DNA of 42,833 nt from an uncultured Acholeplasmatales bacterium. Lineage in GTDB: Bacteria; Bacillota_I; Bacilli_A; Acholeplasmatales; Anaeroplasmataceae. The notes beneath the pieces were generated by a model. It was not told the origin of the DNA, made no database searches, and saw only the letters and a program-made list of their open reading frames with translations. The stretch is taken from positions 1 through 42,833 of the forward strand of contig CALUQZ010000014.1 in assembly GCA_944323055.1 (NCBI GenBank), read 5' to 3'. Below are positions 1 to 42,833 of the stretch, one piece after another. Numbering within the stretch: the stretch's first letter is position 1; each line of letters starts with the position of its first letter. Position numbers and translations under genes: made by a program.

Positions 1-90
1 TTTGGAGGTCGCGAATCCCTTAAGGGATTGTTATTCTTTAATTATTTTATTTGTCTACTTTGGAGATATCATATCATTAACCAAGTTTTT
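1..90. other. Window edge, possible insertion-sequence end
   Basis: No gene is visible here. Positions 14-29 form a perfect 16-base palindrome (AATCCCTTAAGGGATT). Positions about 31-63, read on the minus strand, begin CCAAAGTAGA and continue into AAATAATTAAA. The same two blocks, with a short gap, occur in the plus strand at the far right edge (42786 onward). The two copies therefore point outward, as related insertion-sequence ends would. The match is short and AT-rich, so the call is tentative. Confidence 0.25.
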
Positions 91-1086
91 TTATATATTT
101 ATTACGCCAGTATCTCTTAAAGCAATGTAAGTTAAGTAAGCAATATATAGTACCATCATAATAGCTCCTTCAATTCTATTTACTTTACCTTTTTTCAAGG
201 CAAAAATAAATATCATAAAAATAGCTATTACCATAACAATTACATCAAACCAACTATTAGATGTTAAAGATAAAGGAGTAATCATACCACTAAATCCTAA
301 TATGAAAATTATATTAAAAATATTAGAACCAATTACATTACCAACTGCAATATCGTTTTCACCTTTTTTACTAGCTACAAAACTAGTTACAAGCTCTGGT
401 AAGCTAGTCCCAACTGCTACGATAGTTAATCCGATTAATAGCTCAGACATACCAAATAAAGCAGCTAATTCTTTAGCAGCATTAACTGTTAAGGTTCCAC
501 CACCAACGACACCAGCTAAACCTAAAATTGTAAATAGAATACTTAACCAAGTTTTTCTAGTAGGTTGTTGTTTATCTTCAGTTTGTTTGTCTTCTTCAAC
601 TAATTTCAAGTCGTTTTTTCTTTGTTTTAAAGCTCTAAATACTACTAATATGATATATAGACAAAATAAAACAAACATAATAGCAGCTTCCCATCTATCT
701 ATTACATAAGGAGTAATAGCGTAGGCAAATAATGATAATATTGCCATTACTAATATTAAAATAGGAATGTCAAATTTAATTAAGTCTTTTGAAACAACGG
801 TAGGGATTATAATAGAACATATACCTATGATAAATAAAGAATTAAATATGTTTGAACCAATTACATTCCCAAAGCTTAGATCTGAACTGTTAGTAATAGC
901 GGCATTTATACTAACTGAAGCTTCTGGTAAGCTAGTACCTATAGAAACTAAAGTTAAACCAATAATTAAAGATGGAATACCTAACTTTTTAGCTATATCG
1001 CTAGCTCCACCAACGAAAAAATCAGCCCCTTTAACTAATAAGACCATACCTACTATTAGTAATAATATATTTATAAAATATTCCAT
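91..1086 (-). CDS. CaCA-family Ca2+/cation antiporter (YrbG-like)
   Basis: Integral membrane exchanger of 331 residues that probably moves Ca2+ or another divalent cation against Na+ or H+. It shows the internal duplication typical of the CaCA family: the alpha-1 repeat has GTSLPE at residues 50-55 and GNVIGSNIFN at 73-82, and the alpha-2 repeat has GTSLPE at 226-231 and the same GNVIGSNIFN at 249-258. A charged cytoplasmic loop at about 153-178 joins the halves. Ten or so hydrophobic segments and the length fit YrbG-type exchangers. An in-frame stop lies two codons upstream of the ATG, so the start cannot be extended; the nearest good ribosome site (AGGAG near 1128-1132) is about 40 bases away, so initiation is unusual. 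Transcribed away from perR. The ion is not determined by sequence. Confidence 0.9.
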   Translation of the reverse strand: MEYFINILLLIVGMVLLVKGADFFVGGASDIAKKLGIPSLIIGLTLVSIGTSLPEASVSINAAITNSSDLSFGNVIGSNIFNSLFIIGICSIIIPTVVSKDLIKFDIPILILVMAILSLFAYAITPYVIDRWEAAIMFVLFCLYIILVVFRALKQRKNDLKLVEEDKQTEDKQQPTRKTWLSILFTILGLAGVVGGGTLTVNAAKELAALFGMSELLIGLTIVAVGTSLPELVTSFVASKKGENDIAVGNVIGSNIFNIIFILGFSGMITPLSLTSNSWFDVIVMVIAIFMIFIFALKKGKVNRIEGAIMMVLYIAYLTYIALRDTGVINI

Positions 1087-1148
1087 GTCTTACAGTATAA
1101 TTAAAATGTACTTAATAACTATACTTTCTCCTTTCTTTTCTTATTTTT

Positions 1149-1166
1149 GTTGTGAGTACACACAAC
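1149..1166. promoter_or_regulatory. Inverted repeat upstream of the exchanger
   Basis: GTTGTG-AGTACA-CACAAC is a perfect 6-bp inverted repeat about 60 bases upstream of the minus-strand exchanger. It could be an operator or a leader hairpin. I see no convincing -35/-10 pair on the minus strand to decide between these. Confidence 0.25.
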
Positions 1167-1258
1167 ATTTATATCGTTAGTTTTATTTTAACATATCTAG
1201 TTTTTTTTAGAAAGATTTTTATATGGTATAAATAGTAAATAAATGCTAAGCAAAAGGG

Positions 1259-1286
1259 TTGTAAAAAAAATATATAATGTTATAAT
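1259..1286 (+). promoter_or_regulatory. Promoter of perR-rbr
   Basis: TTGTAA at 1259-1264 and TATAAT at 1281-1286 are separated by 16 bases, a normal sigma-A-type arrangement. A start point near 1293 would leave a short leader ahead of the AAGGAG ribosome site at 1306-1311. Confidence 0.6.
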
Positions 1287-1287
1287 A

Positions 1288-1304
1288 TTGATACAAGATA
1301 TCAA
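1288..1304. promoter_or_regulatory. Palindromic operator candidate ahead of perR
   Basis: TTGATA-CAAGA-TATCAA is a perfect 6-bp inverted repeat lying just after the -10 element and before the ribosome site. The position suits autoregulation by the PerR/Fur protein encoded downstream. It is not a textbook 15-bp Per box, although TTATAAT just upstream (1280-1286) resembles one half of it. Confidence 0.4.
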
Positions 1305-1319
1305 TAAGGAGTTTTTACT

Positions 1320-1697
1320 ATGATTAAAACTAGAAATACTAGTCAAAAACAATTGATACTTGAGGCCATAAGCCATTTAGAACACCCGACCTGTGAAGAA
1401 ATATACGCCGAGGTTTTAAAACAAGATGATTCGATTGGGCGTGCTACTGTTTTTCGCAATGTTAAGACATTGACAGATAATAAACAATTAGTTAAAATAG
1501 TAGTACCTAAGGGCGCTTTAAGATATGATATGTCAATAAAAAAACATAGCCATTTTATCTGTGATAGGTGTGGCAAAGTTTTAGATATCTTTTATCTCCC
1601 TAATATTGATATACCTAAATCTAATTTATATGAAATAGATGGGTATAGTTTAATATTTACAGGTTTGTGTGAAGAATGCAAAAAGAAGGAAAGGTAA
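1320..1697 (+). CDS. Fur-family repressor, PerR-like
   Basis: Metal-dependent DNA-binding repressor of 125 residues, probably sensing peroxide. The N-terminal winged helix contains RATVFR at 41-46, the Fur-family recognition segment (usually R-x-T-V-Y-R). The dimerisation half has the metal signature H-S-H-F-I-C-D-R-C at 76-84 and a second Cys pair at 117 and 120, which together make the structural zinc site. The ATG at 1320 sits 8 bases after AAGGAG. It is followed after 4 bases by rubrerythrin, so the two are surely co-transcribed; that pairing is the reason to favour PerR over Fur or Zur. Sequence alone cannot prove which stress is sensed. A palindrome in the leader suggests autoregulation. 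Confidence 0.85.
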
Positions 1698-1701
1698 AAT
1701 T

Positions 1702-2235
1702 ATGGAATTAAAAGGATCAAAAACAGAAAAGAATTTAAGAGAAGCTTTTGCTGGTGAATCTCAAGCAAGAAATAAGTACACTTATTTTGCTTCAGTAGCT
1801 AGAAAAGAAGGTTATGAACAAATTGCTGCTATTTTTGAAAAAACAGCACAAAATGAAATGGAACATGCTAAATTATGGTTTAAAGCTTTAGGTGAATTAG
1901 GTGATACAGCTAGTAATTTAGAGGCTGCAGCTCAAGGTGAAAACTATGAATGGACTGATATGTATGACCGTTTTGCTAAAGAAGCTGAAGAAGAAGGATT
2001 TAAAGTTTTAGCATATCAATTTAAAGCTGTTGCTGCTATTGAAAAAGCTCATGAAGAAAGATATAGAAAACTATTAGCTAATGTTAATTTAGGTGAAGTA
2101 TTTGCTAAATCTGAAGAAACTTTATGGGAATGCCGTAATTGTGGTCATTTAGTAATGGGTAAAAAAGCTCCAGCTGTTTGCCCTGTATGCCAACATGCTC
2201 AAAGTTTCTTTGAAGTAAGAGCTGAAAATTACTAA
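1702..2235 (+). CDS. rbr: Rubrerythrin
   Basis: Cytoplasmic diiron peroxidase (177 residues) that reduces hydrogen peroxide with electrons passed through its own rubredoxin domain; a standard oxidative-stress enzyme of anaerobes. The four-helix ferritin-like domain has candidate iron ligands E19, E52/H55, E94, E97 and E114/H117. The C-terminal rubredoxin domain has C144-x2-C147 and C160-x2-C163. The start at 1702 gives [16 protein letters not shown], the usual beginning of rubrerythrins; an earlier in-frame ATG at 1669 lies inside perR and would add an unconserved extension. Ribosome site AAGAAGGAAAGG at 1684-1694. Second gene of the perR operon and ended by a hairpin terminator. Confidence 0.95.
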
Positions 2236-2243
2236 AATTTTAT

Positions 2244-2271
2244 AAGCGTGTCTTAGACACGTTTATATTTT
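2244..2271 (+). terminator. Terminator after rubrerythrin
   Basis: AAGCGTGTC, loop TTA, GACACGTTT: a 9-bp stem with one G-U pair, followed by an A/T stretch (ATATTTTAA) rather than a pure T run. Confidence 0.65.
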
Positions 2272-2277
2272 AACATT

Positions 2278-2297
2278 TAGTTAGCTATAGCTAACTA
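2278..2297. promoter_or_regulatory. 20-bp perfect palindrome ahead of the ZIP gene
   Basis: TAGTTAGCTATAGCTAACTA is a perfect 20-bp palindrome that ends just before the AAAGGAG ribosome site of the ZIP transporter. The TTAG...CTAA layout resembles operators of DtxR/MntR-type metal repressors, so metal-dependent repression of the transporter is the likely role. This is inference from symmetry and position. Confidence 0.5.
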
Positions 2298-2311
2298 GAA
2301 AGGAGAAAAAA

Positions 2312-3088
2312 ATGAATGATTTATACTTAGTTTTAATTCCCCTTTTAGGAACTATTTTAGGTGCTTCTTTAGTATTTTTTCTAAAACGAGATTTAAATCC
2401 TAAATTGCAAAAAATATTAATTGGCTTTGCAGCTGGTGTTATGATTGCTGCAAGTATTTGGTCTTTAATTATTCCTTCTATTGAAGAGGCTCAAAATCAA
2501 AATATGTCTATCACTTGGTTACCGGCAGCTTTAGGATTTGCTGCAGGAATGATTTTTTTATTAATTTTTGATTCTTTAATTCCTCATCAACATCTAGATA
2601 ATGACAAACCTGAAGGTATTAAAACCCATTTACCTAAATCTAAATTATTGTTTTTTAGTGTTACATTGCATAACATTCCAGAAGGTTTAGCTGTTGGTGC
2701 TGTTTTAGCTGGACTTATTAATAATTCAAATATTAGTTTTATGGCGGCTTTAAGTTTAGTTATTGGGATAGCTATTCAAAACTTTCCTGAAGGGGCTATT
2801 GTATCTATGCCTCTATATAATACAGGATTGACGAAAAAAAGAAGTTTTTTATATGGCATTATTTCTGGTGTAGTTGAACCGATAGCGGCTATTTTAATGT
2901 TTTTTCTAGTAAGTTATTTAAATTTTTTGTTGCCTTATTTTTTAAGTTTTGCAGCTGGAGCTATGATTTATGTAGTAGTAGAAGAATTAATACCAGAATC
3001 ACAAAGTGGTAAGCACTCTAATATGGCTACAATTGGTCTTATGGTAGGTTTTGTTTTAATGATGATTTTAGATATAGCTTTAGGATAA
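2312..3088 (+). CDS. ZIP-family metal transporter
   Basis: Membrane importer of divalent metals (zinc, iron or manganese), 258 residues with about eight hydrophobic segments. The family's metal-binding helices are clear: HNIPEG at 120-125 in the fourth membrane segment and NFPEG at 157-161 in the fifth. A cytoplasmic loop with HQH near residue 93 before the fourth segment is the usual variable His-rich loop. The protein resembles the ZupT/GufA branch. AAAGGAG about 8 bases upstream fixes the ATG at 2312. A 20-bp palindrome directly upstream suggests metal control, and the gene faces the arsR-type repressor, with which it shares a bidirectional terminator. Which metal is carried cannot be told from sequence. 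Confidence 0.9.
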   Translation: MNDLYLVLIPLLGTILGASLVFFLKRDLNPKLQKILIGFAAGVMIAASIWSLIIPSIEEAQNQNMSITWLPAALGFAAGMIFLLIFDSLIPHQHLDNDKPEGIKTHLPKSKLLFFSVTLHNIPEGLAVGAVLAGLINNSNISFMAALSLVIGIAIQNFPEGAIVSMPLYNTGLTKKRSFLYGIISGVVEPIAAILMFFLVSYLNFLLPYFLSFAAGAMIYVVVEELIPESQSGKHSNMATIGLMVGFVLMMILDIALG

Positions 3089-3091
3089 AAA

Positions 3092-3150
3092 ACTAGATAT
3101 GGTTGAACTATTCATTAATATGTTCAAGGCCCATATCTAGTATTTTTTTT
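3092..3150. terminator. Bidirectional terminator, overlapping the arsR-type 3' end
   Basis: Long hairpin: ACTAGATATGG (3092-3102) pairs with CCATATCTAGT (3131-3141), and the inner TTGAAC (3103-3108) pairs with GTTCAA (3122-3127). T runs follow on both strands (3143-3150 on plus; the A run at 3086-3091 on minus). It serves both the ZIP gene and the minus-strand repressor. The final codons and stop of the repressor lie inside the hairpin. Confidence 0.8.
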
Positions 3151-3458
3151 ATATGATCATCATCTAAATCATAATATACAATTTTTCCTATTTTAGTAGT
3201 TTTAACTAATTTAGCTAGTCTTAAAACTTTTAATTGATGGCTTATAGCTGATAGACTCATATTTAAGAGGCAAGATAAATCAGAAACACACAGTGGTCCC
3301 TCTTCTAAGGTTAGTAATAATTTAAGTCTTGTTTCATCACCCATAATTTTATAAAAGTCAGCTAAATCACTCATCTTTTTAATGCTTTCAATTTTATTTA
3401 ATGCTTTATTTATTCTAGTTAAATGGGCTTCATCTCCACCACAATTAGAACAAATCAT
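3108..3458 (-). CDS. ArsR/CadC-family metal-sensing repressor
   Basis: Winged-helix repressor of 116 residues that should release DNA when it binds toxic metal. It aligns by eye with CadC/SmtB-type sensors: N-terminal C3 and C6, an LCVSDL segment with C57 at the alpha-3N metal site (CadC has two cysteines there; here the second is Ser), and a C-terminal D-D-D-H at 99-102 with E112-H113, matching the alpha-5 zinc site of CadC/CzrA. The recognition helix is SLSAISHQLKVLR. Divergent from the HMA/P1B-ATPase operon, whose promoter holds two symmetric operators. RBS GAGGTG precedes the ATG. Most likely a Zn/Cd/Pb-responsive repressor of the pump. Confidence 0.9.
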   Translation of the reverse strand: MICSNCGGDEAHLTRINKALNKIESIKKMSDLADFYKIMGDETRLKLLLTLEEGPLCVSDLSCLLNMSLSAISHQLKVLRLAKLVKTTKIGKIVYYDLDDDHIKKILDMGLEHINE

Positions 3459-3478
3459 AAGATCACCTCGATAAGTAA

Positions 3479-3507
3479 ATTATACAGAAAATTTAAATAA
3501 ATTGCAA
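3479..3507 (-). promoter_or_regulatory. Promoter of the arsR-type gene
   Basis: On the minus strand TTGCAA (3507-3502) and TATAAT (3484-3479) are 17 bases apart, ahead of the repressor start at 3458. It lies next to, but does not overlap, the two operators at 3523-3571. Confidence 0.6.
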
Positions 3508-3515
3508 AATAAATA

Positions 3516-3545
3516 TTGACAATTGAATGAGTATTCAAGTATAAT
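3516..3545 (+). promoter_or_regulatory. Promoter of the HMA/P1B-ATPase operon
   Basis: TTGACA (3516-3521) and TATAAT (3540-3545), spacer 18. Both elements match consensus exactly, so the promoter should be strong when not repressed. Confidence 0.8.
3523..3538. promoter_or_regulatory. ArsR/CadC operator 1
   Basis: TTGAAT-GAGT-ATTCAA, a perfect 6-4-6 inverted repeat in the spacer between -35 and -10. The half-site resembles CadC/ArsR operators (TTGAA/TTCAA core). Binding here would block RNA polymerase. Confidence 0.7.
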
Positions 3546-3555
3546 ACAATTAAAG

Positions 3556-3571
3556 TTGAATAGTTGTTCAA
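3556..3571. promoter_or_regulatory. ArsR/CadC operator 2
   Basis: TTGAAT-AGTT-GTTCAA repeats the 6-4-6 layout of operator 1 with one mismatch. Its start is 33 bp downstream of operator 1's start, close to three helical turns, so two repressor dimers could sit on the same face of the DNA. Confidence 0.6.
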
Positions 3572-3587
3572 TTGTTGGAGGTATATT

Positions 3588-3809
3588 ATGAAAAAAATAA
3601 TACAAGTTAGTAATTTAGATTGTGCTAATTGTGCAAGAAAACTAGAAGAAAAATTACAAAAAGTTGAAGGAGTAAATACTTGTAATGTCAGTTTTATGAT
3701 GCAAAGAATAAGTTTAGATATTGAAGATAGCAAAGCTGAAGAAATTATCAATAATATAAAAAAAGTTTGTAAAAAAGTTGAACCAGATATGGAAATAGTA
3801 AGGGGATAA
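3588..3809 (+). CDS. Free-standing HMA metal-binding protein
   Basis: Small cytoplasmic heavy-metal-associated (HMA) domain of 73 residues, of the ferredoxin-like fold used by CopZ/MerP chaperones and by the N-terminus of P1B pumps. The metal site is D-C12-A-N-C15. The ATG at 3588 is 6 bases after GGAGG; an earlier in-frame ATG at 3564 lies upstream of that site and is rejected. The stop is followed after one base by the ATPase start, and the ATPase has no HMA domain of its own. The gene thus supplies in trans what is usually the pump's N-terminal domain. The DCxxC form is common in CadA/ZntA-type HMA domains, which suits zinc, cadmium or lead. Confidence 0.85.
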   Translation: MKKIIQVSNLDCANCARKLEEKLQKVEGVNTCNVSFMMQRISLDIEDSKAEEIINNIKKVCKKVEPDMEIVRG

Positions 3810-3810
3810 A

Positions 3811-5688
3811 ATGAGTAAAATTAAAAATAGACTTATAAGAGCTATTATAGCTTTTATAATATTTTTGATTACTATTATTATAAGCAATACTATTGGCCTT
3901 TTATGGTACATAGAATTAATAGTATCGTTAATAGCGTATTTAATAGCTGGTTATGATATATTATGGAAAGCTTTAAGAAATATTAGGCATGGTTTAGTTT
4001 TTGATGAGAACTTTTTAATGATTGTTGCTACTATTGGGGCTTTTGCGACAAGCGAGTTTGAAGAAGCTGTTATGGTTATGGTTTTATATCAAGTTGGTGA
4101 AGCCTTTCAAGATTATGCTGTTAATAAGTCAAGGGGATCTATTAGTAGTTTAATGAATTTACGCCCTGATTTTGCGAATGTGATTAAGGATGATAAAATA
4201 GTTGAAGTATTTCCTGAAGAGGTAAGTGTTGGCGAAACAATTATAGTTAAACCAGGTGAAAAAATACCTTTAGATGGGATAGTATGTGACGGGGCATCTA
4301 GTATTGATAATTTTAGTTTAAGTGGGGAAACTAAATTGCGACAAGTAGATGTTGGCGATGAGGTTTTTTCAGGTTCAGTAAATCAAAGTGGTACAATTAA
4401 AATAGCTGTTACTAAGCCATATTCTGAATCTACAGTAGCTAAAATATTAGAGTTAGTAGAAAATGCTAGTTCTAAAAAAGCTAAAGCAGAAAATTTCATA
4501 TCTAAGTTTGCTAAATATTATACACCAATTGTTGTAATAGCGGCTTTAATTTTAGCTATATTCCCACCTCTTATAATTTATTTTATTAATAATGATAATC
4601 AATTTGTAGATTATATTCAAAGAGCATGTACATTCTTAGTTATATCTTGTCCGTGTGCTTTAGTTATATCAGTACCTTTAAGCTTCTTTGGAGGAATTGG
4701 GGGAGCTAGTAAATTAGGTATCTTAATTAAAGGTTCAAATTATGTAGAAAAGATTTCAAAAATAAATAGAATAGCTTTTGATAAAACAGGCACTTTAACT
4801 AAAGGTAATTTTGTTGTTAGTAAAGTATGTGCAGTAAATGATAGTGAAGAAAATATCATAAAATACGCAGCATATGCTGAATTTTATTCTAATCATCCGT
4901 TAGCTGAATCTATTAAAAAATATTACAATAAAGATATAGAAAAAAATAGAATACAATCTAGTAAAGAAGTAGCAGGTAAAGGTATAGAATTATTAATGGA
5001 AGGAAGCTTATATTTAGTTGGTAATTCTAAACTTTTAAATAATTATAAAATAGATTTTAAGGAAGTAAATGAAATAGGGACAACTATTTACGTAGCTAAA
5101 GATGATACTTATCTAGGTTATATTGTAATAGCTGATGAAGTTAAAGTAGAAGCTAAAATTTTAATGACAGATTTAGCCAAAATGAATATAACTGATACTA
5201 TTATGCTTACTGGAGATAATTATGATGTAGCTAATAAGGTAGCTCAAGATATTGGAATTAAAACAGTTTATGCTAATTTATTGCCACAAGATAAAGTTGA
5301 AATTATTGAAAAAGAGATGAAAGAAGACAATAGAGTTTTAGCTTATTGTGGAGATGGAATTAATGATGCACCTGTTTTAATGAGAGCGGATGTAGGGATA
5401 GCAATGGGGGCATTAGGAAGTGATGCCGCTATTGAAGCTGCCGATGTCATTTTAATGGATGATGATATTAATAAGATTCCTAAAAGTATTAAGTTAGCTA
5501 AAAAAATCATGAAAATAGTTTATCAAAATATTGTATTTGCTATTTTAGTAAAATTAATAGTTCTTATATTAGGTGCTTTAGGTTTAGCAAATATGTGGTT
5601 AGCTATTTTTGCCGATGTTGGGGTAGCTTGCTTATGTATTTTAAATGCCATGAGAACTTTATATATCAGAAAGTTTAAAGACAATTAA
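3811..5688 (+). CDS. cadA: P1B-2-type Zn2+/Cd2+/Pb2+ exporting ATPase
   Basis: Membrane pump (625 residues) that uses ATP to expel zinc, cadmium or lead. Motifs in order: CPC metal site at 280-282, phosphorylation loop DKTGT at 324-328, HP locus at 362-363, GDGIND at 514-519, and in the last membrane helix D602-x-G604, the D-x-G signature of the Zn/Cd/Pb subgroup. The protein starts almost directly with membrane helices; the N-terminal HMA domain found in most CadA proteins is absent and is encoded by the gene just before. Co-transcribed with that gene (1 base apart) under an ArsR/CadC-type repressor. A clear hairpin terminator follows. Symbol given by type; the exact metal range is unproven. 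Confidence 0.92.
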   Translation: MSKIKNRLIRAIIAFIIFLITIIISNTIGLLWYIELIVSLIAYLIAGYDILWKALRNIRHGLVFDENFLMIVATIGAFATSEFEEAVMVMVLYQVGEAFQDYAVNKSRGSISSLMNLRPDFANVIKDDKIVEVFPEEVSVGETIIVKPGEKIPLDGIVCDGASSIDNFSLSGETKLRQVDVGDEVFSGSVNQSGTIKIAVTKPYSESTVAKILELVENASSKKAKAENFISKFAKYYTPIVVIAALILAIFPPLIIYFINNDNQFVDYIQRACTFLVISCPCALVISVPLSFFGGIGGASKLGILIKGSNYVEKISKINRIAFDKTGTLTKGNFVVSKVCAVNDSEENIIKYAAYAEFYSNHPLAESIKKYYNKDIEKNRIQSSKEVAGKGIELLMEGSLYLVGNSKLLNNYKIDFKEVNEIGTTIYVAKDDTYLGYIVIADEVKVEAKILMTDLAKMNITDTIMLTGDNYDVANKVAQDIGIKTVYANLLPQDKVEIIEKEMKEDNRVLAYCGDGINDAPVLMRADVGIAMGALGSDAAIEAADVILMDDDINKIPKSIKLAKKIMKIVYQNIVFAILVKLIVLILGALGLANMWLAIFADVGVACLCILNAMRTLYIRKFKDN

Positions 5689-5692
5689 AAAG

Positions 5693-5721
5693 TGGTTATA
5701 GATGGTTATAACCATTTTTTT
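5693..5721 (+). terminator. Terminator after the P1B ATPase
   Basis: TGGTTATA (5693-5700), loop GATGGT, TATAACCA (5707-5714), then seven T: a perfect 8-bp stem and a classic rho-independent terminator. Confidence 0.85.
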
Positions 5722-5809
5722 GCTTTCTTTGTTAAAAAAGAGGTATTTAACTATCAAAGAAGGAGAATGTATAATCTTAAGTACAATTTGATTATACTAG
5801 GTGTTGAAC

Positions 5810-5959
5810 ATGAAAACAATTATTATCGGTGGAGTAACTAGTGGTGCAACCTGTGCTACTCGTTTGAGAAGATTAGATGAAAAGATGGAAATTAGGATTT
5901 ATGAAAAAACCAATTATGTTTCTTATGCTAATTGTGGATTACCATATTATATAACCTAA
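5810..5959 (+). pseudogene. Truncated CoA-disulfide reductase paralogue
   Basis: The first 49 codons of a flavoprotein closely related to the intact gene at 7886. It has the same FAD-binding start MKTIIIGG and the same redox-active SYANCGLPYYI (Cys42); by hand count 38 of the first 48 residues are identical. Translation then stops within four bases of the left inverted end of an insertion-sequence remnant (5954). DNA identity with the intact gene is visibly lower, with many silent changes, so this is an old paralogue or foreign copy rather than a fresh duplication. The remaining ~500 codons are missing; the sequence right of the IS does not resume the gene. RBS AGGTG near 5799 still present. 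Non-functional. Confidence 0.85.
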
Positions 5960-6330
5960 TCTCTTTATACTAAAATAATTATGATGATGAAAGCGTATGA
6001 ACAATTTGATTGTGTAAGATATCATGATATTAAACATTTAAAATCTAAAAATTTATGTCTTTTTGTAGGATTAATATTAAGAAATGAAGTCTTCGTTAGA
6101 ACCAAAAGTTTAAGAAACAATTGTAAGGATAGAAAAGCCTATACAACTCCTGAAATATTAAATGAACTTAGTTGTATTCAAGCTACAAGAGACAAAGATG
6201 GTAAATATAGTAAGAAAACACCTTATACCAAAAAAGAAAAGGCTACTTTACAGGCCTTAGATATACAATTAAACGTTATTGAGGGTGCTTTAAATAGGTT
6301 TAATAAGAATTTAGTATAAAGAGATGAGGT
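5954..6330. mobile_element. Internally deleted insertion sequence
   Basis: A 377-bp element bounded by 21-bp terminal inverted repeats at 5954-5974 and 6310-6330 that match at 20 of 21 positions (left end reads ACCTAATCTCTTTATAC...). Between them lies only the C-terminal part of a transposase, whose stop codon falls inside the right repeat. The 5' ~1 kb of the element is missing, with the deletion junction at about 5975-5990. The left end sits exactly where the CoA-disulfide reductase paralogue breaks off. I find no clear target duplication. The type (IS1634-like, IS4-related) is a guess from the protein fragment. Confidence 0.8.
5981..6319 (+). pseudogene. Transposase C-terminal fragment
   Basis: An open frame of 112 codons. 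The stretch LFVGLILRNEVFVRTKS followed by NCKDRKAYTTPEILNELSCI and a basic, Lys-rich tail recalls the C-terminal end of IS1634/IS4-type transposases, where a hydrophobic helix precedes a helix that ends in ExLxKI. Catalytic DDE residues are absent because the N-terminal two thirds are deleted. There is no proper ribosome site before the ATG triplet at 5981, so it is probably not expressed as a functional protein. The position between 21-bp inverted repeats is the strongest evidence for a transposase origin; the family assignment is less sure. Confidence 0.6.
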
Positions 6331-6360
6331 AGCTAATTTTTAGTTTTTTAGTTAGTGTTA

Positions 6361-6401
6361 TTTAATTCGGTTTAAATTGATTCGGTTTCATCCGAATTAA
6401 A
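6361..6401. promoter_or_regulatory. Inverted repeat next to the AAA ATPase promoter
   Basis: TTTAATTCGG (6361-6370) and CCGAATTAAA (6392-6401) are a perfect 10-bp inverted repeat with a 21-base gap, and ATTCGGTTT is also repeated directly inside it. The right arm ends one base before the -35 element of the ATPase promoter. There is no T run, so an operator is more likely than a terminator. Confidence 0.5.
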
Positions 6402-6402
6402 A

Positions 6403-6431
6403 TTGACTTAACAGATTAATAATGTTATACT
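6403..6431 (+). promoter_or_regulatory. Promoter of the AAA ATPase
   Basis: TTGACT (6403-6408) and TATACT (6426-6431) with a 17-base spacer; five of six consensus bases in each box. Confidence 0.7.
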
Positions 6432-6449
6432 TGATTTGGGTGATTAACT

Positions 6450-7820
6450 ATGTTTATAGGTAGAAAAAAAGAATTAGATATTTTAAAAGGTTTTATTAAT
6501 AAAACTAGTATGAATGTAGGTTTAATATATGGTAGAAGAAGAGTTGGTAAAAGTGAGTTAATAAAACAAGCTTTAAAGAATAATGATATAATTAGTATTT
6601 TTTATGAGTGTAAACAAACTACAGAAAGCAATAATGCTTTAAGTATTTGCGCGGAAATTGAGAGTGTTTTTAATATACCATTTAGTAATAATGATTTAGA
6701 AAAAGTTCTTGATTCTGTATTTCGATTAAGTATTAAAGATAATATTGTTTTAGTATTAGATGAATATCCTTATTTAAAAGAAATAGTAGTAGGAATAGAT
6801 AGTATTTTACAAAGTTTAATTGATAAGTATAAAGATAAGACAAATCTTAAATTAATATTATGTGGTTCGTATATCGATGTTATGAAGTCGTTAATTAATC
6901 ACGGAAATCCACTTTATGGTAGGTTTGATTTAAAATTAGAATTAAAACCTTTAAATTATTATGAATCACAATTGTTTTATAATGATTATAGTAATGAAGA
7001 TAAGGTTAAGATTTATAGTGTGTTTGGTGGCATCCCTTATTACAATAAATTAATTGATGTAAAGAAAAGTGTTAAGGAAAATATTATTAATTTAATTGCT
7101 AGAGAGGGTTCTATTTTAGAAAATGAAATACCTATTTATTTACTAGGACAATTAAGTAAAATTAATAATGCTAATATAGTATTTGAGGTATTGGCTAAAA
7201 ATTATACTAAATATAAAGATATTTTATCAGTATCGCATATTTCTAGTGGTCCTACTTTAATTGACATTTTAGATAAATTAATAGAAATGAATCTTGTTTA
7301 TAAAAGTTATCCTATAAATGAACCAAATAATAAAAGAAAAGTAGGCTATTATATTGCTGATAATCTAACTAGTTTTTATTATAAATATATTTATCCTAAT
7401 CTTAGTAAACTTAAAATTTTAGATTCTAATACTTTTTATGATATGTTTATTGAACGAGATTTTTTAAGCCAATATGTTCCTCATAAATTTGAAGAAATAG
7501 TAAAAGAATATTTAATAAAAGAAAACTTGTTAGGTAATATTAAACCTCCTTTTTATGAAATAGGCAAATATTATTATGATGATCCTATAAATAAAATAAA
7601 TGGTGAATTTGATATCGTTACTAAAGATGAACTAGGTTATATTTTTTATGAAGTTAAATATAGAAATGAACTAATTGATATTAATATTGTAGAAGAAGAA
7701 ATTGAACAAGTAAAAAGAACAAATTTGAATTGTTATAAATACGGCTTTGTTTCTAAAACAGGATTTAAATTTAATGATGACAATTTAATTCTTTTAACAT
7801 TAGCTGATATATATATATAG
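6450..7820 (+). CDS. AAA ATPase with C-terminal DUF234/nuclease-like domain
   Basis: Cytoplasmic 456-residue protein of the archaeal-type ATPase_2 plus DUF234 architecture. The N-terminal ATPase has P-loop GRRRVGKS at 28-35 and Walker B VLVLDEYPYL with D104-E105; CGSYIDVM near 138-146 is the usual sensor region. A winged-helix-like middle follows. The C-terminal domain contains GEFD388 and, thirteen residues later, E401-V-K403, which is the D...ExK pattern of PD-(D/E)XK nuclease folds known for DUF234 proteins. The family is widespread and often horizontally transferred, with no settled function. Here it lies alone between a broken gene with an IS remnant and the intact reductase, with its own promoter and operator-like repeat, which fits an acquired gene. 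RBS is weak (GGGTG). Confidence 0.85.
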   Translation: MFIGRKKELDILKGFINKTSMNVGLIYGRRRVGKSELIKQALKNNDIISIFYECKQTTESNNALSICAEIESVFNIPFSNNDLEKVLDSVFRLSIKDNIVLVLDEYPYLKEIVVGIDSILQSLIDKYKDKTNLKLILCGSYIDVMKSLINHGNPLYGRFDLKLELKPLNYYESQLFYNDYSNEDKVKIYSVFGGIPYYNKLIDVKKSVKENIINLIAREGSILENEIPIYLLGQLSKINNANIVFEVLAKNYTKYKDILSVSHISSGPTLIDILDKLIEMNLVYKSYPINEPNNKRKVGYYIADNLTSFYYKYIYPNLSKLKILDSNTFYDMFIERDFLSQYVPHKFEEIVKEYLIKENLLGNIKPPFYEIGKYYYDDPINKINGEFDIVTKDELGYIFYEVKYRNELIDINIVEEEIEQVKRTNLNCYKYGFVSKTGFKFNDDNLILLTLADIYI

Positions 7821-7885
7821 TTTTAAGTATATAACTAGTAAAATAATTATTTTTTTGGTATAACTAACTTGAGGTGAAACAAATT

Positions 7886-9577
7886 ATGAAGACAATTATT
7901 ATTGGTGGTGTTGCCGGAGGAGCTACTTGTGCTGCTAGACTTAGAAGATTAGATGAATATATGAAAATAACTATGTATGAAAAATCAGGTTATATTTCAT
8001 ATGCTAATTGTGGCTTACCTTATTATATAGGTGGAGTTATTGAAAATAAGATGGAATTAACTTTACAAACCCCACAAAGTTTTAAAGCTAGATTTAATGT
8101 TGATGTAAAGGTAAACTGTGAAGTTATTAAGATTGATCCTAAAAATAAAGAAGTAATAATTAAAGATTTAATTAATAATAAAGAATTTAAGGATAATTAT
8201 GATAAATTAGTTATAGCTACGGGGGCTAATGCTATTATTCCTAATATTAGTGGAAAAGAATATGGTTTTGTTATAAAAAATGTAGAGGATACTTTTTTGA
8301 TTGATAATTATATTAAAGAAAATAAAGTTAAAAAAGCTGTTGTAGTTGGCGGTGGTTTTATCGGTCTTGAGATGGTAGAAAACTTAATTCATAAAGGTAT
8401 TGCAGTTACTCTAGTTGAAAGGGCAAGTCAAGTTTTATTGCCAATAGATTATGAAATGGCTAGTTTTATTCATAATGAATTAAGGGCTAGTAAAGTTAAT
8501 TTAAAATTAAACAAAGAATTAGTTTCAATAAATAAAGAAAATGGCGTATTTAAGGTAAATTTAGCTGATGAAGAAATAGATTCTGATCTAGTTGTGTTTG
8601 CTTTAGGGGTTAGACCAAATTCTAGTTTAGCAAGTGATATTGGCCCAAATTTAGGTATTAAAAATAGTATTAAGGTTAATAAATATTTAGAAACAAGTAT
8701 TAAAGATATTTATGCTTGTGGGGATGTAGTTGAAATTAAAAATCATTTAACTAATGAAGATAGTTTATTTAGTTTAGCAGGTCCGGCTAATAAACAAGCT
8801 CGTATTGTAGCTGATAATATATGTGGATTAAAAAGAGAATATAAAGGAGCTTTAGGAACATCAATTATTAAATGTTTTAATTATGATGTAGCTTTTGTAG
8901 GTTTAAATGAAAGAAGTATTAAAGAAAAAAATATTAAATATAATAAGATATATTTATCACCAAATAATCACGCTTCTTATTATCCTAATAGCAGTCCTTT
9001 AAACATAAAAATTTTATTTAGTCTTCCAGAATATAAGATATTAGGTGCTCAAATTATAGGTAGTAATGGAGTAGATAAAAGAATAGATATTTTAAGTTTA
9101 GCAATTTATAACAATATACCTTTAGTTATGCTAAAGGATGTTGATTTTGCTTATGCCCCACCATATTCAAGTGCTAAAGATCCAATTAATATGGCTGCTT
9201 TTATTGCTGATAATTTAGTATTAGGTAAATTAAAACAATTTTATATTGAAGATATTAAAAGTTTATTGATTTTAAATGATGGTTTCTTTTTAGATGTTAG
9301 AACTAAAAAAGAATATGAGGCTGGTCATATTGAAGGATTTATTAATTTTCCACTTGATGAATTGAGACAAAATGTTCCTAATATACCAAAGAATAAAAAA
9401 GTATATGTAATGTGTCAAAGTGCTTTAAGAAGTTATATAGCTTGTAAAATATTAAGTAATTTAGGTTATGATTGTTATAATTTAGCTGGTGGTTATAGAT
9501 TATTTGCAAGTGTATATTTAGATGCAGTTCAAAACAAACAAGTTTTACCTTGTGGAATAGAAAGAAGTAATAAATAA
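7886..9577 (+). CDS. CoA-disulfide reductase with C-terminal rhodanese domain
   Basis: NAD(P)H-dependent FAD enzyme (563 residues) that reduces CoA disulfide or CoA persulfide/polysulfide. Domains: FAD-binding Rossmann start IIIGGVAGGATCAARL, single redox Cys42 in SYANCGLPYY, a second nucleotide-binding fold VVVGGGFIGLEMVE near 152-165, dimerisation domain, and a C-terminal rhodanese domain with active-site loop C510-QSALR. This two-part layout is typical of CoADR-rhodanese (Npsr-type) enzymes, which act in sulfane-sulfur handling and thiol redox balance. The ATG at 7886 follows GAGGTG at 7871-7876; the GTG inside that site is rejected as a start. A truncated paralogue lies 2 kb upstream. Monocistronic, with its own terminator. 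Confidence 0.92.
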   Translation: MKTIIIGGVAGGATCAARLRRLDEYMKITMYEKSGYISYANCGLPYYIGGVIENKMELTLQTPQSFKARFNVDVKVNCEVIKIDPKNKEVIIKDLINNKEFKDNYDKLVIATGANAIIPNISGKEYGFVIKNVEDTFLIDNYIKENKVKKAVVVGGGFIGLEMVENLIHKGIAVTLVERASQVLLPIDYEMASFIHNELRASKVNLKLNKELVSINKENGVFKVNLADEEIDSDLVVFALGVRPNSSLASDIGPNLGIKNSIKVNKYLETSIKDIYACGDVVEIKNHLTNEDSLFSLAGPANKQARIVADNICGLKREYKGALGTSIIKCFNYDVAFVGLNERSIKEKNIKYNKIYLSPNNHASYYPNSSPLNIKILFSLPEYKILGAQIIGSNGVDKRIDILSLAIYNNIPLVMLKDVDFAYAPPYSSAKDPINMAAFIADNLVLGKLKQFYIEDIKSLLILNDGFFLDVRTKKEYEAGHIEGFINFPLDELRQNVPNIPKNKKVYVMCQSALRSYIACKILSNLGYDCYNLAGGYRLFASVYLDAVQNKQVLPCGIERSNK

Positions 9578-9588
9578 TTTATAGAAAA

Positions 9589-9619
9589 GCTCAAGTTATT
9601 AATTGCTTGAGCCTTTTTT
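9589..9619 (+). terminator. Terminator after the CoA-disulfide reductase
   Basis: GCTCAAG (9589-9595) and CTTGAGC (9606-9612), loop 10, then a T run at 9614-9619. The right arm shares bases with the -35 element of the tmk promoter. Confidence 0.8.
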
Positions 9620-9631
9620 ATTTTGTATAAT
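9603..9631 (+). promoter_or_regulatory. Promoter of the tmk operon
   Basis: TTGCTT (9603-9608) and TATAAT (9626-9631), spacer 17. The -35 box lies within the right half of the preceding terminator hairpin. The leader to the ribosome site would be only a few bases. Confidence 0.55.
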
Positions 9632-9650
9632 TAAACAAGAGGTTGATAAA

Positions 9651-10283
9651 ATGAAAGGATTATTTATAACATTTGAAGGTGGGGAGTGTAGTGGTAAAAC
9701 TACATTAATTAAAGCCCTTAAAGAATATTATGAAGCTAAAAATTATAATACAATAGTAACTAGAGAGCCTGGAGGAACGCCAATAGCTGAACAGATAAGA
9801 AATGTTATATTAGATAACAATAATGTAGCGATGACTAGCAAATGTGAAGCCTTGTTATATGCAGCAAGTAGAATGCAACATGTTGAAGAAAAGATTTTAC
9901 CTGCCTTAAAAGAAGGTAAATTAGTTTTTTGTGATCGCTTTTTAGATTCTTCTTTAGCTTATCAAGGTTATGCAAGAGGCTTAGGTTTTGATTTGGTTTT
10001 AAAAGCCAATCAATTTGTTTTAGATTATTTGCCAGATGTTACTATTTTAATTGATATAAAGCCAGAAGTGGCTTTAAAAAGATTATCTACTAGAACAGAT
10101 AAAGTTAATCGTTTAGATGCTGAAAGTTTAAAATTTCATCAATTAGTTTATGAAGGTTATGAAAAAATATTAACTATTTATCCTAATAGAATAAAAAAAA
10201 TTGATGGAACTAAATCAGAAAAAGAAGTTGTAGCAGAAGCCATAAAGATAATTGATTCATATTTGGTGAAATTATGCAATTAG
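9651..10283 (+). CDS. tmk: Thymidylate kinase
   Basis: Phosphorylates dTMP to dTDP with ATP in the cytoplasm (210 residues, normal length). P-loop GGECSGKTT near residues 10-18 (the family usually reads GxDGxGKT, so E-C in place of the Asp-Gly is a mild variant), DR motif in CDRFLDSSLAYQGYARG near 88-104, and a LID region with RLSTRTDK. The start at 9651 follows AGAGGTTG; the open frame runs 16 codons further upstream into the terminator, which is not coding. The gene overlaps holB by 10 bases. In Bacillus the same order is tmk-yaaQ-yaaR-holB-ricT; yaaQ and yaaR are missing here. Confidence 0.95.
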   Translation: MKGLFITFEGGECSGKTTLIKALKEYYEAKNYNTIVTREPGGTPIAEQIRNVILDNNNVAMTSKCEALLYAASRMQHVEEKILPALKEGKLVFCDRFLDSSLAYQGYARGLGFDLVLKANQFVLDYLPDVTILIDIKPEVALKRLSTRTDKVNRLDAESLKFHQLVYEGYEKILTIYPNRIKKIDGTKSEKEVVAEAIKIIDSYLVKLCN

Positions 10284-11200
10284 ATTTAGATGATAGAGTT
10301 ACTCTTGAATTAAAAAGAGCTAAGGATAATGATAGACTTTTACATGTTTATTTGTTTTATGGGGGAGACAAAAAAACAATGCTAGATGAAGCTAGGTTTT
10401 TTGCATGTAATTTATATTGTGGTTGTCTAGAATGTCAAACTTGTAAAAACATATTAGAAGATAAGCATTTGAATGTTAAACATATTAGTATTTTAGCTGA
10501 TAAAACAATGATTACTAAAGAACAAATAAATGACTTAGAAGCTGAATTTAGTATGACTAGTTTAGTTGAAGGTCCGCGTGTTTATATAATAGATGGAATA
10601 GATACGGCTAGTCAGGCCGCACAAAATAGTTTGTTAAAATTTATTGAAGAACCTACATATAAAGATGTAGTTTATGGCATTTTGATTGCGTACGATATTA
10701 ATAATGTTTTAACTACGATAAAATCTCGTTGTGGGTTAGTAAGATTTATGCCTAAATCTTTTGAACAAGCTAAAGACATGTTGGCTAATGATTTTAATTT
10801 AGATGATTCTTTCATGTTAGCTAGTTTGTCTCAAAATATTAATACTTGTCATGAACTTGTTGAGGATGAGGCTTATTTAAATGCTAAAACCTTAGTTTTA
10901 GAGTTTTTAAATTTAGAAAATAGTAAAGATGCTGTTTTATTTTATATGAAAAATAAGAATCTATCTAAGTTAGATTTGACATATTTTTTAAATATTTTAA
11001 TTAATATTTATCGAGAGACTTTAACAGTTCATAAATTGCTTTCAAGCTTAATATATGATAAAATAACAATGTTAAAACAAGCTTATTCTAAAACAGTTTT
11101 AGAAGAAAGATTACAAATTTTATTAAAAGCAGAAAATAAATTAAAATACAACGTAGTTGAAAAAAATATTTTACATGAACTGATAGTTTTATTTTTTTAA
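10274..11200 (+). CDS. holB: DNA polymerase III delta-prime subunit
   Basis: Clamp-loader subunit (308 residues) that helps load the beta clamp on primed DNA. Typical delta-prime features: an AAA+-like fold without a Walker A lysine, a zinc module with cysteines at 45, 51, 54 and 57, the segment VYIIDGIDTASQAAQNSLLKFIEEP that matches the Walker B/sensor region, and the SRC motif in IKSRCG near residue 149. The C-terminal collar domain is divergent, as usual. The start overlaps the end of tmk by 10 bases, giving translational coupling. Place between tmk and ricT is conserved with Bacillus. Confidence 0.92.
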   Translation: MQLDLDDRVTLELKRAKDNDRLLHVYLFYGGDKKTMLDEARFFACNLYCGCLECQTCKNILEDKHLNVKHISILADKTMITKEQINDLEAEFSMTSLVEGPRVYIIDGIDTASQAAQNSLLKFIEEPTYKDVVYGILIAYDINNVLTTIKSRCGLVRFMPKSFEQAKDMLANDFNLDDSFMLASLSQNINTCHELVEDEAYLNAKTLVLEFLNLENSKDAVLFYMKNKNLSKLDLTYFLNILINIYRETLTVHKLLSSLIYDKITMLKQAYSKTVLEERLQILLKAENKLKYNVVEKNILHELIVLFF

Positions 11201-11213
11201 GGTAGGTATTACG

Positions 11214-12029
11214 ATGAAAATATGTAGAGTGGCATTTAAAAAAGTAGGGAAAAGATACTTTTTTAATCCTAATGGTTTTGATTTAAAAGAAGGAACCCCA
11301 GTTGTTGTAGAAACGATTAGGGGTCTAGAGTTAGGTTTTGTGGTTGGCGATATTAAAGATGAAGAGATTAATGATTTAGAAGTTAAGCCAATACTTAGAA
11401 TTGCTACTAAAGATGATTTAGAAAAATATGAATTAAATAAATTAGATGCTAAAGAAGTAGTTGAAGTGACTAAATCAGAAGTTAAAAAATTAAATTTAGA
11501 TATGAAAGTTTTAGAAGCTGAATTTACTTTAGATCATTTAAAATTAATTATTTATTTTGAATCAGAAAATAGAGTAGACTTTAGAGAATTAGTTAGAAAA
11601 TTAGCTGAGATTTATCACTTACGAATTGAATTGAGGCAAGTTGGTTCTCGTGATGGTACTAAAGTATTTGGCGGAATAGGTCCTTGTGGTTTAGTTTTAT
11701 GCTGTAATAGTTTTATAACAGAATTTGATACAATAACTGTTAAAATGGCTAAGAACCAAAACTTAGCTTTAAATCCGACTAAAATTAGTGGTAACTGTGG
11801 TAAATTGTTATGCTGTATCGCTTATGAAGATGAAAATTATAAAGAATTAAGACGTAATTTTCCTAATCCTGGTGATATTATTAATGCTCCTGAAGGGGAA
11901 GCTAAAGTATTGACAAGTGACCCTTTAAATAGGACCTTAAAAGTCAAATATTTAAATGAAATAGATAAATTTGGATTTTTAACAATTGCCGATTTAAAAA
12001 AGGCTGAGGATAATAATGGAAGTAATTAA
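11214..12029 (+). CDS. ricT: PSP1-domain protein RicT (YaaT)
   Basis: PSP1-family protein of 271 residues. In Bacillus subtilis RicT (YaaT) with RicA and RicF forms an iron-sulfur-containing complex that aids RNase Y-dependent mRNA maturation and affects sporulation, competence and biofilm. The Cys-rich core is visible: GPCGLVLCCNSF and, about 45 residues later, NCGKLLCCIAYE. RicT in Bacillus lies directly after holB, as here. No ricA or ricF is present in the window. The ATG at 11214 follows AAGGTAGG. Overlaps the next gene by 14 bases. Confidence 0.9.
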   Translation: MKICRVAFKKVGKRYFFNPNGFDLKEGTPVVVETIRGLELGFVVGDIKDEEINDLEVKPILRIATKDDLEKYELNKLDAKEVVEVTKSEVKKLNLDMKVLEAEFTLDHLKLIIYFESENRVDFRELVRKLAEIYHLRIELRQVGSRDGTKVFGGIGPCGLVLCCNSFITEFDTITVKMAKNQNLALNPTKISGNCGKLLCCIAYEDENYKELRRNFPNPGDIINAPEGEAKVLTSDPLNRTLKVKYLNEIDKFGFLTIADLKKAEDNNGSN

Positions 12030-12750
12030 CGAACTTTTAGGTAGACCTTTACTTAAGATTTATCAAGATCCAGAAATATTTAATTTTTCATTAGATTCTA
12101 TGTTGTTAGCTAATTTTGTGACTATTCCTAAAAAAACAAAATTAATTGTTGATTTAGGAACTGGTAATGCCCCTATTCCTTTATATTTAACTTTAAGGAC
12201 AACAGCTAAAATAATTGGGGTAGAGATTCAAAATTATTCCTTTATTTTAGCGACTAAAAGTGTTAAAATAAATAACAAGGAAGGACAAATAGAATTAATT
12301 AATGCTGATTTAAAGGGAATCAATGAAACTATTGGTTTGCATAAGGCTGATGTTGTTACTTGTAATCCGCCTTTTTATCAGTTAGGTTCATTTAAACAAA
12401 ACCCAGATATGCGTAAGACAATAGCTAGACACGAGGTATTAGTTAAATTAGAAGATGTTATTAAAGAAGCTAGTTTATTGTTAAACACAAAAGGAGTTTT
12501 TGCTTTAATTCATAGACCTGAAAGATTAAGTGAAATAATATTATTATTAAATAAATATCGGTTAGAACCTAAAAGATTGCGTTTTATTTATCCAAAAATA
12601 AATAGTAAGTGTAATCATATTTTAGTAGAGGCTGTTAAAGATGCTAATAAAGGCTCGCTAAAGGTTTTACCACCATTATATATTTATGATAATGATGATA
12701 AGTGGACTTGTGAAACTTTAAAAATATATAATTATGAAACGGAGGAATAG
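12016..12750 (+). CDS. trmN6: tRNA1(Val) adenine-37 N6-methyltransferase (YabB/TrmN6-like)
   Basis: S-adenosylmethionine-dependent methyltransferase of 244 residues. It has the SAM-binding motif VDLGTGNAP with D46-L-G-T-G and the catalytic NPPF motif at 117-120, which marks N6-adenine methylation of nucleic acid. The N-terminal LDSMLLANF matches YabB/YfiC proteins, which modify A37 of tRNA1(Val). The place after ricT agrees with Bacillus yabB. The substrate in this organism is inferred from the family. Start overlaps ricT by 14 bases. Confidence 0.88.
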   Translation: MEVINELLGRPLLKIYQDPEIFNFSLDSMLLANFVTIPKKTKLIVDLGTGNAPIPLYLTLRTTAKIIGVEIQNYSFILATKSVKINNKEGQIELINADLKGINETIGLHKADVVTCNPPFYQLGSFKQNPDMRKTIARHEVLVKLEDVIKEASLLLNTKGVFALIHRPERLSEIILLLNKYRLEPKRLRFIYPKINSKCNHILVEAVKDANKGSLKVLPPLYIYDNDDKWTCETLKIYNYETEE

Positions 12751-12753
12751 ATT

Positions 12754-13161
12754 ATGTTTTTAAGTTATTTGAATCGTAAAGAAAAATTAAAATTTTTAGA
12801 TTTAGCTATTTATATGGCTGATATTGATGGTGAGCCAACAATAGTTGAAAAAAGAATTTTAAATAAGATGTTTGCTGAAGTTGAAGATGTTAGACAAGAA
12901 TATACTTTCCAAAAGTCTGAGACAATTGAAGATACTATTGATTTTTTTGTTAATAGCAATCCAGTTGTTAAGAATATTGTTTATTTAAATTTAGTTACTA
13001 TTTCTATGGAAGATGACCTCTATAATACATCTGAATTATTATTCCTAGAAGGTATTCAAAATAAATTCAATATCTCAGCTGAAAAAAGACGTGATCTAAT
13101 TTCTATTGTTTATGCTGAAAGAGATTTACGTGAAAGAGCTAGTCGTATTATTAAAGAATAA
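12754..13161 (+). CDS. TerB-like helical protein of unknown role
   Basis: Soluble, all-helical 135-residue protein. The segment AIYMADIDGEPTIVEKRILNKM resembles the TerB-like fold (tellurite-resistance TerB/DjlA N-domain), in which an acidic A-x-x-D-G motif opens a seven-helix bundle. There is no signal peptide or membrane segment. The ATG at 12754 follows GGAGGAA. It sits three bases after trmN6 and its stop overlaps the rsmI start (TAATG), so it is firmly part of the tmk-rsmI operon. Bacillus has yazA in this slot, which encodes a GIY-YIG protein and is unrelated. Fold assignment is by eye; function unknown. Confidence 0.6.
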   Translation: MFLSYLNRKEKLKFLDLAIYMADIDGEPTIVEKRILNKMFAEVEDVRQEYTFQKSETIEDTIDFFVNSNPVVKNIVYLNLVTISMEDDLYNTSELLFLEGIQNKFNISAEKRRDLISIVYAERDLRERASRIIKE

Positions 13162-14003
13162 TGAAATATAAAAGTTTTACTAATAGCCCTATCTTATATT
13201 TAGTAGCTACCCCAATTGGTAATCTAGAAGATATAAGCCTTAGGGCTTTAAGAATATTAAAAGAGGTTAATAAGATTTATTGTGAGGATACTAGAACATC
13301 TAGTATTTTATTAAATCATTATGATGTTAAGACACCATTAGAAAGTTACCATAACTTTAATGAAGAAACTAAAAGTGAAGTTATTATAAACTATATTAAA
13401 GAAGGTCATGATGTAGCTTTAATATCAGATGCTGGTAATCCAATTATTTCTGATCCTGGATTTAAATTAGTTTCTTTAGCCATTAAAAATGGCATCCCAG
13501 TGACAACAATACCTGGCCCTAGCGCCTTTACAAGTGCTTTTATGACTTCTAATATGTCTTTGCCATTCTTATTTTATGGCTTTTTAAAGCCCAAAAAAAT
13601 AGAAAGAGAAAAAGAATTATTAGAATTAAAATATTATAAGGCTACATTAATATTTTATGAGGCCCCACATCGGTTAAAAGATACCTTAGAATCAATTTTA
13701 GCTGTATTGGGTGATCGTGATATTTATATTGCTAGAGAATTAACTAAAAAATATGAAGAACATTATTATACTAAAGTTTCTGAATTATTAGCAAATTTTC
13801 AAGAATTTAGAGGAGAATTAGTATTAATAGTAAAAGGTTACTTAGAAGAAGGCTATAATATTGAAGAACGGTTTAAATTAATAGATGAACAAATTAAATT
13901 AGGACTAAAAACTAATGAAGCAATTAAAGAAGTTTCTAAGATGTTAAACATAGATAAGAAAGAACTTTATAAAGAATATGTCAAGTATAAAGAAGAAGGC
14001 TAG
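13161..14003 (+). CDS. rsmI: 16S rRNA (cytidine1402-2'-O)-methyltransferase
   Basis: Tetrapyrrole-methylase-fold enzyme (280 residues) that adds the 2'-O-methyl group of C1402 in the decoding centre of 16S rRNA. Signature segments are YLVATPIGNLEDIS near 13-26, YCEDTRTS, ALISDAGNPIISDPG and TTIPGPSAFTSAF, all standard for RsmI. The start codon overlaps the preceding stop by one base, so translation is coupled. Last gene before a terminator, and next to metG as in Bacillus. Confidence 0.95.
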   Translation: MKYKSFTNSPILYLVATPIGNLEDISLRALRILKEVNKIYCEDTRTSSILLNHYDVKTPLESYHNFNEETKSEVIINYIKEGHDVALISDAGNPIISDPGFKLVSLAIKNGIPVTTIPGPSAFTSAFMTSNMSLPFLFYGFLKPKKIEREKELLELKYYKATLIFYEAPHRLKDTLESILAVLGDRDIYIARELTKKYEEHYYTKVSELLANFQEFRGELVLIVKGYLEEGYNIEERFKLIDEQIKLGLKTNEAIKEVSKMLNIDKKELYKEYVKYKEEG

Positions 14004-14020
14004 TTGTCTCTTCTTTTTTA
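13989..14020 (+). terminator. Terminator after rsmI
   Basis: AAAGAAGA (13989-13996) pairs with TCTTCTTT (14009-14016), followed by T residues. The stem starts inside the last rsmI codons. Confidence 0.75.
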
Positions 14021-14106
14021 TAGTGTTTTTTATTTTTATGGTGTAAAAAACATATAAATATTGTATAATAGTTTGTAAATCAAAGACTAGATTGGAGATT
14101 TTATAT

Positions 14107-16005
14107 ATGAACAAACCATTTTATTTATCAACAGCAATAGCTTATACATCTAGTAAACCACATATTGGTAATGTTTATGAAGCTATTTTAGCTGATAGCA
14201 TAGTTAGATTTAAAAGAAAACAAGGTTTTGATGTTTATTTTCAAACAGGAACTGATGAACATGGTCAAAAAATAGAAGAAAAAGCTAAATCTAATAATGT
14301 TTCTTGTCAAGCTTGGGTGGATGAAATTGCTAAATCAATTCAAGATATTTATCAAATGATGAATGTTTCATATGACAAGTTCGTTAGAACAACTGATAAA
14401 TTTCATGAAGAACAGGTTGCGTTAGCTTTTGAAAAATTGTTAAAGAAAGGCGATATCTATAAAGGGGTTTATGAAGGCTCTTATTGTGTTAGTTGTGAAT
14501 CATTTTTCACAGAAAAAGATTTAGTTGATGGATGTTGCCCTGATTGTGGTTCTAAAGTAATTAAAGCTAAAGAAGAAGCTTACTTTTTAAAGTTAGCTCC
14601 TTATCAAGAAAGATTAGTTAATTATATCAAGGAACATGAAGATTTTATTGAACCAGAATCAAGACGAAATGAAATGTTAAATAACTTTTTAAAAGAACCA
14701 TTACCAGACTTATGTGTGTCACGTACAAGTTATGATTGGGGAATTAAAGTTTTAAGTGATCCTAAACATGTTATATATGTTTGGATAGATGCTTTAATGA
14801 ATTATATTACAGGTTTAGGTTATGAAGTTAATGGCAAAGAAAGTTGTAATATGGCTAAATATTGGCCATGTGATATTCATTTAATTGGCAAAGATATTTT
14901 AAGATTTCACACCATTTACTGGCCTATTATTTTAATGGCTTTAGATTTACCTTTACCAAAGAAAATATTTGGTCATCCATGGATTTTAATGAATCATGGT
15001 AAGATGTCTAAATCAAAAGGCAATGTCATTTATGCTGATGATTTAGTTAAATTATTTGGGGTAGATGCAGTTAGGTATTATGTGTTACATGAAATACCGT
15101 TTGCTCAAGATGGCAATATTACTTATGAACTTGTTACAGAGAGAAATAATACGGAATTAGCTAATGTTTATGGTAATTTAGTTAATAGAAGTATAGCGAT
15201 GGCTAATAAATACTTTAATGGTAAAGTAAATAAAACAACTATTAGTTTAGATATTACAAATGAACTTATTAAGGCTTTTGTTAGTGCTAAAGAGGCTTAT
15301 TTTAAACATATGGAAGAATTAAAAGTGTCTTTAGCTATTGATGATGTTTTTAATTTATTAAGAAAGGCTAATAAATATATTGATGATTCAGAACCATGGG
15401 CATTAGCTAAAGATAGTAGTAAGACAAAAGAACTTAATGAAGTTTTATATACTTTATTAGAAATAATTAGATTAAGTACAATTTTATTAGAAAATATTAT
15501 GCCTCAAACAGCTAATAAAGTTTATGAGTTCTTAAATACTAATAAAACTGCTTATTCTGATTTAGAATATGGATTAGCTAATGAATATAATAATTTAAAA
15601 AGTGAAGTTTTATTTAAACGATTAGATGTTGCAAAAGATGTTTTAGATTTAGTTTTAGCTAAAGAAAACAAACAAGAAAATAACATTGAAGATGAAATAA
15701 CTATTGATGATTTTGCTAAAACGCAATTAGTTGTTGGCGAAATTATTGATGCTAAAGAACATAAGGATGCTAAAAAATTGTTAGTATTACAAGTTAATAT
15801 TGGCACAGAGGTTAGACAAATTGTTTCAGGTATTAGGGAATATTATTCACCTAGTGAATTAATTGGTAAAAAGGTTGTAGTTGTTAAAAACTTAAAACCT
15901 GTAAAGCTAAGAGGAGTTTTATCGCAAGGTATGATTTGTTGTGCTGGAGATAAAGCTAAATTAGTTGTAGTACCTGACGGAAAACCAGGAGAGATTATTA
16001 GTTAA
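14107..16005 (+). CDS. metG: Methionyl-tRNA synthetase with C-terminal tRNA-binding domain
   Basis: Charges tRNA(Met) with methionine (632 residues). Class I motifs: HIGN at 19-22 and KMSKS at 299-303. The zinc knuckle has C127-x2-C130 and C144-x2-C147. An anticodon-binding helical domain follows, then from about residue 533 an EMAP-II/Trbp111-type domain (LVVGEIIDAKEHKDAKKLL, VSGIREYYSP, LKPVKLRGVLSQGM) for tRNA binding and dimer formation. The ATG at 14107 is 9 bases after ATTGGAG; the TTG within that site is not the start. TATAAT at 14064-14069 is a likely -10, but I see no good -35. The usual companion tatD/rnmV genes do not follow. Confidence 0.96.
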   Translation: MNKPFYLSTAIAYTSSKPHIGNVYEAILADSIVRFKRKQGFDVYFQTGTDEHGQKIEEKAKSNNVSCQAWVDEIAKSIQDIYQMMNVSYDKFVRTTDKFHEEQVALAFEKLLKKGDIYKGVYEGSYCVSCESFFTEKDLVDGCCPDCGSKVIKAKEEAYFLKLAPYQERLVNYIKEHEDFIEPESRRNEMLNNFLKEPLPDLCVSRTSYDWGIKVLSDPKHVIYVWIDALMNYITGLGYEVNGKESCNMAKYWPCDIHLIGKDILRFHTIYWPIILMALDLPLPKKIFGHPWILMNHGKMSKSKGNVIYADDLVKLFGVDAVRYYVLHEIPFAQDGNITYELVTERNNTELANVYGNLVNRSIAMANKYFNGKVNKTTISLDITNELIKAFVSAKEAYFKHMEELKVSLAIDDVFNLLRKANKYIDDSEPWALAKDSSKTKELNEVLYTLLEIIRLSTILLENIMPQTANKVYEFLNTNKTAYSDLEYGLANEYNNLKSEVLFKRLDVAKDVLDLVLAKENKQENNIEDEITIDDFAKTQLVVGEIIDAKEHKDAKKLLVLQVNIGTEVRQIVSGIREYYSPSELIGKKVVVVKNLKPVKLRGVLSQGMICCAGDKAKLVVVPDGKPGEIIS

Positions 16006-16006
16006 T

Positions 16007-16897
16007 ATGAAAAAAAGTAGAGCTTTAGATGATGCATTTAGAGTTGTTATTGTTATATTAACATCTATATTATACTGTTTAGGCTTAATTTGGTTTTTAG
16101 AACCGGCTGGTATTTATTCAGCAGGGATTACAGGTCTTTCCCAAATAGTTAAAAAGGTAATAGATCAAGCTTTTGTGATTCCTTTAGGTGTTTATACGTT
16201 TGTATTAAATGTTCCTTTATTTATCTATGGTTGGCGCAAGGTTTCTAAAAGATTTGCCATTTTTAGCTTAATATCTGTTCTTGTTCAGACTATTTGTACG
16301 CTTGATATTATTCCTGTTGAACCAGTAATTAGAGCTTTTAATTTAGACCCGTTAGAAAATCAAATTACATATGCTATTATCGGAGCTATTTTAACCGGTG
16401 TAGCTTGTGGCGTAGCATTAAGGTTTGGTACATCTACTGGTGGTCTTGATATTTTAGGTCAAGTTTTAGCGATTGAAAAGAATATTTCAATTGGTGTTTT
16501 TACAATGATAGCAAATGTTATGATTGCAATTATAGGTGGCGTTTTAGTTTCTAACTCTTGGCCAATTGCTTTTTACACTTGTATTAGAATTATTATAACT
16601 AGTGTTTGTATTGATAAGATTCATACAGCTTATAATCATGTTAAATTAAATATTATTTCTAGTTGTGTAAATGAAGATATGTTACAAGAACTATTATCTA
16701 TGCATAGAGGATGTACTATTATTCCGGTTGAAGGAGCATATTCTCATCAACATAAGTCAGATTTAATTATGGTCATCTCAGCTTATGAATTAGATAAAGC
16801 TATAAGAATCTGCAAAAAGCATGATCCGAAATGTTTTATTATAGTAGAACCAGTTAAACGTGTTTATGGAAATTACACGCGTAAATCAATTGTATAA
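16007..16897 (+). CDS. YitT-family membrane protein (DUF161 + DUF2179)
   Basis: Inner-membrane protein of 296 residues with five or six hydrophobic segments in the first ~195 residues, including GLIWFLEPAGIYSAGITGLSQ and the Gly-rich RFGTSTGGLDILGQ, both typical of the YitT/DUF161 family. The soluble C-terminal ~85 residues (GCTIIPVEGAYSHQHKSDLIMVI) form the DUF2179 domain, which has a PII-like ferredoxin fold. Substrate unknown; transport is assumed. Starts one base after the metG stop, so probably read through from metG. A strong terminator follows. Confidence 0.88.
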   Translation: MKKSRALDDAFRVVIVILTSILYCLGLIWFLEPAGIYSAGITGLSQIVKKVIDQAFVIPLGVYTFVLNVPLFIYGWRKVSKRFAIFSLISVLVQTICTLDIIPVEPVIRAFNLDPLENQITYAIIGAILTGVACGVALRFGTSTGGLDILGQVLAIEKNISIGVFTMIANVMIAIIGGVLVSNSWPIAFYTCIRIIITSVCIDKIHTAYNHVKLNIISSCVNEDMLQELLSMHRGCTIIPVEGAYSHQHKSDLIMVISAYELDKAIRICKKHDPKCFIIVEPVKRVYGNYTRKSIV

Positions 16898-16930
16898 AGG
16901 CTAATTAATGTTAGCCTTTATTCCTTTTTA
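16894..16930 (+). terminator. Terminator after the yitT-like gene
   Basis: ATAAAGGCTAA, loop TTAATG, TTAGCCTTTAT: perfect 11-bp stem followed by TCCTTTTT. The stem includes the stop codon of the gene. Confidence 0.8.
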
Positions 16931-16941
16931 GGGGGGTAATT

Positions 16942-18471
16942 ATGAAAAATATATTATTATTAAAACTAAAAGATGGGTTTATATCAATCTTACCTATTTA
17001 TTTGATAATCATTATTTTAAACTTTACACCACTTTTAAATATTTCAAGTTATGAAATAGGCGTATTAAGTTTTGCTACTATTTTAGCAGGTATTGGTATA
17101 GCTTTATTTAATATGGGGTCTGATTTAGCTATGACACCAATGGGAAAGTTAAGTGGAGCTAATTTAACTAAACAGGGTAAACTGATAACACTATTAATTT
17201 TTGTCTTTGTTTTGGGCTTTTTTGTTACTTTAGCTGAGCCAAATTTATCTATATTAGGTCAACAAATTGCCAATCTGTTAAATCCACTAATTATTATAGT
17301 GGCTGTTGCTTTTGGAGTTGGTTTGGCTTTAGTTTTATTAGTTATAAGATCAATTCACAAAATTGATTTAAGCAAGATTTTATTGTTCTTATATGGACTT
17401 GCTTTTGCCTTAACAACCTTAGTCATATATACAGGTAGCAGTGATTTTTTAGGCTTCATTTTTGATGCTGGTGGGGTAACTACAGGACCAGTAACTGTAC
17501 CTTTTATGATGGCAATTTGTATTGGTATATCAAGTATACTTGCTAAAAAAGCTGATAAGGATATGTCATTTGGCCTCATTGGTTTAGTAGCTATTATGTC
17601 GATAATTATTATGTTATTTTTAGGTATTTTTATTGAATATAATGGTGATTTCACTTTAGACACTTCTTTATATCAAATTGATACTAATTTTGGTCATAGT
17701 TTATGGAACAACTTTAGTAGTAGTTTAACAAGTATTTTATTATCAGTAGCTTTAATCTATATATTCTTTTTAATTATTAATTTTATTTTTATTAAATTAC
17801 CTAAAAATAAACTTTTAATGATTACTTTTGGAGTATTATATAGCTTATTTGGTTTAACTTTCTTTTTGACGGCTGTTAATATGGCTTATATGCCCATAGC
17901 TTATACTATTGGTAGTTCATTGACAGTAAATATTCCAGTTTTATATATTATTGGTTTTGTGATTGGTGCTGTATCTGTTTTTGCTGAACCGGCTGTTCAT
18001 GTTTTAATAAAACAAGTTAACGAAATAACAGATGGGGTTATTAAAAAAAGAAAAATGTTAATCGGTTTAGTAATAGGTGTAGGTATTTCTATTGTTTTGG
18101 CTATCTTAAGAATAATTTATGATTTTGAAATAATGTTTATTTTAGTACCTGCATTAATGTTAGCTTTAGGTTTGGCTTTCTTTATTCCTAAAATTTATGT
18201 AGCTGTAGCATTTGATTCTGGTGGTGTTGCGGCTGGTGCTCTTACTAGTGGCTTTGTATTGCCTTTTGCTTTAGGTATATGTCATGGCTTTAGTTATTCG
18301 GATGCTCTAGCTTTAAAGTTAGGTTTTGGAGTCGTTGCTTTAGTTTCTATTACTCCGGTAATTGTTATTGAATTAATTGGTTTTGAATCTTTAGTAAAAG
18401 ATAAAATCCATATGAAACGACAAGTAGAAAAAATGATTCAAAAGAGCGATGAGGTTATTATTAAGTTTTAA
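16942..18471 (+). CDS. DUF1538 membrane protein (putative transporter)
   Basis: Polytopic membrane protein of 509 residues built from two DUF1538 repeats. The first half has GIALFNMGSDLAMTPMG, TLAEPNLSIL and FDAGGVTTGPVTVPF; the second repeats this with FAEPAVHVLIKQV and FDSGGVAAGALTSGF. The duplicated Gly-rich segments within hydrophobic helices suggest an inverted- or tandem-repeat transporter. No substrate is known for this family. The ribosome site is strong (AGGGGGG at about 16931-16937). Directly followed by two genes for PII-like proteins, which suggests the transporter is gated or sensed by them, as AmtB is by GlnK. That role is inference. Confidence 0.85.
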   Translation: MKNILLLKLKDGFISILPIYLIIIILNFTPLLNISSYEIGVLSFATILAGIGIALFNMGSDLAMTPMGKLSGANLTKQGKLITLLIFVFVLGFFVTLAEPNLSILGQQIANLLNPLIIIVAVAFGVGLALVLLVIRSIHKIDLSKILLFLYGLAFALTTLVIYTGSSDFLGFIFDAGGVTTGPVTVPFMMAICIGISSILAKKADKDMSFGLIGLVAIMSIIIMLFLGIFIEYNGDFTLDTSLYQIDTNFGHSLWNNFSSSLTSILLSVALIYIFFLIINFIFIKLPKNKLLMITFGVLYSLFGLTFFLTAVNMAYMPIAYTIGSSLTVNIPVLYIIGFVIGAVSVFAEPAVHVLIKQVNEITDGVIKKRKMLIGLVIGVGISIVLAILRIIYDFEIMFILVPALMLALGLAFFIPKIYVAVAFDSGGVAAGALTSGFVLPFALGICHGFSYSDALALKLGFGVVALVSITPVIVIELIGFESLVKDKIHMKRQVEKMIQKSDEVIIKF

Positions 18472-18484
18472 TGAGGTGTTATTA

Positions 18485-18853
18485 ATGGCAGAAATAGCTC
18501 AAGGAGTAAAAAAATTAGAACTATTGGTTATGATATTACCAAGTAATAAAAAAGATTTATTTTTAGATATTACAGAACGATTTAACGTTAACTATCATAT
18601 CTCATTACAAGCTTTTGGTAGTGCAAGCGATGAGATAGTAGCTTTGTTAGGCTTAAAAGATTTAACACGAGTTTTAACCTTTAGTTTTATTAGAGAAGAT
18701 AAAGTAAAAGGCTGTTTAGCAGTTGTAGAAGATAAAATTAATCAATTAGGAATTAATGGAGTTGCTTTTTCAGTAAAATTAGATAGTATTATGGGAATAA
18801 AAAATTATTTATTCTTAGCTGATTTAGGAGGACAAAAATGGAAAAAGAATTAG
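18485..18853 (+). CDS. Divergent PII-like signalling protein
   Basis: Small soluble protein of 122 residues. Strand-helix pattern and the segments LQAFGSASDEIVALLGL, VLTFSFIREDKVKGCLAVV and INGVAFSVKLDSI match the divergent PII-like proteins that accompany DUF1538 genes, where the core reads G-T/S-A-S-x-E-I. It lacks the classical PII GATIVxGxG loop. Start at 18485: GAGGTG at 18473-18478 is correctly spaced; the open frame extends 12 codons upstream into the DUF1538 gene. Its stop lies 16 bases inside the next gene. Likely binds a nucleotide and touches the membrane partner. Confidence 0.7.
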   Translation: MAEIAQGVKKLELLVMILPSNKKDLFLDITERFNVNYHISLQAFGSASDEIVALLGLKDLTRVLTFSFIREDKVKGCLAVVEDKINQLGINGVAFSVKLDSIMGIKNYLFLADLGGQKWKKN

Positions 18854-19176
18854 CATTATTAGTAGTGATAGTTAATAATGGATATAGTCAAGATGTTATA
18901 AATTTAGCTAAAGATAAAGGAGCTAGAGGGGCTACTATTGTAAATGGTAGTGGTTCAGTCAAACCAGAAGCTAAAAAACTATATGGAATTGAAATTAATC
19001 CAGAAAAAGAGTTAGTTTTAATTGTGGTAGCTAAAGAATTAGTTGACACTTTATTAACAGTTATTTATGAAAATCTTGGGACAACTAGTTTAGCACAAGG
19101 TGTGGCATTTAGTCTTCCAATTAATCATGCTACAAGCAATTTATATAAACAATTTTTATCTAAAACAGAAGAATGA
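18838..19176 (+). CDS. PII-like signalling protein
   Basis: Soluble 112-residue protein with the PII core: LALLVVIVNNGYSQDVINLAKDKG, then GARGATIVNGSG at about 28-39 (the conserved loop after beta-2), the short segment ahead of EKELVLIVVAKELVDTLL, and GVAFSLPI near the C-terminus. The T-loop is short and lacks the Tyr51 uridylylation region, so control by GlnD-type modification is unlikely. Overlaps the preceding gene by 16 bases (coupled translation; RBS GGAGGAC). With the upstream partner this makes two dissimilar PII-like subunits next to one membrane protein. No glnA, amtB or glnD is nearby. Confidence 0.82.
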   Translation: MEKELALLVVIVNNGYSQDVINLAKDKGARGATIVNGSGSVKPEAKKLYGIEINPEKELVLIVVAKELVDTLLTVIYENLGTTSLAQGVAFSLPINHATSNLYKQFLSKTEE

Positions 19177-19212
19177 TTGATTATTTCAAATACTAAAAAA
19201 ATAAAATAATTC

Positions 19213-19241
19213 TTGAATTAACGCTAGAGATATAGTAAAAT
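19213..19241 (+). promoter_or_regulatory. Promoter of rplM-rpsI
   Basis: TTGAAT (19213-19218) and TAAAAT (19236-19241), spacer 17. The start point should lie near 19248, giving a leader of about 60 bases. Confidence 0.6.
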
Positions 19242-19247
19242 ACTATG

Positions 19248-19306
19248 CGGTACATTTTTATTATATCCACAGCCCTTAATATTTAATAATTAAGGAGGAC
19301 AAAATT
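19248..19306 (+). ncRNA. Candidate ribosomal protein L13 leader
   Basis: The ~60-base 5' leader of rplM contains GCGGTACATTTTTATTATA then CCACAGCCCTTAAT just ahead of AAGGAGG. Length, position and the ACAGCCCTTAAT segment recall the L13 leader described in Bacillota, in which L13 represses its own operon. The stem is not obvious by eye, so a covariance-model search is needed. Confidence 0.4.
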
Positions 19307-19741
19307 ATGAAAACATATATGGCTAATGATAAAACTGTAAAACACGACTGGTATGTTGTTGATGCAACAGGTTTAACTCTAGGTCGTTTAGCTACGGTAG
19401 TTGCTAACGTTTTAAGAGGTAAACATAAACCAACTTATACTCCACATGTTAATTGTGGTGATAACGTTATTGTTATTAATGCTACAAAAATTGTATTAAC
19501 AGGTAAAAAATGGACTGATAAATTATATCGTTCACATTCTGAATACAATGGTGGCTTACGTACTTTAACTGCTGAGGAAGTTATGACTAAATATCCTACA
19601 AGAATTGTAGAATATGCTATTAAAGGTATGCTACCTCATACTAAACTTGGTGATGTACAACGTAAACAATTATATGTTTATGCTGATGGTAATCATCCTC
19701 ATCAAGCACAACAACCTAAAGAATTAAAGGTAAAGGCATAA
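19307..19741 (+). CDS. rplM: 50S ribosomal protein L13 (uL13)
   Basis: Large-subunit protein of 144 residues, the usual size, needed early in 50S assembly. Diagnostic stretches are [32 protein letters not shown] and the C-terminal [13 protein letters not shown] with the basic-His tail. AAGGAGG lies 8 bases before the ATG. Codon use (GGT, CGT, TTA) is that of a highly expressed gene. Paired with rpsI, as in nearly all bacteria. Confidence 0.97.
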
Positions 19742-19757
19742 GGAAGGGGAAGAAGAT

Positions 19758-20153
19758 ATGGCAAAATTAGTACAATATTTAGGTACAGGTCGTCGTAAGA
19801 GTTCAGTTGCTAGAGTTATTTTAAGACCTGGCAAAGGTTCATTTACTGTTAATGGCCGTCAATTTGAAGAATATATTCCTTCACCAGCCTTACGTTTAGA
19901 CGTTTTACAACCACTTGAATTAACAGAAAATGTTGATAAATTTGATATTATTGTTAATGTTTATGGTGGTGGTACTACAGGTCAAGCAGGAGCTATCCGT
20001 CATGGTCTTACTCGCGCTTTACTTGAAGTAAATAGTGAATATCGTCAAGTTTTAAAACCTGCTGGTTTAATTACACGTGATTCTCGTGTTAAAGAACGTA
20101 AAAAATATGGTCTTAAAAAGGCCCGTCGTGCAAGTCAGTTCTCAAAACGTTAA
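19758..20153 (+). CDS. rpsI: 30S ribosomal protein S9 (uS9)
   Basis: Small-subunit protein of 131 residues. It has [14 protein letters not shown] at the start, [19 protein letters not shown] in the middle and the Lys/Arg-rich tail [17 protein letters not shown], whose final Lys-Arg reaches the P-site tRNA. Starts 16 bases after rplM with GGAAGGGGAAG as ribosome site. The operon ends in a strong hairpin shared with the converging gene. Confidence 0.97.
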
Positions 20154-20185
20154 TATTTGTTTTATATTTAAGAGATATAAAAAAC

Positions 20186-20216
20186 AAAAAGCAAGGACTT
20201 CTCACCCTTGCTTTTT
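20186..20216. terminator. Bidirectional terminator between rpsI and the Pr6Pr gene
   Basis: AAAAAGCAAGG (20186-20196), loop of 9, CCTTGCTTTTT (20206-20216). T tracts on the plus strand right of the stem and, on the minus strand, left of it make it suitable for both converging genes. Confidence 0.85.
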
Positions 20217-20221
20217 ATTTG

Positions 20222-20908
20222 CTATAAAGAACTATTTTTTATAGAAAATTTAATCTTTTTATCTTCGATTTCAATTTTATCGTAAAGATAGAAAATGAAG
20301 GCTATTGCTATAAAGGCTACTACTAAAACTAAAACCCATAACAATACAGCTCCAAGACCTATTTCACTCACATTTAAGAAGAAATAAGGATAAATAGTAC
20401 CAGCGTAATCGCTTGGTAATAGTGATCCTCTAATCAAGATTACTACTACATAAATTAATGGGAGAACAGTACACAATAAACAATCGTACCAATTTAATGT
20501 ATGATGTTTATCAAATAGAATGAAATCAAACAGGAACATCAAAGGTAATACAATGTGCATTAACAAGTTACCAAGACCATTCCAGCCAGGTCCAAACATA
20601 TTATCAGTTAATAATATGTTATAAACTAGAAATGTAACTAAAATAATTATTGTAGTATAGAATTTCAATTTAACTATAATATCATTATTACCTGTCATTT
20701 CGCCCTTTTTCACTAATTTATAGTTTCTAATAAATACGATTAGCATTACAATAAAGCATAGATAATTAGAAAGATTGGTGTAATAAACAAGACAATCTAG
20801 GCTTGGAGTACCATCTGCTAGTAAGCCAAAGCTTTGAATAATACCTAAAAATGCTAATCCTAAGAATATTGCTCGATATACTAATTGAGCAAGTCTGTTT
20901 TTATTCAT
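20222..20908 (-). CDS. Pr6Pr-family six-helix membrane protein
   Basis: Membrane protein of 228 residues with about six transmembrane helices. Features of the Pr6Pr family are visible: YYTNLSNYLCFIVM after the first helix, HIVLPLMFLFDFILFDK with its conserved His and Pro, a W-Y-D-C segment, and IYPYFFLNV before the last helix. The family includes relatives of AIG1/ADTRP-type lipid hydrolases, but a catalytic role here is not shown. RBS AGGTG lies close to the ATG. Alone on the minus strand; function unknown. Confidence 0.8.
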   Translation of the reverse strand: MNKNRLAQLVYRAIFLGLAFLGIIQSFGLLADGTPSLDCLVYYTNLSNYLCFIVMLIVFIRNYKLVKKGEMTGNNDIIVKLKFYTTIIILVTFLVYNILLTDNMFGPGWNGLGNLLMHIVLPLMFLFDFILFDKHHTLNWYDCLLCTVLPLIYVVVILIRGSLLPSDYAGTIYPYFFLNVSEIGLGAVLLWVLVLVVAFIAIAFIFYLYDKIEIEDKKIKFSIKNSSL

Positions 20909-20930
20909 TTTTTCACCTCACACTTGTAAT

Positions 20931-20953
20931 ATTATATCGAAAAACGATATAAT
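20931..20953. promoter_or_regulatory. Inverted repeat between divergent genes
   Basis: ATTATATCG, loop AAAAA, CGATATAAT: a perfect 9-bp inverted repeat. It puts TATAAT-like boxes on both strands and lies 23 bases upstream of the minus-strand gene, so it may overlap its promoter or be an operator. Confidence 0.35.
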
Positions 20954-20998
20954 TTTAAAGAGGAAATATTATATTTTATGTCTCATTAGTGTAATTAC

Positions 20999-21027
20999 TT
21001 GCAAATAAGCCAAAAAAATGAGATAAT
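20999..21027 (+). promoter_or_regulatory. Promoter of the FakA-C-like gene
   Basis: TTGCAA (20999-21004) and GATAAT (21022-21027), spacer 17, followed by AAGGAGG at about 21032. Confidence 0.55.
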
Positions 21028-21045
21028 ACAAGAAGGAGGAATAAA

Positions 21046-21297
21046 ATGATAGAATATAGATATGACACTCAATTATTAATTGAGGGTGAAGATTTAGATG
21101 AAAATTCAATTATAGATTATTTTAATAACAATTTTAAAGGTGATTGTCTACTTGCTGTAGGAGATGATGAGTTAATTAAAATTCATTATCATACTAATGA
21201 ACCATGGAAAGTTTTAGAATATTGTTCTACTTTAGGTGAAATATACGATATTGTAGTAGAAGATATGGATAGACAATCAAGAGGTTTAAAAGGCTAG
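21046..21297 (+). CDS. Free-standing FakA/YloV C-terminal-like domain
   Basis: Soluble 83-residue protein. The sequence resembles the C-terminal portion of FakA (YloV, the DAK-fold fatty-acid kinase): GDCLLAVGDDELIKIHYHTNEPWKVLEY followed by a D-I-V-V-E-D-M-D-R-Q ending matches the FakA segment around GDSLVVVGDDxxVKVHxHTNxPGxVL and the final N-M-x-x-Q. The kinase (DhaL) domain is absent, so it cannot phosphorylate by itself. It has its own promoter, a strong RBS and its own terminator, and is thus a real gene rather than debris. It may bind a fatty-acid-binding partner or act with a FakA elsewhere; unproven. Confidence 0.65.
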   Translation: MIEYRYDTQLLIEGEDLDENSIIDYFNNNFKGDCLLAVGDDELIKIHYHTNEPWKVLEYCSTLGEIYDIVVEDMDRQSRGLKG

Positions 21298-21302
21298 TTA
21301 AT

Positions 21303-21333
21303 ATATAGAAAGCTGAGCTTTCTATATTTTTTT
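21303..21333 (+). terminator. Terminator after the FakA-C-like gene
   Basis: ATATAGAAAGC, loop TGA, GCTTTCTATAT (perfect 11-bp stem) and a long T run. Confidence 0.9.
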
Positions 21334-21385
21334 CTTTTCTTAACTTTAAAATTAGTATATAATAAGTGAGAAAAAAAGGTGATAA

Positions 21386-22111
21386 ATGATGGATTTGACA
21401 AAAATACCAAGCCACATAGCTATTATTTTAGATGGTAATGGTAGATGGGCTAAAAAAAGAGGTAGACCAAGAATTTACGGGCATCGTAAAGGTGCTTTTA
21501 ATATAGAAAAAATTGCTAAACATGCTAATGATTTAGGAGTAAAAGTTTTAAGTATATACTGCTTTTCAACTGAAAATTGGACTCGTCCAGAAGGTGAAGT
21601 TAGCTACTTAATGACTTTGCCAATCAGATATTTTAATCGCTATTTTAATAAAATAAAAGAAAGTCCTTACAAAATTAGATTTTCTGGTAGACGTGATAGA
21701 ATAAATCAAAAACTGCAAGATTTAATGCAAGAATTAGAAGAAGTAACAAGCAATCATGAAGGATTAATTCTTAATATTTGTTTTGATTATGGTTCACGAG
21801 ATGAAATTATTAGAGGCATTAAAAAATTATATACTGATTTATCTAATAATAAAATAAAAGCTGTAGATGTTACGCCAGAATTATTTGATACTTATTTAGA
21901 TACTGCTTATTTAGGTGATGTAGATTTATTGATTAGAACGAGTGGAGAAGAAAGAATATCAAATTTTTTGTTATGGCAAATAGCTTATGCTGAATTGTAT
22001 TTTACAGATGTTTTATGGCCTGATTTTGATGAAATAGAGCTAGATAAAGCTATTATTTCGTATTCTAAAAGGAACAGAAGATTTGGCGGATTAAAGGAGC
22101 AAGAAAAATGA
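21386..22111 (+). CDS. uppS: Undecaprenyl diphosphate synthase
   Basis: Condenses isopentenyl units to the C55 lipid carrier used in cell-wall synthesis (241 residues, cis-prenyltransferase). Motifs: IAIILDGNGRWAKKRG with the catalytic Asp near residue 14, YGHRKGA, CFSTENWTRP, and LLIRTSGEERISNFLLWQ with YTD-like YFTDVLWPDF near the end. Two adjacent ATGs (21386, 21389) are possible starts; AAAGGTG suits either. TATAAT at 21358-21363 is a likely -10. First gene of a five-gene run joined by stop/start overlaps. Confidence 0.96.
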   Translation: MMDLTKIPSHIAIILDGNGRWAKKRGRPRIYGHRKGAFNIEKIAKHANDLGVKVLSIYCFSTENWTRPEGEVSYLMTLPIRYFNRYFNKIKESPYKIRFSGRRDRINQKLQDLMQELEEVTSNHEGLILNICFDYGSRDEIIRGIKKLYTDLSNNKIKAVDVTPELFDTYLDTAYLGDVDLLIRTSGEERISNFLLWQIAYAELYFTDVLWPDFDEIELDKAIISYSKRNRRFGGLKEQEK

Positions 22112-23037
22112 AGCAAAGACTGATAACTACTATTGCAATTCTAATAATATTTATACCTTTGTTATTAGTTGATTCTTTATTCCCATTATTTCAGATTTTA
22201 ATGTTAGTATTAACTATTATCGGAACATGGGAAATGTTAAAAATGTATGATAAAGAAAAAACTATTCCTTTAACAATGAAAATTATTACAATTATATGTG
22301 CCTTAGTAATGTATTTAGCTGTATTAGTAGAATTAGATCCTAGGAGTATTCCTAATCAAACTTTAATGTTATTTAATATAAAGCTTAAATTTTTACCAAC
22401 CACTATATTAATATTATTAATACTATTTACTAGTACAGTATTTTGTCATGATTTTGATGCTAGTGATATTGGTAAAAGTATAACTACTATAACTTATATA
22501 GGTATAGGTTTTGGGGCTATTACATTCTTAAAATATTTAGGAACAAGATATATTGTTTATCTATTTTTGATTACAATATTTACAGACACTTTTGCCTATT
22601 TTACAGGTATGCTTATAGGTAAACATAAAATGGCTCCGACAATTAGTCCTAAAAAGACATGGGAAGGAGCAATTGGTGGGACAGTTGTAGCAACAATACT
22701 AGCTACTTGTTTTGGTTTATTTTATGGTAATATGTTTGGTGATTTTTTTGGCAATACTACAACAACAATTCTAGATAAAATTATTGATGTTGAGAGAATT
22801 GGTTATTCTTGGGTAGTTGTAATTATCTTTTTTATGACTTTATTTGCCTCTATTTTTAGTCAAATTGGTGATTTAGTTGCTTCTAGGATGAAAAGAACTT
22901 ATGGCATTAAAGATTTCGGTAATTGTTTTCCTGGTCATGGTGGCGTATTAGATAGACTTGATTCAGCTATTATGACATCTGTATTTTTGCTTTGTGTTTT
23001 CCAAATTTTAGCATATTTGATTCCGGTGAGCGCATGA
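22108..23037 (+). CDS. cdsA: Phosphatidate cytidylyltransferase
   Basis: Membrane enzyme (309 residues) that makes CDP-diacylglycerol from phosphatidic acid and CTP for phospholipid synthesis. It has about eight hydrophobic segments, KKTWEGAIGG near residue 187 and the C-terminal CdsA signature KDFGNCFPGHGGVLDRLDS. ATGA overlap with uppS and with dxr shows tight coupling. Gene order matches Bacillus. Confidence 0.95.
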   Translation: MKQRLITTIAILIIFIPLLLVDSLFPLFQILMLVLTIIGTWEMLKMYDKEKTIPLTMKIITIICALVMYLAVLVELDPRSIPNQTLMLFNIKLKFLPTTILILLILFTSTVFCHDFDASDIGKSITTITYIGIGFGAITFLKYLGTRYIVYLFLITIFTDTFAYFTGMLIGKHKMAPTISPKKTWEGAIGGTVVATILATCFGLFYGNMFGDFFGNTTTTILDKIIDVERIGYSWVVVIIFFMTLFASIFSQIGDLVASRMKRTYGIKDFGNCFPGHGGVLDRLDSAIMTSVFLLCVFQILAYLIPVSA

Positions 23038-24179
23038 TTGATTTATATTTACTAGGTGCTTCTGGTTCAATAGGTAGACAAACTATTGATATTATAAGCA
23101 ATTATAAAAAACAATTTAGAATAGTAGCAATGTCAGTTGGTCGTGATTTGTCATTAGCTCAAGATTTAGTTGATAAGGTTAAACCAGAACTAGTTTGTTT
23201 AAGAAATGAATCTGATAAAATTAACACAACAGCTAAAATCTGTTATGGTGATAGTGGCTTACTTGAAATAGCATGTTTTAAAGCAAGTAATAATAGAGCT
23301 ATTTTAATTAATGCTTTAGTTGGCTCAGCCGGTTTAAAACCGACAGTTGTAGCTATTCAAAATAAAAAAGATATTGCTTTAGCTAATAAAGAAACATTAG
23401 TTATGGCTGGTGATTTAATTAAAGAGTTAGTTAAAGAATATAATGTCAAATTAACCCCAATAGACAGTGAACATAATGCAATTTGGCAATGTTTAAAAGG
23501 GGAAAATAAAAAAGATGTAAAAGAATTAATAATTACGGCATCTGGCGGTTCTTTTCGTAATAAAAAAAGATCTGATCTAGTAAGTGTTACTAAAGAAGAT
23601 GCTTTAAAACATCCAAATTGGCAAATGGGAGCTAAAATAACGATTGATAGCGCTACTATGATGAATAAGGGCTTTGAAGTTATTGAGGCTCATTATTTAT
23701 TTGATATGCCTTATTCTAAAATTAAGACTATTATGCATAAAGAAAGTATAGTTCATTCACTAGTTTTATTTAATGATTTAAGTTTAAAAGCTTTATTAGG
23801 TCATAGTGATATGCGAATACCAATTTTATATGCTTTATCTTATCCAAAACATTTAAAAATTAAAAATATTAAACAACTAGATTTAGCTGGTTTAAATTTA
23901 CATTTTAAAGAACTTTCCTTTAAAAGATTTCCTTTATTAAAGGCAGCTTATTATTGTGGTAATTTAGGTAAATTATATCCGACTGTTTTAAATGCGGCAA
24001 ATGAAGCGGCTGTAAAACTATTTTTAGAGGATAAAATTTCTTTTTTAGAGATAGAAGATATAATCTTTAGTTATATAAATAAGAACTATGATGATATTCC
24101 TTATAATTTAGATAATATATTAGAGATTAATGAAAAAATTCAAACAGAAATTCTTAAGAAATATGGTGATGATAAATGA
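23034..24179 (+). CDS. dxr: 1-deoxy-D-xylulose 5-phosphate reductoisomerase
   Basis: Makes MEP from DXP with NADPH, the committed step of the non-mevalonate isoprenoid pathway (381 residues). NADPH site LLGASGSIGRQT at the start; ALANKETLVMAG, the metal-binding PIDSEHNAIWQ, ITASGGSF, NWQMGAKITIDSATMMNKGFEVIEAHYLF follow, all standard for Dxr. Start at 23034 gives MIDLYLLGASG; the open frame's upstream ATG lies within cdsA. The stop of cdsA overlaps (ATGA). It indicates isoprenoids for UppS come from the MEP route. Confidence 0.96.
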   Translation: MIDLYLLGASGSIGRQTIDIISNYKKQFRIVAMSVGRDLSLAQDLVDKVKPELVCLRNESDKINTTAKICYGDSGLLEIACFKASNNRAILINALVGSAGLKPTVVAIQNKKDIALANKETLVMAGDLIKELVKEYNVKLTPIDSEHNAIWQCLKGENKKDVKELIITASGGSFRNKKRSDLVSVTKEDALKHPNWQMGAKITIDSATMMNKGFEVIEAHYLFDMPYSKIKTIMHKESIVHSLVLFNDLSLKALLGHSDMRIPILYALSYPKHLKIKNIKQLDLAGLNLHFKELSFKRFPLLKAAYYCGNLGKLYPTVLNAANEAAVKLFLEDKISFLEIEDIIFSYINKNYDDIPYNLDNILEINEKIQTEILKKYGDDK

Positions 24180-25891
24180 TTTTAGCTTTAACTGGTTTTT
24201 GGTTAGTTGTAGTTTCACTTATCGTTTTTATTCTAATTATCGGTCTCATTATTGTCATTCATGAATTTGGTCATTTTTTGGTAGCTCGTAAAGCTGGCAT
24301 TTTATGTTATGAATTTTCAATAGGTATGGGGCCTTGTATTTATAAACATCAATTTAAAAATACTTTGTTTTGTTTAAGAGCTATTCCGATTGGCGGTTAT
24401 GTATCAATGGCTGATGATGATATTAGTCTTTTAATTAATAAGGGTGATAGAATAGGTTTGCTTTTAGATGATGATGAAGTTATTAAAATTAATGCTGATA
24501 GTAATTTGACAGCTGATATTAAAGGCCAAGTAGTAGAATATAAGGCAGCTAGTATAGAAGATAATCAAACATATATTACTATTTTAACCGATGATGGTAA
24601 TGAATTAACATATACTTTAAAAGCTAAGGCTATCTATTCTTTAAACCAAAAAAATAATATGGTTATTCCAAATTATAAAGAGACTTTCTCAGCTAAACCT
24701 TTATGGAAGAGGTTTTTAACTTTATTTGCTGGACCTTTTATGAATTTTGTTTTAGCTATAATTATTTATTTTATTTATTATTGTGCTATAGGTGTACCTA
24801 ACTATAATTCTAATGTAATTGGTTCAGTTGGGACTGGCTATGCTAGTAGTTCTTATTTGTATGCTGGTGATGCCATTGTAGGAATTAGTGGGTATGAAGA
24901 TACTATTAATAGTTGGACTGATTTTGAAAAATTAATTGATGAATATAACAAAGATTATCCGGAATCAGTAACTTTAAAAGTTCTTAGAAATGGTCAAATA
25001 ATAGATGTTACAGTCAATTATTCAATTATAATTAATTCAATAGGTATTTCTAATTTAGAGATTGCTGATTATACATTACCTAGTGGTGTTAATGGTGCTG
25101 TAGTAGGTAATATTGCTTTAAATTATGTTGATGAAAATAATATAGGTACATATCCACTTGAAAGTGGAGATATTATTACAGAAATTAGGGTAGATAGGTA
25201 TATTAATAATACACAGACTATAAAAGGAGAAGTAATACCTATTACTTCATGGCAAGATTTAATAGACAATTTGGCCTATGTTGATGCAGCTCAAGTAAGA
25301 TTTACATATTACGATACTGCAAAAGCTGCTGAAGGTTTAGACCCTTATGTTTATATTGATGATTGTGCTCCTTTAAATACCTGGTCAAATGAAACGTTAT
25401 CTAGTCAAAATGTTGAAAAAATACAGTTTTTAATCGGTATTTCTCCAACATATCATTTTGAATTAGGTGGAGTTATATCGGCAGCCTTCACGAACTTTTG
25501 GTCTGATTTTACATTAGTATTTAGAACATTAAAATTATTAATTGCCCCTAGTGGTATTAGGCAAGTTGGTGTATCTAATTTAACTAGTGTAGTAGGTATT
25601 TTTGATATGGTATTACAATTAGTTCAAACTGGTATTTTACCGATATTGGCTTTTACAGCTATGTTATCAGTAAATATTGGTATAATGAATTTATTACCAA
25701 TCCCAGCTTTAGATGGTGGTAGAATTATTTTCTTATTATATGAACTTATAACAAGACGTAAACCAAATAAAAATTTTGAAAATATACTTACAATTATATT
25801 CTTTGTATTATTGATGCTATTGTTTATTTTTGTAACATATAATGATATAATGAGATTCAATATAATAAGTAATGGTTGGAGGAAATTATGA
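24176..25891 (+). CDS. rseP: Site-2 intramembrane metalloprotease RseP/RasP, extended
   Basis: Zinc protease that cuts transmembrane segments of regulators such as anti-sigma factors. HEFGH at 29-33 in the first helix holds the zinc; NLLPIPALDGGRI in the third helix gives the conserved Asp. At 571 residues it is about 150 longer than Bacillus RasP. The extra length lies in the outside region, about 210-430, where two PDZ-like stretches can be seen: one around AGDAIVGISG...SVTLKVLRNGQIIDV and another around ESGDIITEIR...WQDLIDNL. One PDZ is usual in Gram-positive RasP. Overlaps dxr and galE by 4 bases each. Target unknown. Confidence 0.92.
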   Translation: MILALTGFWLVVVSLIVFILIIGLIIVIHEFGHFLVARKAGILCYEFSIGMGPCIYKHQFKNTLFCLRAIPIGGYVSMADDDISLLINKGDRIGLLLDDDEVIKINADSNLTADIKGQVVEYKAASIEDNQTYITILTDDGNELTYTLKAKAIYSLNQKNNMVIPNYKETFSAKPLWKRFLTLFAGPFMNFVLAIIIYFIYYCAIGVPNYNSNVIGSVGTGYASSSYLYAGDAIVGISGYEDTINSWTDFEKLIDEYNKDYPESVTLKVLRNGQIIDVTVNYSIIINSIGISNLEIADYTLPSGVNGAVVGNIALNYVDENNIGTYPLESGDIITEIRVDRYINNTQTIKGEVIPITSWQDLIDNLAYVDAAQVRFTYYDTAKAAEGLDPYVYIDDCAPLNTWSNETLSSQNVEKIQFLIGISPTYHFELGGVISAAFTNFWSDFTLVFRTLKLLIAPSGIRQVGVSNLTSVVGIFDMVLQLVQTGILPILAFTAMLSVNIGIMNLLPIPALDGGRIIFLLYELITRRKPNKNFENILTIIFFVLLMLLFIFVTYNDIMRFNIISNGWRKL

Positions 25892-26904
25892 AAAATGTAT
25901 TAGTAACAGGGGGAGCTGGCTATATCGGTTCTCATACTGTAGTAGCTTTAGTAGAAGCAGGTTATAATCCTATAATTGTTGATAATTTTTCTAATTCAAG
26001 TGAAAAAGTCATTGAAAGATTAGAAAAAATTACTAATAAAAAGATTAAATATTATAATATTGACTGTTGTGATTTAGTTAAATTAGAAGAAGTATTTAAA
26101 GAAAATCAAATATTTGGGGTTATTCATTTTGCCGGTTTTAAAGCGGTAGGAGAGTCAGTAGCTAAACCACTTATGTATTATGAAAATAATCTAATATCAA
26201 TGTTAATGGTAGTTAAAGCTATGACTAAATATAATGTTAAAAATTTAATTTTTAGTTCTTCAGCTACTGTTTATGGCAATCCAAAATCTGTTCCAATTTA
26301 TGAAGATTTTCCACTACATGTAACTAATCCATATGGAAGAACTAAACTTATGATTGAAGAGATGTTAACTGACTATACAAAAGTTAATAAGGATTTTAAA
26401 GTAGCTTTACTTCGTTACTTTAATCCAATTGGTGCTCATCAAAGTGGGTTGATTGGTGAAGATCCTAACGGAATCCCTAATAATTTAATGCCATATATTA
26501 CACAAGTATGTATTGGAAAATTAGAGTATGTTCGAGTATTTGGTAATGATTATGATACAGTTGATGGAACGGGAGTTAGAGATTATATTCACGTGTTAGA
26601 TTTAGCTTGGGGTCATGTTTTAACGCTTGACAAGTTAGCTAAAACAGATGAGAATTTATTAGTATATAATTTAGGTACTGGTAAAGGCAGTTCAGTTTTA
26701 GAAGTTATTAATGAAATGTCAAAAGTTTATGGAAAACCAATACCATATAAAATTATTGAAAGAAGACCTGGTGATATAGCTACTTGTTATGCTAATTGTG
26801 ATAAGGCTTATCGTGAATTAGGTTTTAAAGCTAAATATAATTTACATGATATGTGTGAAACAAGTTGGAATTTTCAACAAAAAAATCCTAATGGTATTAG
26901 ATAA
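25888..26904 (+). CDS. galE: UDP-glucose 4-epimerase
   Basis: Interconverts UDP-glucose and UDP-galactose with bound NAD+ (338 residues). Rossmann start VLVTGGAGYIGSHT, SDR catalytic Ser in SSSATVYG, Y149-x3-K153 in YGRTKLMIE, and LRYFNPIGAHQSG. Start at 25888 follows TGGAGGA and overlaps the rseP stop; the open frame continues four codons upstream without a ribosome site. Placing galE after rseP (where Bacillus has proS and polC) is a local rearrangement that links sugar-nucleotide supply to envelope genes. Confidence 0.95.
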   Translation: MKNVLVTGGAGYIGSHTVVALVEAGYNPIIVDNFSNSSEKVIERLEKITNKKIKYYNIDCCDLVKLEEVFKENQIFGVIHFAGFKAVGESVAKPLMYYENNLISMLMVVKAMTKYNVKNLIFSSSATVYGNPKSVPIYEDFPLHVTNPYGRTKLMIEEMLTDYTKVNKDFKVALLRYFNPIGAHQSGLIGEDPNGIPNNLMPYITQVCIGKLEYVRVFGNDYDTVDGTGVRDYIHVLDLAWGHVLTLDKLAKTDENLLVYNLGTGKGSSVLEVINEMSKVYGKPIPYKIIERRPGDIATCYANCDKAYRELGFKAKYNLHDMCETSWNFQQKNPNGIR

Positions 26905-26910
26905 ATATAA

Positions 26911-26949
26911 TTTTAAGCATTTAAAGTTCTAAACTTGAGGTGCTTAAAA
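26911..26949. other. Imperfect hairpin after galE
   Basis: TTTTAAGCA (26911-26919) and TGCTTAAAA (26941-26949) pair perfectly, with an inner AAGTT/AACTT pairing. No T run follows. It may slow polymerase before the true terminator or protect the mRNA end. Confidence 0.35.
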
Positions 26950-26954
26950 CCAAT

Positions 26955-26985
26955 GAAAACGCTTTATTAAAAGCGTTTTCTATTT
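26955..26985 (+). terminator. Terminator after galE
   Basis: GAAAACGCTT, loop TATTAA, AAGCGTTTTC, then TATTTAT. A 10-bp stem with a weak T tract. Confidence 0.7.
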
Positions 26986-26994
26986 ATAATTAAT

Positions 26995-27023
26995 TTGTAA
27001 ATATATTTTAAGTAGTGTATAAT
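26995..27023 (+). promoter_or_regulatory. Promoter of adhE
   Basis: TTGTAA (26995-27000) and TATAAT (27018-27023), spacer 17. AAATATATTT (26999-27008) between them is a short palindrome that might be part of a redox operator, but it does not match a full Rex box. Confidence 0.65.
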
Positions 27024-27054
27024 CAAATGCGGTAAAACGTAAAGGAGTTTAAAT

Positions 27055-29691
27055 ATGCAAGAAAATAATCAAAAAGAACAAGCTTTAGCTGAAGTTGATA
27101 GCTTAGTTAAGAAAGCTTTAGTAGCTTTAAATGAATATGCATCATTTACGCAAGAACAAGTTGATTATATTGTAGCTAAATGTAGTGTAGCTGCCCTTGA
27201 TCAACATGGTGCTTTAGCTAGAGCTGCAATTGAAGAAACACAACGTGGTGTCTTTGAAGATAAAGCAACTAAAAATTTATTTGCTTGTGAATATGTTACA
27301 CACCACATGAAAAGATTAAAAACAGTTGGTATAATTTCAGAAAATGATGTTACAGGGGTGACTGAAATTGCCGAACCAGTAGGTGTAGTAGCTGGTATTA
27401 CGCCAGTAACAAACCCGACTTCTACAGCTATTTTTAAATCTTTAATTTGTTTAAAAACTAGGAATCCTATTATTTTTGCTTTCCATCCAGGTGCCCAAAA
27501 TTCTAGTGCTTTAGCTGCGAAAGTAGTATATGAAGCTGCCATTGCGGCTGGTGCACCAAAAAATTGTATTCAATGGATTGAACATCCATCTATGGATGCA
27601 ACATCAGCCCTTATGCAACATCCTGGTGTTTCTACTATTTTAGCTACTGGTGGAAATGCTATGGTTAAGGCTGCTTATTCTTGTGGAAAACCAGCTTTAG
27701 GTGTTGGGGCAGGTAATGTTCCGGCTTATATGGAAAAAAGTTGTGATATTAGACAAGCTGTTAATGATATTGTTATGTCTAAGTCTTTTGATAATGGTAT
27801 GGTTTGTGCTTCTGAACAAGCTGTAATTATTGATGATGAAATTTATGATGAAGCAATTAATACATTTAAAGAATACCATACATATTTTGTCACTAAAGAA
27901 GAAAAGAAAAAATTAGAAAAATTTATGTTTGGCGTAGCTACTAAAGAAGACAAACCTAATGCCCGTCTTAATTCAGCAGTAGCAGGTAAATCACCTCATT
28001 GGATTGCTGAACAAGCTGGTTTCTCTATTCCAGAACATGTTTCTATTATTGGTGTTGAATGTTCTAAAGTAGGAGTAGATGAACCTTTAACTAGAGAAAA
28101 ATTAAGTCCTGTTCTAGCTTTCTTAAAAGCTAAAACAACAGAAGAAGGTATCTCATTAGCTAAACAAATGGTTGAATTTAATGGTTTAGGTCACAGTGCA
28201 GCTATTCATACAAAAGATCAAAAATTAGCTGATACCTTTGGTGATGTAATCCCAGCTATTCGTATTATTTGGAATTCTCCTTCAACATTTGGTGGAATTG
28301 GTAATGTTTATAATGCTTTTATACCATCATTAACTCTAGGTTGTGGTTCTTATGGTCACAACTCAGTAGGTGGTAATGTTAGTGCTATTAATTTATTAAA
28401 TATCAAAAAGGTAGGTAGAAGAAGAAATAATATGCAATGGTTTAAAATACCTTCAAAGATTTATTTTGAGCGTGATTCTATTGAATACCTACATCAAATG
28501 AAAGAAATGACTAAAGTTATGATTATAACTGATCGTTCTATGGTTGATTTAGGTTTCTTAAAGAAAGTAACAGATCAATTAGAATTACGTCATCCAAAAG
28601 TTCCTTATTCAATTTTCTGTGATGTTGAACCAGATCCATCAATTCAAACTGTTCAAAAAGGTGTTGAATTAATGCGTTCATTTGAACCAGATTGTATTAT
28701 CGCTTTAGGCGGTGGTTCAGCAATGGATGCTGCTAAAGGTATGTGGTTATTCTATGAACATCCAGAAGTAAACTTCAATGATTTAAAACAAAAATTCATG
28801 GATATTAGAAAGAGAGCCTTCCAATATCCGGAATTAGGTCATAAAGCTAAATTAGTATGTATTCCTACGACATCTGGTACAGGTAGTGAAGTTACACCAT
28901 TTGCGGTTATTACAGATAAAGTAAATCATATTAAATATCCATTAACTGACTATTCATTAACACCAACAGTAGCTATCTTAGACCCAGCTTTAACATATAG
29001 CTTACCTAAATCAGTAACAGCTGATACAGGTATGGATGTTTTAACACATGCAACAGAAGCTTATGTTTCAACTATGGCTAATGATTTCACAGATGGTTTA
29101 TGTCGTCAAGCTATTAAAATGGTATTTACATATTTAGAAAGATGTTATAACAACGGAGCTACTGACCATGAAGCTAGAGAAAAAATGCACAACGCTTCAT
29201 GTATTGCAGGTATGGCTTTTGCTAATGCTTTCTTAGGTATGAACCACTCAATGGCTCATAAAATTGGTGGTGAATTCCACGTTCCTCATGGTCGTGCTAA
29301 TGCAATTTTATTACCATTTACTATTAGATATAATGGTATTTTACCAGAAAAATTATCTACATGGCCTAAATATAACAAATATGTAGCTGGCGAACGTTAT
29401 CGTGAATTAGCTGAAATGTTAGGTTTACCTTGTTCAACAGTTGAAGAAGGTGTTGAATCTTATGCTAAAGCTTGTGGTGAACTTGGTAAACGCTTAGGTA
29501 TCAAGATGAATTTCAAATCACAAGGATTAGATGAAAAAGCATGGTTAGCAGATGTTGAAAGATTAGCATATTTAGCATATGAAGATCAATGTAGTCCAGT
29601 TAACCCAAGAGTTCCGATGGTAGAAGATATGAAACGCATATTAACAGATGCGTACTATACAGAAGAATTTATCGATAAAGATAATAAATAA
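27055..29691 (+). CDS. adhE: Bifunctional aldehyde/alcohol dehydrogenase AdhE
   Basis: Converts acetyl-CoA to ethanol in two NADH-using steps, recycling NAD+ during fermentation; 878 residues, the full length of the family. The N-terminal acetaldehyde dehydrogenase has GVVAGITPVTNPTS and catalytic C251 in FDNGMVCASEQ. From about residue 460 the iron-type alcohol dehydrogenase follows, with GGGSAMDAAKG, PTTSGTGSE and the iron ligands in GMNHSMAHKIGG and FHVPHGRAN. AdhE proteins assemble into spirosomes. Ribosome site AAAGGAG, own promoter and terminator, codon use of a strongly expressed gene. It marks the organism as an ethanol-forming anaerobe. Confidence 0.97.
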   Translation: MQENNQKEQALAEVDSLVKKALVALNEYASFTQEQVDYIVAKCSVAALDQHGALARAAIEETQRGVFEDKATKNLFACEYVTHHMKRLKTVGIISENDVTGVTEIAEPVGVVAGITPVTNPTSTAIFKSLICLKTRNPIIFAFHPGAQNSSALAAKVVYEAAIAAGAPKNCIQWIEHPSMDATSALMQHPGVSTILATGGNAMVKAAYSCGKPALGVGAGNVPAYMEKSCDIRQAVNDIVMSKSFDNGMVCASEQAVIIDDEIYDEAINTFKEYHTYFVTKEEKKKLEKFMFGVATKEDKPNARLNSAVAGKSPHWIAEQAGFSIPEHVSIIGVECSKVGVDEPLTREKLSPVLAFLKAKTTEEGISLAKQMVEFNGLGHSAAIHTKDQKLADTFGDVIPAIRIIWNSPSTFGGIGNVYNAFIPSLTLGCGSYGHNSVGGNVSAINLLNIKKVGRRRNNMQWFKIPSKIYFERDSIEYLHQMKEMTKVMIITDRSMVDLGFLKKVTDQLELRHPKVPYSIFCDVEPDPSIQTVQKGVELMRSFEPDCIIALGGGSAMDAAKGMWLFYEHPEVNFNDLKQKFMDIRKRAFQYPELGHKAKLVCIPTTSGTGSEVTPFAVITDKVNHIKYPLTDYSLTPTVAILDPALTYSLPKSVTADTGMDVLTHATEAYVSTMANDFTDGLCRQAIKMVFTYLERCYNNGATDHEAREKMHNASCIAGMAFANAFLGMNHSMAHKIGGEFHVPHGRANAILLPFTIRYNGILPEKLSTWPKYNKYVAGERYRELAEMLGLPCSTVEEGVESYAKACGELGKRLGIKMNFKSQGLDEKAWLADVERLAYLAYEDQCSPVNPRVPMVEDMKRILTDAYYTEEFIDKDNK

Positions 29692-29698
29692 TAAATTA

Positions 29699-29726
29699 AA
29701 ATCTTGCTTATTGGCAAGATTTTTTT
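29699..29726 (+). terminator. Terminator after adhE
   Basis: AAATCTTGC, loop TTATTG, GCAAGATTT, seven T. Classic rho-independent terminator. The following ~170 bases up to yhbY show no gene and no promoter I can call with confidence. Confidence 0.9.
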
Positions 29727-29897
29727 GCTATTATATAAAAATAAAAATCAAAAGAAAAAATAGCTAAGTTTAGATTTTAAGACTATAAAATAATGAGCTT
29801 TTATGTTATCATATAAATAGTGAAATATTCTTAACAATTAATAACAAACATGTCTTTAAGAAGTTTTATCTAATATATGTTATAGGAAGGTGAAGTT

Positions 29898-30182
29898 ATG
29901 ACTTCAAAACAAATAGCTCATTTGAAGAGTTTAGCAATGAATATTAAAGTAGTTTTACAAGTAGGTAAATTAGGTATTCATGATAATGTGATTACGGATA
30001 TTGAAAATTATTTAGATGCTCATGAATTAATGAAAATATCATTATTAAAAAATAGTGATATTGATGAATTAGAGTTTAAAACTCTATTAATTAGTAAAGG
30101 AATTACTGTAGTCACAAAAATTGGTCGAACTATGGTTTTATATCGTTATTCAAAAAAATTGAAAGAACATATTGAGTTTTAA
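29898..30182 (+). CDS. yhbY: YhbY-family CRM-domain RNA-binding protein
   Basis: Single CRM (chloroplast RNA splicing and ribosome maturation) domain of 94 residues; YhbY/YqeI proteins bind pre-50S particles. The family motif is visible as LQVGKLGIHDNVITDI near 20-35, with KISLLKN after it and IGRTMVLYR near 75-83. AGGAAGGTG precedes the ATG. Nine bases separate it from polA, so they are likely co-transcribed; in Bacillus it sits elsewhere (yqeI). Confidence 0.9.
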   Translation: MTSKQIAHLKSLAMNIKVVLQVGKLGIHDNVITDIENYLDAHELMKISLLKNSDIDELEFKTLLISKGITVVTKIGRTMVLYRYSKKLKEHIEF

Positions 30183-30191
30183 GGTGATATT

Positions 30192-32786
30192 ATGAAAAGA
30201 ATGATATTAGTAGATGGTAATTCTTTGATGTATAGAGCGTATTTTGGAATGGTAAATACTAAATCTATGACTAACAGTAAAGGAATTTACACTAATGCTA
30301 CTTATGCTTTTGCTAGAATGATTAATTCACTATGTAGTACAGAATATGATGCGATTTTAGTAGCTTTTGATGCTGGTAAAAAAACATTTAGACATACAAT
30401 TATGGATGATTATAAAGCTGGTAGAGCCCCAATGCCTGATGAGATGCGTATGCAAATATCATATATTAAGACTTTTTTAGATTTAAAAAGAATAAAAAGA
30501 TATGAGATGCCATTATATGAAGCAGATGATATTATCGGTACAATGGCTAATATGGCTACTAGAGAAGGTTATCATGTTGATGTTTATTCTTCTGATAAAG
30601 ATTTATTACAATTAGTAAATGATAATGTTACTGTTCATATGACAAAAAAAGGAATAACAGAACTAGAAGATTATACTCCATCAACTTTCTATGCTAAATA
30701 TGAAATTCCAGTATCTAGTTTTGTTGATTTAAAAGCTTTAATGGGTGATAAATCTGATAATATTCCAGGTGTACCTGGAATTGGGGAAGTTAAAGCTATT
30801 AAATATTTAAAATTGTATCCTCATGTTGAAGATATATTAGCAAACCTAGAAAAAATAAAAGGTAGTGACCATGATAAATTTTTAAATAATGGTGATTTAG
30901 CTCTTTTATGTAAAAAAATGGCTACTATTAAAATTGATTCTCCGCTTGAAATAACTTTAAATGATACACTAAAAAAAGAAGAAGATACTGAAGAATTAAT
31001 TAAATTTTATGAGGAATTAGAGTTTAGATCTTTTTTAAAAGAAGTAAAAAGACCAACTAAAAATACAGCATATAAAATAGCTACTAAAGCGGATTTAAAA
31101 GATATATTATTACCAGGTTCAACTATTTTAGTAGAGACAGCTGACTATAACTATCATAAAAATGCTATTTTAGCATTAGGTCTAAGTAATAACTTAGGTA
31201 ATTTTATTATTGAACAACATTTATTTAAAGAAAATGAATTTATTATCTTTATGCAAGAAATAAATAAAACTTGTTATGATTTAAAAAGAATATATGTAGC
31301 TTTTAAGCATTTTAATATAGAAGTAGCTAAGGTAGATTTTGACCTTTATTTAGCAACCTATATTTTAAATTCTAAAATAACTAAACATGAGTTTAAAACA
31401 ACTATTGATTATTATGGCCCTAATAAAATTAATACAGAAGAAGAAATTTATGGTAAAGGGGCCAAAAGGAAAATTCCGGAATTAGATGTTTTATATAGCT
31501 ACATAGCTAGTAAAACAGAGATAGTTAACAAATTAATAGGTACTGCAAAAACTAAATTAATAGAACAAAATGAATATGAACTATTAGAGAATATTGAAAT
31601 ACCATTAAGCTATGTTTTAGGTGAAATGGAATATTATGGTATTAAAATTGATACTAAAGAATTAGATACTAGAGATAAGGATTTAACTGAAAGAATAAGT
31701 AAGATTGAAAATGAAATTTATCAGCTAGCAAATACTAAGTTTAATATTTCAAGTCCTAAACAACTAGCTCAAGTTTTATTTATAGACTTAGCTATCCCTT
31801 ACCCAGAAAATAGTAAAAAAGGTTATTCGACAGAAGTTTCTATTTTAAATAAAATTAGTATGTTACATCCAATTGTCAATAAAGTATTAGAATATAGGCA
31901 ATTAACTAAGTTATATAGTACATATGTCAATGGTTTAAGAGACTCAATTTATAAAGATGGTAAAGTTCATACAATCTTTGAACAAGCTTTAACAGAAACA
32001 GGTAGACTATCAAGTATTGAGCCTAACTTACAAAATATTCCAATTAGAACGGAAGAAGGTAGGTTAATAAGAAAACTATTTATTCCTAGCAATGAAGATT
32101 ATGTTTTATATTCAGCCGATTATTCACAAATTGAATTACGAGTTTTAGCTAGCTTAGCTAATGTAGAACATTTTAAATTAGCATTTAAAAATGATGAAGA
32201 TATTCATTCAGCTACTGCAAAGAAAATTTTTGGTCATGATGATGTTTCTAGTCTAGAAAGAAGAAAAGCTAAGGCAGTCAATTTTGGAATAGTTTATGGT
32301 ATCTCAGCTTACGGCTTGTCTAATGATATTGATATCTCGCAAAAAGAAGCTAAAGAATTTATCGCAAAATATTATGAATTGAACCCAGAAATTAAAATAT
32401 ACATGGAAAATATCATAAAAGAATGTGAAGAAAACGGCTTTGTTAAAACGATTTTTAATAGAAGACGTTATATACCAGAAATTAAATCTAAAAACTACTT
32501 AGAAAGAGAATTTGGAAAGAGAATGGCTATGAATGCTCCTATTCAAGGTAGTGCGGCTGATATAATAAAAAAAGCTATGATTGATATTGATTTAGCTATT
32601 AAAGAACAAAAAATTAATGCTAGAATGCTCGTACAAGTACATGATGAATTAGTTTTTGAAGTGAGAGAAGATGAGGTTACTAAACTACAAAATTTAGTAA
32701 GAGAAAAAATGATAAACGCTGTTAAATTAGATGTTAAATTAGATGTTTCGGATGGTATTGGCAAAAATTGGTATGAACTAAAGTAG
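30192..32786 (+). CDS. polA: DNA polymerase I
   Basis: Repair and primer-removal polymerase, 864 residues. The N-terminal 5'-nuclease (to about 290) has LVDGNSLMYRAYFG, EADDIIGTMA and DKSDNIPGVPGIG. The middle ~290-450 keeps the exonuclease fold but not its catalytic carboxylates (the DxE position reads VETADY), so proofreading is lost, as in most Bacillota. Polymerase motif A YSADYSQIELR with D643, O-helix RRKAKAVNFGIVYG and motif C VHDE with D818 are intact. RBS AAGGTG. Heads the polA to dnaI run, conserved in Bacillus apart from inserted genes. Confidence 0.97.
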   Translation: MKRMILVDGNSLMYRAYFGMVNTKSMTNSKGIYTNATYAFARMINSLCSTEYDAILVAFDAGKKTFRHTIMDDYKAGRAPMPDEMRMQISYIKTFLDLKRIKRYEMPLYEADDIIGTMANMATREGYHVDVYSSDKDLLQLVNDNVTVHMTKKGITELEDYTPSTFYAKYEIPVSSFVDLKALMGDKSDNIPGVPGIGEVKAIKYLKLYPHVEDILANLEKIKGSDHDKFLNNGDLALLCKKMATIKIDSPLEITLNDTLKKEEDTEELIKFYEELEFRSFLKEVKRPTKNTAYKIATKADLKDILLPGSTILVETADYNYHKNAILALGLSNNLGNFIIEQHLFKENEFIIFMQEINKTCYDLKRIYVAFKHFNIEVAKVDFDLYLATYILNSKITKHEFKTTIDYYGPNKINTEEEIYGKGAKRKIPELDVLYSYIASKTEIVNKLIGTAKTKLIEQNEYELLENIEIPLSYVLGEMEYYGIKIDTKELDTRDKDLTERISKIENEIYQLANTKFNISSPKQLAQVLFIDLAIPYPENSKKGYSTEVSILNKISMLHPIVNKVLEYRQLTKLYSTYVNGLRDSIYKDGKVHTIFEQALTETGRLSSIEPNLQNIPIRTEEGRLIRKLFIPSNEDYVLYSADYSQIELRVLASLANVEHFKLAFKNDEDIHSATAKKIFGHDDVSSLERRKAKAVNFGIVYGISAYGLSNDIDISQKEAKEFIAKYYELNPEIKIYMENIIKECEENGFVKTIFNRRRYIPEIKSKNYLEREFGKRMAMNAPIQGSAADIIKKAMIDIDLAIKEQKINARMLVQVHDELVFEVREDEVTKLQNLVREKMINAVKLDVKLDVSDGIGKNWYELK

Positions 32787-32795
32787 GAGGTTAAT

Positions 32796-33302
32796 ATGCT
32801 AGATGTAATTAAAAAGCGTCGTTCTATAAGAGATTATAATGATCAAGAAATTAGTAAAAGTGATTTAGTAACTTTATGTGAAGCTGGACTTATGGCTCCT
32901 TCAGCTCGTAATCAAAATAGTAAAGCTTTTATTATTATAGAAGATAAGAATTTGCTTAAACAATTAAGTAAAATTTCTCCGGGAGCTAGAGTTTTAGAAA
33001 AAGCTAATAAAGCTATTGCGGTAATTTGCCCTGATGTTAAAGGTCTATTGACAGAAAATATGGTTTTAGAAGATTTAGGCGCCGCTTGTGAAAATGTATT
33101 GCTAGAGGCTACAAATTTAAATATTGGTTCTTGTTGGATTGGGATTGCTCCTAATGAAGAAAGAATGACCTTAGGTAAAAAAATACTAAATTTAAACGAC
33201 AATGAATTCTTATTTGCTTTAATATCTTTAGGATATCCTATCGATGATAGTGCCTTTTATTTCAAAGATAAAATAAAAAAAGAATTAATTAGGTTTATGT
33301 AG
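32796..33302 (+). CDS. Nitroreductase-family flavoprotein
   Basis: FMN-binding oxidoreductase of 168 residues, at the short end for the family. The FMN phosphate-binding start IKKRRSIRDYNDQEI, APSARNQNSKAFIII near 33-47 and NIGSCWIGIAP near 109-119 are the usual motifs. A strong TAGGAGG ribosome site precedes the ATG 9 bases after the polA stop. No ferredoxin domain. Bacillus has no such gene between polA and mutM. Substrate unknown (quinones, nitro compounds or a flavin-linked redox step). Confidence 0.88.
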   Translation: MLDVIKKRRSIRDYNDQEISKSDLVTLCEAGLMAPSARNQNSKAFIIIEDKNLLKQLSKISPGARVLEKANKAIAVICPDVKGLLTENMVLEDLGAACENVLLEATNLNIGSCWIGIAPNEERMTLGKKILNLNDNEFLFALISLGYPIDDSAFYFKDKIKKELIRFM

Positions 33303-33310
33303 GTGATAAT

Positions 33311-34675
33311 ATGCCTGAACTTGCCGAAGTTGAAACAGTCAGACGGGTTTTAAAATCTGAATTATGCGGTTTAAAAATTACAAAAATAGATTTGTTGTAT
33401 AAAGCAATATTTGAAAATGATGAAAATTTACCTAAATTAATTAATCAAGAATTTGTCGATATCTTGCGTCAAGGAAAATATTTAATATTTTGTTTTAATG
33501 ATGGCTATTTATTAAGTCATTTAAGAATGGAAGGTAAATATTTCTATGTTCAAGCAGATTATCCTTTAAATAAACATATGCATGTAATATTTTATTTAAA
33601 TAATGGCTATAAATTAATTTATCAAGATGTCCGTAAATTTGGTAGGATGCATTATTATCAAAAACTTGATGAACTAAAAGCTGATTTAAAGATAGGAGTA
33701 GATGCTAATATAGCATTAAAAGACATTGATGATTTGTATAAAAAATTAAAGTCAGCTAAGACCTGCATTAAAAATTTATTATTAGATCAATCTTTTATAG
33801 CAGGACTAGGAAATATATATGTCGATGAAGTATTATACGAAGCTAAACTATTACCTAATATGCCAGCTAATTTATTAAGTTATGATGATTTATTTAATAT
33901 TTTAACAGCTAGTCAACAAATTTTAGATAAAGCTATTTTAAATAAAGGTACTACTATTAGGTCATATACATCCTCTTTAGGTGTTACCGGAAATTATCAA
34001 AATTATTTAAAAGTTCATACTAAAGAAAAATGTCCTAAAGGACATCAAATAATAACTTATAAAGTAGGAGGTAGGACAAGTTATGTTTGTCCTATCTGTC
34101 AAACTAATTTTAGCTATGTCATAGGCCTAACAGGTAGTATAGCAAGTGGTAAATCTAATGTAGCAAATGAATTATCTAAAATGGGATTTACAGTTGTTGA
34201 TAGTGACAAATTAGTAAAAGAAGCTTATAATGATAATGATATCATATCTAATATAAAAGCTATATTTAAGACTACTGATAAAAAAGAAATTGGAGATATA
34301 ATTTTTCATGATAAAGAAAAACAAAAAGAATTAGAAAAAATTATTCATCCTTATGTTATAAATAAATTAAAGATAGCAATAGAAAATAATAAATTAGTAG
34401 TATTAGATATTCCGTTATTATTTGAAGCTAATCTTAATTATTTATGTAATAAGATAATTTGTTGTTATTTACCATATGAAGAAGAGTTAAAACGGTTAGT
34501 AGCTCGTGATAATATATCTATAGAGTATGCAAAATCTAAAATCAATAGTCAAATGCCTTTAGAATTAAAGAAAGAAAAAGCCGATTTAATTATCGACACG
34601 AGTGGTACTTTTAAAGAAACTGAAAAAAATATACATAATGTAGTAAAGGAGTTCATATATGGCATATTCAATTGA
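33311..34675 (+). CDS. MutM-CoaE fusion: formamidopyrimidine-DNA glycosylase + dephospho-CoA kinase
   Basis: One 454-residue protein with two normally separate enzymes. Residues 1-267 are MutM/Fpg, the 8-oxoguanine glycosylase/AP lyase: catalytic PELAEVE at 2-8, K near 57 in RQGKYLI, helix-two-turn-helix GLGNIYVDEVL, and a C-terminal zinc finger. That finger reads C241-P-K-G-H245 then C260-P-I-C263: one Cys of the usual four is missing and a His follows, with one residue deleted. From 269 the chain runs straight into CoaE, last enzyme of CoA synthesis: P-loop GLTGSIASGKS, DSDKLVKEAY, HPYV, LDIPLLFEA. No Met or stop separates the two. The genes are adjacent in Bacillus, so a lost stop explains the fusion. 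Confidence 0.93.
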   Translation: MPELAEVETVRRVLKSELCGLKITKIDLLYKAIFENDENLPKLINQEFVDILRQGKYLIFCFNDGYLLSHLRMEGKYFYVQADYPLNKHMHVIFYLNNGYKLIYQDVRKFGRMHYYQKLDELKADLKIGVDANIALKDIDDLYKKLKSAKTCIKNLLLDQSFIAGLGNIYVDEVLYEAKLLPNMPANLLSYDDLFNILTASQQILDKAILNKGTTIRSYTSSLGVTGNYQNYLKVHTKEKCPKGHQIITYKVGGRTSYVCPICQTNFSYVIGLTGSIASGKSNVANELSKMGFTVVDSDKLVKEAYNDNDIISNIKAIFKTTDKKEIGDIIFHDKEKQKELEKIIHPYVINKLKIAIENNKLVVLDIPLLFEANLNYLCNKIICCYLPYEEELKRLVARDNISIEYAKSKINSQMPLELKKEKADLIIDTSGTFKETEKNIHNVVKEFIYGIFN

Positions 34676-35009
34676 AACAAGAGAAAATGGTAATAATGAG
34701 TTAATTCAAACTCATTATTACAAGACAAGCTATGATAATATTAAAAAAGCTTTAGTTGATTATTTAACTAAAAATCAATATTCAGTTAGTGAGTTTAATG
34801 ATGATTATGGTGAAGCAATAGCTACTAAAGGTTATTTATCAGTAACAATTAAAATAATTATGCAAAATCCTAGAGAAACTAGTGTTGATTTCTTTGTTGA
34901 ATATTATGGTTTTTTAGGCCGTAAAAAGAAAGTTAATAGTTTTTTAATGGATATGTATAATTATTTAGGTAAACAATTTGAATTTAAAGGTTTAGGTTTA
35001 CATCAATAA
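34659..35009 (+). CDS. Unknown protein between coaE and dnaB
   Basis: Soluble 116-residue protein I do not recognise. Mixed alpha/beta pattern: after an N-terminal beta-like stretch come a helix (YDNIKKALVDYLTKNQ), strands (YGEAIATKGYLSVTIKIIM and ETSVDFFVEYY) and a C-terminal helix following a GRKKK patch, a layout like small domains with an a-b-b-b-a order. No signal peptide, no cysteines. The ATG follows AAGGAG and overlaps the mutM-coaE end by 17 bases, and its stop overlaps the dnaB start (TAATG), so it is a genuine operon member. Bacillus has nrdR near this position; this protein has none of NrdR's zinc cysteines and is not NrdR. Confidence 0.6.
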   Translation: MAYSIETRENGNNELIQTHYYKTSYDNIKKALVDYLTKNQYSVSEFNDDYGEAIATKGYLSVTIKIIMQNPRETSVDFFVEYYGFLGRKKKVNSFLMDMYNYLGKQFEFKGLGLHQ

Positions 35010-36160
35010 TGAATTTTAAAATATATACAAACTTCAATTTAAACTTAGATGATATTAAAACTTTAAATTTATTGTATCTACCTTTAATAGGCGATGATTC
35101 ATTAACTTTATATACTTTTTTACATAGTTTAATTGATAGGATGAGTTTAGAAGGAAGTTTTTTTCAAAAAGAAGAAATATTAGATTTATTAGGTTATAAA
35201 TCTATTAAATTTAATAAATCACTAGCTAAATTAGAAGGTATCAACTTAGTTAGAACTTTTGTTAAAGAAGATGATGAAGTAGTATTTTTATTAGCTCCAT
35301 TTACCCCTAAGAATTTTTTAAAAGATACCGTTTTAGGACATCTATTAGAGGAGAGAATAGGGGAAGAAAACTATAAAAAATTATTAGAGTTATTTATAAT
35401 ACCTACTCCAGATTTAAAAGACTATAAAGAAATCACTAAAACATTCGGAGAGGTATTTAGTGAATCACATAACATTAAATATGATAAAATAAGTGATAAT
35501 ATTTATGGTAGAAGACCTAATAGAAAATCTTTAATTAATAATACAGATTTTGATTTTGATTTATTTATCAGTAAAATTGATTTAAATCATTTAAAAGATG
35601 GCCTAACAGATGAGTTTAGAAAACAAATTGAATCTACGAGTTTAGTTTATAGTTTTAATCTTGAACAAATGACTAATTTATTTAATGATAGCGTTGATAA
35701 AAATGGCTATTATAATTATGATTTATTTAAGAAAAAAGTTCAAAGTTTATATAATTTCTTACATAAAAAAGTTAATTCAAAACTATCAAATGATGATATG
35801 GTTAATAAATTAGATAATATGAATGCAGTAACGCTTGTTAAAAGCTTAATGGGTGACAATTATCCTAATTTAGTTTTACAAAAAGTTAATGACCTATATA
35901 TTAATATTAATTTACCAAGAGGTCTAATTAATTTAATGATTATCTTAGTATATGCTCAAAAAGAAAATATTCCAGCTATATCATATTTTGAAAAAATGGC
36001 TTCATCATGGCAAAATGATGGCATTTATACAACTGAAGATGCAGTGAATAAATATGTTAAAGGACAGTTAAAGACAAAATCTAAAAAGAGTAATAAAGAT
36101 ATTGAATTAGAAGATTGGCAAATTGCAGGCATGGAAGATATAATGAAAGGGTTTAGATAA
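35009..36160 (+). CDS. dnaB: Replication initiation protein DnaB (DnaD/DnaB-like)
   Basis: Helicase-loading primosomal protein of the Bacillus DnaB/DnaD type, 383 residues (Bacillus DnaB is 472). N-terminal winged-helix region (LNLLYLPLIGDDSLTLYTFLHSL) and a C-terminal DnaD-like domain that ends with the YxxxIxxxW-like segment YFEKMASSWQNDGIYTTEDA near 325-344. Located directly before dnaI, its partner in loading the replicative helicase. Start overlaps the previous stop by one base. Confidence 0.88.
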   Translation: MNFKIYTNFNLNLDDIKTLNLLYLPLIGDDSLTLYTFLHSLIDRMSLEGSFFQKEEILDLLGYKSIKFNKSLAKLEGINLVRTFVKEDDEVVFLLAPFTPKNFLKDTVLGHLLEERIGEENYKKLLELFIIPTPDLKDYKEITKTFGEVFSESHNIKYDKISDNIYGRRPNRKSLINNTDFDFDLFISKIDLNHLKDGLTDEFRKQIESTSLVYSFNLEQMTNLFNDSVDKNGYYNYDLFKKKVQSLYNFLHKKVNSKLSNDDMVNKLDNMNAVTLVKSLMGDNYPNLVLQKVNDLYININLPRGLINLMIILVYAQKENIPAISYFEKMASSWQNDGIYTTEDAVNKYVKGQLKTKSKKSNKDIELEDWQIAGMEDIMKGFR

Positions 36161-36161
36161 A

Positions 36162-37031
36162 ATGGATAAATTAAACTTTAATGTTGATGTAAAATTTAAT
36201 TTGTTAAATGAAATTAATAGGTTAAAAAAGAACCCTCTTTTTGCTGATGTAGATATTACAATAGAGAATTTAAATAGTTGTTTAATTATGGAAATTGAAT
36301 ATTTAAATTGTCAAAAATGTAAAGGTTTAGCTAATTGTCAAAACTTCAACAAAGGATATTTTACAATTTATCAAGATGGTGAGTTTTTATTAACTAAATG
36401 TCAAATTAAAAAAGAAGAAGATAATTTAAATACTAGAAATAGTTTAATTAAAACTCTTTACATGCCTAAAAATATTAGAGAAGCAAGACTTGACAATTTT
36501 AATATTAACAGTGAAGAAAGGAGAGAAATATATAAAGAAATTGTTAATTTTTTAACTAATTATGATACTGATTGTCATAAGGGATTATATTTATATGGGA
36601 CATTTGGTTGTGGTAAAACATATTTATTAGGAGCTCTAGCTTTTGAATTAGCTAAAAGAAATATTAATTCATTATTGATTTATTTTCCAGATTTAATCAT
36701 TGAATTAAAAGGTAGTTTAAAAGATGATAGGTTTAGTGAAATCATTAATGAATTAAAAACAATTGATGTTTTAATGCTAGATGATTTAGGTAGTGAAAAT
36801 ATGACAACATTTGTTAGAGATGAAATCTTAGGTCCTGTTTTAAATTACCGGATGGCCGAAGGTAAACCAGTTTTTATCTCTTCTAATTTAACTCCTGATC
36901 AATTGAGAACTCATTTAACAATTTTTGATAATGCTCTAGATTCAACTAAAGCCGCACGTATTATAGCTCGTTTAGGGCAAATAACTAAATCTATTAACAT
37001 GGGAAGGAGAAGATATAATGGAAATAGTTAG
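36162..37031 (+). CDS. dnaI: Helicase loader DnaI
   Basis: AAA+ ATPase (289 residues) that loads the hexameric DnaC helicase onto DNA. N-terminal helicase-binding domain with zinc-type cysteines C50, C53 and C59; C-terminal ATPase with P-loop GTFGCGKT at 146-153, Walker B VLMLDDLGSE, sensor FISSNLTPDQL and an Arg finger in AARIIARLGQ. Starts one base after the dnaB stop. Overlaps the next gene by 14 bases. Confidence 0.95.
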   Translation: MDKLNFNVDVKFNLLNEINRLKKNPLFADVDITIENLNSCLIMEIEYLNCQKCKGLANCQNFNKGYFTIYQDGEFLLTKCQIKKEEDNLNTRNSLIKTLYMPKNIREARLDNFNINSEERREIYKEIVNFLTNYDTDCHKGLYLYGTFGCGKTYLLGALAFELAKRNINSLLIYFPDLIIELKGSLKDDRFSEIINELKTIDVLMLDDLGSENMTTFVRDEILGPVLNYRMAEGKPVFISSNLTPDQLRTHLTIFDNALDSTKAARIIARLGQITKSINMGRRRYNGNS

Positions 37032-37836
37032 ATATGATAAGAGTCATTTAGCTAAACTTACTTTTTTAAGTGATAAGATGAAAATGTATTATGAAAGGTT
37101 AAAAAACTATATTTTATCATTTGCTAAAGTAAAAAATGGACAAGCTTGGGATGGCGAAAGATTTTATGTAGGTAGGAATAATTTAATTAGAATGCAAGTT
37201 AGGGGTAAAACACTTAATTTATATTTTGCATTAGATCCTAATACTTTAGATAGTAAATATAATGTTATTGATGCTAGTGAAGTAAAAAAATATCAGAATG
37301 TACCATCATTATTAAAAGTTAAAGGACCTCGTTCTTTTAATTATGCAGAAGAATTGATTAATGAAGTTATGAATGTTTATGATATTCCTTATGATGAGGA
37401 ATTTGCAGAATCTTATGGTTTAGAATTAAAATCACGACCTCTTGAGTTATTACTTAAAGAAGGTTTAGTAAAAGCTATTTATGGTAATAAAGTTAGTTCT
37501 AAATCTTTAGATGATGATTTTGATGAAGAAGATGACGAAGAAGAGGAAGAGGAAGAAATAGCTATTATTAATGAGGCTAAATTCATTAGAACAGGATATA
37601 AAAAACAACAGGTTGCTAGAAGCTTAAGATGTGTCATCAATTTAGATTTACTTGAAGATAATTATAATGATAATGAAGTAGTAGATTTAGACACTTTAAA
37701 AGATAAAAAGTTAATTTCAAATGATATTTTATATGTTAAATTATTAGCTACAGGTAATTTAACTAAAAAACTTACTATTAAATTAAATGATATAAGTCTT
37801 AATTCTTTAAATAAGATAAATAAATTAAAAAATTAA
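37018..37836 (+). CDS. Unknown protein with C-terminal ribosomal uL15-like domain
   Basis: A 272-residue cytoplasmic protein in three parts. Residues ~25-130 (RLKNYILSFAKVKNGQAWDG, RMQVRGKTLNLYFALDP, VPSLLKVKGPRSFNYAEELI) match a domain that I recall from uncharacterised Bacillota proteins and cannot name. Residues 165-181 are an acidic run of Asp and Glu. Residues ~200-265 read VINLDLLEDNYNDNEVVDLD, DKKLISNDILYVKLLATGNL and TKKLTIKLNDIS, the order and spacing of the C-terminal half of ribosomal protein L15 (uL15/eL18 fold). The RNA-binding N-terminal arm of L15 is absent, so it is not the ribosomal protein. Overlaps dnaI by 14 bases; Bacillus has ytxC in this slot. Function unknown. Confidence 0.72.
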   Translation: MEIVRYDKSHLAKLTFLSDKMKMYYERLKNYILSFAKVKNGQAWDGERFYVGRNNLIRMQVRGKTLNLYFALDPNTLDSKYNVIDASEVKKYQNVPSLLKVKGPRSFNYAEELINEVMNVYDIPYDEEFAESYGLELKSRPLELLLKEGLVKAIYGNKVSSKSLDDDFDEEDDEEEEEEEIAIINEAKFIRTGYKKQQVARSLRCVINLDLLEDNYNDNEVVDLDTLKDKKLISNDILYVKLLATGNLTKKLTIKLNDISLNSLNKINKLKN

Positions 37837-37867
37837 CTTTTTATAAGATAAATACATCTAATTATAT

Positions 37868-37901
37868 GGATAAGGAAAAATTAATAGCCTTATCCTTTTT
37901 T
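37868..37901 (+). terminator. Terminator of the polA-dnaI operon
   Basis: GGATAAGG, loop of 12, CCTTATCC and six T. Confidence 0.85.
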
Positions 37902-38088
37902 ATAGTAGCTATCTATCTATAAATAGAATAGTTTAATAAGCGTGTAAAAAGCGTATCACAAACAATAAAAATAAAAACGAGAGAATTTTTTATTCTTATT
38001 TTTCTAGGGGACACATTTCCCCTAAAACCCTTTTGGGAAATAATCATAATATAGTTATAATAACTATCACTAAACTTTATTATTTTAA
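37902..38088. other. Non-coding stretch with two competing hairpins
   Basis: No gene is seen. In otherwise AT-rich DNA a GC-richer patch at 38006-38041 can fold in two exclusive ways: AGGGG (38006-38010) with CCCCT (38019-38023), leaving CCC/GGG (38028-38030, 38035-38037), or ATTTCCC (38015-38021) with GGGAAAT (38035-38041). Its role is unknown. Confidence 0.5.
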
Positions 38089-38117
38089 TTGACTTTAAAA
38101 AATAAAAAGATTAAAAT
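38089..38117 (+). promoter_or_regulatory. Promoter of thrS
   Basis: TTGACT (38089-38094) and TAAAAT (38112-38117), spacer 17. It places the start near 38124, at the foot of T-box stem I. Confidence 0.7.
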
Positions 38118-38123
38118 ATTAGC

Positions 38124-38326
38124 TAGTAAGGATAAGATAACTTATAGATGTATTTTAGAGAGACATGTTGGTGAAAATTGTTATACTATATATTTTATTA
38201 CTCCCTTATAAATTAGTAGAAAACTACTCGCGTGACTGCGATAAAAGTTTTAGAGTGCTAGATTGCTAGAACAAAGGTGGTACCGCGGTTATATTCGTCC
38301 TTATTTTATATAAGGACTTTTTTTGT
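38124..38326 (+). ncRNA. T-box riboswitch, threonine-specific, ahead of thrS
   Basis: Leader RNA that senses uncharged tRNA(Thr). Stem I closes with TAAGG near 38127 against CCTTA near 38204; the AGAGAG and TTGGTGAAAA segments of its apical part are present. The specifier codon ACT (38200-38202) encodes threonine. A small stem III (AGTAG/CTACT) follows. The T-box itself is AAAGGTGGTACCGCG at 38273-38287. The terminator GTCCTTA (38297-38303) / TAAGGAC (38311-38317) plus seven T forms when tRNA is charged; the antiterminator uses the T-box. Confidence 0.92.
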
Positions 38327-38348
38327 GTTTAAAAGAAAGGAAATGTTT

Positions 38349-40250
38349 ATGATTAAAGTTACATTAAAAGATGGAAAAGTAAAAGAATTTGATAAAGGTA
38401 TTAGTTTTTTAGATGTAGTTAAACAAATATCTATTTCACTTGCTAAAGATAGTATAGCTGTTAAATTTAATGGGAAATTAGAAAATTTAAGTGATTCATT
38501 AGAAGAAGATGGCGTACTTGAAGTAATAACAACTAAAGATAGTGAAGGAATAGATGTTTTAAATCATAGTACAGCTCATTTATTAGCTCATGCCGTAAAA
38601 AGATTATACCCTGGTTCAATGTTTGGGGTAGGTCCTACAATTGAAGAAGGTTTTTATTATGATATGGCTATTAATGGTGCTAGTATTACAGTTAATGATT
38701 TAGCTAAAATAGAAGCTGAAATGCATAAAATTGCAAATGAAGATATTAAACTTGAACATAAAGTAGTATCTAAAGAAGAAGCTTTAGAATTATTTAAAAA
38801 TGATAAATATAAACTAGATATTATAAATGAAATTGAAGATGCTAATGTTAACATTTATGTTCAAGGTGATTATGTTGATGTATGTAGAGGACCACATGTA
38901 TTAAGTACAGGTAAATTGAAACATTTTAAGTTATTAAATGTGGCTGGAGCTTATTGGCGTGGTGATTCTAATAATGAAATGTTAACAAGAGTTTATGGTA
39001 TAGCGTTCTTTAAGGAAAGTGAATTAACTAATTATTTAAAACTAGTAGAGGAAAGAAAAGAAAGAGACCATCGTAAAATAGGTAAAGATCTTGATTTGTT
39101 TATGATATCTGAATATGGTCCTGGTTTTCCGTTCTGGTTACCTAAAGGTATGTTGTTGAAAAATGCTTTAACAGATTTTTGGATGGATATTCATACTAAA
39201 GCAGGATATCAATTTATTCAAACTCCAATTATGTTAAATAGAGAATTATGGGAAATAAGTGGACATTGGTTTAATTATAAAGAAAATATGTACACATCAA
39301 CTATTGATGATAAAGAATTTGCCATTAAACCGATGAATTGTCCAGGCGGTATGTTAGTTTATAAAAATCAAATTCATTCATATCGTGATTTACCGCTTCG
39401 TTTAGCTGAACTTGGTTTAGTTCATCGTCATGAAGCAAGCGGTGCTTTATCTGGTTTGTTTAGAGTACGTTCATTCACTCAAGATGATGCTCATATCTTT
39501 ATGACAGAAGAACAAATTACAGCAGAAATAGCTAATATTATTAATTTATATAAGAAAGTATATGATGTCTTTGGTCTTTCTTTCCATATTGAATTATCAA
39601 CAAGACCAGAAAAGAAATATATAGGTGACATAGCTATTTGGGATAAAACAGAAAAAGCTTTAGCCGATGCATGCCATCAAGCTGGATTTGAATATAAATT
39701 AAATCCTGGTGATGGAGCCTTCTATGGTCCTAAACTAGATTTCAAATTACGTGATTCAATGAATAGAATTTGGCAATGTGGTACTATTCAATTAGATATG
39801 AATTTACCTGAGAGATTTGATTTAACCTATATTGCAGAAGATGGTAGTAAAAAACGTCCGGTTATGGCTCACCGTGCTTTATTTGGTAGTCTAGAAAGAT
39901 TTATTGGTATTTTAACTGAACATTATGCCGGAGCATTCCCAACTTGGTTAGCTCCTTATCAAGTAAGATTAATCCCAGTATCTGATAAACATATTTCTTA
40001 TTGTGAAGAAGTTAAAGAATTCTTAATAAATCATAAAATTAGAGTAGAAACAGATTATCGTAGTGAAAAATTAGGGTATAAAATTAGAGAGGCTCAAACA
40101 AAGAAAGTTCCGTACACTTTAGTAATAGGTGATAATGAAGTAAATGACAAAACTATTACTTATCGTAAACATAAGTCTCAAGAACAAGTTACTATGACAT
40201 TAGATGAATTTGTATTATATTTAGAAGAAGAAATTAAAGAACTTCGTTAA
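38349..40250 (+). CDS. thrS: Threonyl-tRNA synthetase
   Basis: Charges tRNA(Thr) (633 residues, class II). TGS domain at 1-60, editing domain with H73-S-T-A-H77 (HxxxH), then the catalytic core with zinc Cys331 in MNCPGGM, motif 2 HRHEASGALSGLFRVRSFTQDDAH and motif 3 GSLERFIGILTEHYAG, and the anticodon-binding C-terminus from about 535. Two ATGs lie 6 bases apart; GAAAGG at about 38335-38340 fits 38349 (8-base spacing) better than 38343. Expression is controlled by the upstream T-box. Confidence 0.97.
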   Translation: MIKVTLKDGKVKEFDKGISFLDVVKQISISLAKDSIAVKFNGKLENLSDSLEEDGVLEVITTKDSEGIDVLNHSTAHLLAHAVKRLYPGSMFGVGPTIEEGFYYDMAINGASITVNDLAKIEAEMHKIANEDIKLEHKVVSKEEALELFKNDKYKLDIINEIEDANVNIYVQGDYVDVCRGPHVLSTGKLKHFKLLNVAGAYWRGDSNNEMLTRVYGIAFFKESELTNYLKLVEERKERDHRKIGKDLDLFMISEYGPGFPFWLPKGMLLKNALTDFWMDIHTKAGYQFIQTPIMLNRELWEISGHWFNYKENMYTSTIDDKEFAIKPMNCPGGMLVYKNQIHSYRDLPLRLAELGLVHRHEASGALSGLFRVRSFTQDDAHIFMTEEQITAEIANIINLYKKVYDVFGLSFHIELSTRPEKKYIGDIAIWDKTEKALADACHQAGFEYKLNPGDGAFYGPKLDFKLRDSMNRIWQCGTIQLDMNLPERFDLTYIAEDGSKKRPVMAHRALFGSLERFIGILTEHYAGAFPTWLAPYQVRLIPVSDKHISYCEEVKEFLINHKIRVETDYRSEKLGYKIREAQTKKVPYTLVIGDNEVNDKTITYRKHKSQEQVTMTLDEFVLYLEEEIKELR

Positions 40251-40255
40251 TTAAT

Positions 40256-40290
40256 AAAAGTAATTTAGTAGTTTGCTAAATTACTTTTTT
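40256..40290 (+). terminator. Terminator after thrS
   Basis: AAAAGTAATTTAG (40256-40268) pairs perfectly with CTAAATTACTTTT (40276-40288), then more T. Confidence 0.9.
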
Positions 40291-40338
40291 CTAGCATTTT
40301 ATTTATTTTTCTATATAATAATAAACGGAAGTGATTTT

Positions 40339-41199
40339 ATGACACTTAAAGAATTACTAAGTCTTAGAAAGTTAAGTGATTTATTAGATATATATAAATA
40401 TTATTTTAATAATGATAATAACTTAAATAAGAAAAAAGATCTTATAGAGGCTATAAATAATAAAATATTAAAAGAAGAAACTATATATGAGATATTTTTT
40501 ATTTTAAATAAGAAAGAGATTAACATATTAAAAAGAGGTATTACTATTAAAATTACTAAAAATAATGTAGCTAATATTTTAAATATTAATAGTTTTGGTT
40601 GTGGATATATAGATGGTGATAGTTTTATTATTCCTAGTGATATTAGTTATATTGTTAATAATATAAGCAATAATATTTCTAAAGAAAAATATGAACTTTA
40701 TCATTATATCTTAGGAATTAAAATATATGCTTGTAATATGTGGTCTATATTTAACGAAAGTGATGTATTTAAATTATTTATTTTAAATGAAAAATTTAAA
40801 AATACTTATATTGATGATTTTATTAGTGCATATAGAAAAATAACTAGTGAATATAATGTTTCTAACTTAGTGTTTTATCCTAAAGTTAAAGGAACTGATA
40901 CTAAAACAGATAATAAGATTAGGTATCCTAAATATAAGGAATTAATAGAATATGTAGATTGTAAATTTATAAGTAATAAATATCTAGATGAACTTAAAAA
41001 AATTGCTTTAAATAAACTTAATTTAATTGAGACAGAGATGTTTTTAAGAGAGATTTATAATTTTTGTATATCTAATAATGATTTTTTAAAAGGTACAAAG
41101 ATTGTAAATAATTATTTTAATTATAGATTAGATGATAATATTAATAAATTAGCTAATCTTGTTGTAAGACTATATTATAATACACCTAAATCTTATTAG
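40339..41199 (+). CDS. Hypothetical protein, Rho-N/SAP-like N-terminus
   Basis: Soluble protein of 286 residues that I cannot name. The first ~40 residues (LKELLSLRKLSDLLDIYKYY then KKKDLIEAINNKI) look like a Rho-N/SAP-type helix-extended loop-helix that often binds nucleic acid. The next part (ETIYEIFFILNKKEINILKR, then GCGYIDGDSFIIPSDI) resembles a domain seen in uncharacterised Clostridia proteins. The rest is helical and Asn/Lys/Ile-rich. Base composition is even more AT-rich than its neighbours, which may mean weak constraint or foreign origin. Start at 40339 follows GGAAGTG; the open frame extends 22 codons upstream into a hydrophobic stretch that lies in the thrS terminator area and is not accepted. 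Confidence 0.6.
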   Translation: MTLKELLSLRKLSDLLDIYKYYFNNDNNLNKKKDLIEAINNKILKEETIYEIFFILNKKEINILKRGITIKITKNNVANILNINSFGCGYIDGDSFIIPSDISYIVNNISNNISKEKYELYHYILGIKIYACNMWSIFNESDVFKLFILNEKFKNTYIDDFISAYRKITSEYNVSNLVFYPKVKGTDTKTDNKIRYPKYKELIEYVDCKFISNKYLDELKKIALNKLNLIETEMFLREIYNFCISNNDFLKGTKIVNNYFNYRLDDNINKLANLVVRLYYNTPKSY

Positions 41200-41211
41200 C
41201 GAGGTAATTAT

Positions 41212-42747
41212 ATGGGAATTTTAGATGTTGAAGAATTAAAATTTAAATATCGAGATATCGATTTATTTCAAAAAGTCTCTTTTCATTTAGAGGTTAAAGA
41301 ACATGTTGTCATAGTCGGTGAAAATGGGGTAGGTAAATCAACTTTTATGAAGTTAATAAGTAAGAATTTAATTCCTGATAGTGGCAAAATAACTTGGTTA
41401 CCTCACATTAAATATTCATATTTAGATCAGCATTTAGAGATGAATAATGAAATTAAAATAATTGATTATTTAACCGGTACGTTTAAATCACTATTTCTAA
41501 AAGAACAAGATTTAATTAAATGTTATGAATTACTTGGTACAGCTTCAGAAGAGGAATTTAATAAATTATCTAAAAGAATTGAATTAATTAATAAAGAATT
41601 AGAAGAAAATAATTTTTATGCTATTTCTTCAACTATATCTAATGTTACAAACGGACTTGGAATTAATAATATTGACAATAATAGACTAATAAGTAGTTTA
41701 TCAGGTGGCGAAAAAATGAAGGTTTATTTAGCAAAATTTATGTTAGAGGAGCCTGATGTTTTGTTATTGGATGAACCAACAAACTTTTTAGACGCTGTTC
41801 AAGTAGATTTCCTAGCTAAATATTTAAAAAATTTTCCAGGCGCTTTTATTGTCATTAGCCACGATGAATCGTTTATTAAAGAAATAGCTAATGTTGTTTA
41901 TGAACTAAATAATAAACAATTTATTAAATATAAAATGAATTATGATAATTATTTAAAAGAAAGAGAAGTTAGAAGAGAATCGTATCTTAAAGAATATAAT
42001 AAAGAACAAAAAAAGATAAAAGAGATGGAAACATTTATAGCTAAAAATATCGTGAGAGCTACTACGACAAAAAGGGCTCAATCACGCCGAAAAATGTTGG
42101 AGAGGATGGAAAAATTACCAAAACCTAAAAATCGAGTTCCTCTCAATATTACATTTCCTTTTTCTAAAAGTACTGGCGAAGAAGTTTTGATATTAGATAA
42201 CTTGTTGATAGGATATGATAAGCCATTACTAGGTGAACTTAATTATAAACTATATAAAAACAAAAAGATTGCGATTTTAGGACGTAATGGTGTCGGCAAA
42301 TCAACGCTATTAAAAACTATTTTAGGTCAACAAAAATCTTTAGGTGGTTCTTATAAGTGGAATTTATCGGCAGATATTAATTATTTTAGACAAGAAGAAA
42401 ACGAATTTGATGATGTTAATCCTATTAATTATTTAAGATATTTTTATCACCTAAAAACAGACGGAGAATTACGTAGCATTTTAGCAAAAGTTGGAATTGG
42501 AGCCGATTTATGTTTGAAGCCTATAAAAGAATTATCAGGTGGAGAAAGAACGAGAGTTAGACTTGCTTTAATGACAATGAAAAAAAGTAATATTTTAATT
42601 TTAGATGAACCTACTAATCATTTAGATCCTATGACAAAGCTTGAGTTATTTGATGCCTTAAAGAATTTTTCAGGAACAGTTATTTTAGTTAGTCACGAAA
42701 AAGATTTTTATGATGAGTTAGTTGATGATGAAATATATTTTGATTAA
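41212..42747 (+). CDS. ABC-F family ATPase
   Basis: Soluble twin-ATPase protein of 511 residues that acts at the ribosome rather than in transport. First NBD: P-loop GENGVGKST at 36-44, LSGGEKMKV, LLLDEPTNFLD. Then the ABC-F linker with NYLKEREVRRESYLKEYNK and FIAKNIVRATTTKRAQSR. Second NBD: GRNGVGKST, LSGGERTRV, ILDEPTNHLD. No membrane segments. Its length and linker fit housekeeping ABC-F subfamilies (YkpA/YdiF-like) and not clearly an antibiotic-resistance type; assignment to one subgroup needs a tree. GAGGTAATT before the ATG. No terminator is visible before the window-edge repeat. Confidence 0.93.
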   Translation: MGILDVEELKFKYRDIDLFQKVSFHLEVKEHVVIVGENGVGKSTFMKLISKNLIPDSGKITWLPHIKYSYLDQHLEMNNEIKIIDYLTGTFKSLFLKEQDLIKCYELLGTASEEEFNKLSKRIELINKELEENNFYAISSTISNVTNGLGINNIDNNRLISSLSGGEKMKVYLAKFMLEEPDVLLLDEPTNFLDAVQVDFLAKYLKNFPGAFIVISHDESFIKEIANVVYELNNKQFIKYKMNYDNYLKEREVRRESYLKEYNKEQKKIKEMETFIAKNIVRATTTKRAQSRRKMLERMEKLPKPKNRVPLNITFPFSKSTGEEVLILDNLLIGYDKPLLGELNYKLYKNKKIAILGRNGVGKSTLLKTILGQQKSLGGSYKWNLSADINYFRQEENEFDDVNPINYLRYFYHLKTDGELRSILAKVGIGADLCLKPIKELSGGERTRVRLALMTMKKSNILILDEPTNHLDPMTKLELFDALKNFSGTVILVSHEKDFYDELVDDEIYFD

Positions 42748-42761
42748 AACTAGGTCTTTGA

Positions 42762-42833
42762 ACTGGGGTCTGTCAAGTAGACAGTCCAAAGTAGAAAATA
42801 ATTAAATAACTAAAGGTAGTAAATTAGGGTTAC
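42762..42833. mobile_element. Probable insertion-sequence end at window edge
   Basis: After the ABC-F stop, TTGAACTGGGGTC is followed at 42771 by TGTCAAGTAGACAG, whose TGTC...GACA symmetry and sequence resemble the ends of IS3/IS150-type elements. The rest (TCCAAAGTAGAAAATAATTA...) has an inverted partner at the left edge of the window. No transposase is visible because the sequence stops. Family recalled from general knowledge, not searched. Confidence 0.4.

Follow-up and report, generated by a model that had tools for sequence, protein, structure and literature searches.

The window analysed here, 42,833 nt from an uncultured Acholeplasmatales bacterium, carries one uninterrupted 454-aa frame on its + strand (33311-34675; ATG at 33311, stop at 34673-34675), in which a MutM (Fpg) half is followed directly by a CoaE half. 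The features of the locus are as follows:

33311..34675, + strand, mutM-coaE fused gene (454 aa plus stop; fused in 8/8 genus members)
33311..34102, + strand, MutM/Fpg half, residues 1-264 (TIGR00577 1-264)
34031..34099, + strand, C3H zinc finger of the MutM half: C241, H245, C260, C263 (ligand pattern)
34103..34123, + strand, junction TNFSYVI, 7 residues between Q264 and G272
34115..34672, + strand, CoaE (dephospho-CoA kinase) half, residues 269-454 (PF01121 269-435, TIGR00152 270-442)

Pfam matches within the frame were Fapy_DNA_glyco (residues 1-113), H2TH (PF06831; 128-218, 76.9 bits), and CoaE (269-435). Both NCBIfam equivalog models scored above cut-off, fpg (TIGR00577) at 246.5 bits against 203.3 and CoaE (TIGR00152) at 127.7 bits against 65.6, bearing out the original prediction that the two proteins share a single frame. 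The MutM half contains the N-terminal P2-E3, K56, the H2TH motif, N168, R255, and the zinc finger, while the CoaE half contains the P-loop GSIASGKS, D299, DIPLLFE, RLVARD, and NSQ. The claim that no linker separates them was nearly correct: seven residues lie between Q264 and G272, the last three forming part of the first CoaE strand, which is predicted to begin at residue 269 as claimed, and no stop codon interrupts the frame between the halves. As was also claimed, CoaE has no start of its own in the window, where no in-frame ATG, GTG, or TTG occurs within 25 codons before the G of the P-loop strand. Between polA and the fused gene, a nitroreductase-family gene (32796-33302, + strand) ends 8 nt upstream of the latter. 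Downstream, a 116-aa ORF lacking a Pfam match (34659-35009, + strand) shares its first 17 nt with the 3' end of the fused gene and is followed by dnaB-like and dnaI-like genes, a setting that appears to resemble the polA-mutM-coaE-dnaB-dnaI region of Bacillus. After the dnaI-like gene lies a 272-aa ORF (37018-37836, + strand) whose C-terminal residues 206-269 match ribosomal L15/L27A (PF00828).

The zinc finger of the MutM half reads CPKGH...CPIC, with the second Cys replaced and a His one residue on, and hence departs from the C4 finger pattern. This CxxxH...CxxC arrangement was found in 7/8 genus members but in 0/164 MutMs from elsewhere; in the remaining member (G035; L007/L138), all four zinc ligands are gone. 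A similar change engineered in Lactococcus lactis Fpg, C248GH, mimics human NEIL2, retains the finger structure, and complements an Escherichia coli fpg mutator (PMC4176347). Because C248GH stays functional in vivo, the C3H change need not harm function, and because His is tolerated there and is natural in hNEIL2, the Fpg family call stands on other features. Two further MutMs, L123 (G352, from another family) and L197, are 57-58% identical to that of the window and have an unusual CxC finger, with no coaE in the stretch examined; they represent a possible transfer.

The source genome is a 1.62-Mb draft (48 contigs, 96% complete). Family searches of this genome, on which the single-copy statements rest, returned the fused ORF as both the sole CoaE above cut-off and the sole H2TH protein, so that the proposed check for a separate coaE or mutM found neither. 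The only MutY-like match (G000:C38:2280-2837) was below cut-off and is probably another HhH glycosylase; the GO repair system of this genome may lack MutY. All 8 genomes of the genus carry an uninterrupted in-frame fusion, the seven others at 61-70% identity to the window, and none of these sister genomes has a stop or frameshift near codon 265, a finding that would have spoken against the original prediction. Among the 55 genomes of the family, 0/47 outside the genus were fused (two of the 47 lacked a match and a third yielded just a fragment), and there mutM and coaE adjoin as separate genes. Across 60 fused genomes from 33 genera, 60/60 encode exactly one CoaE, located inside a long fused frame, and 59/60 encode one H2TH protein. 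One 65%-complete genome (G444) carries two different fused mutM-coaE genes (L058 and L059), one of them placed among family f21, reflecting either contamination or a second copy.

In sisters with separate genes, at most a few dozen bases separate coaE from the mutM stop, and the two genes are in the same frame in 8/22 separate pairs examined in the family and in 67/104 of a wider set. The fused gene of one genus member (L008) and the separate genes of its sister (L009) have junctions of equal length that can be aligned codon for codon:

L008, fused: TGT CAA AAT AAA GGG ATA AAA AAG GTG ATA GGA
L009, separate: TGC CAG GAG TAA AAA ATG AAG CGT GTA ATA GGA

The AAA of L008 stands opposite the TAA stop of L009, and ATA stands opposite the coaE ATG. 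A point mutation of the stop therefore suffices, with the old start lost afterwards. This comparison with sister genomes supports the proposal that neighboring mutM and coaE were joined by stop loss and indicates that the fusion arose by loss of the mutM stop. Most other genus members then lost one codon at the junction.

The survey covered genomes of one class, a search at phylum level also returning same-class genomes only. A search for Fpg and CoaE domains in one chain, as first proposed, revealed a recurrent fusion in several lineages of Bacilli. By direct translation, stop-free MutM-CoaE frames were found elsewhere in the same order (f2 genera g8, g10, and g13; f3) and the same class (f9, f11, f21, f23, f22, f24, f16, and f27), and searches at the levels of order, class, and family ruled out a one-off event. 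In family f11, composed of small-genome bacteria, about 120/137 matched genomes carry the full-length fusion. The fusion is present in a named isolate, Limosilactobacillus kribbianus YH-lim2214 (L156), but absent from Limosilactobacillus balticus (L169). A search of plasmids found only separate mutM and coaE, as pairs or neighbors. In an unrooted tree of MutM plus CoaE proteins (165 loci, 81 fused), the state changed 13 times, and well-supported (starred) branches force no fewer than 8 of these changes, gain and loss not being separable by counts. The window genus formed one clade with a support of 100, nested among separate-gene relatives, and gain is the simple reading for this genus, for Limosilactobacillus, and for locus L068 (G347). 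The junction spans 5-9 aa in 77/81 fused loci, and 65/82 fused genes have no ATG, GTG, or TTG in the 9 codons that precede the P-loop strand.

The MutM family test found the N-terminal Pro-Glu nucleophile/acid, Lys57, N168, and the finger Arg in the window protein, and the CoaE test found the P-loop GSIASGKS, D299, and the lid Arg residues (RLVARD). Across fused loci, the MutM halves retain P2, E3, E6, and K57 in 93/93 and N168 and R258 in 94/94, and the CoaE halves retain the P-loop GK and D33 in 94/94. In this fused set, secondary CoaE residues are eroded, the first lid Arg being kept in 67/94 and the Gln in 51/94 vs. 104/104 separate CoaEs; both residues are intact in the window protein. 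CoaE halves of fused loci in f11, f21, and f23 are divergent and lose such residues (lid Arg, Gln), and kinase behavior may be altered in some of the distant lineages that carry the fusion. For the closest pair (L004/L005), dN/dS was 0.18 for MutM and 0.085 for CoaE; across the genus, it ranged from 0.10 to 0.38 and from 0.09 to 0.51, respectively, every pair being below 0.52. Hence, both halves are under purifying selection, and with the catalytic residues kept, the view that both active sites remain intact was upheld. A degenerate CoaE half was ruled out for the window, where all motif residues are present along with purifying selection.

An AlphaFold2 model built from 37 fused sequences (mean pLDDT 92.3, pTM 0.87) showed an ordered junction, answering the call for a structure prediction of this region. 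Both folds were recognized among solved structures, the best match of the MutM half being MutM 1r2y (Z 34.1) and the CoaE half matching ADP-bound CoaE 4i1v (Z 24.0 over residues 265-454). coaD is also present in the source genome, and therefore the end of the CoA pathway is needed. CoaE is essential in bacteria studied so far and the only copy here is fused; hence, the fused protein is very probably a working CoaE enzyme.

Taken together, we favor a bifunctional MutM-CoaE made from one gene that arose by stop loss, with the two enzymes working independently, and assign this reading a probability of roughly 0.88. In this reading, the tight ancestral mutM-coaE pair of Bacilli lost the mutM stop in the ancestor of the genus, and the coaE start, then useless, disappeared later, leaving a single polypeptide. 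The N-terminal part is predicted to act as an 8-oxoguanine/FapyG glycosylase/AP lyase and the C-terminal part as a dephospho-CoA kinase, the two most likely acting independently within one chain. The nucleophile of MutM is its N-terminal proline, freed by removal of Met. MutM must therefore be the N-terminal partner, a position in which the native mutM-coaE gene order would already have placed it. Since both functions are required and neither enzyme has a spare copy, the fusion is retained. We infer that both activities would be present in the uncleaved protein; CoaE could conceivably be released from the fusion by proteolysis.

It is also conceivable, but unlikely, that the joined state was itself selected, with the N-terminal MutM acting as a scaffold on which CoaE folds or with repair capacity coupled to the CoA/redox state. 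Such selection would be consistent with the number of state changes on the tree and those forced by starred branches, the retention of the fusion in f11, the short and nearly constant linker, and the confident overall arrangement (pTM) of the model. A CoaE that needs a fused domain has precedent, the extra domain of the mycobacterial enzyme being required for folding (PMC2765170), and CoaE levels increase in Bacillus subtilis without the GO repair system (PMC10968225). However, the two genes lie side by side in most Bacilli, frequently in frame, as in the wider set of separate pairs above, and recurrence thus needs only stop loss; in addition, re-splitting is hard, since a stop and a start would both have to arise anew. 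We doubt that a benefit of joining, whether through CoaE folding, a fixed 1:1 supply, or repair-CoA/thiol coupling, explains the at least 8 gains or losses and the retention in f11.

Production of CoaE separately from an internal start, with the fusion existing only as a read-through form, is highly improbable. At the site of the former coaE start, the young-looking fusion L068 still has an ATG accompanied by a Shine-Dalgarno-like sequence, and it might make both the fused and separate forms of CoaE. However, L068 alone combines a start with such a sequence, most fused genes have no nearby start codon, and an internal start was ruled out in the window by the absence of start codons, being possible only in L068. 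Deletion of a stop codon by an assembly or sequencing artefact, for which the 48-contig draft state of the genome could be cited, has a negligible probability: the seven further genomes at 61-70% identity rule out an assembly error, the in-frame fusion in 8/8 genus members excludes chance or sequencing error, and the fusion also occurs in a single-contig genome of 1,496,992 bases (G059) and in the L. kribbianus isolate.

The bifunctional MutM-CoaE resembles several known systems in its parts. Stand-alone MutM/Fpg, represented by L. lactis Fpg (PDB 1pm5 and 4pd2), is alike in fold (Z about 33, 42-43% identity) and has the catalytic residues, H2TH, and finger in common with it; here, unlike in L. 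lactis Fpg, CoaE follows without a stop and the second zinc ligand is His rather than Cys. Stand-alone CoaE (PDB 4i1v) is similarly alike in fold (Z 24.0), P-loop, catalytic Asp, and lid residues, whereas here CoaE has lost its own start codon and is attached to MutM by its N terminus. The neighboring mutM and coaE genes of Bacilli, as annotated for example in records of Enterococcus faecalis and Listeria, share the same order and strand and lie 0-150 nt apart, but encode two proteins, with a stop and a start between them, instead of one. In animal CoA synthase (CoaD-CoaE; PDB 2f6r), CoaE again forms the C-terminal half of a protein with two activities, although its partner there performs the step just before it in CoA synthesis, whereas MutM belongs to an unrelated pathway. 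CoaE is likewise joined to another domain in the mycobacterial CoaE-UPF0157 (GrpB) fusion Rv1631 (PMC2765170), but there the extra, functionally uncharacterized domain sits at the C terminus, in contrast to the active-looking N-terminal repair enzyme found here.

No description of a MutM-CoaE fusion was found in the open-access papers searched (CC0, CC BY, and CC BY-SA), and the original prediction likewise knew of none. Neither the two parts nor the route is unusual, but their combination, its recurrence, and its sole-copy status are, to our knowledge, undescribed. A review reports that Acholeplasma laidlawii is without mutM and that CoaE of phytoplasmas carries the annotation formamidopyrimidine-DNA glycosylase (PMC3322544); such a mix-up of names would fit a gene pair or fusion of this kind. 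Because automatic annotation pipelines give one name per gene, carriers of the fusion may be listed without, and thus seem to lack, one of the two enzymes. The MutM-CoaE fusion is a clear example from nature of one polypeptide shared by a repair enzyme and an essential, otherwise unrelated cofactor enzyme. The mutational steps are still readable in living sisters, and the repeated gains would allow a test of whether such fusions are neutral or useful.
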